Source: Candidatus Deferrimicrobiaceae bacterium (GTDB taxonomy: Bacteria; Desulfobacterota; Deferrimicrobia; Deferrimicrobiales; Deferrimicrobiaceae). Taken from it: a stretch of 64,000 nucleotides of DNA. The position numbers and the translations under genes are program-made. The notes under the pieces were generated by a model. It saw only the letters and a program-made list of their open reading frames with translations, did no database searches and was not told where the DNA came from. The stretch is taken from assembly GCA_036504035.1 (NCBI GenBank), contig DASXVV010000014.1, positions 248,001 through 312,000 of the forward strand. Reading direction: 5' to 3'. Shown here piece after piece: positions 1 through 64,000 of this stretch. The number at the start of each line of letters is the position of its first letter. Within the stretch, counting starts at the first letter, position 1.

Positions 1-247
1 CGGCCGCCATGTACTGGACGTCGCCCCGGACGCCGTGCTCGGGGCCGAACAGGGCGGCGAGTCGCACGCCCGGCGCCTCGTGGAAGAGATCGGCCGCATG
101 GCGCAGCCGGCGGTCCAGCGAGGTGGGGTTGCAGACGAGCCCGACGGAAAGCCCCTTGAGGAGCGCGAAGCCGTCCTCGACGAGGACGTCGAGGCCGGAA
201 AGGACGGGTCTGGCCCGGCGAGGCGGGCGGATCGGCTTGGGAGACAT
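1..247 (-). CDS. NamZ-like (DUF1343) exo-beta-N-acetylmuramidase, N-terminal part only
   Basis: The minus strand from an ATG at 245-247 stays open for 82 codons to the window edge, so only the N-terminus is seen. The visible protein has a basic start, then SVGLVCNPTS and LFGPEHGVRGDVQ. These match the opening of the DUF1343 family, whose characterised member NamZ trims terminal MurNAc from peptidoglycan fragments during cell-wall recycling. No clear signal peptide is visible, although many relatives are exported. The gene is divergent from the helicase at 361, with a shared 113-base intergenic region. Family assignment is good; the exact substrate is inferred from the family. Confidence 0.75.
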   Translation of the reverse strand, partial: MSPKPIRPPRRARPVLSGLDVLVEDGFALLKGLSVGLVCNPTSLDRRLRHAADLFHEAPGVRLAALFGPEHGVRGDVQYMAA

Positions 248-306
248 GATCCACATCTTAGTGCGGGAACCCGCCTCCCCGCAATCTTCTCCCGGCAAAG
301 GGAGGG

Positions 307-312
307 TATACT
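307..312 (+). promoter_or_regulatory. possible -10 box for the DEAD-box helicase
   Basis: TATACT lies 48 bases upstream of the helicase ATG at 361. No convincing -35 element sits 16-18 bases further up, so this is a weak call. Confidence 0.3.
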
Positions 313-360
313 ATCGGCGGAACACCCAATACCCGTCGTCCAATCCAGAAAGAAGGTGTC

Positions 361-1572
<1,212 letters not shown>

Positions 1573-1598
1573 CGATCCGGGAAGCGCCTTTATGATGG

Positions 1599-1626
1599 GA
1601 TAGGGCGGTCATTTGGCCGCCCTATC
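1599..1626 (+). terminator. hairpin after the helicase gene
   Basis: A perfect 10-bp stem, GATAGGGCGG pairing with CCGCCCTATC around an 8-base loop, lies between the helicase stop and the next gene. There is no U-run after it, so it may act as an intrinsic terminator of low efficiency or as a 3' stabilising hairpin. Confidence 0.5.
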
Positions 1627-1677
1627 CTGTGATCGAAAGTGGAATAATGTCGGGACCCCACTCCCCTGGAGGCCCCG

Positions 1678-4600
1678 GTGATTGCGCGCCCCGCTCGTTT
1701 GTTCCTCCTTCTCGCGTTGTTGCTGGCGGACCTTGCCGTCGTCGGCCCCTCCCATGCCGCTCCCGTATCCGGTTCCGCCCCGACGGTCGAAAGCTTTAAC
1801 CCCACCGGCCTCGTGAAGGGCGTCCGGCAGGCGGCCGTTCGCTTTTCGGACCCGATGGTCCCGTTCGGCGACCCGCGGGTCGCGGACCCGTTCTCGGTGT
1901 CGTGCCCCGTCAAGGGGAAGGGGCGATGGGCGGACGAGCGGAACTGGGTGTACGACTTCGACAAGGACCTCGCGGCCGGGATCGTCGCGCGATTCACCCT
2001 CGTTCCGGGTCTTAAGAGTCTCGCAGGCCTCGCGCTTGAAGGGACTGCGTCCTTCGAGTTTTCCACGGGGGGGCCGGCGATCATCGCCTCGGTTCCCAGA
2101 GAGGGAACGCTCGAGATCGACGAGGAGCAGGCTTTCATCCTCCTCTTGGACGGGGAGGCCGACGAGGCGTCGATCCTCGCCCACGCCTCCTTCTCGGTCG
2201 AGGGGATCGGGCAGAAGGTCGGCGTCCGCATCGTCCAAGGGGCCGATCGGACGCGGCTTCTCGACCTGGGGCCGTCGCGAGCCCTGATCCGTATCCGGCG
2301 AAAAGGACTCGGACGGGAGGATGACCTGCTCTCGTTCAAGAAGAAAAAGAACTTCGACGACCCGCGCATCGTCGTCCTCCAGGCACGTCAGCGTTTCCCG
2401 GCCTCCGCCGAGGTTCGCCTCGATTGGGGCGAGGGGATCCGGACGAAGAGCGGCCTATCGAACGAGGAGACGCAGCAGCTCGAATTCACGGTCCGCGATC
2501 CGTTCAAAGTCTCGTTCACCTGCAGCCGCGAGAATCCGGAAGGCGGCTGCCTCCCCATGCTGCCGATGCGCCTGGTCTTCTCCGCGCCCGTCACCCGGGG
2601 CGAGGCGAAGAAGATCGTCCTGCAGGGCGTTTCGGGCAAGTCCCGGCGGGCGGGATTCGAGCGGTCGGAAGAAGGGGGGACGGGCGACGACAAGGTGTAC
2701 GGCGTCACGTTCGACGGGCCGTTCCCGCCGGATGCCCGCTTCACCGTGCGGTTGCCGGAAGGCTTCCGGGACGACGCCGGCCGGCGCCCCGGGAACGCGG
2801 CTTCCTTTCCGTTGAGCGTGTCTACGGGCGGCTATCCGCCGCTGGCGAAATTTTCCGCCCCCTTCGGCATCGTCGAATGGACGGGGGAGGCGGTCCTCCC
2901 CGTCACGCTCCGCAACATCGAGGCGCAGGCGAAAAGCCGGCTGGTCGATGCGGGGCGGACCCCGCCGCTGACGCTCCCGGCTCCCGGGGACAGCACGGAA
3001 TCCGCCCGGATAAAAGGAAACAGGCGCGGGACGGACTGGGCCGCGGATCTGCAGGAAGACGCGATGGCCGATCTCAAGGGACGCATCCGCACGATCGTCC
3101 CGGGAAAGGACGCCGAGATTCTCGCGTGGCTGAGGAAAGTGGAACGGGCCTATCGCTACCACGAGGGGCCATACAACCTGAGCGCGTCGATCCTGTCCTC
3201 CGGCTCGGGAACCCAGGCAATCTCGATCCCGCGTCCCGCGGGCGACAATGCCTTCGAAGTCGTCGGCATCCCGCTTCCCCGACCGGGCTTCTACGTCGTC
3301 GAGCTGGAAAGCGCCCGCCTCGGCACCTCGCTCCTGCAGAAGGCGCCGATGTACATCCCCAACGCGACGCTCGTCACCAACCTCGCGGCCCATTTCAAGA
3401 AGGGGCGCGAATCGTCCGCGGTTTGGGTGACGGCGCTCGACAGCGGCGCGCCGGTCGCCGGGGCGAAGGTCGCGGTCCACGACGGAAACGGGAAAAAGCT
3501 GTGGGAAGGGGAGACGGACGGGGAAGGCATCTCCCGGATCGCCGGCAAGCTTCCGCCACCGGGAGGCGTGGAGGAATGCGGAGATTTCTGCGGCTATTTC
3601 GTCACGGCCCGGCAGGGCGACGACATGACGTTCGTCCTTTCGTCCTGGCAGAAGGGGATCGAATCGTGGCGGTACAACCTCGGGGACGAGAGCCGGGACC
3701 CGTCGATTGCGCACACCGTGTTCGACCGGACGCTGCTGCGCGCGGGTGAGACCGTCTCCATGAAGCATTTCCTGCGGCGCCACTTCTCGGGCGGGATCAC
3801 GGCCGCGGAAGCCGGGAAACTCCCGAAGGGGCTGGCCATCGTCCATGAGGGGAGCGATCAGCGATATCTCTTTCCGCTGTCGTGGGACGCCTCGGGAATC
3901 TCGGAAAGCCGCTGGGAGATCCCGCGGGAGGCGAAGCTGGGGGAATACCAGGTCTACCTGCTCGACGAGGACCTGTCGGGCTCGGGTGGAAAAATCGCCG
4001 TCGGCAAGTTCAAGCGGGAAGACGACGTTTTCTGGCGCGTCGCACGACGCCTCTCGGGCGCGTTCCGGGTCGAGGAATTCCGCGTCCCGATGATGAAGGC
4101 GTCGGTGAGGCCGGTGGGCGGGCCGCTCGTGCGGGCGAAGACGGCGGCGCTGGACTTGATGGCGGCCTATCTCTCGGGGGGCGGCGCCGGCGGCGCCGCC
4201 GTCAAGCTGCGGACCGACGTCTCCCCCGGTCACGTGTCGTTTTCCGCCTTCGAGGAATACACGTTCGCCAACGGTCCGATCATCGAGGGGATCGTCCGGG
4301 GCAGCTCCCGGTACGATGACGAATTTGGCGGAGGAGAGGACGAGGAAGACGATGGCGGGCAGACGGGTCCCCGGAAGAAGACGGTCCGCACGAAGGAGCT
4401 GACGCTCGGCGCGCGCGGCACGCTGCGGACGACGGTCGATCGCCTCCCGAACGCGGCCGTGCCGATGGACCTGGTCGCCGAGATGGAGTTCGCCGACCCC
4501 AACGGCGAGATCCAGACGGTCTCGACGCGCGTCCCGATCTATCCCGCGAAGGTGCTTCCCGGCATTCTGCCTGACGGCTGGGCGGCGTCGAAGGAGGATT

Positions 4601-7600
4601 TTCGCTTCAAGGTGGCCGTGGTCGACCTCTCTGGCAAGCCGGTGAAGGATGCCGAAGCGACGGTGGACCTGTTCCAGCGGAACCGCTACACGCATCGGAA
4701 ACGGCTGCTGGGCGGGTTCTACGCCTACGAGTACGTCACCGAGACGAAGAAGGTGACGGAGCGGTTCTGCGCGGGGAGAACCGACGAGAAGGGGCTTTTG
4801 TTCTGCGAGGGGAAAAGCCCGGTCTCGGGCAACGTGCTCCTTTCGGCGCGCGTCGCCGACGACAACGGCGCCGTCGCCGCCGCGAACCAGGACGTCTGGG
4901 TCGCCGGCAAGGACGACTGGTGGTTCGAGCAGCAGGACGGCGACCGGATCGACCTCCTTCCTGAGAAGAAGCGCTACGAGCCGGGCGACACCGCCCGGTT
5001 CCAGGTCCGGATGCCGTTCCGGGAGGCGACCGCGCTCATCGCCGTAGAGCGCGAGGGCGTCCTCGAGACGTTCGTCCGGACGCTGTCGGGAAAATCTCCG
5101 GTCGTCGAGATTCCCGTGCGCCCGACGTTCGCGCCCAACGTCTACGTCTCCGTCCTCGTCGTCCGGGGGCGCGTCGCGGGAGTGACGCCGACCGCCACGG
5201 TCGACCTCGGCAAGCCCGCTTACCGGCTGGGCAACGCAGAGATCAAGGTGGGGTGGAAGGCGCACGAGCTGCTGGTGGGCGTGACGCCCGAGAAGGAAGT
5301 CTACGCGATCCGCGAGAAGGCCAAGGTTCGCGTCCACGTCCGGCGGGCGGACGGCGGGCCGCTTCCGGCCGGGAGCGAGATCGCCGTCGCCGCGGTGGAC
5401 GAGGGATTGCTCGCCCTGTCCCCCAACGGGAGCTGGGACCTGCTCAAGGCGATGATGGGGGAGCGGCCGCACGAGGTGGCGACCTCGACCGCGCAGTCGC
5501 GGGTGGTGGGCAAGCGCCACTTCGGGCTCAAGGCGCTTCCCGCGGGGGGCGGCGGGGGAAGGCAGTCGGCCCGGAAGCTGTTCGAGACGCTGCTTCTCTG
5601 GAAGGGGCGCGTCGTCCTGGACGGGAACGGCGAGGCCGGGATCGACATCCCTCTGAACGATTCGCTGACCGCCTTCCGGGTGGTCGCCGTCGCCAGCGGC
5701 GGCGATTCGCTTTTCGGGACGGGGGGAGCGACGATCCGGACGACCCAGCCGCTCATGGTACTCCCGGGCCTTCCGCCGCTCGTGCGGGAAGGGGACCGCT
5801 TCCTGGCGGGCGTCACCCTGCGCAACGGCTCAGAGCGCCCGATCGCGGCGACGGTCACGGCATACGCCGCCGGGAGCGCGGGGCGCCGGGCGGAGAAGCG
5901 GGTCGGGGTGCGGGAAGCGGCGCTGGCGCCGGGAGAGGCGAAGGAGCTCTCCTGGGAGTTCACGGTTCCTCCGGGCGACAACACGCTCGCATGGCGGTTC
6001 GAGGCCGTCTCCGGCGACAACGCGGCGCAGGATCGCGTCGAGGTGCGGCAGAAGGTGGTTCCGGCCGTCCCGGTGCGGACGCTCCAGGCGACGATCACCC
6101 AGGTCGAGATGCCGTTCTCGTTGGCGGTCGCGAAGCCGGCCGACGCCCTGCCCGGACGCGGCGGGCTCTCGCTCGACCTGAAGGCGTCGCTGTCGGAGGG
6201 GATGGGGGCCGTTCGCTACTTCATGTCGCAATATCCGTACGATTGCCTGGAGCAGAAGGTCTCCGTCGCGGTGGCGCTGCGGGATCCCGCGAAGTGGGCG
6301 GCGATCGCGGCTTCGCTTCCTTCCTATCAGGACGGCGACGGGCTGCTGAAATACTTCCCCGGCCCCTGGGACGGCAGCGACACGCTCACCGCCTACGTCG
6401 TTTCCGTCGCGGAGGAGGCCGGCTGGAAGATCCCCGAGGAGACCGAGGCGCGGATGCTCTCCGGGCTGGAGCGTTTCATCGAGGGGCGCATCTACCGGGG
6501 CAGCCCGCTCAACACGGCCGATCTTTCGATCCGTAAGATGGCGGCGCTCGAGGCGCTCTCGCGCCGCGGCAAGGGGCGCCCGGAGCTTCTGGGCCCGATC
6601 ACGATCGCGCCGAACCTTTGGCCCACATCAGCCGTGCTCGACTGGATGAACGTCATCCTCCGGACGGGGAACCTGCCCGACCGGGACCCCCGTTTTTTGG
6701 AGGCCGAGTCGATCCTGCGCTCCCGCCTCAATTTCCAGGGGACGACGATGGGCTTCTCGACCGAGCGGACGGACTACCTCTGGTGGCTCATGGTGTCCGG
6801 CGACGTGAATGCCGTCAAGGGACTTCTGACGTTCATGAAGATGCCGAAGTGGAAGGCCGACATTCCGAGGCTCGTGAACGGGGCGCTCGGGCGGCAGCAG
6901 CGCGGCGCCTGGAACACGACCGTGGCCAACGCCTGGGGAGTCCTGGCGATGGAACGGTTCACTCAGCTGTTCGAGTCCGTTCCCGTGACGGGGAGGACAC
7001 GGGCGATCCTGGGCGAGACGGTGCAACTCTCCGACTGGGCGGCGCATCCGCGCGGAGAGACGCTGGCGTTCCCGTGGCCCGCAAAGGGGAAGGGATCGAT
7101 CGCGGTGGGGCACGAGGGTTCGGGGCGCCCGTGGGCGACCGTGACCAGCCGGGCGGCCATTCCGCTGAAAAAGCCGCTCTCGACCGGGTACAGAATCGTC
7201 AAGTCGATCAAAGCCGTGTCGAAAAAGCGGAAAGACCGTTGGAGCCGGGGAGACGTAGCCCGCGTGACGCTCTCGATCGAAGCGCAGGCCGACATGACCT
7301 GGGTCGTGGTCGACGACCCCGTTCCGGCGGGATCGACCATCCTCGGGAGCGGCCTCGGCCGCGATTCCGCCCTGCTGACCCGGGGGGAGCGGCGCGAGGG
7401 GCTTGCCTGGTCGGCGTTCGAGGAGCGGGGGTTTGACGGCTTCCGGGCCTTCTACACTTTCGTCCCGAAGGGGAAATGGACCGTTTCGTACACGGTCCGG
7501 CTCAACAATGCGGGCCGCTTCCAGCTTCCGCCGACGCGGGTCGAGGCGATGTACGCGCCCGAGATGTTCGGCGAGTCGCCGAATCCGTCGATGACGCTGG

Positions 7601-7608
7601 CGCCGTGA
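1678..7608 (+). CDS. bacterial alpha-2-macroglobulin family protein with thioester
   Basis: Large exported protease-trap protein of 1976 residues, like the E. coli ECAM/YfhM class, thought to guard the periplasm when the cell wall is breached. It starts at GTG 1678 with a hydrophobic signal peptide ending near SHAAP; there is no lipobox Cys, so it is probably soluble rather than lipid-anchored. MG-type beta-domains fill the N-terminal two thirds. A glycine-rich linker near residue 1290 precedes the A2M domain, which starts near residue 1300. The reactive thioester motif CLEQ is intact, with Cys1523. It overlaps pbpC by 4 bases (GTGA), the classical partnership with a peptidoglycan repair synthase. 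The family is very secure. Confidence 0.93.
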   Translation: MIARPARLFLLLALLLADLAVVGPSHAAPVSGSAPTVESFNPTGLVKGVRQAAVRFSDPMVPFGDPRVADPFSVSCPVKGKGRWADERNWVYDFDKDLAAGIVARFTLVPGLKSLAGLALEGTASFEFSTGGPAIIASVPREGTLEIDEEQAFILLLDGEADEASILAHASFSVEGIGQKVGVRIVQGADRTRLLDLGPSRALIRIRRKGLGREDDLLSFKKKKNFDDPRIVVLQARQRFPASAEVRLDWGEGIRTKSGLSNEETQQLEFTVRDPFKVSFTCSRENPEGGCLPMLPMRLVFSAPVTRGEAKKIVLQGVSGKSRRAGFERSEEGGTGDDKVYGVTFDGPFPPDARFTVRLPEGFRDDAGRRPGNAASFPLSVSTGGYPPLAKFSAPFGIVEWTGEAVLPVTLRNIEAQAKSRLVDAGRTPPLTLPAPGDSTESARIKGNRRGTDWAADLQEDAMADLKGRIRTIVPGKDAEILAWLRKVERAYRYHEGPYNLSASILSSGSGTQAISIPRPAGDNAFEVVGIPLPRPGFYVVELESARLGTSLLQKAPMYIPNATLVTNLAAHFKKGRESSAVWVTALDSGAPVAGAKVAVHDGNGKKLWEGETDGEGISRIAGKLPPPGGVEECGDFCGYFVTARQGDDMTFVLSSWQKGIESWRYNLGDESRDPSIAHTVFDRTLLRAGETVSMKHFLRRHFSGGITAAEAGKLPKGLAIVHEGSDQRYLFPLSWDASGISESRWEIPREAKLGEYQVYLLDEDLSGSGGKIAVGKFKREDDVFWRVARRLSGAFRVEEFRVPMMKASVRPVGGPLVRAKTAALDLMAAYLSGGGAGGAAVKLRTDVSPGHVSFSAFEEYTFANGPIIEGIVRGSSRYDDEFGGGEDEEDDGGQTGPRKKTVRTKELTLGARGTLRTTVDRLPNAAVPMDLVAEMEFADPNGEIQTVSTRVPIYPAKVLPGILPDGWAASKEDFRFKVAVVDLSGKPVKDAEATVDLFQRNRYTHRKRLLGGFYAYEYVTETKKVTERFCAGRTDEKGLLFCEGKSPVSGNVLLSARVADDNGAVAAANQDVWVAGKDDWWFEQQDGDRIDLLPEKKRYEPGDTARFQVRMPFREATALIAVEREGVLETFVRTLSGKSPVVEIPVRPTFAPNVYVSVLVVRGRVAGVTPTATVDLGKPAYRLGNAEIKVGWKAHELLVGVTPEKEVYAIREKAKVRVHVRRADGGPLPAGSEIAVAAVDEGLLALSPNGSWDLLKAMMGERPHEVATSTAQSRVVGKRHFGLKALPAGGGGGRQSARKLFETLLLWKGRVVLDGNGEAGIDIPLNDSLTAFRVVAVASGGDSLFGTGGATIRTTQPLMVLPGLPPLVREGDRFLAGVTLRNGSERPIAATVTAYAAGSAGRRAEKRVGVREAALAPGEAKELSWEFTVPPGDNTLAWRFEAVSGDNAAQDRVEVRQKVVPAVPVRTLQATITQVEMPFSLAVAKPADALPGRGGLSLDLKASLSEGMGAVRYFMSQYPYDCLEQKVSVAVALRDPAKWAAIAASLPSYQDGDGLLKYFPGPWDGSDTLTAYVVSVAEEAGWKIPEETEARMLSGLERFIEGRIYRGSPLNTADLSIRKMAALEALSRRGKGRPELLGPITIAPNLWPTSAVLDWMNVILRTGNLPDRDPRFLEAESILRSRLNFQGTTMGFSTERTDYLWWLMVSGDVNAVKGLLTFMKMPKWKADIPRLVNGALGRQQRGAWNTTVANAWGVLAMERFTQLFESVPVTGRTRAILGETVQLSDWAAHPRGETLAFPWPAKGKGSIAVGHEGSGRPWATVTSRAAIPLKKPLSTGYRIVKSIKAVSKKRKDRWSRGDVARVTLSIEAQADMTWVVVDDPVPAGSTILGSGLGRDSALLTRGERREGLAWSAFEERGFDGFRAFYTFVPKGKWTVSYTVRLNNAGRFQLPPTRVEAMYAPEMFGESPNPSMTLAP

Positions 7609-9836
7609 GTGCACGGTGGTCAAGGTTCGCGCGAATCCTCGTCGCGATTTTTGCGGCCGCGGGCATTGTCGTCCCGGCGGCGGGATGGTGGCTGACGACC
7701 GGGGGGGCGGACCCGCCATCCTTTGAAGCGGTGCGTTCGGGGTTCACGCCGTCCGAGGCGCTGCTCCTCGACCGGAACGGGGTGCCGATCGATTCGATCC
7801 GGATCGACTCCCGCGGCCGCAGGTTGTCCTGGGTTTGCCTCGACGCCATCTCCCCTGCGATGGTCCGGGCGATCCTCGCCTCCGAGGATCGGCGGTTCAT
7901 GCGGCATCACGGGGTGGACTGGCGGGCGCTCGCGTCGGCGGCGGCCGGCAATCTCCTGCGGGGCGGGCGGCGCGGCGCCTCGACGATATCGATGCAGCTC
8001 GCCGGGATGCTCGACGGAGGCCGGGGGAGGGGCGTCTCCGGTCGCCGAAAGCTCCCCGGGAAGGTCGCCCAGCTGCGTCGGGCGGTCGCGCTGGAGCGCC
8101 GCTGGAGCAAGGGACAGATTCTCGAGGCGTACCTGAACCTCGTCACTTTCCGGGGGGAGCTGCAGGGGATCGACGCGGCGGCCCGCGGGCTATTCCACAA
8201 GGCGCCGGGCGGGCTGACCGGGCCGGAGTCGATCGTCCTGTCGGTGCTCGTCCGCTCGCCCAACGCGCTTCCGCCGCGCGTCGGAAGGCGCGCGGCCGTC
8301 CTGGCGCGGGCGATGGGCGGGACGGTTTCCGAAGCGGAAGCGACCCGCCTGGCCGTCGAGACGCTGTCGGTCCCGTACGCGATCGACCAGGGGCCGTCGC
8401 TCGCCCCGCTCGTCGCCCGGCAACTGCTGACGCTCGGCGGCCAGCGCGTCGCCTGCACCCTCGACGCGGCGCTCCAGCGCTTCGCTTCCGAGTCGCTCGC
8501 GCGCCAGCTGGCGTCGCTCGGCGGGCAGAACGTGACCGACGGCGCGGTCCTCATAGCCGACAATCGGACCGGGGAGATTTTGGCCTACGTGGCCAACGGC
8601 GGGACGCTCTCCTCGGCGATCTGCGTCGACGGGGTCGCCGCGCGCCGGCAGGCCGGTTCGACGCTCAAGCCGTTCCTCTACGGGCTGGCGATCGAGCGCC
8701 GCATCCTGACCGCGGCCTCGTTGCTCGACGATTCCCCCCTAGACGTCCAGACGGCTTCCGGCACCTATCGCCCGCAGAACTACGACCGGACGTTCCGGGG
8801 GGCGGTCTCCGTCCGCACCGCGCTGGCCTCCTCCCTCAACGTGCCCGCCGTCCGCACGATCAGGATCGCGGGGGAGGACGACTTCGCCCGGCGGCTTCGC
8901 GCCCTCGGATTCTCGGCCATCGACGACAGGGGCGATTATGGCGCCTCGCTGGCGCTCGGCTCCGCCGACGTCACGCTGCTGGAGCTCGTCAACGCCTTCC
9001 GGACGCTTGCGAACGTGGGGATGGGCGGGCCGCTGTCGCTCCTGCCCGGGGCGAAGCCGGGGGAACGATCCCGGAAGATGTCGAGGGAATCAGCCTTCAT
9101 CGTCTCGGACATCCTGGCGGACCGGGGCGCGCGGGCCGAGGCGTTCGGGCTCGACAATCCGCTCGGGACCCCGTTCCGGGCCTCGGCCAAGACCGGCACC
9201 AGCAAGGACATGCGCGACAACTGGTGCATCGGCTTCACGAGCCGCTACACCGCGGGCGTGTGGGTCGGCAATTTCAACGGAGCCCCGATGTGGAACGTCT
9301 CGGGCGTGTCGGGCGCCGCGCCGGTCTGGCGGGAGGTGATGACTTATCTGCACGAGGGGAGTCCGCCCGCGAACGTGAAGGCGCCTCCCGGTGTCCTGAC
9401 GGCGCGGGTCGATTTCCCGGAAGAAGTCGAGCCCGGCCGCGAGGAGTGGTTCGTCGCGGGAACGGAGCCGTCCGCCGAGGCCGCCCCCGCAAGAGCCAAG
9501 CTGCCTTCCCGGATCGCGTATCCCGCGGAGGGGACGGTCGTCGCCCTCGATCCCGACATCCCGGATGCGCGCCAGCGGATCTTCTTCCAGGCGCGCGACC
9601 CGTCGCCTGGGGACGCCTGGCGCCTGGACGGCCTTCCCGCGGGGCGGGCCGACGCGCCCTCGCCGTGGGCCCCCGAGGCGGGGATCCACACGCTCGAGCT
9701 GGTAACGGCCGAGGGACGTCCGGCCCACGCCGTGCGATTCTCGGTCCGGGGGCGCCCGCGGGCGACGGCACCTCCCGACAGATTTCCGGAAAAAGAGACA
9801 TCCCATGAAACTTCCGGTCATGGGGGTCATCTTTAG
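7605..9836 (+). CDS. pbpC: penicillin-binding protein 1C
   Basis: Bifunctional peptidoglycan glycosyltransferase/transpeptidase-fold protein anchored in the inner membrane. The start is GTG 7605 inside the A2M stop (GTGA); longer in-frame starts would lie within the A2M gene. The 743-residue protein has one N-terminal membrane segment, GT51 motifs (EDRRFMRHHGVDW near residue 94, GASTISMQLA, KGQILEAYLNL), then a transpeptidase domain with S352-T-L-K355, SLN and K529-TGTS. A BiPBP_C domain closes the protein. PBP1C proteins pair with alpha-2-macroglobulin genes; the E. coli enzyme shows glycosyltransferase but little proven transpeptidase activity. All active-site motifs look intact here. Confidence 0.95.
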   Translation: MSARWSRFARILVAIFAAAGIVVPAAGWWLTTGGADPPSFEAVRSGFTPSEALLLDRNGVPIDSIRIDSRGRRLSWVCLDAISPAMVRAILASEDRRFMRHHGVDWRALASAAAGNLLRGGRRGASTISMQLAGMLDGGRGRGVSGRRKLPGKVAQLRRAVALERRWSKGQILEAYLNLVTFRGELQGIDAAARGLFHKAPGGLTGPESIVLSVLVRSPNALPPRVGRRAAVLARAMGGTVSEAEATRLAVETLSVPYAIDQGPSLAPLVARQLLTLGGQRVACTLDAALQRFASESLARQLASLGGQNVTDGAVLIADNRTGEILAYVANGGTLSSAICVDGVAARRQAGSTLKPFLYGLAIERRILTAASLLDDSPLDVQTASGTYRPQNYDRTFRGAVSVRTALASSLNVPAVRTIRIAGEDDFARRLRALGFSAIDDRGDYGASLALGSADVTLLELVNAFRTLANVGMGGPLSLLPGAKPGERSRKMSRESAFIVSDILADRGARAEAFGLDNPLGTPFRASAKTGTSKDMRDNWCIGFTSRYTAGVWVGNFNGAPMWNVSGVSGAAPVWREVMTYLHEGSPPANVKAPPGVLTARVDFPEEVEPGREEWFVAGTEPSAEAAPARAKLPSRIAYPAEGTVVALDPDIPDARQRIFFQARDPSPGDAWRLDGLPAGRADAPSPWAPEAGIHTLELVTAEGRPAHAVRFSVRGRPRATAPPDRFPEKETSHETSGHGGHL

Positions 9837-9893
9837 GCGATCGGAACAGGCGTCGTGCCGTGAACCTTGCAGTACCTCCGGAGGTGCCAAGTC

Positions 9894-10547
9894 ATGAGCC
9901 AGCTCGAACTGCTCGATCCGAAAAACTCCGCCCTCGTCCTGATCGATTTCCAACCTCAGATGACCTTCGGCGTCGCCAGCATCGACCGTCAGACGCTCTT
10001 TAACAACGTGCTCCTCCTGGCTAAGGCAGCGAAGATATTCAAGGTGCCGACCGTCCTGACGACCGTGGCGTCGAAAAGTTTCTCGGGCTACATGTGGCCG
10101 CAGATCCTCGATCTTTTCCCGGGGCAGGAACCGGTCGAACGGACGTCGATGAACTCCTGGGAAGACGAGAAATTCGTGGCGGCGGTCAAGGCGACGGGGC
10201 GGAAGAAGCTCGTCATGGCGGCGCTCTGGACGGAGGTCTGCCTGGCGTTTCCGGCGCTGGGAGCGATCAAGGCGGGTTATGAAGTCTATGCCGTCGAGGA
10301 TGCTTCGGGCGGCACTACCCCGATTGCGCACAACGCCGCCATGCGGCGCGTCGAGCAGGCGGGCGCGGTCCCGATGACGTCGCTTCAGGTTCTCCTCGAG
10401 TACCAGCGCGACTGGTCGCGCACGGAAACCTACGATGCGGTCTTGGGGGTCGTGAAGGAACACTGCGGCGCCTACGGCCAGGGGGTCGAGTACGCCTACA
10501 CCATGGTGCACGGCGCACCGCCCAGCCGGAAAAACACGGGCCGCTAA
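9894..10547 (+). CDS. YcaC-like isochorismatase-family hydrolase
   Basis: Cysteine hydrolase of the isochorismatase superfamily, 217 residues. The family acts on C-N or ether bonds of small molecules; the YcaC substrate is unknown. Asp18 in LVLIDFQ and nucleophile Cys116 in TEVCLAFPALGA are present, with Arg83 in ERTSMNSW aligned to YcaC ARPGQINAW. ATG 9894 is chosen because GGAGGTG lies 9 bases before it; a TTG 27 bases upstream has no ribosome site. It heads a close-packed run through 14411 with the ABM protein and the amidohydrolase, so it probably acts on an amide or related product of that run. The fold is secure and the substrate is unknown. Confidence 0.88.
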   Translation: MSQLELLDPKNSALVLIDFQPQMTFGVASIDRQTLFNNVLLLAKAAKIFKVPTVLTTVASKSFSGYMWPQILDLFPGQEPVERTSMNSWEDEKFVAAVKATGRKKLVMAALWTEVCLAFPALGAIKAGYEVYAVEDASGGTTPIAHNAAMRRVEQAGAVPMTSLQVLLEYQRDWSRTETYDAVLGVVKEHCGAYGQGVEYAYTMVHGAPPSRKNTGR

Positions 10548-10551
10548 GGCC

Positions 10552-11124
10552 ATGGAAAGCCCGGCGCATGAAACCGGACCGCTGACGGTCATCGTCACCT
10601 GGAGGGTCCGGGCGGGATGCGAAAAGGAGTTCGAGGCGTGGCGGCGGGAGATCGGGGCCGCCGCCCTCGGATTCCAGGGCCACATGGGTATAGACGTGTT
10701 CCGCCCCGCGGGCTCCGGCGGCGAGTACGTGGTGGTCTTCCGGTTCGATACCTACGACCATCTGCGGGCGTGGCAGGAATCGGACGTCCGGCGAGATCTC
10801 CTGAAAAAGGCCGAGCCGTTCCGGGAGAAGGAACCGACTTACCACCAACAGAGCGGACTGGAGTACTGGTTCGTCCCGGCCGGCGGCACGGAATCCCCAC
10901 CGCGCTGGAAGATGGTCATCGTCACGGTCCTGGGCGTCTGGCCGCTCAGCATTCTGGTCCCGTGGCTGCTGAATCCGCTCATCGCCAACTTCGCTTTCGT
11001 CCTGAAAGCGCTCCTGATCGCCGTTGGTATCGTTATTCTGCTGACTTGGGTGGTCATGCCGGTCCTGGTGCGCATCCTCCGCCCCTGGCTGCAACATCGC
11101 GGTTCAAGGGAGGCAACACCATGA
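10552..11124 (+). CDS. ABM-domain protein with two C-terminal membrane segments
   Basis: The 190-residue protein has an N-terminal antibiotic-biosynthesis-monooxygenase fold (about residues 10-95; VTWRVRAGCEKEFEAWRRE and FRFDTYDHLRAWQES are typical) and a C-terminal part with two hydrophobic segments (about 118-140 and 145-172) that should span the inner membrane. Such membrane-tethered ABM proteins have no settled reaction; some ABM proteins are cofactor-free oxygenases and others are only ligand binders. It starts 5 bases after the isochorismatase stop and overlaps the amidohydrolase by 4 bases (ATGA), implying translational coupling. The domain call is good, the function unknown. Confidence 0.8.
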   Translation: MESPAHETGPLTVIVTWRVRAGCEKEFEAWRREIGAAALGFQGHMGIDVFRPAGSGGEYVVVFRFDTYDHLRAWQESDVRRDLLKKAEPFREKEPTYHQQSGLEYWFVPAGGTESPPRWKMVIVTVLGVWPLSILVPWLLNPLIANFAFVLKALLIAVGIVILLTWVVMPVLVRILRPWLQHRGSREATP

Positions 11125-12989
11125 GCGCACCCGACCTGGTCCTGCACAACGGAAAGATCACCACGCTGGATGCCGCGCAGCCCCAGGTCTCGGCCGTCGC
11201 CATGACCGGAGATCGCATCTCCGCCATCGGGGGAGAAGAGCTGCTCGACACGGCCAGCGACAAGACCCGGCGGATCGACCTTCAGGGCCGGCGGGCCATC
11301 CCCGGCCTCAACGATTCCCATATGCACGTCATCCGCGGCGGTCTCAGCTACAACCTCGAGCTTCGCTGGGACGGCGTTCCATCCCTCGCCGACGCCATGC
11401 GCATGCTGAAAGAGCAGGTGCAGCGCACGCCGCCCGGCCAGTGGGTCCGGGTCATCGGCGGCTGGAGCGAATTCCAGTTCGCCGAGCGGCGCATGCCCAC
11501 GCTCGAGGAGATCAACGCGATCGCCCCCGACACGCCGGTCTTCATCCTGCACCTCTATTGTCGAGGGATGTTGAACAAGGCCGCGTTGCGTGCGTGCGGC
11601 TACACGAAGGACACCCCGGATCCGCCCGCCGGAGAAATCCAGCGCGACGGAAGCGGCAACCCCACCGGATTGCTCATCGCCCGCCCCAATGCCGGCATCC
11701 TCTACGCCACCGTCGGCAAGCAGCCGAAGCTCCCCCCCGAGCACCAGATGAATTCCTCCCGCCATTTCATGCGCGAGCTGAACCGCCTCGGCCTCACGAG
11801 CCTCGTGGATGCGGGAGGCGGGTCGCAGATCTATCCCGACGACTACGCGATCATCGAGGAGCTCCACCGGCGGGGCGAGATGACCGTCCGTATGGCCTAC
11901 AACATCTTCACGCAGAAGCCGAAGGAGGAGAAAGCCGACTTTCTGCGCTGCATGAAGCTGACCGGCCCCGGGCAGGGCGACGACTACTATCGCTGCAACG
12001 GCGCAGGGGAGATGCTGGTCTACTCGGCGGCCGATTTCGAGGATTTCATGGTCCCGCGGCCAGACCTCCCGTCCAACCTTGAGGCGGAGCTGAAAGAGGT
12101 CGTTTCGCTGCTCGCCGAAAAAAAATGGCCCTTCCGCATCCACGCGACCTATGACGAAAGCATCTCCCGCATGCTCGACGTGTTCGAGGACGTGAACCGG
12201 GAGATCCCCTTCGCGGGCAGTGGCTGGTTCTTCGATCATTGCGAGACCGTCTCGGACCGAAGCCTGGAACGCGTCAAGGCGTTGGGCGGCGGCATCGCGA
12301 TCCAGAACCGGATGGCTTTCCAGGGGGAGTATTTCCTCGATCGCTACGGGAAGCAGGCGGCCGAGCGGACGCCTCCGGTCCGGAAGATGCTCGAGCTCGG
12401 CATTCCCGTGGGAGCGGGCACCGACGCGACGCGCGTCTCCAGCTACAACCCGTGGCTAGCCCTTTACTGGCTGGCGGCCGGAAAGACGGTCGGCGGCGCC
12501 GTGCTCTACTCCGAAAAGAGTCGCCTGAGCCGGGAAGATGCGCTGAGACTCTACACGCAGGGCAGCAGCTGGTTCTCGGGGGAAAACGGCCGCAAGGGGG
12601 CGATCACCGTCGGCCAACTGGCGGACGTCGTCGCGCTTACCGAAGATTACTTTTCCGTTTCGGAAGAGCGGATCAAGGGGATCGAGTCGGTCCTGACCAT
12701 CGTGGGGGGCAAGATCGTCTACGGCGCCAAGGAATTCCAGGATCTTGGTCCGGCCTCGTTGCCCGTGCTGCCGGAATGGTCGCCCGTCAAGATCTACGGC
12801 GGCTACGGAGCCCCGCTCGACGTCGGCAAGGCCGCACGCGCCGGCGTGCCGGTCCCGAGGCAGCACCATCCCGCCGAGTGCCGCTCGAACGGCTGTCATC
12901 ATGCGAGCCACCCGCTCCCGGCCGGAACCCAAGCGGTTCCCCGTTACGGCGACTTCTGGGGATTCGGCTGCGACTGTTTCGCATTCTGA
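11121..12989 (+). CDS. YtcJ-like metal-dependent amidohydrolase
   Basis: Predicted zinc/metal amidohydrolase of 622 residues, in the YtcJ/N-substituted formamide deformylase group that cleaves C-N bonds. ATG 11121 overlaps the previous stop (ATGA). The N-terminal beta-sandwich (LVLHNGKITTLDA, GRRAIPGLNDSHMHV) carries the first metal motif HMH. Later motifs include FRIHATYDES, FFDHCET and GAGTDATR, where metal-ligand His and Asp are expected. After the hydrolase domain (to about residue 560) is a tail with CRSNGCHHASH and a terminal GCDCFAF, a Cys/His arrangement that could bind metal. The neighbours are an isochorismatase-type hydrolase and redox proteins. The substrate cannot be told from sequence. 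Confidence 0.85.
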   Translation: MSAPDLVLHNGKITTLDAAQPQVSAVAMTGDRISAIGGEELLDTASDKTRRIDLQGRRAIPGLNDSHMHVIRGGLSYNLELRWDGVPSLADAMRMLKEQVQRTPPGQWVRVIGGWSEFQFAERRMPTLEEINAIAPDTPVFILHLYCRGMLNKAALRACGYTKDTPDPPAGEIQRDGSGNPTGLLIARPNAGILYATVGKQPKLPPEHQMNSSRHFMRELNRLGLTSLVDAGGGSQIYPDDYAIIEELHRRGEMTVRMAYNIFTQKPKEEKADFLRCMKLTGPGQGDDYYRCNGAGEMLVYSAADFEDFMVPRPDLPSNLEAELKEVVSLLAEKKWPFRIHATYDESISRMLDVFEDVNREIPFAGSGWFFDHCETVSDRSLERVKALGGGIAIQNRMAFQGEYFLDRYGKQAAERTPPVRKMLELGIPVGAGTDATRVSSYNPWLALYWLAAGKTVGGAVLYSEKSRLSREDALRLYTQGSSWFSGENGRKGAITVGQLADVVALTEDYFSVSEERIKGIESVLTIVGGKIVYGAKEFQDLGPASLPVLPEWSPVKIYGGYGAPLDVGKAARAGVPVPRQHHPAECRSNGCHHASHPLPAGTQAVPRYGDFWGFGCDCFAF

Positions 12990-13010
12990 GCATCAATAAG
13001 GATATTCGCT

Positions 13011-13100
13011 GTGGCGGCGGAGTACGGCTTCGTGCTGCAAGAATTCTGGAACAACGCGATTCGGAGCGTGGTGCGCAATCCGTTCGGGATGGTCAAGTGA
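13011..13100 (+). CDS. possible 29-residue small ORF in the redox operon
   Basis: GTG 13011 opens a 29-codon frame ending at TGA 13098-13100. An AAGGA lies about 10 bases upstream, and the frame fills the gap between the amidohydrolase and the first Rieske gene. The peptide is amphipathic (EYGFVLQEFWNNAIRSVVRN) with no recognised domain. Small size makes chance possible. Conservation of the peptide next to YtcJ/Rieske genes in relatives would confirm it. Confidence 0.35.
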   Translation: MAAEYGFVLQEFWNNAIRSVVRNPFGMVK

Positions 13101-13117
13101 CGGGAGGGGAAACGGGG

Positions 13118-13420
13118 ATGTGGACCTACGTGTTGGAAGAGGCGGTGTTGCCGGAAGGCGGCATGGCGCCGGTCTATCCGCTGGGAGTCAATGTCGTGAT
13201 CGCCCGCGTCGGCGGAACGGTCCATGCCGTCTCGGGCAAGTGCGCCCACATGGCGTGTCCGCTGTTCAGCGGGACGCTGGACGGCCATATTCTCACCTGC
13301 CCGTGCCACGATTGGCGCTTCGACATCAGAACCGGTCGATTTCTCGATGCACCCGAGCTCGGCATCGCCGTGTATTCCGCAAAGGCCGAAGCGGGGAAGC
13401 TCTACGTCAACCTCGGCTGA
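13118..13420 (+). CDS. small Rieske [2Fe-2S] protein
   Basis: A stand-alone 100-residue Rieske ferredoxin. The two ligand motifs are CAH (in GKCAHMACPL) and CxxH (CPCH in TCPCHDWRFD), followed by DIRTGRF, the usual loop of soluble Rieske electron carriers in oxygenase or nitrite reductase systems. There is no signal peptide or membrane anchor, so it is cytoplasmic. ATG 13118 has GGGAGGGGAA upstream. It sits between the amidohydrolase and a glutaredoxin gene and likely passes one electron to or from a neighbour. The partner is unknown. Confidence 0.88.
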   Translation: MWTYVLEEAVLPEGGMAPVYPLGVNVVIARVGGTVHAVSGKCAHMACPLFSGTLDGHILTCPCHDWRFDIRTGRFLDAPELGIAVYSAKAEAGKLYVNLG

Positions 13421-13432
13421 AAGGAAAACGAG

Positions 13433-13678
13433 ATGAAAAAAGTCTCCATGTACACGCTGTCCACCTGCCCCTGGTGCCGAAAGACCAAGATCTTCTTCAC
13501 CCAGCACAATGTCCCGTTCGACTTCACGGATTACGACCTCGCCGACGAAGCGACGCAGGACCGGATCATGCGCGAACTGGATGCCGTGGGGGCCAACGGG
13601 TTCCCGTTCGTCCGGATCGGCGACCAGATCGTCGAAGGTTATCGGCCGGATCGTTACGCCGATTTGCTGGGGCTGTAG
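13433..13678 (+). CDS. glutaredoxin family protein
   Basis: An 81-residue dithiol glutaredoxin/NrdH-like protein. The active site CPWC is at residues 12-15, followed by the thioredoxin-fold cis-Pro region (NGFPFVRIG) and GYRPDRYADLLG. It reduces protein disulfides or mixed disulfides in the cytoplasm. It lies 12 bases after the Rieske gene, with AAGGAAAACG upstream of ATG 13433, and 9 bases before an FTR-like gene. That order suggests that the FTR-like protein reduces this glutaredoxin with electrons from a ferredoxin, a thiol relay known in other anaerobes. Confidence 0.88.
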   Translation: MKKVSMYTLSTCPWCRKTKIFFTQHNVPFDFTDYDLADEATQDRIMRELDAVGANGFPFVRIGDQIVEGYRPDRYADLLGL

Positions 13679-13687
13679 GAGGCGCTC

Positions 13688-14023
13688 GTGAATCCCGAAT
13701 CCAGGAAGAAGGCGCTTCGCCAGCTCTATGATAAGGTCGTCGGTCCGCTGGGGTTCAAGTTCACGCCCGACGCCGACCTCGCCGAATTCCTCCTCGAGCA
13801 GGAGGTGAAGCTCGAGGAGAAGCACGGCGTGCCTTTTTGCCCCTGCCAGCCGATCCGGCACGACCGCGCCCGCGACATGCGGATCGTTTGCCCGTGCATC
13901 CCGTTCCACCGCGAGCATTTCGATGCCATGAAGCGCTGCTGGTGCGGGCTGTTCGTGCACCAGGACGTCACGGATCCCGACAGCCTGCCGCAGATATCGG
14001 AAAAGGAGATCGGCAATGACTGA
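13688..14023 (+). CDS. ferredoxin:thioredoxin reductase-like catalytic subunit
   Basis: The 111-residue protein has six cysteines arranged as CPC (51, 53), CPC (68, 70) and CWC (84, 86). Classical FTR catalytic subunits have CPC-x16-CPC-x8-CHC, where four Cys hold a [4Fe-4S] cluster and two form the redox disulfide. Here the spacings are 14 and 13, so the fold is probably conserved with altered loops. It would turn single electrons from ferredoxin into dithiol reduction, most likely of the glutaredoxin encoded just upstream. Start GTG 13688 follows GGAGGC. It overlaps the second Rieske gene by 8 bases. The family is likely; the partner is inferred from position. Confidence 0.8.
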   Translation: MNPESRKKALRQLYDKVVGPLGFKFTPDADLAEFLLEQEVKLEEKHGVPFCPCQPIRHDRARDMRIVCPCIPFHREHFDAMKRCWCGLFVHQDVTDPDSLPQISEKEIGND

Positions 14024-14411
14024 TAATTACGTCAGGGCGGTATCCATTGCCGACATCGCACCGGGCGGGATGAAGGCCGTCGAGCTGAACGGCCGCGAGA
14101 TCGTCATCTGCAACTGCGATGGTCGCTTCCATGCGATCGATCGTCGCTGCGGGCACATGAATTCACCCCTCGAAATGGGGACGCTCGCGAGCACGATCCT
14201 TACCTGCGCCATGCATTGCGCGCAGTTCGACGTGACCACGGGGGAGGCGCTCTCGGGGCCCGTTCCTCCCTGGCTGGGAAACGAGGTCATCCCGCCGAGG
14301 ACCGGCGCGCTCCTCAAGAATGTCGGCATGCTCATGCAGCACATCTGCACCCGGTCCATCGGCACCTACAAGGTGAAGACGGAATCCGGTTGGGTGCTGG
14401 TCGCGTTATAG
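14016..14411 (+). CDS. second Rieske [2Fe-2S] protein
   Basis: A 131-residue Rieske-fold protein with CGH (RRCGHMNSPL) and CxxH (CAMH in TCAMHCAQFD) ligand motifs. It is longer than the Rieske protein at 13118 by a C-terminal extension of about 40 residues (GALLKNVGMLMQHICTRSIG) containing another Cys and His. The start ATG 14016 lies within the FTR-like gene, preceded by AAAAGGAGAT, so translation should be coupled. It is the last gene of the 9894-14411 run. No signal peptide is seen. The two Rieske proteins are clearly different paralogs and may serve different partners. Confidence 0.85.
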   Translation: MTDNYVRAVSIADIAPGGMKAVELNGREIVICNCDGRFHAIDRRCGHMNSPLEMGTLASTILTCAMHCAQFDVTTGEALSGPVPPWLGNEVIPPRTGALLKNVGMLMQHICTRSIGTYKVKTESGWVLVAL

Positions 14412-14494
14412 ATCGATCCGCCGGATTTCGCGACCGGCTGGTTGACTTGCAAGTGCTGACGATCGTGGGATGAAGGGGGGCGGGAGGCAAGGGG

Positions 14495-15670
14495 ATGCGC
14501 CTGGGGAAACTTTTCGCACCTCCGGTGCTGCGGACCGGCAAGGAGCGGGAACGCCACGCCACCTGGCTCGAGCTGTTCTACGACCTGGTTTTCGTGGCGG
14601 CGGTGGCCCAGCTCGCCACTGCCCTATATACCGACTATACGATCCCCGGGCTCCTCCGGTTCTGCCTGCTGATGGTGCCGGTCTGGTGGGCCTGGGTCGG
14701 GCACACGTTCTACCTCACCCGCTTCGACACCGACGATGTCGGGCACCAGCTCCTGACGATGCTCCAGATGATCGCGGTCGCCTCGCTGGCCGTTAACGTT
14801 TCCCGCGCGCTCGGCCCCACATCGAGGGAATTTGCGCTCTCCTATGTGGCGATCCGCGGCATCCTGGTGGCGGAGTACCTCCGGGCGGGGTGGTACGTGC
14901 CCGTGGCCCGTCCATTGACGCATCGCTATGCCGCCGGGTTCGGGATCGCCGCCTTCCTCTGGCTGGTCTCCGTGGCGGTCCCGCCGCCGTTCCGGTTCGC
15001 CCTCTGGGGGATCGGCATCGCCATCGACTTCCTGACACCGCTCACGGGCGGTTCGATCCACTTCCGTTTCCCGCCGCACCACATGCACCTGCCGGAGCGA
15101 TTCGGCCTGTTCGTCATCATCGTGATCGGCGAGGCCGTGGCCGGGGTCGTCACCGGGGAGGGGAGGAGCGGGCTCTCGTCCGTTTCCGCGATCTCCGGCG
15201 TCATGGGACTCGTCATCGCCTTCACGCTTTGGTGGGGTTATTTCGAGGGCGCGCGGGGCGCCGCGAACCGGGTCGTCAGCTCGTTCGAGCACGTGAGCCG
15301 CTATCAACTCTGGCTTTACGCCCACCTCCCGCTCGTAATGGGCATCACGGCCGCCGCTGTCGGCGTACGGCACATCATCGGCCTGGCGTCTTTCGAGCCG
15401 CTGCCGCATCCGCAGGCAATCATGTTCAGCGGAGCGGTCGGCGCGAGCTGTCTTTCCCTGGTCAGCCTCTTCGTCGCCGCCTATCCGGCCCGCCGATCCT
15501 GGGAACTCCAGCGGTTTCTGGTCCCCTACTACGTCATCGCGCTTCTCGGAATCGCCACGGGGGTGGTGGGGGACGCGCTGCCCGGCGTGGCGGTCCTCGC
15601 CGCCCTGATGGCGCTCTGCATCGCGCAGATCGCCTTTTCCTTGAGAGGGTTGCCGAAGGGCGAGGGTTAA
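14495..15670 (+). CDS. low temperature requirement protein A (LtrA) family membrane protein
   Basis: Integral membrane protein of 391 residues with about ten predicted hydrophobic segments. The N-terminal RHATWLELFYDLVFVAAVAQ is the signature of the LtrA family (PF06772), named from a Listeria gene needed for growth in the cold; its biochemical role is unknown. Other conserved features are the acidic/His-containing segment HTFYLTRFDTDD and LPERFGLFVIIVIGEAV. ATG 14495 follows GGGAGGCAAGGGG. It is convergent with the tRNA-Leu gene. The family call is sure; the function is unassigned. Confidence 0.88.
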   Translation: MRLGKLFAPPVLRTGKERERHATWLELFYDLVFVAAVAQLATALYTDYTIPGLLRFCLLMVPVWWAWVGHTFYLTRFDTDDVGHQLLTMLQMIAVASLAVNVSRALGPTSREFALSYVAIRGILVAEYLRAGWYVPVARPLTHRYAAGFGIAAFLWLVSVAVPPPFRFALWGIGIAIDFLTPLTGGSIHFRFPPHHMHLPERFGLFVIIVIGEAVAGVVTGEGRSGLSSVSAISGVMGLVIAFTLWWGYFEGARGAANRVVSSFEHVSRYQLWLYAHLPLVMGITAAAVGVRHIIGLASFEPLPHPQAIMFSGAVGASCLSLVSLFVAAYPARRSWELQRFLVPYYVIALLGIATGVVGDALPGVAVLAALMALCIAQIAFSLRGLPKGEG

Positions 15671-15715
15671 AACCGTCGAACCCCGCGATGGCACCACGGC
15701 AACGGATGAATAACG

Positions 15716-15802
15716 TGGTGCCCGGGGAGAGGATCGAACTCTCACGGCCGTAAGGCCTCGGGATTTTAAGTCCCGTGCGTCTGCCAGTTCCGCCACCCGG
15801 GC
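15716..15802 (-). tRNA. tRNA-Leu (anticodon TAA)
   Basis: The minus strand folds as an 87-base class II tRNA. The acceptor GCCCGGG pairs with CCCGGGC, the anticodon loop CTTAAAA gives TAA, a long variable arm is present, the T-loop is TTCGATC and an encoded CCA ends the gene. It reads TTA codons, which are rare in this genome. It lies 43 bases downstream of tRNA-Cys on the same strand and is probably co-transcribed. Confidence 0.97.
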
Positions 15803-15845
15803 GATCGACCAAAACAATAGCAAATATGGGGGAAGGAAAGAAGGA

Positions 15846-15920
15846 TGGAGGCGGCACCCGGATTTGAACCGGGGGATCAGGGATTTGCAGTCCCGTGCCT
15901 TACCACTTGGCTATGCCGCC
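15846..15920 (-). tRNA. tRNA-Cys (anticodon GCA)
   Basis: On the minus strand a 75-base cloverleaf is seen: acceptor GGCGGCA pairing with TGCCGCC, anticodon loop CTGCAAA giving GCA, T-loop TTCAAAT, and an encoded CCA end. A good sigma-70 promoter lies just upstream at 15934-15962. Confidence 0.97.
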
Positions 15921-15933
15921 GTCCGAACCCCAC

Positions 15934-15962
15934 ATTCTGAAGGGGCGGCGGGCAACTGTCAA
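15934..15962 (-). promoter_or_regulatory. sigma-70 promoter for tRNA-Cys/tRNA-Leu
   Basis: On the minus strand TTGACA (15957-15962) and CAGAAT (15934-15939) are separated by 17 bases, 13 bases ahead of the mature tRNA-Cys 5' end. This is a near-consensus promoter in the expected place. Confidence 0.7.
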
Positions 15963-16037
15963 GCGTTCCCGGCGGCGAGTGTCGCATCCGTTTCGTGCCG
16001 CTTTCCGCCCGGCGCCGGATGATGGTATCTTTCCTGG

Positions 16038-17018
16038 ATGAGGAAATCCGTCTTCATCACCGGCGTGGCCGGCTTCATCGGCTCTCACGTGGCCGAGCGG
16101 CTGCTCCGGGACGGCATGCGCGTCTTCGGTCTCGACAACTTCGATCCCTTTTATGAGCGGGCCGTCAAGGAACGGAATCTCGTGGCGCTGACCGCGTTCC
16201 CCGAGTTCCGGTTCGTCGAGGGCGACATCCGCGATCCGCAAACGTTGGCGGCCTGGGGCGAGGGCGAGCAGGTCGATGCGTTGATCCACCTGGCGGCGCG
16301 GGCGGGCGTCCGGCCGTCGGTGGCCGACCCCGTGGGATATGTGGACGTCAACGTCCGGGGCACCGTCAATGTGCTCGAGTGGGCACGCTTGCGCGGCGCG
16401 AAGCGGATCGCCTTCGCGTCCTCGTCATCCGTCTATGGGGGCAACGAAAAGGTTCCTTTTTCGGAGAACGATTCCGTCGACCACCCCGTCAGCCCCTACG
16501 CGGCGACCAAGAAGGCCGGCGAGCTCCTGTGCCACGCCTACTGCCACCTGTATGCCATGAACATCGCCTCGCTTCGCTTCTTTACCGTCTATGGCCCCCG
16601 GCAGCGGCCCGAGATGGCGATCCACAAATTCACCCGGCGGATCTTCGAGGGAAAGCCGATCGAGCTTTTCGGCGACGGGTCGACGCTTCGCGACTACACC
16701 TACGTCGACGACATCGTCGACGGCGTCGTCGGTTGCCTCGACGCGCCACCTGGTTACCGGGTCTACAACCTGGGGGAATCGGCGACCACCTCGCTGGCCG
16801 ACCTCGTCGCCCTGATCGAGAAGGCGGCGGGCATTCCCGCGATACGGAAGTTCGCCCCCTTGCAACCGGGCGATGTCCCGGCAACCTGCGCCGACATCTC
16901 CAGGGCGCGCGCCGAGATCGGATACGCGCCCCACACGCCCGTTTCCGAGGGCATCGAAAAATTCGTCGCATGGTACAAGACTGCATACGTCAACCCCCCG
17001 GAGGGATCCCGACCATGA
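16038..17018 (+). CDS. NAD-dependent sugar-nucleotide epimerase (UDP-glucuronate 4-epimerase-like)
   Basis: Extended short-chain dehydrogenase of 326 residues acting on UDP-sugars for surface polysaccharide synthesis. The Rossmann NAD motif GVAGFIG is near residue 9, the catalytic YxxxK (YAATK) follows SSSSVYGG, and LRFFTVYGPRQRPEMAIHKF with FGDGSTLRDYTYVDD is typical of UDP-glucuronate/UDP-glucose 4-epimerases. The gene overlaps pgi by 4 bases, joining two steps of sugar-phosphate and nucleotide-sugar supply. No ribosome site precedes ATG 16038; a TGGTATCTT sequence just upstream could be an extended -10, so the transcript may be leaderless. The exact sugar is not certain. Confidence 0.87.
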   Translation: MRKSVFITGVAGFIGSHVAERLLRDGMRVFGLDNFDPFYERAVKERNLVALTAFPEFRFVEGDIRDPQTLAAWGEGEQVDALIHLAARAGVRPSVADPVGYVDVNVRGTVNVLEWARLRGAKRIAFASSSSVYGGNEKVPFSENDSVDHPVSPYAATKKAGELLCHAYCHLYAMNIASLRFFTVYGPRQRPEMAIHKFTRRIFEGKPIELFGDGSTLRDYTYVDDIVDGVVGCLDAPPGYRVYNLGESATTSLADLVALIEKAAGIPAIRKFAPLQPGDVPATCADISRARAEIGYAPHTPVSEGIEKFVAWYKTAYVNPPEGSRP

Positions 17019-18445
17019 TGGGCATGCATCTGTCGTTCGACTTTTCCCTGGTCCTCGAATCCAATCTGAAAAACGGAGACGGGATGACTTCCGCCGCGAT
17101 GAAGGCGGCGGTCCGGCGTGCCGGCCGGATTTCGAAGATTACCGAAAAGCGCCATGCGGCCGGGCAGATCGGCTTCCCGGATTTGCCCTTCAACCTTGGC
17201 GAGGCAAAGGCGATCGGCCGGATCGCGGCGACCCTTCGGAAAAAATATTCCCGCATGCTGGTGCTCGGAATCGGAGGCTCGGCGCTGGGGACCAAGGCCG
17301 TTCTGGAAGCCATCGGCCCCGCAGCGAAGAAGGGGATGTCGGTGCAGGTCGCCGACAATGTCGACCCCGATTTCTTTTTCCCGTTGCTCCGGTCGGCGCC
17401 CATGAGCGAGACCGTCGTGGTCGCCATCAGCAAGTCGGGCACGACGGCCGAGACGAATTCCCAGCTGGCGATCGCGATCGACGCGCTCAGAAAGGCGAAC
17501 CCCAAGGGGTGGCGCGACCAGGTCGTCCTGATCACCGACCCCGAGAAGGGCGTCTTCCGGAAACTGGCCGACGACGAGGGGATCGCGACGCTTCCCGTTC
17601 CCGAAAATGTCGGCGGGCGTTTCTCCGTGATGACGCCGGTCGGCCTGCTTCCGCTGGCGGCGGCCGGCGTCTCGATCGACCGCCTGCTCGACGGCGCGGC
17701 GTGGATGGAGGCGATGTTCCGCAGCGTGCCGGTCGATGACAACCCGGTGATCAAGGCCGCGGCGGTTTACGCGCACTATATGCGCGAGAATCCGAAGCCG
17801 GTGCAGCTCTGGTTCACCTACGGGCACGGGCTCGACCGGGTGGCCGAGTGGTGGCAGCAGCTCTGGGGCGAATCGCTGGGCAAGCGGCGTCCGGGCGGCG
17901 GATCGGTCGGGCAGACGCCCTGCCGCGCCGTCGGCGTGACCGACCAGCATTCGCAGGTGCAGCTTTACCAGGACGGCCCCTCCGACAAGATCTTCACCTT
18001 CGTCAAATGGAAGGAAGGGCGAGAGAAGGGGAAAGTGCCGAAGGCCACCTTCTCGCCCGACATGGCGATGCTCGGGAATCGCCCGCTGCGCGACCTGTTT
18101 GAAGCCGAGTTCGAAGGGACGATCGGGGCGCTGTGGGACGCGGGCCGGCCGATCGTCCGGATCGAGATCGGAAAGCCCGACGAGGCGCACCTGGGGGCAT
18201 TCCTTCACTTCTGGATGTGGGTGACGGCCATCATCGGCGACATCCTCGAGATCGACGCATTCGACCAGCCGGGCGTCGAGGAGGGCAAGAAGATCGCGCG
18301 GGCGCTGATGGGCGAAAAAGGCGCCGAGGCGCGGCGGGCGGCGTTCCTGCGCAAGTCCGAAAAGCGGGTTCGCGACGAGACCCACATCGAGGACCGGCCG
18401 GCGGGTAAAAGCGAGACCGGCGAGCCGGAAGAGACGGGCGAATAG
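17015..18445 (+). CDS. pgi: glucose-6-phosphate isomerase
   Basis: Interconverts glucose-6-phosphate and fructose-6-phosphate in the cytoplasm. Hallmarks are LGIGGSALGTKAVLEA, the SIS phosphate-binding ISKSGTTAETN, the conserved Glu region LWGESLGK and GVTDQHSQVQLYQDGP with the catalytic His. The 476-residue length matches the shorter bacterial PGI type. Start ATG 17015 (followed by a second ATG) overlaps the epimerase stop as ATGA and has GGAGGGATCC upstream. mutL follows 3 bases after its stop. Confidence 0.95.
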   Translation: MMGMHLSFDFSLVLESNLKNGDGMTSAAMKAAVRRAGRISKITEKRHAAGQIGFPDLPFNLGEAKAIGRIAATLRKKYSRMLVLGIGGSALGTKAVLEAIGPAAKKGMSVQVADNVDPDFFFPLLRSAPMSETVVVAISKSGTTAETNSQLAIAIDALRKANPKGWRDQVVLITDPEKGVFRKLADDEGIATLPVPENVGGRFSVMTPVGLLPLAAAGVSIDRLLDGAAWMEAMFRSVPVDDNPVIKAAAVYAHYMRENPKPVQLWFTYGHGLDRVAEWWQQLWGESLGKRRPGGGSVGQTPCRAVGVTDQHSQVQLYQDGPSDKIFTFVKWKEGREKGKVPKATFSPDMAMLGNRPLRDLFEAEFEGTIGALWDAGRPIVRIEIGKPDEAHLGAFLHFWMWVTAIIGDILEIDAFDQPGVEEGKKIARALMGEKGAEARRAAFLRKSEKRVRDETHIEDRPAGKSETGEPEETGE

Positions 18446-18448
18446 CGG

Positions 18449-20209
18449 TTGGCCGGGCGCATCCGCCAGCTACCCGACGGCGTCGTCAACCAGATCGCCG
18501 CGGGCGAGGTCGTCGAACGGCCCGCTTCCATACTTAAGGAACTGATGGAAAACGCGGTCGACTCGGGTGCGAAGCGTGTCGACGTGCGCGTCTCGGGCGC
18601 GTTCCCGTACGACCTGCGCATCTCCGACGACGGGTGCGGCATGACGGCCGAAGAGATGGCGCTCGCCGTGCGCCGCCACACCACCAGCAAGATCGCCGCA
18701 GCCTCAGACCTCGAGAAGATCGAGACCTATGGTTTCCGGGGCGAGGCGCTCCCGTCGATCGGCTCGGTGTCGCGCCTCCGCATCGTGTCGCGCCCCCGCG
18801 GGCAGGCGCATGCCGTCGAGATCGTGGTCGACAACGGGGCGGTCTCGCAGAAGGAGGCGGCGGGCTCCGAGGGCACGACCGTCGAAGTTTCCGGCATCTT
18901 TTCCAACATCCCCGCGCGGCTCAAGTTCCTCAAAAGCCCCCGCACCGAGATGACCCACCTCTGGGAGGTGTTCCACGGCGTCGCGATCCCGAGGGAAGGG
19001 GTCGCCTTCAAGATGTCCGACGGGCGCTCCGAGGAAACGTACGAGGCCGGGGAGACGTGCCTGCAGCGGGCGCTCCGGCACGCCGGGAACGAGGCGAAAT
19101 ATCTCGTTCCGGTCGACCGGGCCTCCGCATTCTTCCGGGTGACGGGACAGGTCGGCCTGCCCCAGCTCTCGCGCTTCGGCGCTTCCGGCCTGCTGTTTTT
19201 CGTCAATGGGCGTCATTTCCGCGACAAGGGGCTCTACGCCGCCGTCCGCGAGGCGTACCGGGGGATCGTCCCCCCCGACCGGCAGCCGGTGGCCACGCTG
19301 TTTATCGCCTGCAGCCCGGCCGAAGTCGACGTCAACGTCCACCCCGGGAAGACCGAAGTGCGGTTCCGCTACGGACGCGACCTTTTCGAACTGGTCCGAC
19401 ACGCCGTCGGTGAGAAGCTGGGGGAGATTCCCGCGGCGTTCGCCGACGGGGGGATCGCCGTCCCCCCCCGGCCGTATTCGGTCTCATCGTCCGCGCCTTT
19501 CTTCGGACCGCGGGGCTCTGTCGACGGCGGGTACGGCGCGTCCGGCGGCCCCGCGCCCGCTTCCGGTCCGCCGCCCGACGCATCGCTGCCTTTCTTCGGG
19601 GAGCGGCCCGAACGGGGCGAGGCCGGATTCTTCGCGGCGCTCAAGCCGCTCGGCCAGCTTTTCAACACTTATATCTTGTGCGAGGCGGCGGGCGAGCTGG
19701 TGATCGTCGACCAGCACGCCGCGGACGAACGGATCGTCTTCTCGCAGCTCAAGGGTGCCTACCTCGGGGAGGGCAGCCCGCTCCAGCACTGGCTCGAGCC
19801 GCAGCGGCTCGCGCTTCCCGGCGGATCGAAGGCCGAGGGCGACGCGGTGTCCGAATTCCTTTCGCGGTCCGGCTTCGCCTTCGCTCGGGAGGGCGATGCC
19901 GCGTTCCTGCTGACCGGCGGGCCCGCGGCGCTCGGCCGGATCGACGTGCAGCGCTGGTGGAAAGACCTGGCGGGATATCTCACCGAGCACGAGGCGCTGC
20001 CGAAGGGCGTCTTCGACGCCGACCGCGCGCTCTGGCGTATGGCGTGCCACGGTTCCGTCCGGGGCGGTGACGCGCTCGACCTGCCCGCGATGGGCCGCCT
20101 GCTGGCCGATCTCGACCGGGCGGTCGCCGCCCACAGCTGCCCGCACGGCCGGCCGGTCTGGGTCCGCATCTCGCGTTCCGAGCTCGAGCGGATGTTCCTC
20201 CGAAGCTGA
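18449..20209 (+). CDS. mutL: DNA mismatch repair protein MutL
   Basis: The 586-residue MutL links MutS mismatch recognition to strand removal. TTG 18449 is the start, matching the usual N-terminus IRQLPDGVVNQIAAGEVVERP. GHKL ATPase motifs are intact: ENAVDSGA, DDGCGM, TSKI and GFRGEAL. After a Pro/Gly linker (about 345-395) comes the dimerisation/endonuclease domain with DQHAADE at residues 421-427, ACHGSVRGGD and CPHGRP. The last Glu of the DQHA-x2-E-x4-E metal motif is Ser432 here, so nicking activity may be altered. It is followed directly by miaA (TGATG overlap), a common mutL-miaA pairing. Confidence 0.95.
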   Translation: MAGRIRQLPDGVVNQIAAGEVVERPASILKELMENAVDSGAKRVDVRVSGAFPYDLRISDDGCGMTAEEMALAVRRHTTSKIAAASDLEKIETYGFRGEALPSIGSVSRLRIVSRPRGQAHAVEIVVDNGAVSQKEAAGSEGTTVEVSGIFSNIPARLKFLKSPRTEMTHLWEVFHGVAIPREGVAFKMSDGRSEETYEAGETCLQRALRHAGNEAKYLVPVDRASAFFRVTGQVGLPQLSRFGASGLLFFVNGRHFRDKGLYAAVREAYRGIVPPDRQPVATLFIACSPAEVDVNVHPGKTEVRFRYGRDLFELVRHAVGEKLGEIPAAFADGGIAVPPRPYSVSSSAPFFGPRGSVDGGYGASGGPAPASGPPPDASLPFFGERPERGEAGFFAALKPLGQLFNTYILCEAAGELVIVDQHAADERIVFSQLKGAYLGEGSPLQHWLEPQRLALPGGSKAEGDAVSEFLSRSGFAFAREGDAAFLLTGGPAALGRIDVQRWWKDLAGYLTEHEALPKGVFDADRALWRMACHGSVRGGDALDLPAMGRLLADLDRAVAAHSCPHGRPVWVRISRSELERMFLRS

Positions 20210-21129
20210 TGCCCCCCGCTCCCCCCCTCGTCATCCTGTCCGGACCCACGGCCTCCGGCAAGAGCGGCCTTGCGCTCGCGCTCGCGGCGCAGTTCCCTTT
20301 CGAGATCGTCAATGCCGATTCGCTGCAGGTTTACCGCGGGATGGATATCGGCAGCGCAAAACCGACCCCCGAGGAGCGCGTGCAGGTTCCCCACCACCTG
20401 GTCGACGTCGCCGATCCCGACGAGCCCTACAACGCCGGCCGCTTCGTCGCGGAAGCCGACGCGGCGATCCTCGAAATCCGGGGTCGGGACCGATGGCCGA
20501 TGGTGGTCGGGGGAACGGGCATGTACATCAGGGCGCTGCTTCGGGGGCTGGATGCGCTGCCGGCCGACCCGGAGGTGCGGGAAACGCTCTCCGCCCGGTG
20601 GGAGGCGGAAGGGGGGACGGCGCTCCACGCGGAGCTTCACGCAAAGGACCCCGCGTCCGCCGGCCGCATCCATCCGGCCGACCGGGTCCGGGTGATCCGG
20701 GCGCTCGAGATCGCGATCGTCGCCGGGAAGCCCGCGTCGGTGCTCCGCGCGGCGTGGGAAGGCCGGGAGGCGCGTTATACGAGCTTTTTCATGGCGCTCA
20801 AGCCGGACCGCGACCGGCTCTACGCCCGCATCGACGCTCGCGTCGACGAGATGTTCCGGCGGGGGCTGCTCGATGAGGTCCGGGGGCTGCTTGCCAGGGG
20901 ATACGGCCCCGCCCTCAAGCCGATGGGGGCGCTCGGCTACCGGCATGCGGTTTCCCACCTGGTGGGCGGCGTCCCGCTCGTCCAGGCGGTCGAGGCGATG
21001 AAGCGCGATACCCGGCACTATGCCAAGCGGCAGTCGACCTGGTTGGCGGCGGAAAGGGAAGTCGCCTGGATTCCCGGCGAGGGGGCGCTCGGCGCGGCGT
21101 CCGACAGGATCAAATACTGCTTGTTTTGA
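20209..21129 (+). CDS. miaA: tRNA dimethylallyltransferase MiaA
   Basis: Adds a dimethylallyl group to N6 of A37 in tRNAs reading UNN codons; the tRNA-Leu(TAA) and tRNA-Cys genes in this window are likely substrates. The P-loop GPTASGKS, DSLQVYRGMDIGSAKP, HHLVDV and GGTGMYIRALLRG are all conserved. The 306 residues match the family. Its ATG overlaps the mutL stop by one base. The dimethylallyl diphosphate donor is made through IspH, encoded at 27074. Confidence 0.95.
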   Translation: MPPAPPLVILSGPTASGKSGLALALAAQFPFEIVNADSLQVYRGMDIGSAKPTPEERVQVPHHLVDVADPDEPYNAGRFVAEADAAILEIRGRDRWPMVVGGTGMYIRALLRGLDALPADPEVRETLSARWEAEGGTALHAELHAKDPASAGRIHPADRVRVIRALEIAIVAGKPASVLRAAWEGREARYTSFFMALKPDRDRLYARIDARVDEMFRRGLLDEVRGLLARGYGPALKPMGALGYRHAVSHLVGGVPLVQAVEAMKRDTRHYAKRQSTWLAAEREVAWIPGEGALGAASDRIKYCLF

Positions 21130-21154
21130 CCGCTATGTTGCCATAGATTAAGAA
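21126..21154 (+). promoter_or_regulatory. possible promoter for accA and the aromatic operon
   Basis: TTGACC (21126-21131) and TAAGAA (21149-21154) are 17 bases apart in the only non-coding gap before accA. The -35 is good and the -10 is poor. Confidence 0.35.
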
Positions 21155-21180
21155 GTTATCCCTGCCGGCAGGAGTTTGCG

Positions 21181-22155
21181 ATGATCCTTCAGTATCTCGA
21201 TTTCGAGCGTCCGCTCGTCGAACTCGAAAACAAGCTCGAGCAACTCGGTCCGATCGACGACGGCAGCGACAAGTCCGTCCGCGACGAGATCTCCAAGCTC
21301 GAGAAGAAGATCGCCAAGACCCGCAAGGATATCTTCGGCGGTCTCACCCGCTGGCAGATGACCCAGCTCGCGCGCCATCCCAACCGTCCCTACATGCTCG
21401 ATTACATCAATTTCTGCTTCAAGAATTTCATCGAGATCCACGGCGATCGCGCCTTCCACGACGACCCGCCGATCGTGTGCGGATTCGCCGAGCTCGACGG
21501 CGAGCGCGTGGTCGTGATCGGGCACCAAAAAGGTCGCAACACGAAGGAAAAGATCTACCGCAACTTCGGCATGCCCAACCCCGAGGGGTACCGCAAGGCG
21601 CTGCGCGTGATGAAGCTGGCCGAGAAGTTCCACCTCCCCATCATCACCTTCATCGACACGCCCGGCGCGTTTCCCGGCATCGGCGCCGAAGAGCGGGGCC
21701 AATCCGAGGCGATCGCCCGCAACCTCCTCGAGATGTCCCACCTCAAGACGCCCATCGTCGTCGCGGTCATCGGCGAGGGGGGCAGCGGGGGCGCGTTGGC
21801 GCTCGGCGTCGGCGACGAGATCCTGATGATGCAGTACTCGATCTATTCGGTCATCTCACCCGAAGGGTGCGCCTCGATCCTCTGGCGCGACGCGGCCAAG
21901 GCCGAGACGGCGGCCGAGATGATGAAGATCACCTCGCCCGACCTGCTAAAGTTCGGAGTGATCGACCGGATCATCCCCGAGCCCGAAGGGGGTGCGCACC
22001 GCGACCACAAGGAAGCGGCCGAGTCGCTCAAGAAAGAGCTGATCCAGTCGCTCGCCGCGCTGACGCCTCTTCCGATACCGGAGCTGCTCGATCGCCGTTA
22101 CGCCAAGTTCCGCGCGATGGGCCAGTTCAAGAAAAAGGCCGGAGGGACCGCTTGA
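21181..22155 (+). CDS. accA: acetyl-CoA carboxylase carboxyltransferase subunit alpha
   Basis: The alpha half of the carboxyltransferase that makes malonyl-CoA for fatty acid synthesis; it partners with AccD, which is not in the window. The 324 residues show the family's N-terminal coil ([18 protein letters not shown]), [27 protein letters not shown] and the crotonase-like core [20 protein letters not shown] 21181 has AGGAG 7 bases upstream. Its stop overlaps the TTG start of pheA, so fatty acid and aromatic amino acid genes are joined in one transcript. Confidence 0.96.
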
Positions 22156-23225
22156 CGGAGGCCCGCCTCTCCGAACTTCGCCACGAAATCGACTCGATCG
22201 ACGACCAGCTCCTTGCCCTGCTCAACCGCCGGGCTGCCGCCGCGCTCGAAGTCGGCTCGATCAAGTCCAGGGAAAAGCTGCAGTTCTACGTGCCCGAGCG
22301 CGAGACCGAGATCCTGCGGCGCCTCATCTCGATCAACCCGGGACCCTTTCCCAACGATGCGCTCAAGGCCATATACCGGGAGATCATCTCCGCCTCCCTT
22401 GCTCTCGAAAAGCCGCTCAGCGTCGCGTTCCTCGGTCCCAGGGCCACCTTCACCCACCTCGCGTGCCTCAAGCATTTCGGCGAAAGCGCGGTCTTCGACC
22501 CGCAGCTCAACGTCTCCGAGGTTTTCGAGGCGGTCGAGCGCGGCGTCTCCGATTTCGGCGTCGTCCCGATCGAGAACTCCTCCGAGGGGATCGTCACCCA
22601 CACGCACGACATGTTCGTCGATCACAACCTGCTCATTTGCGGCGAGATCATGGTCGAGGTGTCGCACGACCTGCTGTCGGTGACCGGCGACCTGTCGCAT
22701 GTCCGCAAGGTCTACTCCCACCCCCAGGCGCTGGCGCAATGCCGCGACTGGCTCGAGCGCAACCTGCGCGCCGTCCCCGTCTTCGATGTCGAGAGCACCG
22801 CGCGCGCGGCCGAGCTGGCCAAGGACGACCCGGCGGCGGCGGCGATCGCGAGCGAGGCGGCGGCCAAGATCTACGGGCTCAAGACCATCCGGAAGCGGGT
22901 GCAGGACAACACCAACAATTTCACCCGCTTCATCATCATCGGGAAGATCGCGCCGAAGCGCACCGGCCACGACAAGACGTCGATCCTGTTCTCGTCGAAG
23001 GACGAGGCGGGGGCGCTCTACCTGATGCTCGAGCCGTTCTACAAGAACAAGATCAATCTGGCCAAGATCGAGTCCCGGCCGGTCAAGAAGAAGGCGTGGG
23101 AATACCTGTTCTTCCTCGACATGGAAGGGCACATCACCGACGCCCCGATCGCCGCCGCGGTCGACGCGCTCAAGATGCGCGCGCAGTACATCAAGATCCT
23201 GGGCTCTTATCCCAGGGTCGTCTGA
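22152..23225 (+). CDS. pheA: bifunctional chorismate mutase/prephenate dehydratase (P-protein)
   Basis: Converts chorismate to prephenate and then phenylpyruvate for phenylalanine. The start is TTG 22152 inside the accA stop, with GGAGGG 5 bases upstream; earlier starts lie within accA. The 357 residues comprise an AroQ-type chorismate mutase (about 1-85, [20 protein letters not shown]), the dehydratase domain ([32 protein letters not shown]) and an ACT domain with the Phe-binding ESRP motif, so feedback inhibition by phenylalanine is expected. It is followed by aroF and tyrA. Confidence 0.95.
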
Positions 23226-23265
23226 AACCACCGCACGCACAGAATATCCTGGGGAGATTGCTCGC

Positions 23266-24288
23266 ATGATCATCGTACTGAAGAAGGGCGCGACCGAAGC
23301 CGAAGTCGATCGGATCGAGGAGCGGATCAAGGCGGACGGCCTCTCGGCGCACATCTCGAAGGGCGTCGAGCGCACCATCATCGGCGTGGTCGGCGACGAG
23401 CGCAAGCTCGATCCCGAGACGTTCGAGGGGCTCGACTGCGTCGAAAAGGTGATGCGGGTCCTGTCCCCCTACAAGCTGGTCAGCCGCGATTTCCAGAAGG
23501 AAGACACCGTCGTCGAGGTGATGGGCAAGAAGATCGGGGGCGGCAGCATCGCCCTGTTCGCGGGCCCCTGCTCCGTCGAAGGCAAAGAGATGATGGTCGA
23601 GATCGGGAAGCGGGTCGCGGCCGCGGGCGCGACCTTCCTCCGGGGAGGGGCGTACAAGCCGCGCACTTCCCCATATGCTTTCCAGGGGATGGGCGAGGAC
23701 GGCCTGAAATGCCTGGCCGAAGCACGCGAGGCCACTGGGCTTCCGGTCGCGACCGAGCTGATGGATCCGCGCGACATCGAAGTCGTCGCGAAATACGCCG
23801 ATCTCATCCAGATCGGTGCCCGCAACATGCAGAATTTCCGGCTGCTCACCGAGGTGGGCAAGCTCGACAAGCCGATCATCCTCAAGCGCGGCATCAGCGC
23901 CACGATCATCGAGTGGCTCATGTCGGCCGAGTACATCGCTTCCGAGGGCAACACGCGGATCATCCTTTGCGAACGCGGCATCCGCACCTACGAGCCCGCT
24001 ACCAGAAACACTTTCGACGTCTCCGCGATCCCCGTGCTCAAGGCGCTCACGCACCTGCCGGTGATCGCCGACCCGAGCCACGCGGCAGGGAAGGCGTCGC
24101 TGGTCGAGCCGCTCGCGGCCGCCGCGATCGCCGCGGGCGCCGACGGACTCATGATCGAGGTGCACGACCATCCCGAGAAGGCGCTCTCCGACGGCCCGCA
24201 GTCGCTCCGGCCCGACACCTTCGACGCGGTCGTCCGCCGCCTCAAGCGCGTCGCCGAAGCGGTCGACCGCAGACTCGGCACCGCGTGA
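23266..24288 (+). CDS. aroF: 3-deoxy-7-phosphoheptulonate synthase, type I-beta
   Basis: First step of the shikimate pathway, condensing erythrose-4-phosphate and phosphoenolpyruvate. The 340-residue protein has an N-terminal ferredoxin-like regulatory domain (about 1-70, [20 protein letters not shown]) before the barrel, as in the Thermotoga-type enzyme that is feedback regulated by Tyr/Phe. Core motifs are [38 protein letters not shown] and [11 protein letters not shown] 23266 follows GGGGAGA. Its stop overlaps the tyrA start by 4 bases. Confidence 0.96.
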
Positions 24289-25127
24289 AGCGATTGCGTC
24301 TCGGCATCGTCGGGCTCGGGCTGATCGGCGGATCGCTCGCCCGCGCCCTGAAAGGGAAGCGGGGCGCCCCCGAGGTTTGGGGGTTCGACAAGCGCAGGGA
24401 GTCCGTCCGGATGGCGCTCGAATGCGGCGCCATCGCGAAGGGGGCGACCGAGCGCGAGATCGCCGGCTGCGATGTCGTCGTGGTCTGCGTGCCGGTGCGC
24501 GTCTCGGTCGGCGTGATCGAACGGATCGGGCGCCGGATGCGCGCAGGGTCGATCCTGACCGACGCCGGGAGCGTCAAGGCCGAAGTCGTGGCCAAGGGGC
24601 GCGCCGCGGTGGCGGAGGGCGTCTCGTTCGTCGGGGGGCATCCGATCGCGGGCACCGAAAATTCCGGTTTCCCCGCGGCAGACCCCGCGCTTTTCAAGGG
24701 GCGCACAGCCATCGTCACGCCGTGCGACGGCGACGATGCCGTGGCCGTCGGAATCGTCGAAAAAATCTGGAGACTGGCCGGCGCGCGCGTGCTGCGGATG
24801 GACCCCGTGACGCACGATCATGTCTTCGCCTACGTGTCGCACCTGCCGCACGTCGTGGCCTACGCGCTGGTCCACGCGGTGGGAACACTCGACACCAAGG
24901 TTCCCCTCGGCTACGCGGCGGGCGGCTTCCGGGATTTCACCCGCATCGCTTCGAGCAATCCGGCCATGTGGAAGGACATCGTCCTCCAGAACCGGCCCGA
25001 GATGCTCAGGGCGCTCGCGCACTATCGCAAGAACCTGGCCCTGATCGAAGGGCTGATCCGGCAGGGGGACGAGGCGGAAATTCTCGCCTACTTCGGCCGG
25101 GCCAAGAAGATTCGGGACGGGATCTGA
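24285..25127 (+). CDS. tyrA: prephenate dehydrogenase
   Basis: Makes 4-hydroxyphenylpyruvate (or arogenate to tyrosine, depending on specificity) with NAD(P)+. GTG 24285 overlaps the aroF stop (GTGA). The 280-residue protein has a Rossmann motif [13 protein letters not shown], a DAGSVK segment, the active-site segment [13 protein letters not shown] and a helical C-terminal dimer domain with [10 protein letters not shown] and [10 protein letters not shown]. There is no fused chorismate mutase or ACT domain, so it relies on PheA or another mutase for prephenate. Confidence 0.94.
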
Positions 25128-25131
25128 CGCC

Positions 25132-26409
25132 ATGAGCCAAACGAAAAAGATCGACGGCGCGGTCGAGGTGCCGGGAGACAAGTCGATCAGCCACCGGGCG
25201 GTGATGTTCGCCGGGATGGCCGACGGGCAGAGCCGCATCCGCGGCTTCCTCCACGCCGAGGACACGCTCCGCACGGCCTCGATGATGCGCGCGCTGGGCG
25301 CCGAGATCGACTTTCTCTCGACGACCGACCTGCGTGTCACGGGTCCCGGCTTGCGCAGCCTGTCCGAGCCGTCCGACGTGATCGACGCCGGCAACTCGGG
25401 CACCACGATCCGCATCGGCGCCGGCCTGCTCGCGGCCCAGCCGTTCCTTACCGTCGTCACCGGCGACCAGTACCTGAGGCGTCGCCCGATGGGGCGGGTC
25501 ATTGCGCCGCTATCCGCCATGGGCGCCGTCATCTCGGGGCGCGACGGCGACCGCCTGCCGCCGCTCTGCATTAGGGGCGGGGCGCTCAAGGGAATCCGTT
25601 ACGAGATGCCGGTCGCCTCCGCCCAGGTCAAGTCGGCGCTGCTGCTCGCCGGGCTCTATGCCGATTCGCCGGTCACGGTGGTCGAGCCGATGCTCTCGCG
25701 CGATCACACCGAGCGGATGTTGTCGGCCATGAACGCCCGGGTCGAGCGCGAGGGCAACGCGGTCACGGTCCATCCGGCGGCGTCGCTCGCGCCCTCGGAT
25801 ATCTTCGTCCCCGCGGACATCTCCTCGGCCGCCTTCTTTCTCGTGCTGGGCGCCTGCGTCCCGGGATCCCGCATCCGGCTTCCCGGCATCGGCATGAATC
25901 CGTTTCGCACCGGCGTCGTCGACGTGCTCCGCCGGATGGGCGCCGACATCGTTGAGGAGAACCGGCGGGTCGAGGGCGGCGAGCCGGTCGCCGACCTGGT
26001 CGTCCGCGGGGGAGAGCTTCGGGGCACCGAGATCGCCCCCGAAGAGATTCCGGGGCTGGTCGACGAGGTACCGGCCCTTTGCGTCGCGGCATCCCTCGCC
26101 GAAGGGCGCACCGAGATTCGTGGGGCGCAGGAGCTTCGTGTCAAGGAATCCGACCGGATCCGGTCGATGAGCGAGGCTCTAACGGCGCTTGGCGTCTCAT
26201 GCGGAGAATACCCGGACGGTTTGTGGGTCGAAGGGCCGTCGAAGATCGCGGCCGGGGTCCGCTGCGCAAGCCATGGCGACCACCGGGTCGCGATGTCGCT
26301 GGCGATCCTGTCCGTCGCCTCGGGCGTCGGCATCGGCATCTCCGACACCGGTTGCATCGATACCTCTTTCCCCACGTTCCATGCCCAGTTGGCGGGGCTT
26401 TTGTCGTGA
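25132..26409 (+). CDS. aroA: 3-phosphoshikimate 1-carboxyvinyltransferase (EPSP synthase)
   Basis: Penultimate shikimate-pathway enzyme, joining shikimate-3-phosphate and PEP. The 425 residues carry DKSISHRAVM (substrate Lys near residue 20), DAGNSGTTIRI, RRPMGRVI, ASAQVKSALLLAG, KESDRI and GDHRVAMS. The N-terminal NSGTT motif, with Thr and Gly where glyphosate-sensitive class I enzymes have GNAGT, resembles class II-like enzymes; sensitivity cannot be told without an alignment. It lies 4 bases after tyrA and overlaps cmk. Confidence 0.95.
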   Translation: MSQTKKIDGAVEVPGDKSISHRAVMFAGMADGQSRIRGFLHAEDTLRTASMMRALGAEIDFLSTTDLRVTGPGLRSLSEPSDVIDAGNSGTTIRIGAGLLAAQPFLTVVTGDQYLRRRPMGRVIAPLSAMGAVISGRDGDRLPPLCIRGGALKGIRYEMPVASAQVKSALLLAGLYADSPVTVVEPMLSRDHTERMLSAMNARVEREGNAVTVHPAASLAPSDIFVPADISSAAFFLVLGACVPGSRIRLPGIGMNPFRTGVVDVLRRMGADIVEENRRVEGGEPVADLVVRGGELRGTEIAPEEIPGLVDEVPALCVAASLAEGRTEIRGAQELRVKESDRIRSMSEALTALGVSCGEYPDGLWVEGPSKIAAGVRCASHGDHRVAMSLAILSVASGVGIGISDTGCIDTSFPTFHAQLAGLLS

Positions 26410-27077
26410 CTGCCGCCGCCCGCCTTCGCCCCATCGTCACCATCGACGGTCCCGCCGGCTCCGGCAAGACCACGGTGTCGAAGCGGCTTGCCGAGCGCGC
26501 GGGCCTGCTCCGCCTCGATACGGGCGCAACTTATCGCGCTTGCGCGCTCGCCGCGCAGCGTGCCGGCATTCCTTGGGATAACGGTCCGAAACTGGGAACG
26601 CTGTGCGCCGGTCTCGACCTGGCGTTCCGCCGAGAAGGGGGAGAGCTCCGCGTCCTCCTCGCGGGCGAAGACGTCAGCACGGCGATCCGGACCCCCGACA
26701 TGGGAATGGGGGCCTCCGACGTTTCCCGCCACCCGCAGGTGCGGGAAGCGCTCGTGGCGCTCCAGCGCCGGATGGGCGCCGACGGCGGGGTCGTGCTCGA
26801 AGGGCGCGACACCGGCACCGTCGTCTTCCCCGACGCCGAGGTCAAGTTCTTCCTCGACGCCGCCGCGGCCGTTCGTGCGCTCCGCCGCTTCCGCGAGTGG
26901 AAAGATGAAGCGCCTCCGTTCGAAGAGGTGCTGCGCGACGTCCTCCGCCGCGACGTCCAGGACTCGACGCGCGACCACTCGCCCTTGCGCATGGCCGAAG
27001 GCGCGATCTACATCGATTCCACGATCCTGGGCATCGAAGAAGTGGTCGACGAGATGGTCCGGAGTCTTCCGAAGTGA
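26406..27077 (+). CDS. cmk: (d)CMP kinase
   Basis: Phosphorylates CMP and dCMP. GTG 26406 overlaps the aroA stop (GTGA). The P-loop is GPAGSGKTTVSKRLAE, followed by LRLDTGATYR (usually LDTGAMYR) and GRDTGTVVFPDA (family GRDIGTVVFP), with a basic lid RRDVQDSTR. The 223-residue length is normal. The aroA-cmk-ispH-rpsA order is widespread in Desulfuromonadota and other bacteria. Confidence 0.94.
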   Translation: MTAAARLRPIVTIDGPAGSGKTTVSKRLAERAGLLRLDTGATYRACALAAQRAGIPWDNGPKLGTLCAGLDLAFRREGGELRVLLAGEDVSTAIRTPDMGMGASDVSRHPQVREALVALQRRMGADGGVVLEGRDTGTVVFPDAEVKFFLDAAAAVRALRRFREWKDEAPPFEEVLRDVLRRDVQDSTRDHSPLRMAEGAIYIDSTILGIEEVVDEMVRSLPK

Positions 27078-27970
27078 AACAGATCCTGATCGCCCGCAGC
27101 GCGGGTTTTTGCTTCGGGGTCAAGCGCGCCATCTCGATCGCGAACGAGACGGCGACGAAAGGCGTCTCCGAAGGGGAGTCCGGATGCGGCCAGACGATCC
27201 GCTCGCTGGGGCCGCTGATTCATAATCCCCAGGTGGTCGAGGAGCTCGAGAAGAAGGGAGTCCGCGTCGTCGAGACCGTCGACGACGTCGACGGCGGGAA
27301 GGTGATCGTCCGTTCGCACGGCATCACGCGCTCCGACCGCGCCGCGCTCGACGCGAAAGGCGTCGGCATCATCGACGCCACCTGCCCCTTCGTCAACAAG
27401 GCCCAGGAGCACGCGCGCCAGCTCAGCTCCGAGGGGTACGCGGTCATCGTCGTCGGCGACGCCAATCACCCCGAGGTCAAGAGCATCATCAGCTACATCG
27501 CGCCGGGCGTGCCAATTCTCACCAACCTGGCCGAGCTTCGGGAGGGGACCGGGATCCGCAAGGCGGGGATCGTCGCCCAGACGACTCAGTCGTTCGAGAA
27601 CCTGATGCAGTTCGTATCCGCCGCTCTCAAGGTCTTTCCCGAGGTCCGCGTCTTCAACACCATCTGCAACGCCACCGTGCTGCGCCAGAAGGAGTCGACC
27701 GCCGTGGCCGAAAAGGCCGACGTCATGGTGGTGCTCGGCGGATACAACAGCGCCAACACGTGCCGGCTGGCCGAGATCTGCCGGGAGATCAACCCGCGAA
27801 CGCACCACGTCGAAACCGCGGACGAGCTGCCGGCGGGTTTCCTCGAGAACGTCTCAACCGTCGGCGTGACGGCGGGCGCATCGACACCTCAGTGGATCAT
27901 CGAGGCGCTGATCGCGCGGATTCGCGAATTGTGGGCAGGCGAATCGATCCGGGTCGAGCATTATCAATAG
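27074..27970 (+). CDS. ispH: 4-hydroxy-3-methylbut-2-enyl diphosphate reductase
   Basis: Last enzyme of the MEP pathway, reducing HMBPP to IPP and DMAPP with a [4Fe-4S] cluster. The three cluster cysteines are visible in SAGFCFGVKRA, DATCPFVNKAQ and NTICNAT, and RSHGIT and the diphosphate-binding GDANHPEV region are conserved. GTG 27074 overlaps cmk by 4 bases. The 298 residues match IspH lacking the C-terminal S1 fusion found in some clostridia; the S1 protein is a separate gene just downstream. Confidence 0.95.
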   Translation: MKQILIARSAGFCFGVKRAISIANETATKGVSEGESGCGQTIRSLGPLIHNPQVVEELEKKGVRVVETVDDVDGGKVIVRSHGITRSDRAALDAKGVGIIDATCPFVNKAQEHARQLSSEGYAVIVVGDANHPEVKSIISYIAPGVPILTNLAELREGTGIRKAGIVAQTTQSFENLMQFVSAALKVFPEVRVFNTICNATVLRQKESTAVAEKADVMVVLGGYNSANTCRLAEICREINPRTHHVETADELPAGFLENVSTVGVTAGASTPQWIIEALIARIRELWAGESIRVEHYQ

Positions 27971-28011
27971 GTTGTGCTAAACTTGATTCCATCCACCGAC
28001 AGGAGTCCGGC

Positions 28012-29727
28012 ATGAACGAGAACCCAACCAAGCCCGAAGTTTCCGAAGATCCGGCCGAGGCCGATTTCGCGACGCTCTGGGAGGAAAGCATCGAAGTCCC
28101 CGAGGAAGGCCACCTCATCCACGGGGTCGTGATCAAGATTCTCAAGGAATATGTGGCGGTCGACATCAACCGCAAGTCCGAGGGAATGCTTCCGATCTCC
28201 GATATTCCCCCCGAAGAGCTCGAGGGGCTGAAGCCGGGCGAACGGATCGACGTCATGGTCGAGCGCTACGACGGTCAGCAGGGCTTCGTGCTGCTCTCAA
28301 GGACCAAGGTGCTCAAGCTCCGCGTCTGGGACGACCTCCAGAAGGCGTTCGACGAAGGGACGCCGGTCGACGGCGTGCTGGTGGCCAAGGTCAAGGGCGG
28401 CTATACGGTCGATATCGGGGTCAAGACCTTCCTGCCGGGCAGCCAGGTCGACCTTCGCCCCGTGAAAGACACGGAAAACGTCGTGGGGCTCAAGGGCAAG
28501 TTCAAGATCCTCAAGTTCTCCCGGAAGAAGGCAAACGTCGTCGTGTCCCGCCGCGCCTGGCTCGAGCAGGAGCGCGAGGGGCTTCGGGCCGGCCTTCTCG
28601 ACCACATGAAAGAAGGCGACATCGTCGAGGCGCGGGTCAAGAACATCACCGATTACGGGATGTTCATGGACCTCGGCGGTCTCGACGGCCTCATGCACAT
28701 CACCGACATGAGCTACGGCAAGGTGTCGCACCCGAGCGAGCTCTTCAAGGTCGGCGACGCGCTCACGGTCAAGGTCATCCGCTTCGACCGCGAGAAGGGG
28801 CGCATCTCCCTGGGGCTCAAGCAGATGAAGCCCGATCCCTGGTTCGAGATCGCGGCGAACTACCCCGAAGGCGCGCGTGCCAAGGGGCGGGTGACCAACA
28901 TCACGAAATACGGCGCATTCGTCGAGCTCGAGGAGGGGGTCGAGGGATTGCTCCACGTCTCCGAGATGTCCTGGGGCAAGCGGCTCAAGGAACCGTCCGA
29001 GATCATGAAGGCGGGCGACGTCATCGAGGTCGTCGTCCTCAAGGTCGAGACCGAGAACCGGAAGATCTCGCTGGGCTACCGGCAGCTCCTGCCCAACCCG
29101 TGGGATGAACTGCGCGCCCTCCACCCCGAAGGGTCGGTCGTCGACGGCGTCGTCAAGAACATCACCGATTTCGGCGTATTCGTCGACATCGGGGGCGAGA
29201 TCGACGGCCTGATCCACATCTCCGACCTGTCGTGGAACCAGCGGATCAAGCATCCATCCGAAGTCGTCAAGAAGGGCGACAAGGTGACCGCCAAGGTCGT
29301 CAAGGTCGACCGGGAGAACCAGAAGTTCTCGCTCGGTCTCAAGCAGTTGACCGCCGATCCCTGGTCCGAGCTCGAATCGCGCCTGCACAAGGGCGTTGCG
29401 GTGACCGGCAAGGTGACCCGCGTCGCGGACTTCGGCGTGTTCGTCGAGGTCGGCAACGGCTTCGAGGGCCTGGTCCACATCTCCGAGCTTTCCCGCGAAA
29501 AGGTCGAGAGCGCCGCGGCCTTCTGCCACGAGGGCGAGGAAGTCACCGCCGTCGTGCTCGGCCTCGACCGGGCCAACAAGAAGATCTCTCTCAGCATCCG
29601 CGCCTACCAGGACGAGGCCGACCGGAAGAGCATGGAAAGCTACATGCACAACGCGAATCGCGAACCCGAGGGGCCGACCGCGCTCGGGGAGGCGCTTCGG
29701 GCCAAGCTGAAGCTCAACGGAGAATGA
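28012..29727 (+). CDS. rpsA: 30S ribosomal protein S1
   Basis: Binds mRNA leaders and docks them on the 30S subunit. The 571-residue protein has six S1 (OB-fold) repeats spaced about 86 residues apart, with clear repeats ending in phrases such as LHVSEMSW, IHISDLSW and VHISELS. The length equals the proteobacterial six-repeat form. ATG 28012 has AGGAG 8 bases upstream. Presence of full S1 agrees with the many weak ribosome sites and TTG/GTG starts here. It overlaps sppA by 4 bases. Confidence 0.97.
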   Translation: MNENPTKPEVSEDPAEADFATLWEESIEVPEEGHLIHGVVIKILKEYVAVDINRKSEGMLPISDIPPEELEGLKPGERIDVMVERYDGQQGFVLLSRTKVLKLRVWDDLQKAFDEGTPVDGVLVAKVKGGYTVDIGVKTFLPGSQVDLRPVKDTENVVGLKGKFKILKFSRKKANVVVSRRAWLEQEREGLRAGLLDHMKEGDIVEARVKNITDYGMFMDLGGLDGLMHITDMSYGKVSHPSELFKVGDALTVKVIRFDREKGRISLGLKQMKPDPWFEIAANYPEGARAKGRVTNITKYGAFVELEEGVEGLLHVSEMSWGKRLKEPSEIMKAGDVIEVVVLKVETENRKISLGYRQLLPNPWDELRALHPEGSVVDGVVKNITDFGVFVDIGGEIDGLIHISDLSWNQRIKHPSEVVKKGDKVTAKVVKVDRENQKFSLGLKQLTADPWSELESRLHKGVAVTGKVTRVADFGVFVEVGNGFEGLVHISELSREKVESAAAFCHEGEEVTAVVLGLDRANKKISLSIRAYQDEADRKSMESYMHNANREPEGPTALGEALRAKLKLNGE

Positions 29728-30644
29728 ACACCGGGGGGCTCTACGGCGACGTGTCCCACTTCAAGGGCGGGGCGCGCAAAAGCCCGTTCTTTCGGGGCTG
29801 CCTGATGATCGGTCTGGTGCTCGGGGTCTTCCTTCTCCTGCTCGGGATTCTCTCCCAGGTCGACGAGGGGACGCTCCAGCGAGGCGACAAGGTGGCGGTG
29901 CTGCCCATCACCGGGTTGATCGCCGACTCCGAGTCCGTGATCGAGCAGCTCAAGAAATACGCGAAAGACGAGAACGTCAAAGCCATCGTCATCCGGATCA
30001 ACTCGCCGGGCGGCGGGGTTGGCCCTTCCCAGGAAATCTACGAAGAGGTTCGCAAGCTCCGGGGCAAGAAGGTGGTCGTCACGTCGATGGGGGCGCTGGC
30101 AGCGTCCGGCGGCTATTACATCGCCTGCGCCACGCAGAAGATCTATGCGAACCCGGGGACGATCACCGGCTCCATCGGCGTCATCATGCCGTTCGTCAAC
30201 CTCGAGGAGCTCGCCCATAAGCTCGGCGTCCGGGGGATGGAGGTCAAGAGCGGCCGCTTCAAGGACACCGGATCCTCGATGCGCTCCATGAATCCCGAAG
30301 AAAAGGCGCTGCTCCAGGGGGTCGTCGACAACACCCATCGCCAGTTCGTCGCGGCGGTCGCCGAGGGCCGAAAGCAGCCGGCCTCGAAGGTCATGCAGAT
30401 CGCCGACGGCCGCATCATGTCGGGCGAGCAGGCCAAGGCGCTCGGGCTGGTCGACGCGCTTGGCAACCTCGAGGATGCGGTGGCCGATGCCGGGCGCATG
30501 GCCGGAATCAAGGGCGAGCCCCGTGTGATCACGCCCGCCAAGAAAAAGCTGTCATTTGCCGACCTGCTCAAGCAGGAGATCAAGACGCTGATCGACGAGC
30601 GCATGTCGGCCGAACCCGTTCACATCGATTATCTGGCGAAATGA
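29724..30644 (+). CDS. sppA: signal peptide peptidase SppA (short form)
   Basis: Membrane-bound serine peptidase that degrades cleaved signal peptides. The 306-residue protein has one N-terminal membrane segment (about 26-44), then the S49 domain: RINSPGGGVGPSQEIY, nucleophile Ser128 in ALAASGGYY, TGSIGV and the general-base Lys180 in KSGRFKD. It is the 36K-type with a single S49 domain. The ATG lies within the rpsA stop (ATGA). This rpsA-sppA-ihfB order is typical of Geobacter-like genomes. Confidence 0.94.
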   Translation: MNTGGLYGDVSHFKGGARKSPFFRGCLMIGLVLGVFLLLLGILSQVDEGTLQRGDKVAVLPITGLIADSESVIEQLKKYAKDENVKAIVIRINSPGGGVGPSQEIYEEVRKLRGKKVVVTSMGALAASGGYYIACATQKIYANPGTITGSIGVIMPFVNLEELAHKLGVRGMEVKSGRFKDTGSSMRSMNPEEKALLQGVVDNTHRQFVAAVAEGRKQPASKVMQIADGRIMSGEQAKALGLVDALGNLEDAVADAGRMAGIKGEPRVITPAKKKLSFADLLKQEIKTLIDERMSAEPVHIDYLAK

Positions 30645-30666
30645 GCCTACATAAGGAGTCGAAGGG

Positions 30667-30945
30667 ATGACCAAGAGCGATCTCGTCGAAAAGCTTTCCG
30701 AGAAGGTGTCGAACCTGACCAAGAAAGAGTGTGAGGAAATCGTCGACACCGTGTTCGAAAACATGAAGAAGGCGCTCCACAAGGGCGAAAAGATCGAGAT
30801 CCGCGGTTTCGGCAGCTTCACGGTCCGGACGCGGCGGGCCAAGGAAGGCCGCAATCCCAAGACCGGCGACAAGGTGGCAATTCCCGAGAAGCGCATTCCC
30901 TTCTTCAAGGTGGGGAAGGAGCTCCGGGAACTGGTCAACTGCTGA
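30667..30945 (+). CDS. ihfB: integration host factor, beta-like subunit
   Basis: A 92-residue HU/IHF-fold DNA-bending protein. TKSDLVEKL at the start, IEIRGFGSF and PFFKVGKELRELVN at the end fit the IHF-beta (HimD) type better than HU; GRNPKTGDKV is the proline-containing DNA-intercalating arm. It would bend DNA at sigma-54 promoters, recombination sites and the nucleoid together with an alpha subunit encoded elsewhere. TAAGGAG precedes ATG 30667. Its position after rpsA-sppA supports the subunit call. Confidence 0.9.
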   Translation: MTKSDLVEKLSEKVSNLTKKECEEIVDTVFENMKKALHKGEKIEIRGFGSFTVRTRRAKEGRNPKTGDKVAIPEKRIPFFKVGKELRELVNC

Positions 30946-30959
30946 AGGACGGCGACGGC

Positions 30960-31463
30960 ATGGAGCGGATGTTTTCACCGTGGCGGATGGCGTACATCCA
31001 GAAGGATCAGGGGGGCTGCGGCAACGGACACGGTTGCGTTTTCTGCGTCGAACCGGCCGACCTCGACGATCCCGGCCGGCTGGTACTCGGAATCTACCCT
31101 CATACGCTCGCCATCTGCAACCTGTACCCCTACAATAACGGGCATGTCCTTCTCGCGCCGCGCCGGCACGTTTCCGATCTGTCGCTCCTCTCGCGCGAGG
31201 AGCTGTCCGAACTCATGTCGCTCGCGGCGATGGCCACCCGCGCGCTCGGCGCAGAGTACGCTCCCGCAGGCTTCAACCTCGGCATGAACCTGGGCAAGGT
31301 GGCGGGCGCCGGCATCGCCGACCACCTTCACCTTCACGTTGTCCCCCGATGGAACGGCGACACAAACTTCATGAGCGCCGCCCTGACCACGCGCGTTCTC
31401 CCCGAATCGCTGGCCGAGACGCACCTTCGCCTTCAGCCCCTGTTCCGCGACCTCGCGCCGTAA
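30960..31463 (+). CDS. HIT family hydrolase (AP4A phosphorylase-like)
   Basis: A histidine-triad nucleotide-binding protein of 167 residues. The HxHxHxx triad is in DHLHLHVVPRWNGD, after NLGKVAGAGI. A CxxC-type site (GCVFC near residue 25) and a downstream His could hold zinc, as in the branch related to AP4A phosphorylase/GalT. Likely reactions are hydrolysis of dinucleoside polyphosphates or adenylated metabolites. It lies between ihfB and mutS with 14- and 18-base gaps. Confidence 0.88.
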   Translation: MERMFSPWRMAYIQKDQGGCGNGHGCVFCVEPADLDDPGRLVLGIYPHTLAICNLYPYNNGHVLLAPRRHVSDLSLLSREELSELMSLAAMATRALGAEYAPAGFNLGMNLGKVAGAGIADHLHLHVVPRWNGDTNFMSAALTTRVLPESLAETHLRLQPLFRDLAP

Positions 31464-31481
31464 AGGCGCAACCACCCCCCG

Positions 31482-34096
<2,615 letters not shown>

Positions 34097-34100
<4 letters not shown>

Positions 34101-35476
34101 TGTTCTCCTCTCGCCAAGCCGCGGCGCGGTTCGCCGCACGGCTCCTCCTGCTGGTTCTTCTCCCGGCTTCGGCATTCGCGCAAGGCGCGCGCGTGTCCGG
34201 CATCCGCTTCTGGAACAGCGACCAGTACACCCGCGTGGCCGTCGACCTCGATACGGAGGCCGCCTACGAGACACGCTTTCTTCCTGCCTCAAGCGACGGC
34301 AGGTTCCCTCCCCGCATCCTGATCGACATCAAGCAGGCCGTCATCCACGAAGACATCCTCCGAAAGCCGGTCGAGGTGCGCAACGGGCTGCTCAAAGTGG
34401 TCCGGGCGGGGCGTTTCAAGCCCGGCGTCGTTCGGGTCGTGATCGACCTCGAAAAGACGTGCTCATACCAGGCCTTCACGATGGTCGATCCCTATCGCAT
34501 CATCGTCGATGTCGACGGACAGGGGATGGGCGATAGTTGCCCGCTGCCGGCCGACGGGAACTCGGCTGCCGGCGCCTCTTCCGACAACGTGCACCCGGTT
34601 CTCCGGAGCGCACCGCCGGCGCCCCTGCCGGGGTCTGTCCCGATGGTCCAGTCGATGATTCCCAGGCCGGTTCCCCCCCCCGTTCCCGAAGCGCTTCCCG
34701 CACCGGAACCGAGGGAGACGGCGGCGGAGGACCAACCGACGGGGCGCCCGGAGGCTTCGCCCCCGGGGCAGGCGAAGGTTCCCCGTTTCCGCGTCATGCT
34801 CGATCCCGGTCACGGCGGAAAGGATTCGGGCGCCGTGGGGTTCAGCGGGTTGAAAGAGAAGGACATCGTGCTCGAGCTCGGCCGGCTGGTCCGGGAAAGG
34901 CTCCAGAAAGAAGGCGGTTGCGACATCCGGATGACGCGCGACACCGACGTGTTCATCCCGCTCGAGGAGCGCACCGCGATGGCCAACAAGGCGCACGCCG
35001 ACCTGTTCGTGTCGCTCCACATCAATGCCAGTCCCAACCGCAAGGCCGACGGGATTTCCACCTACGTCCTGTCCCGGGCCGGCAGCGACCGCGCGGCGCT
35101 CGAGCTGGCTGCACGCGAGAACGGCGTGCCGGTCGCCAAGCTGACCGGCGTCAAATTCATCCTCGACGACCTGTCGCTGTTCGGCCGGAAGAAAGAGTCG
35201 ATGAAGCTGGCAAAGACCGTCAACGACGCCATCGTGCGCAACCTGTCGGGCAAGTACGGCCAGATGCACAACCTCGGGCTCAAGCAGGCGCCCTTTTACG
35301 TCCTCGTTGGCGCCCGGATGACGGCCGTGCTCATCGAATCGGCTTTCATCAGCAACGAACGCGACGAGAAGCGGTTGCGCGAGCATGCCTATCTCGAGAC
35401 GATCGCCGACAGTGTCGTCGAGGCGATCCGCTATTACGCCCGGAACGGCGCCATCGCATCCAGGGCAGGCATCTGA
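34097..35476 (+). CDS. N-acetylmuramoyl-L-alanine amidase, AmiC type with AMIN domain
   Basis: Periplasmic zinc amidase that cuts the stem peptide from MurNAc during daughter-cell separation. GTG 34097 is directly followed by ATG 34100; either could start the 459-residue protein. It has a signal peptide (RLLLLVLLPASAFAQG), an AMIN domain (about 30-140) that targets peptidoglycan or the septum, a Pro/Ala-rich linker (about 150-225), and an Amidase_3 domain with MLDPGHGGKDSGAVG, LEERTAMANK, SLHINASPN and LIESAFISN, giving His/Glu/His/Glu zinc and catalytic residues. Confidence 0.94.
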
Positions 35477-35480
35477 CGCC

Positions 35481-38159
35481 GTGCCCCCGGCTCCGGTTTT
35501 CGACATCGACCTTTCCCGGGCCGGGATGTCCGACAAGGAATTTCGCGAAGCGTTAAAAGGGTATCTCGCCGGGACGCTCGGCGCCATTCGGGCCCAATGC
35601 CGCACGATCCCGGGGGCCGGCCACGCCGCGTGCTACGATTACTCCGACGCGATGGACACGGTTCTGCGGGTGGTCCACGACCGGGCGCGCCAGTCCTTCC
35701 TGGCCACCGCCCCCGACATCGGCTACAAGATGTCCGTGGTCGCCGTCGGCGGCTACGGCCGTCGGGAGCTCTGCCCGAAATCCGACGTCGACCTTCTGTT
35801 CCTTTATCCCTACAAGCTCGACCGCTACGTCGAGGCGATGACCGAGTGGATGACCTATCCGCTGTGGGATCTCGGCCTCGACGTCGGCTACAGCGTCCGC
35901 AACGTCAAGGAAACGATCAAGATGGCGTCGTGCGACGACACCATCCGGACTGCGCTGCTCGATCGCCGGTTTATTACCGGCCACGAGGGCAACTTCGACG
36001 AGTCGGTCAAGGAGCTCGACAAGTTTCTCTTTTATACGGGCGCCGACCGGTTCATCGAGAAGAAGATCTCCGAGATGCATGCGCGCCACGAGAAGTACGG
36101 GCTGACGACCTACGTGCTCGAGCCCAACATCAAGGAAGGGCGCGGGGCGCTTCGCGACATCCAGACCGCGGTCTGGGCCGCCCGGATCAAGTACAAGTGC
36201 GCCAACCTGACCGAGCTCCGGAACAAGGGGGTCGCGACCCGTCAGACGATCGAGGCGCTTCGTTACGTCGAAGACTACCTGCTGCGCGTCCGGACCGAGA
36301 TGCATTTCCTCCCCGGCAAGAAGACCGATATGCTGACGTTCGACGCCCAAGAGCAGGTGGCGGCGCGATTCGGCTATCGCGACCGGGGCAACGACTACGG
36401 CGTCGAGCGGTTCATGCGCGCCTACTACCTCAACACGGTCGCCTGCGCCCAGCTTTCCGACGAGCTGCTTGAAGAGGTCGGCCGATTCCTGCCCGAGCCG
36501 TCCCGGAGGCCCTTCTTTTTCCAGAGGCGCAAGCAGCTGGGCGACGAGGCGATCATCTACAAGGGGAAGATCTCCGCCCGGGATGCCGGCTCCTTCCGGA
36601 AAGACCCGGTCCGCATCCTCGAATTCTTCCGGTCGATGCAGATCAACAAGGCGAAACTTTCCGTCGAGGCCAAGCGGCAGATCCAGCAGGCGCTGCCGGC
36701 CGTCACTGCGGAGTTCCGCGAGGATCCGCGTGCCGCGAAGCTGTTCCTCGAAATCCTGGGCGACACGACCCACCTGCGGGACACGCTCATGGCGATGAAC
36801 GCCACGCGCTTCCTCGGCCGGTACATCCCCGAGTGGGCGGGCATCACCTGCAAGGTCCAGCGCGACGTCTACCATGTCTACACCGTCGACGTGCACAGCA
36901 TCCGCGCCGCGAGCGTCCTGGCGCGCGCCGAGTTTCTCGAACATCGCAACCCGGACGAGGATGCGTTCCTCCGGATCTTCAAGACGGTGGCCCGCCCCGA
37001 CGTCCTGACGCTCGCGACGCTTTGCCACGACATCGGCAAGGGGCGGGGGCATCGCCATTCCGAGGTCGGCGCCGAGATGGCCGAGCGGATCTGCCGCCGC
37101 CTCGGGCTTTCGCAGGCGCTGATCGACGACGTGGTTTTTCTCGTGCGGGAGCACTTGTCGATGGCCCATGCCGCCCAGCGTCGCGACCTGCACGACCTCG
37201 ACCTCATCCTGTCGTTCAGCGGAACCGTGGGCACGATGGCCCGCCTCGACCAACTCTACCTGCTGACCTATTCCGACATCCGGGCGGTCGGCCCCGAGGT
37301 GTGGAACCACTGGAAGTCGATGCTGATCGGCGAGCTCTATGCCAAGGCGAAAAACGTGCTCGAGCACGGCGCCCTCAAACATCCGTTCGAGCAGCAGGCG
37401 ACCCGTCGCCGGGAGGCAGTACGCGACCTGCTCAAGTCCGCCCCGCCGGACATCCTCGACCTGTTCATGTCGCGCTTCGACGATCGTTATTTCCTCGGCA
37501 CGCCCGACACGCTCATCCCGCAGCATTTCAGGATGCTCTCCGCCTATTCCGGGGCCCCGATGGTCGAGGTGATCGATGTTCCCGAAACCGGCGCCTCGGA
37601 GGTGATCGTGCTCTGCCCCGACCGGCGGGGGCTGTTCGCTACCATTGCGGGCACGCTGTCCGCCGATTCGGTCAACATCCTCAACGCCGCGATCGCCACC
37701 ACCTTTGACGGGGTGGCAGTCGACACCTTTTACGTCTCGGGGATCTTCGAGGAAGACCCGGAGCAGTCCCGCCGCGGCCGGCTTGCCGGCGACCTGAAGC
37801 GGGTGTTGTCCGGGAGTATCGACGTCCCCGCCTTGCTGGCCGAGCGCCGCACCCCCCGCTTCGTCCGGGAAAAGCTGGTCAAGTACCGGCCCACGCGGGT
37901 CGTGTTCGACAACAGCGTCTCCACGCGGTACACCGTCGTCGACATCTTCACCTACGACCGGATCGGCCTGTTGTTCGACATCACGGGCACCCTGACGGCA
38001 CTCGGCGTGGATATCGTCCTCTCCAAGATCGCCACCAAGGCCGACCAGGTGGCCGACGTTTTCTACCTAGCCGACCAGGATGGCGGGAAGATCACCGATC
38101 CGGCGCGCCAGGAAGAGATCCGGGCCGCGCTCATGGACGCGATCGCGGGGGAGCAGTGA
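35481..38159 (+). CDS. glnD: [Protein-PII] uridylyltransferase/uridylyl-removing enzyme
   Basis: Glutamine sensor of nitrogen control that adds and removes UMP on PII proteins. The 892 residues (start GTG 35481; an ATG at 35526 is an alternative) show the nucleotidyltransferase motif VAVGGYGRRELCPKSDVDLLF, an HD hydrolase domain (LCHDIGKGRGHRHSEVGAEMAE), and two C-terminal ACT domains (VIVLCPDRRGLFATIAG and VVDIFTYDRIGLLFDITG) that bind glutamine. The order and length are classical. It sits 4 bases after the amidase stop and 3 bases before the recombinase gene. Confidence 0.95.
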   Translation: MPPAPVFDIDLSRAGMSDKEFREALKGYLAGTLGAIRAQCRTIPGAGHAACYDYSDAMDTVLRVVHDRARQSFLATAPDIGYKMSVVAVGGYGRRELCPKSDVDLLFLYPYKLDRYVEAMTEWMTYPLWDLGLDVGYSVRNVKETIKMASCDDTIRTALLDRRFITGHEGNFDESVKELDKFLFYTGADRFIEKKISEMHARHEKYGLTTYVLEPNIKEGRGALRDIQTAVWAARIKYKCANLTELRNKGVATRQTIEALRYVEDYLLRVRTEMHFLPGKKTDMLTFDAQEQVAARFGYRDRGNDYGVERFMRAYYLNTVACAQLSDELLEEVGRFLPEPSRRPFFFQRRKQLGDEAIIYKGKISARDAGSFRKDPVRILEFFRSMQINKAKLSVEAKRQIQQALPAVTAEFREDPRAAKLFLEILGDTTHLRDTLMAMNATRFLGRYIPEWAGITCKVQRDVYHVYTVDVHSIRAASVLARAEFLEHRNPDEDAFLRIFKTVARPDVLTLATLCHDIGKGRGHRHSEVGAEMAERICRRLGLSQALIDDVVFLVREHLSMAHAAQRRDLHDLDLILSFSGTVGTMARLDQLYLLTYSDIRAVGPEVWNHWKSMLIGELYAKAKNVLEHGALKHPFEQQATRRREAVRDLLKSAPPDILDLFMSRFDDRYFLGTPDTLIPQHFRMLSAYSGAPMVEVIDVPETGASEVIVLCPDRRGLFATIAGTLSADSVNILNAAIATTFDGVAVDTFYVSGIFEEDPEQSRRGRLAGDLKRVLSGSIDVPALLAERRTPRFVREKLVKYRPTRVVFDNSVSTRYTVVDIFTYDRIGLLFDITGTLTALGVDIVLSKIATKADQVADVFYLADQDGGKITDPARQEEIRAALMDAIAGEQ

Positions 38160-38162
38160 CCC

Positions 38163-39056
38163 GTGGAGGACATCGAATCGCTGGCTGACGGCTTCCTTCT
38201 GCACCTCCGCACCGAGCGGCGACTGTCACCCCACACGCTCGACGCCTACGGCGGCGACATCCGCCGCTTCGTCTCCCACCTGCTGGCGGAGGGGACGACG
38301 CCCGACCGGTTCGACCGCCCCGCCTACCTTCGCTTCCTGACCGACCTCCGGGAAGAGGGCCTTTCCGCCCGCAGCACCGCGCGCCACGTTTCCTCCATCC
38401 GGTCCTTTTTTCGTTGGCTCGTCCGGGAAGGGAAGCTCGAGGCGTCGCCGCTGGCCGACGTCCGCGCCCCGAAGACCGGCCGCCCGCTGCCCAAATACCT
38501 GACGCTCACCGAGGTTTCCGCCCTGCTCGACGCTCCCGACAGCGAAACGCCCGAGGGATTGCGCGACCGGGCGATGCTGTCCTTGATGTACGCCTCCGGA
38601 TTGCGCGCGACCGAGGTCGTCACGCTTCGTCTCGAAAACGTCGACACATCCGCCGGTTTCCTGCGGATCTTCGGGAAGGGAAGCAAGGAGCGTGTCGTCC
38701 CCGTCGCCCAGAAGGCGCTGGCCGACCTGTCGACCTACATGAAGATGGGACGCCCCGTGTTCCTTCGCAACGGAAGCGGAAACGCGATTTTCTTGAGCCG
38801 GCGCGGAAAGGCCATTACCCGGCAAACACTCTGGAACCGGATTAAATACTGGGTCATTATCGCAGGTATACGGATTGATATCTCGCCTCATACATTAAGG
38901 CATTCCTTCGCGGGCCACCTGCTGGCCGGCGGTGCCGACCTGCGCGCCGTACAGGCCATGCTGGGACACGCCGACATCGCCACGACCCAGATCTATACCT
39001 TCGTAACCCCCGAGCGGCTCCTCGAGGCGCACCGCCGCCACCACCCGAGGGGGTAA
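38163..39056 (+). CDS. tyrosine site-specific recombinase XerC/XerD
   Basis: Chromosome dimer-resolution recombinase acting at dif. The 297 residues hold an N-terminal SAM-like core-binding domain (FLLHLRTERRLSPHTLDAY) and a catalytic domain with Arg in YASGLRATE, Lys in GKGSKER, HTLRHSFA, GHADIATTQIY with the nucleophile Tyr. The size is normal for Xer. Whether it is C or D cannot be decided. Codons at about 38826-38905 are unusually AT-rich for the neighbourhood. It follows glnD closely and precedes a non-housekeeping secreted protein. Confidence 0.93.
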   Translation: MEDIESLADGFLLHLRTERRLSPHTLDAYGGDIRRFVSHLLAEGTTPDRFDRPAYLRFLTDLREEGLSARSTARHVSSIRSFFRWLVREGKLEASPLADVRAPKTGRPLPKYLTLTEVSALLDAPDSETPEGLRDRAMLSLMYASGLRATEVVTLRLENVDTSAGFLRIFGKGSKERVVPVAQKALADLSTYMKMGRPVFLRNGSGNAIFLSRRGKAITRQTLWNRIKYWVIIAGIRIDISPHTLRHSFAGHLLAGGADLRAVQAMLGHADIATTQIYTFVTPERLLEAHRRHHPRG

Positions 39057-39129
39057 CGAACCCGAACCGATGCCCATGAATCCAAAGGAATGAACGTGAC
39101 CCGAGGGGCAGGGACACACCGGAGGGAAA

Positions 39130-40695
39130 ATGATCAAAACGAGGCGATCCGAGACAGGTGTCATGCTCGCCGCGGTCGGCTTGGCCGCAATCCTTTCCGC
39201 CGTCCCTTCGGATTCTTCGGGACTGGGCTGGAACATCTCCGAAAATGCGTCTTTCAGGAAAAGTATCCAGGCTGACGCGCTTTCGGTGAAAGCGCCATGG
39301 ACCGACGTCAGGGCATTCATCCCCGATAACCTGTGGGCCGGGATCGCGGACGGGACGGACCGGACCGACCTGTCCCCGTTTATCGGGAGGTGCATCGAGG
39401 CGACCCCGGATGGCGGGGAAATCGTGTTCCCTCCGGGGACCTATACGCTCGGAAGAACCGTTACAGTCCGGAACCGATCGTATCTGCGAATCCGGGGTGC
39501 GGGGGTAGGCCAGCGGGGCGGGGGGGTGCGGCTGAGATGGATCGGAAACGGAAATCCCAAGGCGACGATGATTGACCTGTCCCATGTCAAGTACAGTGCC
39601 ATTTCCGACGTGGTTTTTCTTGGGAACTCGACCGGCAGCCATTCCGTCTCCGATTGGACCGGGATCGGCGTCTACATCCACGATGGCAGTACCTCCATTG
39701 CCTTCACGTCCTGCGATTTTCTCCTGTTCGGGGTAGGCGTACAGGTCGGTGATGTAGCGAGAAACGAGAGCAACAACGAGAACATGTCTTTCCGGAACTG
39801 CTTATTCTCCTACAATACGGTCGGATACCGGCAGCTCTGGCCGAACGCCATGAACAGTTTCTTCGATCATGTCGACGCCACCTTCAACGACCGCGCTTTC
39901 TCCTTCGGCAACGAGCTCGCGGGCACGGGGTCGGTGGTGATGGACAGCATGAACCTCGGGCATAACGGGATCGACATTCACATCGCGAGTTTTGTGAACA
40001 GCTTGACCGTCACGGGAGTCCGGTCGGAGGTCTCGGGGCAATTCTTCGTCGCGCCCGAGGGGGCGAGCGGTTCGCCATCATCTTATGTTTTCACCGGCGC
40101 CGTCCTGCATGGATTGGAGGGGGTCACGCGAAACCCTTACATTGCCTCGAACGGTAACACCACGTGGATCAATGCCGCATTCGGTAATTACACGGAGCCC
40201 GAGCTCACGTTCCTCAATGGGAACGGGTTCTCGACCTGGATATTCATCAATTCCCAGCTCCCGGCGAAGGCGGTCGAAAACACATACCCCGGATGGCGGT
40301 CTGGCAATCGGGTCATCTTCATCGGGTCGCAGTCCTGGGACCCGGCTAAGACACGGTACCGGAACATTACCGACCATGTGCATCTGAGCAACTATGCTTC
40401 CGCCAGATTCTATTTTCCCGCATCGGACGAAACGCCCGATGTCGGCGGCGGGGCGAACTGGTTCTACACACAGTCCAAGGGCACGGGCGGGTTCGCATCC
40501 ATCAACGGTTTCCGGAACCCTTACAACGGGCAGTCGATTACCTTGATCTGCACCGACGCGAATACCCGTATCGTCAGCGGAGGGAAGATCCATCTGGCAG
40601 GAGGCGCCGACTTCGAATGCAGACCGAATTCGACGATCCAGCTTTTCCACGGGCAGGAGGGCGCCTGGTACGAAATCTCCCGCAGCGTCAACTGA
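39130..40695 (+). CDS. secreted right-handed beta-helix protein (pectate-lyase superfamily-like)
   Basis: The 521-residue protein begins with a signal peptide (about 1-30). The segment TDVRAFIPDNLW and then GDGT-like spacing to EIVFPPGTYTLGRTV matches the start of Pfl/pectate-lyase-superfamily (PF12708) beta-helices found in polysaccharide-active enzymes and phage tailspikes. The middle is rich in short beta-strand repeats with Asn, Gly and Ser turns (ISDVVFLGNSTG, FRNCLFSYN). I see no clear catalytic site. Base composition is visibly lower in GC than its neighbours and it is isolated between xer and the nucleotidyltransferase, so transfer is likely. A role in binding or modifying a surface glycan is inference. 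Confidence 0.6.
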   Translation: MIKTRRSETGVMLAAVGLAAILSAVPSDSSGLGWNISENASFRKSIQADALSVKAPWTDVRAFIPDNLWAGIADGTDRTDLSPFIGRCIEATPDGGEIVFPPGTYTLGRTVTVRNRSYLRIRGAGVGQRGGGVRLRWIGNGNPKATMIDLSHVKYSAISDVVFLGNSTGSHSVSDWTGIGVYIHDGSTSIAFTSCDFLLFGVGVQVGDVARNESNNENMSFRNCLFSYNTVGYRQLWPNAMNSFFDHVDATFNDRAFSFGNELAGTGSVVMDSMNLGHNGIDIHIASFVNSLTVTGVRSEVSGQFFVAPEGASGSPSSYVFTGAVLHGLEGVTRNPYIASNGNTTWINAAFGNYTEPELTFLNGNGFSTWIFINSQLPAKAVENTYPGWRSGNRVIFIGSQSWDPAKTRYRNITDHVHLSNYASARFYFPASDETPDVGGGANWFYTQSKGTGGFASINGFRNPYNGQSITLICTDANTRIVSGGKIHLAGGADFECRPNSTIQLFHGQEGAWYEISRSVN

Positions 40696-40744
40696 TCGGT
40701 GTTCTGCTTGCCGAAGTCTTGATGATCCGATAGGTTACGCATAT

Positions 40745-43396
40745 ATGCAGGTGATCACGACGCATACCAATGCCGACTTCGATACCGTCGCCTCAATGGT
40801 GGCGGCCAGGAAGCTTTATCCCGAGGCTGTCATCGCCATGCCGGGCACGCAGGAGGAGAGCGTCAAGGGGTTCCTGCTGCAGTCGGCGCTTTACAATCTC
40901 GAAATGCGGAAAGCGGCCGACATCGACCTCGACGCGGTCACGCTGCTGATCCTGGTAGACATCCGCAACTCGGCGCGGATTGGACTGTTCCGTAGCCTGA
41001 TCGGGAAGCCGGGGGTCGAGATCCACCTCTACGACCACCACCCGGATTCCGATGCCGACATCAAGGGCAGCCTCGAGGTCGTGCGAGCCGTCGGGTCCAC
41101 TGCGACGATCATGGTCGGGCTTCTCGCAGAAAAAGGGCTTGAATATTCAGCAGATGAAGCCACAGTTATGATGTTGGGCATTTACGAGGACACGGGGTCG
41201 CTCTCATTCCCTTCGACCACGCCCGAAGACTGCAGGGCTGCCGCGATCCTCCTGGAGCACGGGGCGAGCCTGGCGACCGTTTCGGATGTCCTTTCCCGCG
41301 AGATCACATCCGATCAGGTCTCGCTTCTGTACGACCTGATGCAGGGTTCGCGTCCCTACATGATCAACGGTGTCGAGGTGATCGTGACCGAGGCCCGACG
41401 CGAGGAATACGCCGGAGAGATCGCGCCGGTCGTCCATCGCCTGCGCGATATGGAAGGAGCCGGCGTCCTGTTCGCGGTCTGCCAGATGGGCGACCGGGTG
41501 GTGGTGGTCGCCCGAAGCCGGCGCCCCGAGGTCGATGTGGGCGAGGTGATGCGGGCGCTCGGCGGGGGAGGGCACCCCTATGCGGCGTCGGCCGCTCTGA
41601 AGCACGTTACCGCGACCGAGATTCGCGAGCGAATCCTCGAGATCCTGTCCACCCGCGTCATCCATCGAAAGACGGCCGCAGATCTCATGGTCGCCCCCGT
41701 CCGGAGCGCATCGGCCGGCGATACGGTCGCCGCCGCCCATGAGATGATGACGCGCTACGGCCTGAACGCCGTTCCGGTGATGCAGGGCGTCGTCGTGGCA
41801 GGCATCATTACGCGCCAGGTCGCGGAAAAGGCGATATATCATGGCCTTGGCATGGAAGACGTTACCGAATACATGACGACTGATTTCGAGTCGACCGGGG
41901 TCGGAGACAGCATCGAGCGGGTCCAGGAGATCCTGATCGGCAAGAACCAGCGCCTGATTCCTGTGCTCGACGGGGATCGCCGCCTGGCCGGCATCATTAC
42001 CCGCACGGGCCTGCTTCGCCACCTTCACGAGGCCAGTCGCGCGACGGTCGGGGATGTCGAGGAGGCATCCCCGAGCGGCGGAATCTATTCCCGTCCCAAA
42101 CGGGTGGGCAATCTGATGCGGGACCGCCTTCCCGAAAGCGTGATGGCGCTCCTGCACTCAGCGGGGCAGGTCGCCGAGCGGCTCGGGATGAAGCTCTACC
42201 TGGTCGGCGGTTTCGTGCGCGATCTGCTGATGCGGCTCGACAACCTCGACATCGATCTCGTGGTCGAAGGGGACGGAATCGCTTTCGCCGAGGCGCTCGC
42301 GCAGGTCCACGCACCGTGCCGGGTGCGCCCCCACCACAAGTTCGGAACCGCGGTCGTGGTGTTCCCCGACGGGTTCAAGCTCGATGTGGCGACGGCCCGG
42401 GTCGAATATTATGTCGAGCCGGGGGCGCTTCCCACCGTCTCCTTCAGCAGCATGAAACAGGATCTCTATCGGCGTGATTTCACGATCAATACGCTGGCGG
42501 TCCGGCTCGACGGCGAGCTGTTCGGGGAGCTGGTCGATTACTTCGGCGCCCAGCGCGACATCAAGGACCGCGCGATCCGGGTCCTGCATTCCCTCTCGTT
42601 CGTCGAAGATCCGACCCGGATCCTGCGCGCCTGTCGCTTCGAACAGCGCTTCGGATTCGCCATCGCTCGTCACACGCGTAACCTGATCCGGAACGCCGTC
42701 CGGCTCGATCTCGTCAGTCGTCTTCCAAAGACTAGATTAAACAACGAGTTAGAGCTAATATTTAAAGAAAAAGATCCTGTATCTATCCTCCGGCGGATGA
42801 GCGAATTCGGACTCGCGCCCTCGATCCATCCCGACATCACGCTAGGAAACGACCAGATGGCCCTGATGTCCGAGGTGTCCGAGGTGCTGGTCTGGTTCTC
42901 CCTGCTCTTCCTCGACGAAAAGGTCGATCCGTGGATGGTCTATTACCTGGCGCTGCTCGACCCGGTGCCGCCCGACGAGGCGATCGCTTTTGCCGAACGC
43001 CTCGGATTGGGGCGCCGCCTCCGCGCCCACGTCGTCACGGCCAAGCAGACCGGCGAATCCCTGCTCCGGTGCCTGTTCGGGTTGCCGGTCGTTTCCCGGA
43101 AGGCCATCCACGATATCTTCCGCGACCTGCCGAACGAAGTGATCCTTTACTTGATGGCAAAGGCGAAACATCCTGATATCAAAAGATATATCTCGTTGTA
43201 TCTTACCCAGCTCAAGCCGATACGCGTCTTCACGACCGGGGAGGACCTCAAGGCGATGGGGTATCCGCCCGGCCCGAGGTTCAAGAAGATCCTCGAGGCC
43301 GTGCATGAGAAACGGCTGGCCGGGGAGATCCGCACGCCAAAGGGGGAGACCGCCTGGATCCGGAGATCCTTCCCCCTGTTTACCGAAGAGGACTGA
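40745..43396 (+). CDS. DHH-CBS-tRNA nucleotidyltransferase fusion (A-adding/CCA-adding type)
   Basis: An 883-residue multidomain enzyme. Residues 1-300 are a DHH/DHHA1 phosphoesterase (HTNADFDTVASM, YDHHPDSDADI, GGGGHPYAASAA). Two CBS domains follow (about 315-375 and 380-435), able to bind adenyl ligands. The C-terminal half is a class II poly(A)/tRNA nucleotidyltransferase (LVGGFVRDLLMRLDNLDIDLVVEGDG, RRDFTINTLAV, RILRACRFEQRFGF). Fusions of this kind occur in Geobacter and Aquifex relatives and act as A-adding enzymes of split CC/A systems. All three tRNA genes here already encode CCA, so repair is the likely task. No good ribosome site precedes ATG 40745. Confidence 0.92.
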   Translation: MQVITTHTNADFDTVASMVAARKLYPEAVIAMPGTQEESVKGFLLQSALYNLEMRKAADIDLDAVTLLILVDIRNSARIGLFRSLIGKPGVEIHLYDHHPDSDADIKGSLEVVRAVGSTATIMVGLLAEKGLEYSADEATVMMLGIYEDTGSLSFPSTTPEDCRAAAILLEHGASLATVSDVLSREITSDQVSLLYDLMQGSRPYMINGVEVIVTEARREEYAGEIAPVVHRLRDMEGAGVLFAVCQMGDRVVVVARSRRPEVDVGEVMRALGGGGHPYAASAALKHVTATEIRERILEILSTRVIHRKTAADLMVAPVRSASAGDTVAAAHEMMTRYGLNAVPVMQGVVVAGIITRQVAEKAIYHGLGMEDVTEYMTTDFESTGVGDSIERVQEILIGKNQRLIPVLDGDRRLAGIITRTGLLRHLHEASRATVGDVEEASPSGGIYSRPKRVGNLMRDRLPESVMALLHSAGQVAERLGMKLYLVGGFVRDLLMRLDNLDIDLVVEGDGIAFAEALAQVHAPCRVRPHHKFGTAVVVFPDGFKLDVATARVEYYVEPGALPTVSFSSMKQDLYRRDFTINTLAVRLDGELFGELVDYFGAQRDIKDRAIRVLHSLSFVEDPTRILRACRFEQRFGFAIARHTRNLIRNAVRLDLVSRLPKTRLNNELELIFKEKDPVSILRRMSEFGLAPSIHPDITLGNDQMALMSEVSEVLVWFSLLFLDEKVDPWMVYYLALLDPVPPDEAIAFAERLGLGRRLRAHVVTAKQTGESLLRCLFGLPVVSRKAIHDIFRDLPNEVILYLMAKAKHPDIKRYISLYLTQLKPIRVFTTGEDLKAMGYPPGPRFKKILEAVHEKRLAGEIRTPKGETAWIRRSFPLFTEED

Positions 43397-43427
43397 ACCC
43401 GGCCACACATCGGGCGCCTGCTTCTGA

Positions 43428-43433
43428 TATACT
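43428..43433 (+). promoter_or_regulatory. extended -10 promoter before the M50 protease gene
   Basis: TGATATACT (TGN plus TATACT) lies 34 bases upstream of the TTG start. No -35 match is visible, which is usual for extended -10 promoters. It would also drive trpS and the scp genes. Confidence 0.4.
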
Positions 43434-43466
43434 TCCCGTTTGCCGTGACGATATGGGGGAACATTT

Positions 43467-44162
43467 TTGCCTGACATCCAGGTCATCATACAGAATATAT
43501 CGATCTACGCGCTTCCGGTCATCCTGGCCATCACGTTCCACGAGGTGGCCCACGGGTGGGTCGCTTCCAAGAAGGGCGATCCCACTGCGATGATGCTCGG
43601 ACGGGTCACGCTCAACCCGCTGGCGCACATCGATCCGATCGGCACCGTTCTCGTCCCGCTGGTGCTGCTCGTCATGAATTCGGGGTTCATGTTCGGCTGG
43701 GCTAAGCCGGTCCCGGTCAACTTCCGGCTGCTCCACGATCAGAAGCGAGACCCGATATACGTGGCCTCGGCAGGGGTGATCACCAACCTGATGCTCGCGT
43801 CTCTTTCCGGCCTCCTCTTCCGGATCATCGCCGCGATCGACCCCGGGGTGATCTATAACGTTTCGATGAGCGGCGATGCCGATACGCTCGCCCGGAAGGT
43901 GCTGGTTCCCGTGGCGATGATGCTGGTCGTCTCGGTCCGGATCAACGTGATCCTGGCCATCTTCAACCTCGTACCGATCCCGCCGCTCGACGGGGGGCGG
44001 ATCGCCGTCGGCCTGTTGCCCCCGCGCGCGTCCATGGCGCTGGCCTCGGTCGAAAGATACGGGATGCCGCTGCTCATCCTGCTGATGATGTCTGGTATAA
44101 TCTGGCGCTTTATCGACATGCCCATCCGGCTGCTGACCGCGGTCATCCTGGGCGCCCATTAA
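43467..44162 (+). CDS. site-2 protease family (M50) membrane metallopeptidase
   Basis: Integral membrane zinc protease of 231 residues. The catalytic HExxH is in TFHEVAHGW near residue 25 and the third ligand is in NLVPIPPLDGGR near residue 175, in the order expected for the compact, PDZ-less S2P group. Five or six hydrophobic segments are present. The start is TTG 43467 with GGGGGA 6 bases upstream. Substrates are unknown; relatives cleave transmembrane regulators. It is commonly next to trpS-scpA-scpB in Desulfuromonadota, as here. Confidence 0.92.
   Translation: MPDIQVIIQNISIYALPVILAITFHEVAHGWVASKKGDPTAMMLGRVTLNPLAHIDPIGTVLVPLVLLVMNSGFMFGWAKPVPVNFRLLHDQKRDPIYVASAGVITNLMLASLSGLLFRIIAAIDPGVIYNVSMSGDADTLARKVLVPVAMMLVVSVRINVILAIFNLVPIPPLDGGRIAVGLLPPRASMALASVERYGMPLLILLMMSGIIWRFIDMPIRLLTAVILGAH
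44096..44101 (+). promoter_or_regulatory. possible internal promoter for trpS
   Basis: TGGTATAAT, an extended -10 with a perfect TATAAT, sits inside the 3' end of the M50 gene, 93 bases before the trpS start. The -35 region is poor. Confidence 0.3.
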
Positions 44163-44193
44163 GCATATGAACGATCCAAGGGGGGACAAGACC

Positions 44194-45177
44194 GTGCGCA
44201 AGCGTGTGTTGAGCGGCATGAGGCCCAGCGGGCAGCTTCACCTGGGGCATTATCTCGGGGTGCTCGTCAACTGGGCGAAGATGCAGGAAGAGCACGACTG
44301 CTTCTTCTTTGTGGCCGACTGGCACGCCCTCACCACCGAGTACGAGCGCACCCAGGTCATCCGCGACAGCATCGACGAGATGGTCCTCGACTGGATGGCC
44401 TCCGGCATCGATCCGAATAAGGCCAACCTCTTCATCCAGAGCCACGTCCCTGCCCACGCCGAGTTGCATCTGCTCCTGTCGATGATCACGCCGCTCGCAT
44501 GGCTCGAGCGGTGCACGACCTACAAGGAACAGCTTCGCGAGCTGTCGCAGCGCGACCTGCAAACCTACGGATTCCTCGGCTACCCCGTGCTGATGACGGC
44601 CGACATCCTGATGTACGACGCCTCGCTCGTCCCGGTGGGCATCGACCAGCTACCGCACCTCGAGCTGACGCGCGAGATCGGGCGTCGCTTCAACTTCCTG
44701 TACCAGAAGGAAACGTTCGTCATTCCAGATCAGTACCTCACGAAGACTTCCAAGGTGATGGGACTCGACAACCGCAAGATGAGCAAGTCCTACGGCAACG
44801 CGATCCTGCTGTCAGACACCGCGCAGGAAGTGTGGGACAAGGTCCGGCCGATGGTGACCGATCCGGCGCGCGTCCGTCGCACCGATCCGGGCAATCCCGA
44901 CATCTGCAACGTGCACGACTACCACAAGATCTTTTCCGACGAGAAGACGGTCGCGTGGTCGGCTGCGGGCTGCCGCTCCGCAGGCATCGGGTGCATCGAC
45001 TGCAAGAAGGCGATGTACGAGAACATGGAGCGGGTGCTCGTTCCGATCCGCAAGCGGCGGCAGGCGATCGTCGAGAGCGGAATCTCGGTGAAGGACATCC
45101 TCGCCGAAGGCTCGGCGCGCGCGAATGCGGTCGCGACCCGGAAGATCCAGGAGGTACGGGAAGCTGTCGGCATCTGA
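44194..45177 (+). CDS. trpS: tryptophanyl-tRNA synthetase
   Basis: Charges tRNA-Trp. The class I motifs are HLGHY (HIGH-type, after SGMRPSGQL) and KMSKS. I start at GTG 44194, giving 327 residues beginning KRVLSGMRPSGQ, because AAGGGGG lies 8 bases before it; the in-frame ATG at 44167 has no ribosome site and adds nine unconserved residues. A C-terminal insertion has four cysteines (CNVHDY, CRSAGIGCIDC) as in some TrpRS that bind a cluster or zinc. It follows the M50 gene and precedes scpA. Confidence 0.95.
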   Translation: MRKRVLSGMRPSGQLHLGHYLGVLVNWAKMQEEHDCFFFVADWHALTTEYERTQVIRDSIDEMVLDWMASGIDPNKANLFIQSHVPAHAELHLLLSMITPLAWLERCTTYKEQLRELSQRDLQTYGFLGYPVLMTADILMYDASLVPVGIDQLPHLELTREIGRRFNFLYQKETFVIPDQYLTKTSKVMGLDNRKMSKSYGNAILLSDTAQEVWDKVRPMVTDPARVRRTDPGNPDICNVHDYHKIFSDEKTVAWSAAGCRSAGIGCIDCKKAMYENMERVLVPIRKRRQAIVESGISVKDILAEGSARANAVATRKIQEVREAVGI

Positions 45178-45190
45178 TCCCCAGGAAGGC

Positions 45191-46066
45191 ATGACGCCAT
45201 TGTCCGCCCCCCCCGACGAGGCGGTCCCGGTCGATCCGACCCAAATCGCCGTCGAACCCGAAGCCCACCCGAAGCTTCCGGGCGCCGAGGAATGGTCATC
45301 GACCGTCGCGGGCATCCCGCTCAAGCTTGAGGTGTTCGAGGGGCCGCTCGACCTGCTGCTGCACCTCGTCCGCAAAGACAAGCTCGACGTCAACGACATC
45401 CCCATCTCGCTGATCACCGAGCAGTATCTCGCCTACCTCGACGTGATGAAGTCGCTCAACCTCGACATCGCGAGCGAATTCCTCGTGATGGCGTCCACTC
45501 TCATCTATATCAAGTCGCGGTCGCTGCTGCCGCGCCAGGAGGGCGAACTCGAGCCCGAGGACGATCCCGAGATCCTGCAGGCCGAGCTGCAGCGGCGGCT
45601 GACCGAATACGAAAAGTTCAAGGAAGCGGCGGCCAGGCTGGGCGGACGTCCGCTGCTGGGACGCGAGGTCTTCGCACGCGACTTCGTCGGCGAGGAGCCG
45701 CTCGAGGAAGAGCTGACGATGACCGAGCTGTCGCTGGCCGACCTCATCACGGCGTTCAAGGACGTGCTGGGGCGCATCCCGACCAAGGATGTCCACAAGG
45801 TGTTCGTCGACCGGCTCTCGACCGCCGATGCCATCGCTTTCCTGCTCGACCGCCTGAAGGAAGACGGCACCATCCGGTTCGAGCGGCTGCTCGAGGAGTT
45901 CACCACGCGCAACGAGATCGTCTCGTTCTTCCTCGCCATTCTCGAGCTGGTGAAGGAGCGCACCGTCAAGGTGTTCCAGGCGAACCCGATGGGTTTCATC
46001 ACGATCGTGCCCGCAGTGACCGAGGGAGAAGATGACCAAGAATCCGAAACGACCGACCCCGACTGA
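45191..46066 (+). CDS. scpA: segregation and condensation protein A
   Basis: Kleisin subunit of the SMC-ScpAB condensin that compacts and segregates chromosomes. ATG 45191 (AGGA just upstream) gives 291 residues; upstream in-frame codons lie inside trpS. The N-terminal kleisin domain is recognisable (LEVFEGPLDLLLHLVRKDKL, SEFLVMASTLIYIKSRSLLP), and the C-terminal winged helix (about 215-275) binds the SMC head. It overlaps scpB by 35 bases. Confidence 0.94.
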   Translation: MTPLSAPPDEAVPVDPTQIAVEPEAHPKLPGAEEWSSTVAGIPLKLEVFEGPLDLLLHLVRKDKLDVNDIPISLITEQYLAYLDVMKSLNLDIASEFLVMASTLIYIKSRSLLPRQEGELEPEDDPEILQAELQRRLTEYEKFKEAAARLGGRPLLGREVFARDFVGEEPLEEELTMTELSLADLITAFKDVLGRIPTKDVHKVFVDRLSTADAIAFLLDRLKEDGTIRFERLLEEFTTRNEIVSFFLAILELVKERTVKVFQANPMGFITIVPAVTEGEDDQESETTDPD

Positions 46067-47129
46067 CGCACTTCCCGAGGAGCCGTTCCCGCTCGACGAA
46101 GAAAGCGCGTTGGCCGAGCCGATGGCTTCCGACGGCGCAGACGCGGGCGAGGGAGAGGGCGAGGGAGAGGCGGCCGAGTCCGTCGTACTCCTTGCCGAAT
46201 CCGACCTGGCCGGGCTCGCCGGAGGCGATGCGCCGCGCGAAGAGGCCGACGAGACGCTTCCCGAAGTCGCCGAGGAGGGCAGGGGGGCGGCCGAGCCGAT
46301 CGATATCGCCCGTTCCGCGGCCATCGTCGAGAGTCTCATGCTGATCAGCGCCCAGCCGCTGTCCTACGATCGGATCGGCAAGATCCTGGGCGGCTTTACG
46401 CGCGCCGACGTCCGCGCGGTTGTCGACGCGCTCAAGGCCAGGTATTCGCCCGCAAGCTCGGGAATCGTCGTCGAGGAGATCAACCGGGCCATCCAGTTCC
46501 GCACCAACCCGGCCAACCAGGAGTATGTCCGCAAGATGTTCGACGTCAAGCCGGTCCGCTTCTCGCGCGCCGCGCTCGAGACGCTGGCGATCATCGCCTA
46601 CCGGCAGCCGATCACGCGCCAGGAGATGGAAGAGATCCGCGGCGTCGATTGCGCGGGGGCGCTCAAGACGCTGATGGAGCGGCGGCTCGTTCGCGTGATG
46701 GGCAAGAAAAACGTCGCGGGCAAGCCGTTCATTTTCGGAACCACGCGCGAATTCATGGAAGTGTTCGGCCTGGGCACCATGTCCGACCTGCCGTCGCTGC
46801 GCGAGATCGAGGACTATCTCTCCAGCAAATCCGAAGAGCCGCAGCTGCCCGAGCTTCCCTTCCCGATGGACGAGAAGCGGGAAGCGGCCGAGCTGGCCGA
46901 TGCGCTCGATCAGTCGCGCCGCAACGCCGAAACGCTCGACGAGATGCGCGGGGCCTCCGGCGTGGCGGCCGAGGATGTGCTCGAAGAGGCCGCCATGAGC
47001 CGGGTCGGCGATCTGGACGACGGCATCGACGAGCTGGCCGAGATCGAGGCGGCCGAATCAGAGGACAGCGAACTGTCAGACGAGACCGACCCGCCGAGGG
47101 CGGGCGAAGGGGAGCCGAATGGCGACTGA
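46032..47129 (+). CDS. scpB: segregation and condensation protein B
   Basis: Partner of ScpA; dimeric winged-helix protein that bridges the kleisin. The family core runs from about residue 95 to 265 (IVESLMLISAQPLSYDRIG, ALETLAIIAYRQPITRQEME, GTTREFMEVFGL). Unusual are an acidic N-terminal extension of about 90 residues with a Gly-Glu repeat (46147-46172) and an acidic, Ala/Glu-rich C-terminal tail of about 95 residues. These make it 365 residues against roughly 190-200 for a plain ScpB. It overlaps scpA by 35 and rluB by 11 bases. Confidence 0.92.
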   Translation: MTKNPKRPTPTDALPEEPFPLDEESALAEPMASDGADAGEGEGEGEAAESVVLLAESDLAGLAGGDAPREEADETLPEVAEEGRGAAEPIDIARSAAIVESLMLISAQPLSYDRIGKILGGFTRADVRAVVDALKARYSPASSGIVVEEINRAIQFRTNPANQEYVRKMFDVKPVRFSRAALETLAIIAYRQPITRQEMEEIRGVDCAGALKTLMERRLVRVMGKKNVAGKPFIFGTTREFMEVFGLGTMSDLPSLREIEDYLSSKSEEPQLPELPFPMDEKREAAELADALDQSRRNAETLDEMRGASGVAAEDVLEEAAMSRVGDLDDGIDELAEIEAAESEDSELSDETDPPRAGEGEPNGD

Positions 47130-48255
47130 AGAACGGCTCAACAAATACATCGTCCTGGCGGCGGGGGTATCGCGGCGTGCCGCAGACGAAATGATCCGCG
47201 CGGGTCGCGTGACCGTCAACGGCAAGCTGTCGACCGACCCGGGCATGCTTTGGGTCCCGGGGCGCGACGAGGTGCGGCTCGACGGCCGCATGCTGGTCCC
47301 GGTCTCCGACGAGAAGATCTATGTCATGCTCCACAAGCCCGACAACGTGATGACCACGATGAAGGACAAGGAGGGGCGGGATACCGTCGCCTCGATGGTC
47401 GGCGCGCTCTCGACCCGCATCTTCCCCGTGGGGCGACTCGACTACCACACGACCGGGCTTCTGCTGCTGACCAACGACGGCGACCTGGCGTTCAAGCTGA
47501 CCCACCCGCGCTTCGGTGTCGAGAAGACGTACATCGCCAAGGTCATGGGGGTGCCCAACAGGGCCAGCCTCAACGTGCTGCGGAAGGGAATGGAGATCGA
47601 CGGAGAGACGACCAACCCGGCGTACATCACCTTCATCGAGCATCGCGAGGGGAAGGCATGGGTCTCCATCAAGATCGCCGAGGGCCGTTACCACCAGGTG
47701 CGCAAGATGTTCGACGCGATCGGCCACCGGGTAATGAAGCTGCGCCGCGTGGCGGTCGGCACGCTCGAGCTGGGCGGCCTCGATACGGGCGAGTGGCGCT
47801 ACCTGACCGGCAAGGAAGTCCGCGAGCTGCAGGCCTACGTGGAAGAGCGCGCGAAGGAAGCGAAGCTCGCCGGGCCGCCGGTCAAGCGTGCGGCGCATGT
47901 CAAGCGGGTCGAGACCATGGGCGAAAAGGCCCGCCTGCTCCAGAAGGCGACGGCCCCCAAGAAGGCGAAGCCCAAGGCCGCCGAGGCAGTCGACGAGGCG
48001 CCGGATAAAAAGAAGAAGGCCAAGCCGCGCAAGGCCGCAGGCCCGGTCAAGGGAATGAAGGCCGGCACGTTCGGCAAGCCGAAGCCGTCGTCGCGCAAGC
48101 CTGCTAAAGGCGCTCCGCGAAAGGGGAGCGCATCCGGAAGCGCCCGCGGCTGTGCCCGCGGCAGTGCCCGCGGCAGTGCTGCCAAGCCCAGGCGTGGTTC
48201 CGGTCCGGCCAAAGGGCCGTCCGCGCCCCGCAAACGGCGCTCATCGAACGACTGA
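47119..48255 (+). CDS. rluB: 23S rRNA pseudouridine synthase, RluB/RsuA family
   Basis: Isomerises a uridine in large-subunit rRNA (RluB modifies U2605 in E. coli). An S4 RNA-binding domain (LNKYIVLAAGVSRRAADEMI) is followed by the synthase domain with the catalytic Asp in GRLDYHTTGLLLLTNDG, and EGRYHQVRKMF. The 378-residue protein has a Lys/Ala/Pro/Arg-rich tail of about 120 residues, probably disordered RNA binding, containing a 12-bp triplicated repeat (48142-48177). It is the last gene of the trpS-scpA-scpB-rluB run and is convergent with a cytochrome gene 3 bases away. Confidence 0.93.
   Translation: MATEERLNKYIVLAAGVSRRAADEMIRAGRVTVNGKLSTDPGMLWVPGRDEVRLDGRMLVPVSDEKIYVMLHKPDNVMTTMKDKEGRDTVASMVGALSTRIFPVGRLDYHTTGLLLLTNDGDLAFKLTHPRFGVEKTYIAKVMGVPNRASLNVLRKGMEIDGETTNPAYITFIEHREGKAWVSIKIAEGRYHQVRKMFDAIGHRVMKLRRVAVGTLELGGLDTGEWRYLTGKEVRELQAYVEERAKEAKLAGPPVKRAAHVKRVETMGEKARLLQKATAPKKAKPKAAEAVDEAPDKKKKAKPRKAAGPVKGMKAGTFGKPKPSSRKPAKGAPRKGSASGSARGCARGSARGSAAKPRRGSGPAKGPSAPRKRRSSND
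48142..48177 (+). repeat. 12-bp tandem triplication in the rluB tail
   Basis: Three copies of GCCCGCGGC[A/T]GT stand head to tail in frame and encode the tetrapeptide Ala-Arg-Gly-Cys/Ser three times. It is likely a length-variable slippage tract in a disordered basic tail. Confidence 0.8.
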
Positions 48256-48258
48256 GCC

Positions 48259-48714
48259 TCAATAGTAGTCCTCGTGGCAGTCGGCGCAGAACGCGCTGAG
48301 ATCCACGTCGTTCCCGAAGAAGTTGACCTTCCGCACCATCTTGAAATCGGCGCCGACCGGCTTCAGATGGTAGTGGCACGTCGCGCAGGTGATCTTCCCC
48401 GCATACAACGGCAGCGTTTTCGGTCCATCGCACACCCGTTGGTTCCAGTTCCCGATTCCCGACGGATGGACAACCTGGCCGATGCCGAGCGCGCACGCCG
48501 TATCCGCATGGCACGTCTTGCATGTGGTGTCGATGGAATCCCGCAACAGCCGGAACTCCCCGAGCGCGATGTCGTCGGGAGAGGGGATGGCCACGTGGCA
48601 GTACGGGCAGAGGTCCATCGAGATGTGTGGATTGACGGGAGCGGATTCGACCGGGTTGGCAAGCGAGAGGCAGGCAAACAGGACCACGAGGGCGAAGCCG
48701 GGGTGGCGATACAT
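48259..48714 (-). CDS. periplasmic tetraheme c-type cytochrome (paralog 3)
   Basis: The 151-residue exported protein has a signal peptide (FALVVLFACLSLANPVESA) and four CxxCH heme sites: CPYCH, CKTCH, CATCH and CADCH. It shares a layout with the two upstream genes: mature N-terminus with NPHI before heme 1, GPKTLPL and then GKITCATCHYH before heme 3, KMVR, and the final FCADCH near the C-terminus. It should carry electrons in the periplasm, perhaps in respiration of extracellular or soluble acceptors. AAGGGG precedes its start. No recognised named family; close to single-gene tetraheme proteins of metal-respiring bacteria by layout only. Confidence 0.85.
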   Translation of the reverse strand: MYRHPGFALVVLFACLSLANPVESAPVNPHISMDLCPYCHVAIPSPDDIALGEFRLLRDSIDTTCKTCHADTACALGIGQVVHPSGIGNWNQRVCDGPKTLPLYAGKITCATCHYHLKPVGADFKMVRKVNFFGNDVDLSAFCADCHEDYY

Positions 48715-48785
48715 CTCGTTCCCCTTTCTGCCGGCAGGATGGGTGTCGGCCGCAGAAGGGTTGGTGAGAGTACGCCGGGTATTAC

Positions 48786-48820
48786 GTCTCTGGATACAGT
48801 ATACACCTCATGTCAGAGAC
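48786..48820 (-). promoter_or_regulatory. inverted repeat around a -10-like box upstream of a cytochrome gene
   Basis: GTCTCTG (48786-48792) and CAGAGAC (48814-48820) form a 7-bp inverted repeat spaced by 21 bases. On the minus strand a TATACT (48798-48803) lies between them, 84 bases before the cytochrome start. It could be an operator around a promoter, or a 3' hairpin of the gene at 48829. Confidence 0.35.
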
Positions 48821-48828
48821 AGGGGGAT

Positions 48829-49287
48829 TCAGCGGCCCGGGTGGCAGTCGGCGCAGAATTTCGTGAAATCGGGCCCCCCGTCGATGATCGCGACGTTGCG
48901 GACCATCTTGTAGTCGCCCCCTTCGGGCTTCATCCGGTAATGGCAGGTGGTGCAGGTGATCCGGCCGTCATTCAGCGGCAGGGTTTTGGGGCCTTGGCAG
49001 TTCCAGGTTTCCGCATCGGACAGGTGCTCGACCCGATTCGGGCCGAGGGCGCACACGACCTGCCGGTGGCAGCAGCGGCACGTCTCGTCGACCGTATCCC
49101 TGGTCAGACGGAAAACGCCGCACGCCGCGTCGTCGGTCACGGGAATCACGGTATGGCAGGAGAGGCAGCTCTCGCGGTCGGTCGAGGTGTGCGGGTTGCA
49201 GGTGACGGGCGCCGCCCAAACCTTGAAGGGAACGGCTGCGAGGAGGAGCGACGAAAGCAGACGCAGGGCGAGAGATCGGCAACGCAT
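48829..49287 (-). CDS. periplasmic tetraheme c-type cytochrome (paralog 2)
   Basis: A 152-residue exported protein with a signal peptide (ALRLLSSLLLAAVPFKVWA) and four heme motifs: CLSCH, CRCCH, CTTCH, CADCH. The NPHT segment before heme 1, GPKTLPL before heme 3, YKMVRN and FCADCH are shared with both neighbours, so the three genes arose by tandem duplication. An extra Cys (VTCNPH) and CNC-like Cys residues near the middle (ETWNCQG) distinguish it. It lies 114 bases upstream of paralog 3. Confidence 0.85.
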   Translation of the reverse strand: MRCRSLALRLLSSLLLAAVPFKVWAAPVTCNPHTSTDRESCLSCHTVIPVTDDAACGVFRLTRDTVDETCRCCHRQVVCALGPNRVEHLSDAETWNCQGPKTLPLNDGRITCTTCHYRMKPEGGDYKMVRNVAIIDGGPDFTKFCADCHPGR

Positions 49288-49413
49288 CGGATTCCCCTTT
49301 CCGTCGTCACGGGTTCGTGCCGGCTGTCGAAAGGTTGGCTTGGAGCAGGCAGAATCGACCGGTTCTCCATCATTGAATACTCCCCCGTCCTCGCCAAGGT
49401 TACCGCATGACGC

Positions 49414-49878
49414 TCACTTGTCGTCGTGGCAGTCCCGGCAAAGAGGGGACCACTCGATCTTCTCACCATCCCGGTGGACGATCCGAACCATCTTGTAGGA
49501 AGGCCCGTCGGGGATCGAATGAAAATGGCAGGTGTTGCAGGTGATGAACCCGTTCTGCAGCGGCAACGTTTTCGGCGACCGGAACCTCGTCTTGTCCCAG
49601 TGGTCGAATCCGCTCGGGTGGTTGAATGTGTGCAGGGCATTCATGTCGCAGCACACCTTGGGGTGGCACATGTGGCAGGTATCGTCGATCGTGTCCTTGA
49701 GCAGGTTAAGGTTGCCGGCCGCCCCTTCCTCCTTGGTCGGGACCTTCGAGTGGCAGCTTTCGCAACGCCCGGGCTTGATGTGGGGATTGATGACGGTCCC
49801 GGCCGCCCGAACGGGAGGGACGACGGGAAGCAGCAGGATGGACAGTGCGGCGAGCACAGGCAGACACCTTTGCGTCAT
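49414..49878 (-). CDS. periplasmic tetraheme c-type cytochrome (paralog 1)
   Basis: First gene of the cytochrome set, 154 residues from ATG 49876-49878, chosen because GGAGGG lies just upstream; a 15-residue longer frame lacks one. It has a signal peptide (LPVLAALSILLLPVVPPVRA) and four hemes (CESCH, CHMCH, CNTCH, CRDCH). NPHI, SPKTLPL, ITCNTCHFH and YKMVR follow the shared plan. It is the most divergent copy (CRDCH instead of CADCH and a longer, charged linker before heme 4). Co-expression with the other two is likely but gaps of 126 and 114 bases leave room for separate promoters. Confidence 0.85.
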   Translation of the reverse strand: MTQRCLPVLAALSILLLPVVPPVRAAGTVINPHIKPGRCESCHSKVPTKEEGAAGNLNLLKDTIDDTCHMCHPKVCCDMNALHTFNHPSGFDHWDKTRFRSPKTLPLQNGFITCNTCHFHSIPDGPSYKMVRIVHRDGEKIEWSPLCRDCHDDK

Positions 49879-49988
49879 GAGACCCTCCGAAAACCGAATT
49901 GGCTCACGTCGTTGCGGCGACAATTAGATAGCGATCGGGGGCATCGGGTTGCCGGTTCCGGATAAAAAAGTGTTCAAATCATCGGTAA

Positions 49989-50019
49989 TCGGGTCTGTGG
50001 GATGGTTATTCCGACCCGA
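49989..50019. repeat. inverted repeat between the cytochrome and tRNA genes
   Basis: TCGGGTC (49989-49995) and GACCCGA (50013-50019) are separated by 17 bases in the 197-base gap between the cytochrome start and tRNA-fMet. It might be an operator for the minus-strand cytochrome gene. Nothing else is evident apart from the tRNA promoter. Confidence 0.35.
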
Positions 50020-50032
50020 AGGGCGAAATCCC

Positions 50033-50062
50033 TTGACATCATGCCCGTCAAAACGATAGTAT
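50033..50062 (+). promoter_or_regulatory. sigma-70 promoter for tRNA-fMet
   Basis: A consensus TTGACA (50033-50038) and TAGTAT (50057-50062) are 18 bases apart and end 13 bases before the mature tRNA 5' end. Confidence 0.75.
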
Positions 50063-50075
50063 CTTAGGTTCACGG

Positions 50076-50152
<77 letters not shown>

Positions 50153-50161
50153 AAAAAGCAC

Positions 50162-50194
50162 AAGGGAATCGCAGAGATGCGGTTCCCTTTTTTT
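50162..50194 (+). terminator. intrinsic terminator of tRNA-fMet
   Basis: An 11-bp stem (AAGGGAATCGC with GCGGTTCCCTT, one G-T pair) closes a 6-base loop AGAGAT and runs into seven T residues. It starts 10 bases after the tRNA. Confidence 0.9.
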
Positions 50195-50393
50195 ATGCCC
50201 CCCCTCCCCGTCCGGCGCATTGCAGGGCGATTTCCTCTCCCGCCGTCCGCAGCAGGAACTTGTAGACCTCGTGGAGGACGATCGACGGGACGACGATCTC
50301 CTCGGGGGGCGCAGAGAGTTCCCGAGCGTACACTTCCGCCAGCGAACCGTCTGAAAAAAACCCAAGCCACCCGCACGAATCGACGAGTCGCAT
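50193..50393 (-). pseudogene. truncated VapC-like PIN-domain toxin remnant
   Basis: The minus-strand frame of 66 residues starts LVDSCGWLGFFSDG and continues to IVVPSIVLHEVYKFLLR, the N-terminal half of a PIN ribonuclease with its first Asp and the conserved Glu. Full VapC toxins have about 130 residues. This one breaks off after GEEIALQCAG into a low-complexity end against the tRNA terminator, so the catalytic Asp residues of the C-terminal half are gone. It is very likely an inactive relic. Its ATG overlaps the stop of a small frame that may be the antitoxin end. Confidence 0.65.
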
Positions 50394-50485
50394 CAGAGCC
50401 GATCCCTTTTATCACGAAAATTCTTCAAGGGGACCCGTGGCGCCTCGGGCAGATGTGTCGGCAGTTGTCTGGATATCCGTATCAT
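50393..50485 (-). pseudogene. possible antitoxin 3' remnant upstream of the VapC relic
   Basis: A 30-codon frame on the minus strand ends in FRDKRDRL and its TGA overlaps the toxin ATG (TGATG). The charged DRL-type ending and the overlap are typical of VapB/AbrB-type antitoxins, but the rest is not recognisable, so only a decayed tail may remain. Confidence 0.3.
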
Positions 50486-50540
50486 TTGGAGAAATCGCCG
50501 GTATAGAATCTGGGGATATCCCGCCGGGAGGAGGTGTTTC

Positions 50541-50930
50541 ATGTCCGAAAAAAGTATAGATCGTCATCCTGCCGTACCGTCGCAACTGGCGATGTTGCTG
50601 CCAGGGGTCTTGCTGATGTTTATCTGCTTTTCTTGGGGCTCCGCTCGGGCGTCGGACAACGTAGCTGTGCTTCGGCTGACCGTTGGCGAGATCATGGCCG
50701 AATCTCCATCCGCCGTGCAGAAACTGATCGGCGTGTACAGCCAAATCCCCGGTTTTCCTGCCGGCGGGAAGGCGGTCAAGCTCTACGTTTTCAGGGGGAC
50801 GGATGTGGTCTGCACCGCGCCCATCAAGGCAACGCAGAAGGACAAATTCGACTGCTGGCATTTCGACGATGCGCCAGGGCCGGTCCAGAAGCTGGTGAAC
50901 GAGAAGGACGCAGAGTTTAGCGAGAAATGA
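50541..50930 (+). CDS. small secreted protein of unknown function
   Basis: A 129-residue protein with a long N-region and signal peptide (AMLLPGVLLMFICFSWGSARA, cut near ASD). The mature part of about 90 residues has two Cys (VVCTAP and FDCWHFDD) that could form a disulfide, and LRLTVGEIMAE. GGAGGAGG precedes ATG 50541. I recognise no family. It lies between the toxin relic and the sulfur island and is followed by a GC-rich hairpin; no functional link to either is shown. Confidence 0.65.
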   Translation: MSEKSIDRHPAVPSQLAMLLPGVLLMFICFSWGSARASDNVAVLRLTVGEIMAESPSAVQKLIGVYSQIPGFPAGGKAVKLYVFRGTDVVCTAPIKATQKDKFDCWHFDDAPGPVQKLVNEKDAEFSEK

Positions 50931-50958
50931 CCGGACGCGCGACCCGATCGTCCTTATC

Positions 50959-50988
50959 CCCCCTTGGCGATAAGACTTGACAAGGGGG
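50959..50988 (+). terminator. GC-rich hairpin after the small secreted protein
   Basis: An 8-bp stem CCCCCTTG/CAAGGGGG (50959-50966 with 50981-50988) encloses a 14-base loop and is followed by CTTTCG. It may terminate the gene at 50541, or form part of the cysK control region because a TTGACA lies inside it. Confidence 0.4.
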
Positions 50989-50995
50989 CTTTCGA

Positions 50996-51103
50996 TAGAT
51001 AGTCTATAACGCCTATAGGGGAATCCGGTCAGTGGTGCCGGATCCCTGAGACCCTCAATGCGAACCAATTTTTTTAACCATAATGCCTACAAAAACGATA
51101 GGC
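50996..51103 (+). promoter_or_regulatory. structured upstream region/leader of cysK
   Basis: Several inverted repeats stand in series. ATAGTCTAT (50999-51007) is a near-palindrome and CCTATAGG (51012-51019) a perfect one, with CTATA repeated 9 bases apart. ATCCGG/CCGGAT (51023-51028, 51038-51043) forms a hairpin followed by CTGAGA and CCCT. A run of seven T lies near 51069-51075, then a GCCTA/TAGGC hairpin (51085-51089, 51099-51103). The first part could be an operator overlapping a -10 (TATAAC 51005-51010) and the rest a leader RNA. No known riboswitch class fits fully. Confidence 0.45.
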
Positions 51104-51139
51104 AAACAAGGGGCATCCGCCCCGGAAGGAGATCGAACC

Positions 51140-52093
51140 ATGAGCCAGATTTACAGCGACAACTCGCAATCGATCGGGAACACCCCGCTGGTGAAGCTGA
51201 ACCATGTGACCGATGGGGCGAAGGCGACCGTGCTCGTCAAGGTTGAAGGGCGCAACCCGGCCTACTCGGTCAAGGACCGGATCGGGCAGAACCTGATCGC
51301 GGACGCCGAGAAGCGGGGCGTCCTCAAGCCCGGCGTCGAGATCGTAGAGCCGACCAGCGGCAACACCGGCATCGCGCTGGCCTACGTCGCCGCGGCGCGC
51401 GGCTACAAGCTCACGCTGACGATGCCCGAGACGATGAGCATCGAGCGACGGCGGATTCTTGCGGCGCTGGGCGCCAAGCTGGTACTGACGCCGGGAGTCG
51501 AAGGGATGAAGGGCGCGATCAGCAAGGCCGAGGAGATCGCGGCCTCCGAGCCGGGCCGCTGGTTCCTGCCGCAGCAGTTCAAGAATCCCGCGAATCCCGA
51601 GATCCACGAGAAGACGACGGGCCCCGAGATCTGGAACGATACCAACGGGGGCGTCGACGTGATCGTCTCCGGCGTCGGGACCGGCGGCACGATCACAGGC
51701 GTCTCGCGTTACATCAAGAAGACGAAGGGCAAGGCAATCATCTCTGTGGCCGTCGAGCCGAAGGAGAGCCCGGTCATCACGCAGAAGCTGGCCGGAGAGC
51801 CGCTGAAGCCGGGACCCCACAAGATCCAGGGGATCGGCGCAGGCTTCATCCCGGACACGCTCGACCTGACGCTTGTGGACCGTGTCGAGCTGGTGGGCAG
51901 CGACGAGGCGATCGAGACCGCGAAGCGGCTGAGCAGGGAGGAAGGGCTGCTGGTCGGCATCTCGTCTGGAGCGGCCGCCGCGGTTGCCGTCCGGCTCGCG
52001 AAGCTGCCGGAGTTCGCGGGCAAGACCATCGTCGCGATCCTTCCGGATCTGGCCGAGCGCTACCTGTCGACGGCGCTGTTCGAAGGGATCTAG
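51140..52093 (+). CDS. cysK: cysteine synthase (O-acetylserine sulfhydrylase)
   Basis: PLP enzyme that joins O-acetylserine and sulfide to cysteine. The 317 residues start at ATG 51140 with AAGGAGA 8 bases upstream; a longer frame from 51083 has no ribosome site. The PLP lysine is K45 in [11 protein letters not shown], with [28 protein letters not shown], the phosphate loop [10 protein letters not shown] and the CysK ending [12 protein letters not shown]. It opens a close-packed run of sulfur-related genes extending to 61707. Its upstream region is rich in repeats and may respond to sulfur supply. Confidence 0.94.
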
Positions 52094-52105
52094 GGGACGC
52101 CGGCG

Positions 52106-53542
52106 ATGATCAACGGCAAACAATACCTTGAGAGCCTCCGGCGGCTTCGTCCCAATATTTACAAGTGGGGAAAGCCACTGGCAGATGTGACGACGCATCC
52201 CGCGACGCGCCTCCATGTCGCCGCCATCGCGGCCTGCTACGACGCGGCGTTCGATCCGGAAAGCGCGCCGCTGTTCACCTCCGATTCGCATCTCACGAAC
52301 AAGCCGGCACACCGCTGGAATACGCTCGTACGTTCCGCGGAGGACGTGGCCGCCAATGCCCGGATGAAGCGGGAACAGTTCCGTCGGACAGGCGCTTGCC
52401 ACGGGGCGACGTGCGCCGGGTGGACGGCACTCAACGCGCTGTGGGCCGTGACGCACGAGGTTGATGCCGAGCACGGGACCGGATACCACGCGCGACTTGA
52501 AAAATACTTTCGCCATATCGAGGAAAACGGCCTGGCCACCGCCGGCGCGCTGACCGACGCGAAGGGCGACCGGTCGCTTCCGCCGTCCGGCCAGGCGGAT
52601 CCCGACCGCTACCTGCACGTGAAGGATGTTCGGGAGGACGGCATCGTCGTCCGGGGCGTCAAGGCGCAGATCTGCGGCGTCGCCGCGGCGCACGAGATCG
52701 TCTGCGTCCCCGGGGGCGCGCTGTCGGAATCGGAGGTCGACTTCGCCGTCGCTTTTGCGATCCCCCGCGACGTTGCGGGACTCACCGTGGTCGAGACGCG
52801 TCGGCCGAGCGACACGCGGGACGAGGAGGAAGGCTGGGATGCCCCCAAGACGGGCGGCATCTCCCAGGCGTTCCTCCTGTTCGACGACGTCTTCGTCCCG
52901 AATGACCGGATCTTCCTCCGGGGCGAGACGCCGTTCGCGGCGCGCTTCGTCCATCTTTTTACGGCCCTCTACCGGGCTCCGATAGGAGCGTGCGTGGCCG
53001 GGCAGGGCGACGTGATGATCGGGGCCGCCACCGAGCTGGGCAAGGCGGGGGGGCTCTCGCGCAAGGTGTTCCAGGACAAGTTGACGAAAATGGCGATCAA
53101 CAACGAGACCACTTTCGCGGTCGGCATGGGAGCCGCGATGCTTGGCACCCGGCACCCTTCCGGCGTCTGGATTCCCGATCCGCTGCTTTCGCATGTCAAC
53201 AAGGTGCTGGTGGCGACGCTTCCTTATGAAACCAAGCGATTGGCGCAGGAGATCGGCGGGGGCATCGCCGAGACGGGATGTTTCCCTTCGTACAAGGACC
53301 TGAACTCGCCCGAGTACGGCAAGTCGTTGCTGGACGCGATGTCGGCGGCCGAAAGCGGGGAAGTGCGGGCCCGCTTGGCGCGACTGGTCGAATGGCTGAC
53401 CGTCGGGGGCGGGATTCCCGGATGCCTGCACGGGGGCGGCTCTCCCGACGGGGCGCGTCTGATGGTTCGCGCCCTCGAGCCGTGGGACGCGCTGGGCGTG
53501 CGAGCCCGGCATATCGCCGGATTGGAAGGAGAGGTCCGATGA
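52106..53542 (+). CDS. 4-hydroxybutyryl-CoA dehydratase/HpaB-fold flavoprotein with altered active site
   Basis: The 478-residue protein belongs to the acyl-CoA-dehydrogenase-like HpaB/4-hydroxybutyryl-CoA dehydratase family: GALTDAKGDRS, DGIVVRGVKAQI, AAAHEIVCVPGGAL and VDFAVAFAIPRD follow the dehydratase pattern. The Clostridium dehydratase binds a [4Fe-4S] cluster with C99, C103, H292 and C299. Here I see C98, C103 and C296, but Tyr289 in place of the His, Ile293 for the catalytic Tyr and Val297 for the catalytic Lys. A different flavin reaction is therefore likely. It is 12 bases after cysK and overlaps a CoA-ligase gene, so its substrate may be a CoA thioester of a sulfur compound (inference). 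Confidence 0.75.
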   Translation: MINGKQYLESLRRLRPNIYKWGKPLADVTTHPATRLHVAAIAACYDAAFDPESAPLFTSDSHLTNKPAHRWNTLVRSAEDVAANARMKREQFRRTGACHGATCAGWTALNALWAVTHEVDAEHGTGYHARLEKYFRHIEENGLATAGALTDAKGDRSLPPSGQADPDRYLHVKDVREDGIVVRGVKAQICGVAAAHEIVCVPGGALSESEVDFAVAFAIPRDVAGLTVVETRRPSDTRDEEEGWDAPKTGGISQAFLLFDDVFVPNDRIFLRGETPFAARFVHLFTALYRAPIGACVAGQGDVMIGAATELGKAGGLSRKVFQDKLTKMAINNETTFAVGMGAAMLGTRHPSGVWIPDPLLSHVNKVLVATLPYETKRLAQEIGGGIAETGCFPSYKDLNSPEYGKSLLDAMSAAESGEVRARLARLVEWLTVGGGIPGCLHGGGSPDGARLMVRALEPWDALGVRARHIAGLEGEVR

Positions 53543-54891
53543 CGACGCGCACGACAACGGCAGCGGACACGGCAGACAGCCTCACGGAACGGGAATATTG
53601 GGACGAAGCGCTGGAGACCTTGCCCCGGCATGATCTCGATGCGCTCCAGCTGCGGCTCCTGAAGGAGCATCTCGACTTCGCCGGCCGGAATTCCCCTTAT
53701 TACAGGGCATCGTTCCGGGATTCGGGCCTGGCGGCATCCGATCTCCGGTCGCTGTCCGACCTGCGCGCATTTCCCTTCATCAAGAAGTCGATCCTGCGAG
53801 ATCGGCAGACCGCCGCCCCGTTGCTGGGAGATCTGGCGGCCGTGCCGGAAACCGAGGTCGTCTATGTCTCGGCTTCGAGCGGTTCCACCGGCGTGCCGAC
53901 TCTGTCTCCCTTCACCGCCGAGGATTTCGACGGATGGCAGGACGTCGAGGCGCGCCTTTTCTACGCGGCAGGCATGCGCGAGACCGACCGCTACCTGCAC
54001 GCGCTGAATTTCTCGATGTTCGTCGGCGGGCCCGACGTGATCGGGGCGCAGCGGCTGGGCGCCTTGACGATCTGGGGCGGTACCCTCCCGGCCGACAGGC
54101 TTCTGTTCCTGGCGAAGTCCTTCGGCGCCACGGTCACCTGGACGACGCCTTCCTACGCATGGCATCTGGGGGAGACGGCGAAAGCGCAGGGACTCGACCC
54201 CGCGCGCGATCTCGCGATCCGGAAGATCATCGTGGCGGGCGAGCCGGGCGGATCGATCCCGGCGACACGACAGGCGATCGAGCGGTTATGGGACGCCGAG
54301 CTGTACGACTTCTACGGCATCTCCGACATCTTCGGAGCCTCGGCCGGGATGTGCCGGGAGCGGGAAGGGCTGCACCTCTCGGAAGACCATCATCTCCTTG
54401 AGGTGCTCGATCCTGCAACCGGGGAGCCGGTGCTGGATGGGGAGAAGGGCGAGATGGTGCTGACGACGCTCAAGAAAAAAGCGCGCCCGATGATCCGTTT
54501 CAGGACCGGGGACATCGTCACAGCCGACCGGTCGCCATGCGCCTGCGGGCGGACGCACGTGCGGATCAAGGTGCTGGGGCGGACCGACGACATGTTCATC
54601 GTCAACGGCGTGAATCTTTTTCCGTCGGACGTGGAAATCGCGGTCCGGGAGATTCCCGAGTCGACGGGCGAATACCGGATCACGCTGACGCGGGAAAACC
54701 GACTGACGCGGTTCGGGCTGGAGATCGAGCGGAGGAACGGGGCGTCCGTCTCGGAAACCGCCCTGGCGGATGGCGTGCGGACGATCCTGCGGAATCGACA
54801 CGGGGTCGCTCCCCATTCGGTGACGATCCACGAAGACGGGACGCTTCCGAGGGCGGTGCACAAGGCGAAACGGGTCGTGGACAACCGATAA
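53539..54891 (+). CDS. PaaK-like AMP-forming acyl-CoA ligase
   Basis: A 450-residue adenylate-forming enzyme of the phenylacetate-CoA ligase group. The opening (LLKEHLDFAGRNSPYYRASF) and the P-loop SASSGSTGVPT are typical, with YDFYGISDIFG, MIRFRTGDIV, a zinc-type CACGR segment, LGRTDDMFIVNGVNLFPSDVE, and a C-terminal Lys in AVHKAKRVV. It would activate an acid as AMP then CoA thioester. ATG 53539 overlaps the preceding stop (ATGA) with AAGGAGAGG upstream, so it is made together with the dehydratase-like enzyme. The acid is unknown; an imported organosulfur acid is my inference from the context. Confidence 0.85.
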   Translation: MTTRTTTAADTADSLTEREYWDEALETLPRHDLDALQLRLLKEHLDFAGRNSPYYRASFRDSGLAASDLRSLSDLRAFPFIKKSILRDRQTAAPLLGDLAAVPETEVVYVSASSGSTGVPTLSPFTAEDFDGWQDVEARLFYAAGMRETDRYLHALNFSMFVGGPDVIGAQRLGALTIWGGTLPADRLLFLAKSFGATVTWTTPSYAWHLGETAKAQGLDPARDLAIRKIIVAGEPGGSIPATRQAIERLWDAELYDFYGISDIFGASAGMCREREGLHLSEDHHLLEVLDPATGEPVLDGEKGEMVLTTLKKKARPMIRFRTGDIVTADRSPCACGRTHVRIKVLGRTDDMFIVNGVNLFPSDVEIAVREIPESTGEYRITLTRENRLTRFGLEIERRNGASVSETALADGVRTILRNRHGVAPHSVTIHEDGTLPRAVHKAKRVVDNR

Positions 54892-54960
54892 GACCGGCGG
54901 GAATAAAAGCATGAGTGGGAAGTACCAAGGAACGGCGGCGGCGCCGCCAGGAAAGGGGGA

Positions 54961-56004
54961 ATGGAGATGGGTCATACAGGAAAAAAGAAAAGGGTACTGC
55001 GACGCTTATTGACCGTGGCTGCACTGACGGCGTTCTCGGCCGCGGCGTTCGCGGGCGAGGCGATCAAGGTCGGTTATCTGCCGGTGACCGGGCACGCGAA
55101 GTTCTTCGTCGCGAAGGAAAAGGGCTTCTTCGCGAAAGAGGGGATCGACGCCGAACTGCTGGAGTTCGCGAATTCGGCGGACGGCCTTTCGGCGCTGCGG
55201 GCCGACAAGATCGACATCGGCGCGTTCGGGACGACGGCGCCGCTAGCGCATATCGACAAGGGCGCCGACATCCGGATCATCGGCGGGATCATGGGCGAGG
55301 ATGCGGCCATCGTCACGACCGCGGCAAACGCCGGAAAGGTGAAGCGGATCGCCGACCTGAAGGGAAAGAAAGTGGCGACCGTCCGCCTGGCGACAGGTGA
55401 CGCGGTCCTTCGGGGCGCGCTGAAGGATGCCGGCATCGATTGGAAGAAGGACCTGCAGATCTTCGAGCTGAAGAACCCGCCGGCGGTGATCGAGTCGGTC
55501 AAGTCGGGCCAGGTGGATGCGGGCGTCGTCTGGGGACCGTTCGACCTGAAAGCCGAGGAGCAGGGGCTGAAGGTCGTGATCCGGAGCGACAAGCTCCAAC
55601 CGGGACACCCGTGCTGCAGGATCGTGGTCCGGGAAGGGAAGCTCAGGAACACGGCGACGCTGGAGCGGTTCGTCCGTGCCATCCTCCGGGCCGAGAAATA
55701 CGCGAAGGAGAACCACAAGGAAACCATCGACGCGATCGTTAAATACGTGAAGCTCGACCGCGCGCTGATCGAGAAGGCGTACTACCAGGGGCACCTCGAC
55801 CAGAGCAGCGACCCGAACGTCAAGGGGGTCAAGCATTTCTGGGGGACGATGCAGCACTCGGAGATGGTCGCCTCGAAGGCCGACATCGGCCAATACATCA
55901 ACACGGCAATCTACAAGGCGGCGCTGGACGGGCTGATCCGGGAGAGCCCGAAAGATGCCTACTGGCAGAAGCTGAAGAAACAGTTTGCGGAGCGGGACGC
56001 GTGA
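54961..56004 (+). CDS. NitT/TauT/SsuA-type ABC transporter substrate-binding protein
   Basis: Periplasmic binding protein of 347 residues for a small organic acid, most often an aliphatic sulfonate, taurine, nitrate or thiamine precursor. A twin-basic leader and signal peptide (RRLLTVAALTAFSAAAFAG) precede the NMT1/SsuA-like domain: IKVGYLPVTGHAKFFVAKEK, GIDAELLEFANSADGL, VATVRLATGDAVLRGAL, VKSGQVDAGVVWGPFD. GAAAGGGGGA precedes ATG 54961. The genes for ATPase and permease follow with 4-base overlap and 2-base gap. The surrounding sulfur genes favour an organosulfur ligand. Confidence 0.88.
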   Translation: MEMGHTGKKKRVLRRLLTVAALTAFSAAAFAGEAIKVGYLPVTGHAKFFVAKEKGFFAKEGIDAELLEFANSADGLSALRADKIDIGAFGTTAPLAHIDKGADIRIIGGIMGEDAAIVTTAANAGKVKRIADLKGKKVATVRLATGDAVLRGALKDAGIDWKKDLQIFELKNPPAVIESVKSGQVDAGVVWGPFDLKAEEQGLKVVIRSDKLQPGHPCCRIVVREGKLRNTATLERFVRAILRAEKYAKENHKETIDAIVKYVKLDRALIEKAYYQGHLDQSSDPNVKGVKHFWGTMQHSEMVASKADIGQYINTAIYKAALDGLIRESPKDAYWQKLKKQFAERDA

Positions 56005-56840
56005 TGCCTGCATCCGCCGGGAATGCCGCGGGTCTCGAGGCCCGCGGCATCTCCCACGCCTTCCGCGGAAATATCGTCCTGCGCGGGATCGATCTTTCGA
56101 TCCCGGAGGGGCAGCTGGTGGCGCTCCTGGGGCCGAGCGGGTCCGGCAAGACCACGCTGCTCCGCCTGCTGGCGGGACTCGAGCGGCCGACGGAGGGCCG
56201 GGTCTCATGGAAGGGGCGCGAGATCGGGGAGCCCGGAATCGAGCGCGGCGTCGTCTTCCAGGACTATTCGCTCTTCCCATGGATGAAGGTGTCCGACAAT
56301 CTCGTCCTGGCGATCCGGAAGGCGTTTCCCGGGAAGCCCCGTGCGGAACAGCTTGCGCTGGCGGAGGACTACCTGGAGATGGTGGGGCTTTCGGGATCGG
56401 CGTCGAAATACCCGTACCAGCTTTCCGGCGGGATGCAGCAACGGGGCGCCATCGCCCGCGCGCTCGCGATCGGATCCCCGGTGCTGTTGATGGACGAGCC
56501 GTTCGGGGCGCTCGATCCGCTCAACCGGATCCGGCTCCAGGACCTGCTGGCGGAAGTGCGGGAGGCGGCGCAGCCCCGGAAGACGATCCTCTTCGTGACG
56601 CACGATGTGGACGAGGCCATCTTTCTCGGCGACCGGGTCGTCGTGCTGGGCGCTTCCCCCGGCCGGGTGATCGCGGATCTCCCTGTTTCGCATCATCGCG
56701 GCGTCTCCCCGCGGGACCGGCGGGCGGCGATCGGCGAGTTCCGCTCGCTTCGGGAACAAATATCGGACTTGTACCGGGAAGACGTGCTGAACCGGCTCGA
56801 GGAACCCACGATGGTGGCAGGTTCGGCGGAGGGGATCTGA
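56001..56840 (+). CDS. ABC transporter ATPase (SsuB/TauB/NitD type)
   Basis: The 279-residue ATPase powers the importer of the flanking genes. Walker A LGPSGSGKTTLL, Q-loop VFQDYSLFPWMKV, signature LSGGMQQRGAIARAL, Walker B VLLMDEPFGALD and switch His VTHDVDEAI are intact. It starts at GTG 56001, which overlaps the binding-protein stop (GTGA); ATG 56004 is a possible start. The FPWM segment after the Q-loop is characteristic of the nitrate/sulfonate/taurine transporter group. Confidence 0.92.
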   Translation: MMPASAGNAAGLEARGISHAFRGNIVLRGIDLSIPEGQLVALLGPSGSGKTTLLRLLAGLERPTEGRVSWKGREIGEPGIERGVVFQDYSLFPWMKVSDNLVLAIRKAFPGKPRAEQLALAEDYLEMVGLSGSASKYPYQLSGGMQQRGAIARALAIGSPVLLMDEPFGALDPLNRIRLQDLLAEVREAAQPRKTILFVTHDVDEAIFLGDRVVVLGASPGRVIADLPVSHHRGVSPRDRRAAIGEFRSLREQISDLYREDVLNRLEEPTMVAGSAEGI

Positions 56841-56842
56841 AG

Positions 56843-57613
56843 ATGGATAGGAACATCGTGAAGTTCCCGTGGGAACCGGCGCTCCTCTTCATCGCGATCC
56901 TGGCCGCCTGGCAGCTGGTCACGACGCTGACCCCGGTCGGGGCCAACCCGCTCTATCCGACGCCGGTCAAGACGCTCGAAGCGCTTCGGGCGTCGCTTCC
57001 CGAATTGTGGAAGGGAACGGTCTCTTCGTTCCTCATCCTCGTTCCCGGATATCTCCTCGCCGTCGCCGCCGGAATCTTTTCCGGGCTGATCGTCGGCGAG
57101 TCCGCCCGGATGCGGAAAACCTTCTTCCCGTTCGCCCGCGTGGTCGCACCGGTCCCGCCCACGGTGTATGTGGCTTACGCGATCGCGATCCTGCCTACGT
57201 TCCGGTTGTCCGCCATGTTCGTGATCTTCCTGGGGGCGTTCTGGCCGGTCTTCCTCAATACCGCGGCGGGAGTCCATTCCATCGATGTCCGATACCGGGA
57301 CAACGCTCGAATCCTCGGCTTATCCCGTCGGGAATACCTGCTGCGGGTCGCGTTTCCGGCGGCGCTGCCCCACATCTTTTCCGGGATGGCCGTCGGGCTT
57401 GCGCTTTCTTTCATCATGCTGACGGTCGCCGAGCTGTTCGGGGCGAACGCGGGTTTGGGACGGTTCGTCCAGTATTACGCCGATTTCGCGGACTACCCGA
57501 AGATGGCGGCCGGGATCCTGTACACGGGTTGCGTGACCTGGGCCTCGATGGCGCTCCTCGAATCGATCCGGAAGCGGGCGCTTTTCTGGCTCCTCCGGGA
57601 AGACCGGTCGTGA
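56843..57613 (+). CDS. ABC transporter permease (SsuC/TauC type)
   Basis: Inner-membrane permease of 256 residues with six predicted segments. ATG 56843 lies 2 bases after the ATPase stop with GGAGGGG upstream. The N-terminus (WEPALLFIAILAAWQL) and the EAA-type coupling loop near residues 155-185 (VHSIDVRYRDNARILGLS, FPAALPHIF) are as in SsuC/TauC. It completes the importer that feeds the sulfur island. Confidence 0.92.
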   Translation: MDRNIVKFPWEPALLFIAILAAWQLVTTLTPVGANPLYPTPVKTLEALRASLPELWKGTVSSFLILVPGYLLAVAAGIFSGLIVGESARMRKTFFPFARVVAPVPPTVYVAYAIAILPTFRLSAMFVIFLGAFWPVFLNTAAGVHSIDVRYRDNARILGLSRREYLLRVAFPAALPHIFSGMAVGLALSFIMLTVAELFGANAGLGRFVQYYADFADYPKMAAGILYTGCVTWASMALLESIRKRALFWLLREDRS

Positions 57614-57647
57614 CAGAACGAAAACCATTCAGGAAGGAGGCGCGCCA

Positions 57648-57857
57648 ATGAGCAGCCGGGATGCGGAAGAGGCGAAAAGAAGGAAGGCAGAAAGGGAAAG
57701 GCTCGCGCTCGCGCTGATTCAGGACGCGTTGCGGGGATTGCGGTACGGGACCGTGACGGTGATCGTCCAGGACGGGGTGACGGTCCAGGTCGAGCGGCAG
57801 GAGAAGTTCAGGATCGTCAACCCGGGCGGCGGCTTCCGGGAGGGGGACGGGATATGA
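57648..57857 (+). CDS. YezD/DUF2292 family small protein
   Basis: A 69-residue protein with a charged helical N-terminus (DAEEAKRRKAERERLA) and the family core LRGLRYGTVTVIVQDGVTVQVERQEKFRI. DUF2292 (YezD) proteins are small, of unknown activity, and are found beside sulfur assimilation and methionine genes in many anaerobes and Bacillus. GGAGGCGC precedes ATG 57648. Its position directly after a SsuABC-type transporter agrees with that link. Confidence 0.85.
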   Translation: MSSRDAEEAKRRKAERERLALALIQDALRGLRYGTVTVIVQDGVTVQVERQEKFRIVNPGGGFREGDGI

Positions 57858-57955
57858 CGCACCCGAAGGAATCGCTGCTTTCCGCGTTGTCGGATCGGAG
57901 CCCGATTCAAGGGGCTGGAGGGCGGCGACGCGGATCGTCGCGTCCGGATAATTAG
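57854..57955 (+). CDS. possible 33-residue ORF after the DUF2292 gene
   Basis: ATG 57854 overlaps the DUF2292 stop by 4 bases and runs 33 codons to TAG 57953-57955. The peptide is Arg/Gly-rich with no recognised domain. It may be a real coupled peptide or the remains of a longer gene. Low support. Confidence 0.25.
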   Translation: MTHPKESLLSALSDRSPIQGAGGRRRGSSRPDN

Positions 57956-57959
57956 GGTG

Positions 57960-57988
57960 TTGACCCAAAACCCCATATTCGCTACAAT
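57960..57988 (+). promoter_or_regulatory. sigma-70 promoter of the metY-hcyS-hcyF-hcyD-larE unit
   Basis: TTGACC (57960-57965) and TACAAT (57983-57988) are exactly 17 bases apart. The following AT-rich stretch to 58030 contains a partly palindromic CCAGATATATAG...CTATGG block that could be a repressor or activator site. This makes the methionine genes separately transcribable from the transporter genes. Confidence 0.65.
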
Positions 57989-58037
57989 CCTACCAGATAT
58001 ATAGATTTTATATGCTATGGATTTGGGAGGAGGATTT

Positions 58038-58211
58038 ATGGTCCCCGCGGCGGAAAGCGTCCGTCGATACAGCCGGTTCTTCAAGAAACGGAACGTGTCC
58101 CGCGTCCTCGACTACGGGACCGGGAAGATGCGGAACGCGGTCTATCTTTCCAACGAGGGATTCCGGAGCCACTCGGTCGCTGCGATTTATCAGAAAGAAA
58201 CCGCGTCATGA
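58038..58211 (+). CDS. truncated SAM-methyltransferase-like ORF coupled to metY
   Basis: ATG 58038, with GGAGGAGG 5 bases before it, opens 57 codons that look like the N-terminus of a class I methyltransferase up to motif I (SRVLDYGTGKMRNAVYLSNEGF). Full enzymes have about 200 or more residues. Here the frame ends after YQKETAS, with its stop overlapping the metY ATG (ATGA). Either a methyltransferase gene lost its last three quarters, or the remnant has been kept as a leader that couples ribosomes to metY. A SAM-binding role cannot be expected from motif I alone. Confidence 0.5.
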   Translation: MVPAAESVRRYSRFFKKRNVSRVLDYGTGKMRNAVYLSNEGFRSHSVAAIYQKETAS

Positions 58212-59470
58212 CGAATCCGATTCGTTTCGATACCCTCCTGGTGCACGGCGGGCTGGAGCCCGGGCCCTCGGGCGCAACGGCGTTGCCGATCGTCCAGTCG
58301 TCCGCCTTCGCCTACGAGACCGCCGAATCGCTCGAGGATGTGTTCCGCGGACGGCGTCCGGGGCAGGTTTATACGCGAATCGGCAATCCGACGACCGAAG
58401 GCCTCGAGCGGCGGCTGGCGCTGCTCGAAGGGGGCGGGGCCGCCGTCGTTACCGCCTCCGGCATGGCCGCGATCACCGAGACCGTCCTGACGATCGTCCG
58501 GGCCGGCGACGAGATCCTGTCCTCCTCCTCGCTGTTCGGCGGCACCTTCTCCCTGTTTCGCGACACACTGTCGAACTACGGGATCACGACGCGGTTCGTC
58601 GACCCGGTCGACCTCGATGCGGTCCGGGCCGGCGTCAACGAACGAACCCGGCTGCTCTTCGTCGAGACGATCGGGAATCCCAAGCTCGACGTGCCGGACG
58701 TGCCGGCCCTTGCGGCGATCGCCCGGGAGGCGGGAATCCCGCTCGTGGTCGATGCGACCGTCAGCACCCCCGCGCTGGCGACGGGCGCGCAGCTTGGCGC
58801 GGACCTGGTCATCCACTCGATCAGCAAATACATCGGCGGGACCGGCAACAGCATCGGCGGCGCGGTCATCGACCGTGGGACGTTCGACTGGGGCAACGGA
58901 AAATTTCCCCACTTTGACCTCTACCGGAAACGCTATCGTCCCTATGTCTTCACCGCGCGGCTGCGCAAGCTGATCCACAAGGATGTCGGCGGCTGCATCG
59001 CGCCGATGAACGCCTTCCTGTTCTCGGAAGGGGTGCAGACGCTGTCCTTGCGGATGGCGCGCCATTGCGACAACGCGCTGGCGCTCGCCCTGTTTCTCGC
59101 CGCCCACCCAAAGGTCGCGTGGGTCAACTATCCCGGACTCAAATCGTCGCCGCATCACGCCACGGCGGGAAGACTGTACGGCGGCCGCTACGGCGGCCTG
59201 CTCACCTTCGGAACCGGCGACAAGCCTTCCGCCTTCCGCGTGATCGACGGCTTGAAGATTGCGAAGAACCTCGCGAACATCGGCGACACGAAGACGCTCG
59301 TCATCCATCCGGCGAGCACCATCTGCGTCGACTTCGGACCGGAAGAGCGGGCGCTGATGGGCGTACCGGACGACCTGGTCCGCGTCTCGGCCGGCATCGA
59401 GGACATCCGGGACCTGATCGACGATTTCGGCCGGGCGCTCGATTCGGCCTTCAAAGGAGAGAACGCATGA
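58208..59470 (+). CDS. metY: O-acetylhomoserine sulfhydrylase-type PLP enzyme
   Basis: Cys/Met-metabolism PLP enzyme of 420 residues that makes homocysteine from an activated homoserine and a sulfur donor. The start of the protein (FDTLLVHGGLEPGPSGATALPIVQSSAF), YTRIGNPTTEGLE, and PLP lysine in HSISKYIGG with GNSIGGAVID are typical of MetY. ATG 58208 overlaps the truncated methyltransferase frame. Downstream are a ThiS-like carrier, its activator and a JAMM peptidase. In Wolinella succinogenes the same gene set lets MetY take sulfur from the carrier's thiocarboxylate rather than from free sulfide, and I infer the same here. Confidence 0.9.
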   Translation: MTNPIRFDTLLVHGGLEPGPSGATALPIVQSSAFAYETAESLEDVFRGRRPGQVYTRIGNPTTEGLERRLALLEGGGAAVVTASGMAAITETVLTIVRAGDEILSSSSLFGGTFSLFRDTLSNYGITTRFVDPVDLDAVRAGVNERTRLLFVETIGNPKLDVPDVPALAAIAREAGIPLVVDATVSTPALATGAQLGADLVIHSISKYIGGTGNSIGGAVIDRGTFDWGNGKFPHFDLYRKRYRPYVFTARLRKLIHKDVGGCIAPMNAFLFSEGVQTLSLRMARHCDNALALALFLAAHPKVAWVNYPGLKSSPHHATAGRLYGGRYGGLLTFGTGDKPSAFRVIDGLKIAKNLANIGDTKTLVIHPASTICVDFGPEERALMGVPDDLVRVSAGIEDIRDLIDDFGRALDSAFKGENA

Positions 59471-59679
59471 AGATCACCGTGAACGGAAAAGAAACCCCGC
59501 TGCCGGAGAATCCCGGCCGCACCATCGAATCGCTGCTCGAGGAGTTGGACGTTTCGCAGCGGCTCTACGTGACGGTGGAGCTGAACGGCGACATCCTGGC
59601 GCGCGAAGCGTTTCCTTCGACGCCGGTGGACGACGGCGACGCCATCGAGTTCCTCTACTTCATGGGCGGGGGACGATGA
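59467..59679 (+). CDS. hcyS: ThiS-like sulfur carrier protein with blocked C-terminus (HcyS-like)
   Basis: A 70-residue beta-grasp sulfur carrier (MKITVNGKETPLPEN, GDAIEFLYFMGGG). A working carrier must end in Gly-Gly to be adenylated and thiocarboxylated. This one ends GGG-Arg, so one residue has to be removed. Wolinella HcyS ends similarly with one extra residue and the JAMM peptidase HcyD removes it; the peptidase gene is present at 60492. ATG overlaps the metY stop, and its own stop overlaps the activator gene. Role in homocysteine synthesis is strongly suggested by order. Confidence 0.82.
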   Translation: MKITVNGKETPLPENPGRTIESLLEELDVSQRLYVTVELNGDILAREAFPSTPVDDGDAIEFLYFMGGGR

Positions 59680-60491
59680 TGCTGACGGATGCCCAGATCG
59701 AACGCTACTCGCGCCACATCATCCTCAAGCAGGTGGGCGGGAAAGGGCAGCAGAAGCTGCTCGACGGCCGCGTACTCATCATCGGGGCGGGCGGGCTCGG
59801 GGCGCCGGCCGCGCTCTACCTGGCCGCCGCAGGCGTCGGAACGATCGGCATCGCCGACGCGGATGTGGTCGACGTGACCAACCTCCAGCGGCAAGTGATC
59901 CACTTCACTCCGGACGTCGGAAAGCCCAAGGTCGAATCGGCCGCCGAAAAGATGCGCGCCATCAATCCCGACGTCACGGTGAAGACGTACCACGAATGGG
60001 TTACGGCCGCGAACATCGCCGGGATCCTGGCCGACTACGACTTCGTGATCGACGGCACCGACAACTTCACGGCAAAGTTCCTCGTCAACGACGCCTGCGT
60101 GCTTGCGGGCAAGCCATATTCCCACGCGGGCATCCTCCAGTTCGAAGGGCAGGCGCTCACGGTGCTGCCGGGGAAATCGACCTGCTTCCGCTGCATTTTC
60201 CCCGAGCCGCCCCCTAAGGATGCGATTCCCACCTGCTCACAGGCCGGCGTGCTCGGCGTTCTCCCGGGCGTGGTCGGATCGATCCAGGCGACCGAGGCGA
60301 TCAAGTATCTTCTCGGCAAGGGCGAGCTTCTCGCTGGAAGGCTGCTGACGTACAACGCGCTTTCGATGCGTTTCCGCGAGGTGCCCATCGACCGCAACCC
60401 CAACTGCCCGATTTGCGGCGAGCAGCCGACGATCACGGCGCTACGCGACGAGGTCGACGCGATGACCGTGTGCGACCTGGGAGGCCGCTGA
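59676..60491 (+). CDS. hcyF: MoeB/ThiF-like sulfur carrier adenylyltransferase (HcyF-like)
   Basis: E1-like enzyme of 271 residues that adenylates the C-terminal Gly of the carrier at 59467. It has RYSRHIILKQVGGKGQQKLL, nucleotide loop LIIGAGGLGAPAALYL, DVVDVTNLQRQ, DGTDNF, two CxxC zinc pairs (CFRC and CPIC) and the Cys of IPTCSQAGVLGV. There is no rhodanese domain, so sulfur must come from elsewhere; the LarE-like protein, a persulfide, or sulfide are candidates. It starts at ATG 59676 overlapping the carrier stop. Confidence 0.88.
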   Translation: MMLTDAQIERYSRHIILKQVGGKGQQKLLDGRVLIIGAGGLGAPAALYLAAAGVGTIGIADADVVDVTNLQRQVIHFTPDVGKPKVESAAEKMRAINPDVTVKTYHEWVTAANIAGILADYDFVIDGTDNFTAKFLVNDACVLAGKPYSHAGILQFEGQALTVLPGKSTCFRCIFPEPPPKDAIPTCSQAGVLGVLPGVVGSIQATEAIKYLLGKGELLAGRLLTYNALSMRFREVPIDRNPNCPICGEQPTITALRDEVDAMTVCDLGGR

Positions 60492-60884
60492 ATGCTCCGG
60501 ATCCCGGCCGACATCCTGGACGCCATCATCGCCCATGCGCAGGAGGGATTCCCGCACGAGGTGTGCGGCATCCTGGGCGGGAGCGAAGGGGACGTTTCGA
60601 CGATCCACCGGATGACCAACACCGACGCGAGCGCCGAGCATTTCTCGATGGACCCGAGGGAGCAGTTCGCCGTCGTCAAGGCGCTGCGGGCCGAGGGGAT
60701 CACGATGCAGGCGATCTATCACTCGCACCCGGAAACGCCCGCGCGACCTTCGGAGGAAGACATCCAGCTGGCGCTGACGCCCGGCGTTTGGCACGTCATC
60801 GTGTCGCTAACAGACCCGCAAGCCCCCGTCGTCCGGGCGTTCCGGATCGCGGAGGGAAAAGTCACCGCCGAGGAAATCGGGTAA
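60492..60884 (+). CDS. hcyD: JAMM/Mov34 (M67) metallopeptidase (HcyD-like)
   Basis: A 130-residue zinc isopeptidase of the Mec/JAMM type. The catalytic Glu is in FPHEVCGIL, and the zinc motif HxHx7SxxD is complete in HSHPETPARPSEED. Mec in Mycobacterium releases cysteine from CysO; HcyD in Wolinella trims the last residue of HcyS. The blocked GGG-Arg terminus of the neighbouring carrier makes the trimming role likely; release of a homocysteine adduct is an alternative that does not exclude it. It begins right after the hcyF stop. Confidence 0.87.
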   Translation: MLRIPADILDAIIAHAQEGFPHEVCGILGGSEGDVSTIHRMTNTDASAEHFSMDPREQFAVVKALRAEGITMQAIYHSHPETPARPSEEDIQLALTPGVWHVIVSLTDPQAPVVRAFRIAEGKVTAEEIG

Positions 60885-60894
60885 GGAGGCGTCG

Positions 60895-61707
60895 ATGGAA
60901 AGCATGACGGAAGCGCAGGCGCGCAAGCACGAGGCGCTGAAGGATATTTTGCGGGAGATCGATTCCTGCGTGATCGCCTATTCGGGCGGGGTCGACTCCA
61001 CGCTGCTGTTCGCCGTGGCCGCGTCGGTGCTGGGCGACCGGGCGCTCGCGGTCACGGCGCTATCCGAAACCTATCCGGCGAGCGAGCTGGCGGCGGCCCG
61101 CCAGGTTGCGGCGTCGCTGGGCGGCCGTTTCCGCGAAGTCGACTCCGAGGAGCTCGACATCCCCGGCTTCCGCGAGAATCCGCGCGACCGCTGCTACTTC
61201 TGCAAGAAAGAGCTGTTCGGCAAGCTGCGCGAGATCGCCGACGCGGAAGGGCTGCGACACGTGCTCGACGGGAACAACGTCGACGACCGGGGCGACCACC
61301 GGCCCGGGCGGCGCGCGGCGGCCGAGCAGGATGTCCGAAGCCCGCTCGAGGAAGCCGGATTCACGAAAGCCGACATCCGGGCGCTGTCGCATGCGCTGGG
61401 ATTGCCGACCTGGGACAAGCCGGCCTATGCCTGCCTCTCCAGCCGGTTCCCCTACGGCACCGAGATCACGCGCGACCGGGTGCGGCAGGTGGGGCAGGCC
61501 GAGGAAGCCCTTCGGGCGCTCGGTTTCCGCACGCTGCGCGTTCGCTACCACGGAACCGTGGCGCGCGTCGAGCTGGGCCCCGAGGAGTTCGGGCGGGCGG
61601 TCGGACCGCTCCGCGCCGACGTCGTCCGGATCGTCAAGGCCGCCGGCTTCGTCTACGTGTCGCTCGACCTGGAAGGGTTCCGTTCGGGCGCCATGAACGA
61701 GGCCTGA
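60895..61707 (+). CDS. LarE-like ATP-dependent sulfur transferase (PP-loop)
   Basis: A 270-residue PP-loop protein. SGGVDS (30-35) is the pyrophosphatase loop, and YACLSSRFPYG places Cys180 at the site of the sacrificial-sulfur Cys176 of L. plantarum LarE. A second pair of cysteines, C100 and C103 in RCYFCKKELF, fits LarE forms that bind a [4Fe-4S] cluster. LarE normally builds the nickel-pincer cofactor of lactate racemase with LarB and LarC, but neither is present here. At the end of a thiocarboxylate operon it may instead supply sulfur to the carrier. That function is inference. Confidence 0.83.
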   Translation: MESMTEAQARKHEALKDILREIDSCVIAYSGGVDSTLLFAVAASVLGDRALAVTALSETYPASELAAARQVAASLGGRFREVDSEELDIPGFRENPRDRCYFCKKELFGKLREIADAEGLRHVLDGNNVDDRGDHRPGRRAAAEQDVRSPLEEAGFTKADIRALSHALGLPTWDKPAYACLSSRFPYGTEITRDRVRQVGQAEEALRALGFRTLRVRYHGTVARVELGPEEFGRAVGPLRADVVRIVKAAGFVYVSLDLEGFRSGAMNEA

Positions 61708-61752
61708 CCCAAATCGCGTAAGATACATCCGTCCCGTCGTACACCAATATCA

Positions 61753-61771
61753 ATCACCGAAAGGGGGTGAT
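61753..61771 (+). terminator. weak hairpin after the larE-like gene
   Basis: ATCACC pairs with GGTGAT around a 7-base loop, 45 bases after the larE stop, and is followed by CTTCTTG rather than a T-run. It may end the sulfur operon. The rest of the 189-base gap before 61897 shows nothing recognisable. Confidence 0.3.
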
Positions 61772-61896
61772 CTTCTTGCCGGACTCGATGTCCCTGGCTC
61801 TTCCCCGTCATTGAGGAAGTGTCGCCTCGCCGGTCGGCGCGGGAAGAAATCTGGCGTATGAGCCTATTACTCGAAAAGGAAAGGAGATCGCCCTCC

Positions 61897-62913
61897 ATGC
61901 GATTGACGTGTTTCCTGGAGGCCGGATTGGCCGCCACCCTGTTCCTGTCCTCCTCCGCCCGCGCCGGTGAGCGTCGCGTTGCGGTCAACGTGAACGTGAA
62001 GCTTGCCGCTCCGGTCGAAGCGCAACGTACCCGGCTCTGGATCCCCTATCCCGTTTCCGACGAAAACCAGGACATCTCCGACATTGATATTTCCGGGAAT
62101 TTCGCCCGCGCGGCCGTCTACCGTGAACGAAAAGGGGGCAACGCCCTGCTTTATGCCGAATGGAACGGGCCTTCGAAAGAACGGACGCTCTCGTATACGT
62201 TCCGTGCTTCCCGGCGGGAGGTTACGACGAAAGACTTTCCTTCGAAGGAGTTGTCGTTTGCCCCCAGTGAGTTCGCGCGCGAGCTCGCCCCGAACAGCCT
62301 CGGTTCGACCACGGGGCAGGCGAAGGAATTCGCGGCAAGAATCACCAAGGGGAAGAAGACCAACCTGACGAAGGCCCGCGCAATCCACGACTGGATCGTG
62401 GACAACATGCACCGCGATCCGGACGTCAAGGGGTGCGGGATCGGCGAGGTCGATTCCCTCCTGCGAAAGATGGGAGGCAAGTGCGCCGACATCCACTCCG
62501 TGTTCGTGACGCTGTGCCGCGCGGCCGGCGTGCCGGCCCGCGAAGTATTCGGGATCCGGATCCCGAAGGGAAGCTCGGGAGAGATGACGAAGGCGCAACA
62601 TTGCTGGGCCGAGTTTTATGAGCCCGGCGCCGGCTGGATCGTCGTTGATCCTGCCGACGTTCGAAAAGCCATCCTGGAAAAGAAGCTCACCGTCGAGGAA
62701 GCCAGCCCCTTGCGGGAATACTACTTCGGAGCCGTGGACGAGAACCGGATCGCTTTCGGAACTGGACGGGACATCGTCCTTAACCCTCCGCAGGATGGGC
62801 AACCCTTGAATTACTTCATGTATCCTTACGCGGAAGCGGATGGGAAGGTGTTGAACGAGGACCTCTTCGGGTTCAACATCGGTTACAAGATCACATATAT
62901 CGATCAGCGATAG
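61897..62913 (+). CDS. exported transglutaminase-like cysteine protease-fold protein
   Basis: A 338-residue protein with a signal peptide (FLEAGLAATLFLSSSARAG). The N-terminal half is an all-beta region and the second half a transglutaminase-core domain: Cys196 in GGKCADIHSVFVTLCRAAGVPAR, His235 in AQHCWAEFY and Asp251 in WIVVDPAD form the expected triad. Such bacterial proteins are mostly peptidases or peptidoglycan/protein-linking enzymes of unknown substrate. ATG 61897 is chosen for the AAGGAG 10 bases upstream and the signal peptide; longer in-frame starts exist. A perfect hairpin follows the gene. Confidence 0.85.
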   Translation: MRLTCFLEAGLAATLFLSSSARAGERRVAVNVNVKLAAPVEAQRTRLWIPYPVSDENQDISDIDISGNFARAAVYRERKGGNALLYAEWNGPSKERTLSYTFRASRREVTTKDFPSKELSFAPSEFARELAPNSLGSTTGQAKEFAARITKGKKTNLTKARAIHDWIVDNMHRDPDVKGCGIGEVDSLLRKMGGKCADIHSVFVTLCRAAGVPAREVFGIRIPKGSSGEMTKAQHCWAEFYEPGAGWIVVDPADVRKAILEKKLTVEEASPLREYYFGAVDENRIAFGTGRDIVLNPPQDGQPLNYFMYPYAEADGKVLNEDLFGFNIGYKITYIDQR

Positions 62914-62958
62914 CGAACGCCGCCCCCGATCCCTCCCTCCAATCGCCGAATACTCTCC

Positions 62959-62988
62959 GGGGCGTTGAAGAATAATCTTCAACGCCCC
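62959..62988 (+). terminator. perfect 12-bp hairpin after the transglutaminase-like gene
   Basis: GGGGCGTTGAAG (62959-62970) pairs perfectly with CTTCAACGCCCC (62977-62988) around AATAAT. The T-run is missing (GATTATCC follows), but placement 45 bases after the stop fits a terminator. Confidence 0.6.
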
Positions 62989-63032
62989 GATTATCCCTGA
63001 ATTCCATTCTCGCTTATTACGCTCCAACCATC

Positions 63033-63050
63033 TGATATTGCAATCATTAT
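63033..63050 (+). promoter_or_regulatory. possible Fur-box-like site before the DUF2318 gene
   Basis: TGATATTGCAATCATTAT contains AATCATTAT, matching the right half of the Fur consensus, and a left half that is one base short and imperfect. It lies 73 bases before the start of a gene whose relatives work in iron uptake. Weak. Confidence 0.3.
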
Positions 63051-63122
63051 GGGTCGCGCCGTTAAGCGGCACGGCCCTTGCTCAAAGTAAGGCAATATTT
63101 CCTATCCGGGAGGACAAGCCGC

Positions 63123-63641
63123 ATGTCTGGACACACTGATCGGATTCACCGAACCGGAAAAATGATCCTCCTGATTCTCCTGCTGGTCGGGGGGCTATCC
63201 GCGATCGTTCACGCAGGGGTGCTCGATGGACTCTTCAAGAAGTCGCCCGAAGCCTCCGCCAAGGCGGCCGGAGTCGTGGAATCGTCCGATCAGGTGACGA
63301 TTCCCCTGAAGTCGCTCGATTCCGGCAAGGCGATTTTCCTGCAGACCGAGTCTGAAGGTCGGACCCTCTACTTCCTGGCGCTGAAGACCGCCGACGGAAA
63401 GTATCGTTCCTCGCTGGATGCCTGCGACGTCTGCTTCCGGGCGAATCGCGGATACCGGCAGGAGGGCGATCAGCTCGTCTGCAACAACTGCAACCAGAAG
63501 TTCGCGGCCAACAAGCTCGGCGAGGCGAAGGGCGGATGCAACCCGCACCCGCTGGCGCACCGGATCGAGGGGACGAATATGGTGATCCAGAAGGCCGACA
63601 TCGCCGCCGGGAAGAATTACTTCCAGCGGAAGCGGTCGTGA
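63123..63641 (+). CDS. DUF2318 domain protein (membrane-anchored Cys-rich)
   Basis: A 172-residue protein with one N-terminal membrane segment (ILLILLLVGGLSAIVHAG) and a periplasmic DUF2318 domain: DACDVCFRANRGYRQEGD, VCNNCNQKFAANK and KGGCNPHP, a set of two CxxC pairs plus a Cys likely to bind a metal or cluster. In Campylobacter-type p19 iron uptake loci such a gene lies with FTR1, P19, two MacB/FtsX-like permeases, an ATPase and thioredoxins. The gene after it is such a permease. ATG 63123 has GGGAGG 9 bases upstream; longer frames do not. Confidence 0.85.
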   Translation: MSGHTDRIHRTGKMILLILLLVGGLSAIVHAGVLDGLFKKSPEASAKAAGVVESSDQVTIPLKSLDSGKAIFLQTESEGRTLYFLALKTADGKYRSSLDACDVCFRANRGYRQEGDQLVCNNCNQKFAANKLGEAKGGCNPHPLAHRIEGTNMVIQKADIAAGKNYFQRKRS

Positions 63642-63666
63642 CCTGGAAACCGGCGGGGGGAAAGCG

Positions 63667-64000
63667 ATGAATATCCGGAAGCTGGCCTGGAAAAATCTGT
63701 TCCGCCGGAAATCGCGCGCCATCTTCACCGGCCTCGGGATCTTCCTCGGGATCGGGACGTTCGTGGCCATCTCGTCGCTGACGATGCGGATGGAAGGCGC
63801 CGTGCGCGACAAGCTCGACAAGTTCGGCGCCAACATCCTGGTCACCCCCCGGACGGAACAGCTCTCCCTGGGATTCGGAGATATCTCGCTGGGCGGCACC
63901 CAGGTCGCGCACGCGCAACTGACGGCTGACGACGAGAAGGCGATCCGGTCGATCGCCCTGGCGGAACGGCTTCGCATGGTCGTCCCCTATTACCTGACGG
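63667..64000 (+). CDS. MacB/FtsX-like ABC transporter permease, N-terminal part
   Basis: ATG 63667 opens a frame that is still open at the window end (111 codons seen). The start NIRKLAWKNLFRRKSRAIFT with a following membrane segment (GLGIFLGIGTFVAISSL) and then a periplasmic region (GANILVTPRTEQL) is typical of the MacB/LolC/FtsX type. It follows DUF2318 by 25 bases, as in p19-type iron uptake loci; the missing neighbours are outside the window. Confidence 0.8.
   Translation, partial: MNIRKLAWKNLFRRKSRAIFTGLGIFLGIGTFVAISSLTMRMEGAVRDKLDKFGANILVTPRTEQLSLGFGDISLGGTQVAHAQLTADDEKAIRSIALAERLRMVVPYYLT

Follow-up and report, generated by a model that had tools for sequence, protein, structure and literature searches.

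Three paralogous genes for putative tetraheme cytochromes in a Deferrimicrobiaceae bacterium: a small family without a name, probably of periplasmic electron carriers

What are the products of three small multiheme genes that lie side by side in the genome of a Candidatus Deferrimicrobiaceae bacterium, and do they belong to a cytochrome family that already has a name? We addressed this question in a 64,000-nucleotide stretch (contig DASXVV010000014.1, positions 248,001 to 312,000), referred to below as the window. An initial annotation had described a tandem of three paralogous tetraheme cytochromes there, and three paralogous genes with four CXXCH motifs each were indeed found at that place, all on the minus strand. 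With their neighbours they are:

47119-48255, plus strand: S4/pseudouridine synthase gene, rluB-like (Pfam PF00849 and PF01479)
48259-48714, minus strand: cytochrome A (subfamily II), 151 aa, four CXXCH, export signal judged by eye
48829-49287, minus strand: cytochrome B (subfamily II), 152 aa, four CXXCH, export signal judged by eye
49414-49878, minus strand: cytochrome C (subfamily I), 154 aa, four CXXCH, CC after heme 2, export signal judged by eye
50076-50152, plus strand: tRNA-Met (CAT), found by ARAGORN and Rfam

The nearest neighbours of the trio are housekeeping genes. The pseudouridine synthase gene converges on A at a distance of 3 bp, and the tRNA-Met gene points away from C, with 197 bp up to the start of C, which was taken as the ATG at 49878 (the mechanical open reading frame is longer and begins with the TTG at 49923). 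Within the trio, the genes are separated by 114 and 126 bp, and a purine-rich stretch resembling a Shine-Dalgarno sequence precedes each ATG (AAGGGGA in A and B, GGAGGG in C). A promoter scan of positions 48200-50180 gave two overlapping sigma-70-like matches, both on the plus strand and ahead of the tRNA; no terminators were found within the same interval. All three genes are open and all their heme motifs are intact. Among the 354 window ORFs of at least 60 aa, A, B and C are the only ones with any CXXCH, and four such motifs never arose by chance in 20000 residue shuffles of each protein. Mature chains of about 130 residues each are predicted, corresponding to a peptide of ~14-15 kDa and 32-33 residues per heme.

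Pairwise, the mature parts are 40-52% identical, which bears out the paralogy. The motifs NPH, PKTLPL, ITCxTCH, KMVR and a C-terminal CxDCH, which the initial annotation had listed, are present in all three proteins. Its longer form TCHxH, also ascribed to all three, holds for A and C but not for B, which reads TCHYR. Two further features are shared by the trio: a Cys five residues past the heme 2 His, and a His that stands before PS (A and C) or LS (B).

We compared the proteins with named cytochrome families. The earlier inability to place them persisted, as no family fits all three: no NCBIfam model reached its cut-off for A, B or C, and every Pfam model listed other than Cytochrome_C7 (PF14522) stayed under its cut-off. 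Cytochrome_C7 itself was barely passed, and by A and C only (25.5 bits each; B, 19.3 bits; cut-off 24.8), the best stretch in both covering hemes 3-4 only. Geobacter PpcA-E presumably belong to this Pfam family. Cytochromes c7 of the PpcA type have three hemes, all bis-His; with four CXXCH in each of A, B and C, and two spare His in B, the trio departs from this description. The class III cytochromes c3 are periplasmic and have four bis-His hemes. Our proteins resemble them in heme number, chain size and putative location, but PF02085 scored 12.4 bits against 22.9 for C and gave no match at E<=1 for A and B. Against the four distal His expected of a c3, spare His in the mature chain as cut number three in A and two in B, and seven in C (one of them inside a CXXCH). 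The soluble carrier CctA (STC) of Shewanella is likewise exported and has four hemes, but only C matches its model, and weakly (NF047727, 14.8 bits against 180; A and B, no match at E<=1). The remaining candidates were rejected on their scores: PF09699 (doubled CXXCH; A 17.7, B 19.4 and C 16.9 bits against 20.6), TIGR01905 (doubled CXXCH; at most 17 bits against 25.2), PF03264 (NapC/NirT; B 10.4 bits against 24.1, A and C no match at E<=1) and PF14537 (Cytochrom_c3_2; A 13 bits against 25, B and C no match at E<=1). In the literature, no publication about this family was found among the titles and opening abstract lines that the search returned.

A significant likeness was found in larger cytochromes, an example of which is encoded elsewhere in the same genome (G000):

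G000:C13:192306-193679: L005 (L101), a 15-heme ORF of four tandem tetraheme modules

A profile built from ten free-standing sequences matched four successive modules each in L005 and in relatives, L078, L071 and L074 (independent E from 1.3e-5 to 2.2e-13 for these 16 stretches), and three in the 12-heme ORF L006. The order within a module is NPH, CXXCH, CXXCH, HP, CXTCH, CXXCH, the same plan as in A, B and C. In L005, L078 and L071 the second unit is without the fourth heme, giving 4+3+4+4. The modules of these 12-15-heme proteins stand head to tail, the next NPH coming soon after the preceding last heme. L004 carries a single module followed by a C-terminal extension with a choice-of-anchor X match. 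By eye, the neighbours of L005 are an ABC-permease-like and a TPR-like ORF. Its relation to the DmsE family is distant (TIGR03508, 59.7 bits, far under the cut-off of 192.2).

Altogether 55 module stretches were collected, three from free-standing proteins (one of them a repeat of L014) and 52 from larger ones, among which L089 and L092 are the same protein twice. Of these 52, 36 were aligned and 16 left out, 13 with fewer than four CXXCH and three with four. The four CXXCH of the 36 modules are therefore there by construction, which does not apply to the HP His or to the absent Cys. The His of HP occurs in 48 of the 48 aligned units and that of NPH in 44, the remaining four being gapped there. 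Much of the non-heme plan of A, B and C is hence that of the tetraheme module. The shared plan noted before is thus present, but it is largely not private to the trio. What sets A, B and C apart from the modules, including those of L005 and, distantly, DmsE, is that they are free-standing and carry the extra Cys. A Cys within five residues after heme 2 was found in all 12 free-standing proteins and in none of the 36 selected modules; outside these 36 there is one exception, a 10-heme ORF of G094 (L015) with a Cys five residues after CXXCH in two places.

Structural comparison did not narrow the assignment. A phmmer search with C gave no PDB chain at E<=1, and the best hit of the free-standing profile was 6i5b_A at E 0.035. 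The 48-module profile matched 86 PDB sequences at E<=1, led by 6qvm_A (1.9e-12) and including 6i5b_A (3.3e-11, over positions 11-117 of 118) and MtrA (6r2q_A, 3.1e-9); NrfB, OmcS and OmcE were also among the best 60 of the 86. These matches may rest largely on CXXCH, and we take them to reflect kinship within the multiheme superfamily, or CXXCH spacing, but not a family assignment. AlphaFold2 gave a poor model with a 10-row alignment (mean pLDDT 40.9) and a low-confidence one of mature C with 48 rows (mean pLDDT 62.6, pTM 0.55). With the latter model, Foldseek returned 27 PDB matches at E<=10 and none at E<=0.001, and VIA, run against 46 chains, yielded a single row (MtrA 6r2q_A, Z 3.0, rmsd 4.8, 86 residues), which we treated as no result.

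We then asked how the locus looks in other genomes, defining the slot as the interval between the pseudouridine synthase and tRNA-Met genes. The synthase was matched in 15 of 24 family genomes (E<=1e-60), and both flanks were readable on one contig in 12, window included. Tetraheme genes occupied the slot in five of the 12: the window has three, while G002, G004, G008 and G012 have a single gene each, the last two also holding other DNA. The slot was bare in another five (G006, G010, G013, G019 and G021; 38-102 bp, no heme ORF) and filled with other DNA in G005, where it encodes a zinc-type dehydrogenase, and G014. In G002, which belongs to the genus of the window, the single gene lies in 705 bp with no room for a second; G001 also has a slot gene, its contig ending 301 bp beyond it. 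The window genome hence holds the largest tetraheme set at a place common to several genera. On a contig other than that of its slot gene, G008 has a second, broken tetraheme relative (G008:C180:2083-2505; L017, L069), in which an in-frame TAG precedes heme 2 and the heme-3 Cys is gone.

Similar integrase-like ORFs lie directly beyond tRNA-Met in G005 (L051:4370-5527) and G014 (L059:3036-4193), as judged by eye from their first 70 residues. This suggests that integration takes place at the tRNA-Met gene in the window's family; the ORFs stand on the side of the tRNA gene away from the cytochrome slot. In the window, a 129-aa ORF (50541-50930, plus strand) lies beyond tRNA-Met; by eye its N-terminus resembles a signal, and Pfam gave nothing at E<=1e-5. 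As to a mobile origin, tblastn of C found no matches in 72,556 plasmid records (E<=1e-5).

Strong matches in the own genome were limited to A, B and C themselves. A three-row profile (E<=1e-10) matched seven of 99 genomes, own genome counted. Six of them have free-standing genes, all within the window's family (f1); in the seventh, G094, the match lies inside a 14-heme ORF. Across the phylum, a ten-row profile (E<=1e-15) matched eight of 395 sampled genomes, six with free-standing genes (G000, G002, G004, G012, G150 and G261) and two with larger ORFs (G094 and G162). When a species-wide collection was scanned with C as the sole query, a search confined to close relatives, L007 (bin582) and L008 (Desulfobulbaceae UBA5123) were added. 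On the genomes sampled, the free-standing family is rare and scattered.

In a tree of 11 rows, A, B and the G001 and G002 proteins, the two others from the genus of the window, formed one side and C with all remaining rows the other (support 99/97). The tree is unrooted apart from a midpoint root, five of its eight inner branches were drawn open, and the free-standing L024 was kept out as a long branch; when three module rows were added as outgroup, the split between A/B and C was not recovered. C shares 62-65% identity with slot proteins from three other genera and 40-42% with A and B; A shares 71% with the G001 protein and 52% with B. Since C groups with the slot genes of those three genera and with proteins from other families, we read it, on the midpoint root, as the older type and A/B as a younger pair that would have arisen at genus level. 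The paralogues do stand in tandem, but the tandem triplication proposed earlier is too simple an account of them. By a simple Nei-Gojobori count with dS near 1, dN/dS was 0.18-0.19 in three close pairs and ~0.19 for A against the G001 gene, and 0.43 and 0.58 for the paralogue pairs A-B and A-C, respectively. A is under purifying selection.

What might such proteins do? Small, apparently exported tetraheme proteins without linked enzymes point to carriers, and we consider that A, B and C are probably soluble periplasmic tetraheme c-type cytochromes that shuttle electrons, free-standing copies of the tetraheme module of this lineage in which heme ligation would be tuned or mixed. They would be exported and have their hemes attached, and each would be reduced by a membrane quinol oxidoreductase or by a further cytochrome and would in turn reduce multiheme partners in the periplasm or outer membrane. 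Having diverged, the three carriers would differ from one another in potential and in docking surface, as PpcA-E do in Geobacter. In published work, the triheme Ppc paralogues of Geobacter, one to six per genome, are described as periplasmic carriers (PMC12977616, PMC10954620), all of PpcA-E can hand electrons to OmcS (PMC10954620), and the paralogues are not resolved by sequence alone (PMC12977616). The likeness lies in small periplasmic multiheme proteins occurring as diverged paralogues in one genome; in contrast to PpcA-E, our proteins have four hemes and not three, their fit to PF14522 is at best marginal, and A and B are short of His.

In favour of carriers, the own genome is rich in multiheme ORFs (~45 distinct open frames at E<=0.1, trio counted, some perhaps by chance), several genera retain the gene at the same slot, dN/dS is low in the close pairs, and the module is repeated in L005, L078, L071, L074 and L006. 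However, presence is patchy (five of the 12 family genomes in which the slot could be read), and neither the extra Cys nor the scarcity of distal His is what one would expect of a common bis-His shuttle. A search for partners also counts against a shuttle: nothing recurs among nine neighbours at four loci outside the window's family, namely metW, Usp and a cation ATPase (L008), a xanthine/uracil-type permease and an iron-type dehydrogenase (L007), CysZ/EI24 and Sua5 (L034), and RNase HII and a carbon-nitrogen hydrolase (L033). Moreover, the role could be filled instead by other small cytochromes, for example the 171-aa ORF L116 (G000:C6:239196-239525), which has five CXXCH and a lipobox-like LSSC. 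Elsewhere in G000, a 939-aa ORF with 30 CXXCH (G000:C13:27062-29881; L100:15063-17882) lies near 12-heme and 5-heme ORFs in a multiheme cluster.

The heme ligands bear most directly on other readings. Two spare His, H10 and H64 in the numbering of mature C, occur in all 12 free-standing proteins; a third, H97 of TCHxH, occurs in ten and is missing from B and the G002 protein. The Met of KMVR is found in nine of the 12, and the mature parts of A and B contain two and five other Cys, respectively. Four spare His are needed if every heme is to be bis-His, so that, going by these counts, A as a monomer must have at least one heme, and B at least two, with a non-His distal ligand or none. A second subunit may supply the distal ligand for both.

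Such hemes, open or bound by Cys or Met, could bind NO, nitrite, sulfide or thiosulfate, in which case B, or all three proteins, would be a small heme enzyme or sensor. The shortfall of His in A and B, the two invariant spare His with the loss of the third in B and the G002 protein, and the extra Cys of all free-standing members would fit this idea, and published work on TsdA provides a precedent for Cys-ligated hemes acting on thiosulfate. We nevertheless think it unlikely. A Cys within five residues of the heme 2 proximal His could hardly reach the distal face, the spare Cys may form disulfides and a second subunit may contribute the missing ligand; spare His are more numerous in C and in most proteins of subfamily I, and no enzyme-like partner was seen among the neighbours scanned. 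For a related proposal our expectation is similarly low: a family of mixed ligation whose paralogues differ in the number of spare distal His but keep the Cys beside heme 2, and in which one or two Cys-, Met- or un-ligated hemes would form a reaction or sensing site and the trio would be graded from carrier (C) to ligand-binding protein (B).

It is improbable that the trio consists of redundant copies that are decaying and have no separate roles. The patchy presence across genomes, the broken copy in G008 and the higher dN/dS of A-B and A-C than of the close pairs would suit such a course, but all three window genes are intact, every heme motif is kept, and A has the low dN/dS given above against its G001 counterpart. 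Very improbable is a row of polymerised or docked proteins, nanowire-like or filling a conduit, in which the terminal heme of one protein would meet its neighbour's NPH end, like successive modules in the 15-heme proteins: the head-to-tail modules speak for it, but there is no evidence of polymerisation, the module profile matches the OmcS and OmcE chains only in part, and the low-confidence model gave no fold match.

We conclude that A, B and C represent a real, conserved small family without a name, of an ordinary kind but with two unusual features. That kind of protein is already familiar. Small periplasmic multiheme carriers, as which we read the trio, are a common missing link in the electron routes that are drawn from the genomes of uncultured bacteria, and the fixed slot and the diagnostic Cys are handles for telling members of this family apart. 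The shortage of distal His in B, finally, makes a definite spectroscopic prediction.

Follow-up and report, generated by a model that had tools for sequence, protein, structure and literature searches.

Genes at the locus

The stretch of DNA that was analysed (64,000 nucleotides, termed here the window) contains an intact gene for a relative of 4-hydroxybutyryl-CoA dehydratase (4HBD), an enzyme of textbook radical chemistry in which a flavin is joined to an iron-sulfur cluster. The protein, termed the variant, matched the Pfam domains HpaB_N (2.6e-73) and HpaB (1e-33). Its best solved relative in phmmer searches was the 4HBD AbfD (1u8v; E value of 3.6e-89), which aligned end to end and whose numbering is used for reference residues; the enzyme of N. 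maritimus (6vjr), also among the nearest solved relatives, was again aligned over its full length by phmmer. An AF2 model of the variant (pLDDT of 76 and pTM of 0.80, with low confidence in the C-terminal part) had 1u8v as its top PDB fold match, with a TM score of 0.77. Of the features that define a 4HBD, full-length homology and the HpaB/4HBD fold were both present. The gene and its neighbours are as follows.

51140 to 52093, + strand: cysK, cysteine synthase A (TIGR01139, 460.8 bits against a cut-off of 350.95), ending 12 bp before the variant gene starts
52106 to 53542, + strand: variant gene, an intact open reading frame of 478 amino acids with a 4HBD-like predicted flavin/Fe-S fold and the motifs CxxxxC ... 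YRxxIGxCV
53539 to 54891, + strand: PaaK-like AMP-forming CoA ligase, the start of which overlaps the variant stop (ATGA)
54961 to 56004, + strand: SsuA-family periplasmic binding protein (TIGR01728, 151 bits against a cut-off of 163.5; 63% identity to the Anaeromyxobacter neighbour)
56001 to 56840, + strand: ABC ATPase of the SsuB/TauB/NtrD type (59% to the Anaeromyxobacter neighbour)
56834 to 57613, + strand: ABC permease of the SsuC/NtrB type (63% to the Anaeromyxobacter neighbour)
58208 to 59470, + strand: metY-like O-acetylhomoserine sulfhydrylase (TIGR01326, 454.8 bits against a cut-off of 495)

The metY gene is followed by ThiS-, ThiF-, JAMM- and LarE-like genes, a run (58208 to 61707) which we take to resemble the protein-thiocarboxylate route to homocysteine. 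Solved relatives of the PaaK-like ligase include phenylacetate-CoA ligase and 2-hydroxyisobutyryl-CoA synthetase, the latter indicating that ligases of this type need not use aromatic acids. Two PAPS-reductase-family genes are present in the window's own genome; hence, organosulfur would be a supplement and not necessarily the only sulfur source. On the − strand, at 48259 to 49923, three small proteins are encoded in tandem; they contain several CxxC/CxxCH motifs, are multihaem cytochrome-like and are apparently related to one another.

Residue pattern and clade of the variant

An earlier note on this DNA had claimed, from alignment by eye, that the variant keeps cysteines at 98, 103 and 296, that Tyr289, Ile293 and Val297 occupy the His, Tyr and Lys positions of 4HBD, and that the first Cys spacing is one longer. 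These positions were examined in pairwise phmmer alignments and, independently, in a MAFFT alignment of 60 homologues comprising 33 full-length members of the clade described below and 27 others. Every one of these assignments was upheld, and the relevant codons are located as follows.

52397 to 52414, + strand: Cys98 to Cys103, the first two putative cluster ligands, with Gly100 between them (33/33)
52865 to 52867, + strand: Gln254, the equivalent of Glu257 in AbfD (Gln in 33/33)
52970 to 52996, + strand: Tyr289, Ile293, Cys296 and Val297, the equivalents of His292, Tyr296, Cys299 and Lys300 (invariant in 33/33)
53192 to 53194, + strand: His363, a candidate replacement ligand or base, presumed to lie near the cluster
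53276 to 53281, + strand: Gly391-Cys392, a clade-specific insertion (33/33)

The cluster cysteines C99, C103 and C299 of AbfD correspond to C98, C103 and C296 by both phmmer and MAFFT and were kept in all 33 clade members. Insertion of Gly100 between the first two of these gives a C-x4-C spacing throughout the clade, whereas C-x3-C was found in 27/27 of the other homologues. H292 is replaced by Tyr289 and K300 by Val297 in 33/33 clade members, while the His was retained in all 27 of the others and the Lys in 26 of them; Y296 to Ile293 and E257 to Gln254 are likewise fixed in the clade (33/33 each). No alternative His or Lys of the variant was found at the H292 and K300 columns of the 60-homologue alignment, and thus the careful alignment called for by the earlier note restored neither residue. 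The losses extend beyond those it had listed to the E257, T190 (now C190), Q101 (now A101) and E455 positions, the last being a gap or Gly by alignment. Among the gains, His363 is the sole His invariant across the 33 sequences, lies 74 residues from the Tyr289 site and is an Asn in 25/27 other homologues, and the two-residue Gly391-Cys392 insertion has an invariant Cys (33/33) where all 27 others have a gap. Altogether, 140 positions were invariant or near-invariant among the 33 clade sequences. A residue pattern identical in every full-length member is not a sequencing quirk, and the clade-specific His363, Gly391-Cys392 and Gly100 point to re-engineering rather than decay.

Compared with AbfD and the N. 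maritimus enzyme, the variant is alike in full-length homology, fold, the three cluster cysteines and a partner implying a CoA ester, but differs in the absence of His292, Tyr296, Lys300, Glu257 and Glu455, in the extra residue between the first Cys pair and in the new invariant Tyr289, His363 and Cys392. With those five residues missing, canonical radical dehydration is judged from the sequence to be very unlikely, in support of the same claim in the earlier note; the different FAD reaction which that note had called probable is taken here as a putative one. The description of the protein as lacking the cluster His and the catalytic Tyr and Lys holds for the residues themselves but may overstate the loss: as three cysteines are invariant and His363 and Cys392 have been gained, a rewired cluster appears at least as likely as a lost one. 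An iron-sulfur cluster may still be held by the three cysteines, its fourth site being either new or open.

In a maximum-likelihood tree, the variant fell in a 35-row clade with 100/100 support, the stem of which was 1.19 changes per column long. Sampling covered the window's relatives, 395 genomes of the window's phylum and a scan with one genome per species. Close relatives (52 to 78% identity) were found in the window's phylum, Myxococcota (Anaeromyxobacter), Bacillota (Pelosinus, Selenomonadales and Syntrophomonadaceae), Thermodesulfobacteriota (Syntrophaceae) and Pseudomonadota (Telmatospirillum). Occurrence was patchy, with carriers making up 17/395 phylum genomes, 2/76 genomes in the family of G121 (a genome with a close relative of the variant) at a stricter cut-off, and 1/24 and 1/10 genomes in two further families. 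No close relative above ∼37% identity was found on plasmids, and no description of the variant subfamily was found in the literature searched. On these alignments and this tree, the variant belongs to a distinct, cross-phylum subfamily among the 4HBD-like members of the HpaB fold. The Metallosphaera gene Msed_1220 is presumed here to lack active-site residues. It is a second archaeal 4HBD gene, for which activity was not determined and no upregulation was seen (PMC7078158). It may resemble the variant as a second 4HBD-type gene besides the active one.

A second 4HBD variant group was also observed, in which the His and Lys are kept but Cys replaces Tyr296, Tyr replaces Gln101 and Thr replaces Glu257. 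Its members lie at L018 1483-2961, L028 1492-2949, L030 1441-2883, L019 1486-2928, L047 6327-7763 and L074 10973-12406; in genomes G044 and G240, this group adjoins the gene of the clade studied here.

Gene neighbourhoods and a leader RNA

A CoA-activating partner was located near the variant in at least 17 loci, being a PaaK-like ligase in at least 11 and a CoA-transferase in at least 6 others, and EtfAB and/or a short-chain acyl-CoA dehydrogenase was nearby in at least about 16; these are minimum figures, as the loci mapped by sequence similarity differed in length. Either type of activating partner implies a CoA ester substrate. The check proposed in the earlier note, for a separate clade with fixed neighbours, thus came out positive in both respects. 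The dehydrogenase neighbour matched AcrC best in NCBIfam but matched 5ol2, its best solved acyl-CoA dehydrogenase, and also a butyryl-CoA dehydrogenase to about the same degree; hence, acryloyl-CoA reductase was dropped as a specific partner and only a short-chain enzyme is claimed. Resemblance to both AcrC and butyryl-CoA dehydrogenase makes a C3-C4 acyl-CoA the probable product that these enzymes handle. In the locus stretches examined, no dehydrogenase or EtfAB was found near the variant in the window subclade, Pelosinus or Telmatospirillum. Liv-type transporters lie beside some clade members.

Sulfur genes, which the earlier note had overlooked, were detected near the variant in four loci of the window subclade. 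These are cysK, SsuABC and metY in the window; a row in G121 (76% identity) of metY, MetQNI, variant, ligase, a 3-mercaptopyruvate-sulfurtransferase-like gene (sseA), Ssu-type genes and cysK; a row in G457 (78%) of MetQNI, variant, ligase, a CO dehydrogenase gene, SsuACB and an sseA rhodanese like that of G121; and SsuABC, ligase, variant and metY in Anaeromyxobacter (69%). In Pelosinus and Telmatospirillum, ligase, variant and MetQ occur together. Local sulfur-assimilation genes, as expected of an organosulfur module, were thus present in several lineages; as G121 and G457 belong to one family, the sulfur context comes from about three independent lineages, with two MetQ cases in addition. 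Most members of the wider clade had no nearby sulfur genes. Upstream in G457 are an MTA/SAH-nucleosidase-like gene and NifHDK-like genes with methylthioalkane reductase (9FMG) as the nearest solved relative, the H subunit scoring 385 bits to 9FMG against 288 for the next entry and the D subunit 165 bits (shared with 9d9u) against 89. A similar set is present in the window's own genome (G000), ∼34 kb downstream of the variant. The two sets are located as follows.

L082 1655-5277 (relative's locus): NifHDK-like, methylthioalkane-reductase-like genes
L089 8578-12155 (window's own genome): NifHDK-like, methylthioalkane-reductase-like genes

Reading of upstream regions revealed a leader element consisting of a small hairpin, CCRG-AAAMA-CYGG, followed by a T-run terminator of the form GGCC...GGCC. 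It precedes metY, metQNI-variant-ligase and sseA in G121, metQNI-variant-ligase and sseA in G457, the ligase-variant pair directly in Pelosinus (L031 8538-8603) and metK in the window's genome (L089 5229-5284). Two loci contained the following copies.

L066 4771-4849, 6237-6316 and 11815-11890: leader copies
L082 1563-1627, 7768-7839 and 18167-18239: leader copies

A covariance model matched 113/271 genomes of the class of G121 at an E value of ≤0.001, the weaker matches of which may include chance terminators. Eight of the 11 pairs change on both sides among 42 distinct copies in a model-fitted alignment, a value reached in 0/500 shuffles, and three pairs do so among the seven founding copies aligned without the model. 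Genes downstream of strong matches, named by eye, include rhodanese, metK, metY, SsuA-like binding protein, radical-SAM-like and NifH-like genes. There were no Rfam matches in the operon region, the related loci searched or the leader copies tested; a known riboswitch before the operon was, therefore, rejected. A palindrome of the ATAG type, noted before cysK, metY and paaK, was discarded as too loose. The covariance-model search did not find a leader next to the window's own operon. These data are consistent with an unregistered, covariation-supported leader RNA, a candidate sulfur-responsive riboswitch or attenuator, which appears to group the ligase-variant pair with sulfur genes.

Possible function of the variant

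The clade, residue pattern, gene order, partners and co-occurring sulfur genes observed above led us to propose, tentatively and as something short of probable, that in the window subclade the variant is an anaerobic CoA-dependent C-S lyase freeing sulfide or methanethiol from an organosulfur acid; the nature of the substrate as a CoA thioester, the sulfur that leaves, the state of the cluster, the flavin and the direction of reaction are what this proposal predicts. The subfamily as a whole would act on a CoA thioester and expel a leaving group with none of the acid/base residues of 4HBD. A small organosulfur acid, for which 3-methylthio- or 3-mercaptopropionate is a guess, would be imported via SsuABC or MetQNI and converted to its CoA thioester by the PaaK-like ligase. 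Alpha-deprotonation by the variant, followed by elimination, would then break the C-S bond, with the substrate sulfur perhaps bound by a three-Cys [4Fe-4S] cluster at an iron that is open or re-ligated or, alternatively, with His363 or Cys392 as a new cluster ligand, and CysK and MetY would capture the released sulfide or methanethiol. To expel hydroxide, 4HBD depends on acid/base assistance and on a cluster acting as a Lewis acid, and thiolate is a better leaving group than hydroxide; on general chemistry, the need for Lys300, Tyr296 and His292 would, therefore, relax and a His-free iron could bind sulfur. In subclades with a Bcd/AcrC-type dehydrogenase and EtfAB, reduction of the resulting short-chain enoyl-CoA would feed carbon or energy metabolism. 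Beyond the window subclade, this chemistry may be part of carbon metabolism, or the group expelled may be free of sulfur. The wider claim, of a new class of O2-independent acyl-CoA C-S lyases on a 4HBD scaffold, with a dedicated CoA ligase, serving sulfur scavenging in anaerobes, in which removal of the His ligand lets the three-Cys cluster hold the substrate sulfur (or be ligated by His363/Cys392), is on balance unlikely. Counting against the sulfur model, SsuA/MetQ-family binding proteins are not strictly sulfur-specific, a simple elimination could cleave a beta-thioether CoA ester without the fold of the variant, no sulfur genes were seen near most of the wider clade, and no leader was found next to the window operon.

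The main rival to the C-S lyase is an enzyme with a sulfur-free leaving group, acting on a short-chain acyl-CoA by another elimination, an isomerisation or a dehydrogenation, the sulfur genes being a coincidence of a crowded sulfur island. We consider this a possible explanation, if a somewhat improbable one: most of the wider clade adjoins CoA-transferase, acyl-CoA dehydrogenase and EtfAB without sulfur genes, and Liv-type transporters accompany some members, whereas separate families and another phylum repeatedly carry sulfur genes around the pair, with differing transporters, and the pair is grouped with such genes by the leader RNA. The loss of five or six residues of known importance in 4HBD would suit a catalytically dead structural or regulatory relative, which is, however, improbable given the conservation of the 33 sequences, inclusive of the new invariant Tyr, His and Cys, and the conserved enzyme partner in the operon.

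An HpaB-type flavin oxygenase, supplied with reduced flavin by a separate reductase, would share the fold, Pfam domains and profile matches of the variant. This reading is hardly likely and was rejected, as scores were far below the HpaB-1 and HpaB-2 equivalog cut-offs (119 versus 480 and 73 versus 885 bits); in addition, 4HBDs are the nearest solved relatives, the cluster cysteines, unlike in two-component HpaB monooxygenases, are kept and invariant, none of the annotated neighbours in the window was recognised as a flavin reductase, and several hosts belong to anaerobic groups. Whole-length similarity to AbfD might suggest an ordinary 4HBD misread through misalignment, but three separate alignments gave the same result, and the set of residues, fixed in 33 sequences, occurs in none of the 27 others; this reading was also rejected, and its probability is negligible.

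For the favoured C-S lyase there are partial precedents. 3-Sulfinopropionyl-CoA desulfinase, an acyl-CoA dehydrogenase relative, is a flavin acyl-CoA enzyme that has lost its catalytic base and cleaves a C-S bond, and by analogy it may serve as a precedent for base-less cleavage by the variant, from which it differs in belonging to a different subfamily and having no iron-sulfur cluster. The methylthioalkane reductase MarBHDK cuts C-S bonds anaerobically to supply sulfur and is linked to methionine salvage (PMC12552129). The proposed pathway would be alike in anaerobic C-S cleavage, and MAR-like genes share the G457 island with the variant; however, MarBHDK is an unrelated enzyme using nitrogenase-type reduction, whereas the variant would use CoA activation.

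The CoA ligase partner makes the question of function directly testable. As a natural, fixed variant that keeps the cluster cysteines without the ligand and acid/base residues, this subfamily would show what each part of the 4HBD machinery is needed for. Should the sulfur reading be true, it would also add a CoA-dependent route to the few known anaerobic C-S cuts made for sulfur, besides methylthioalkane reductase.
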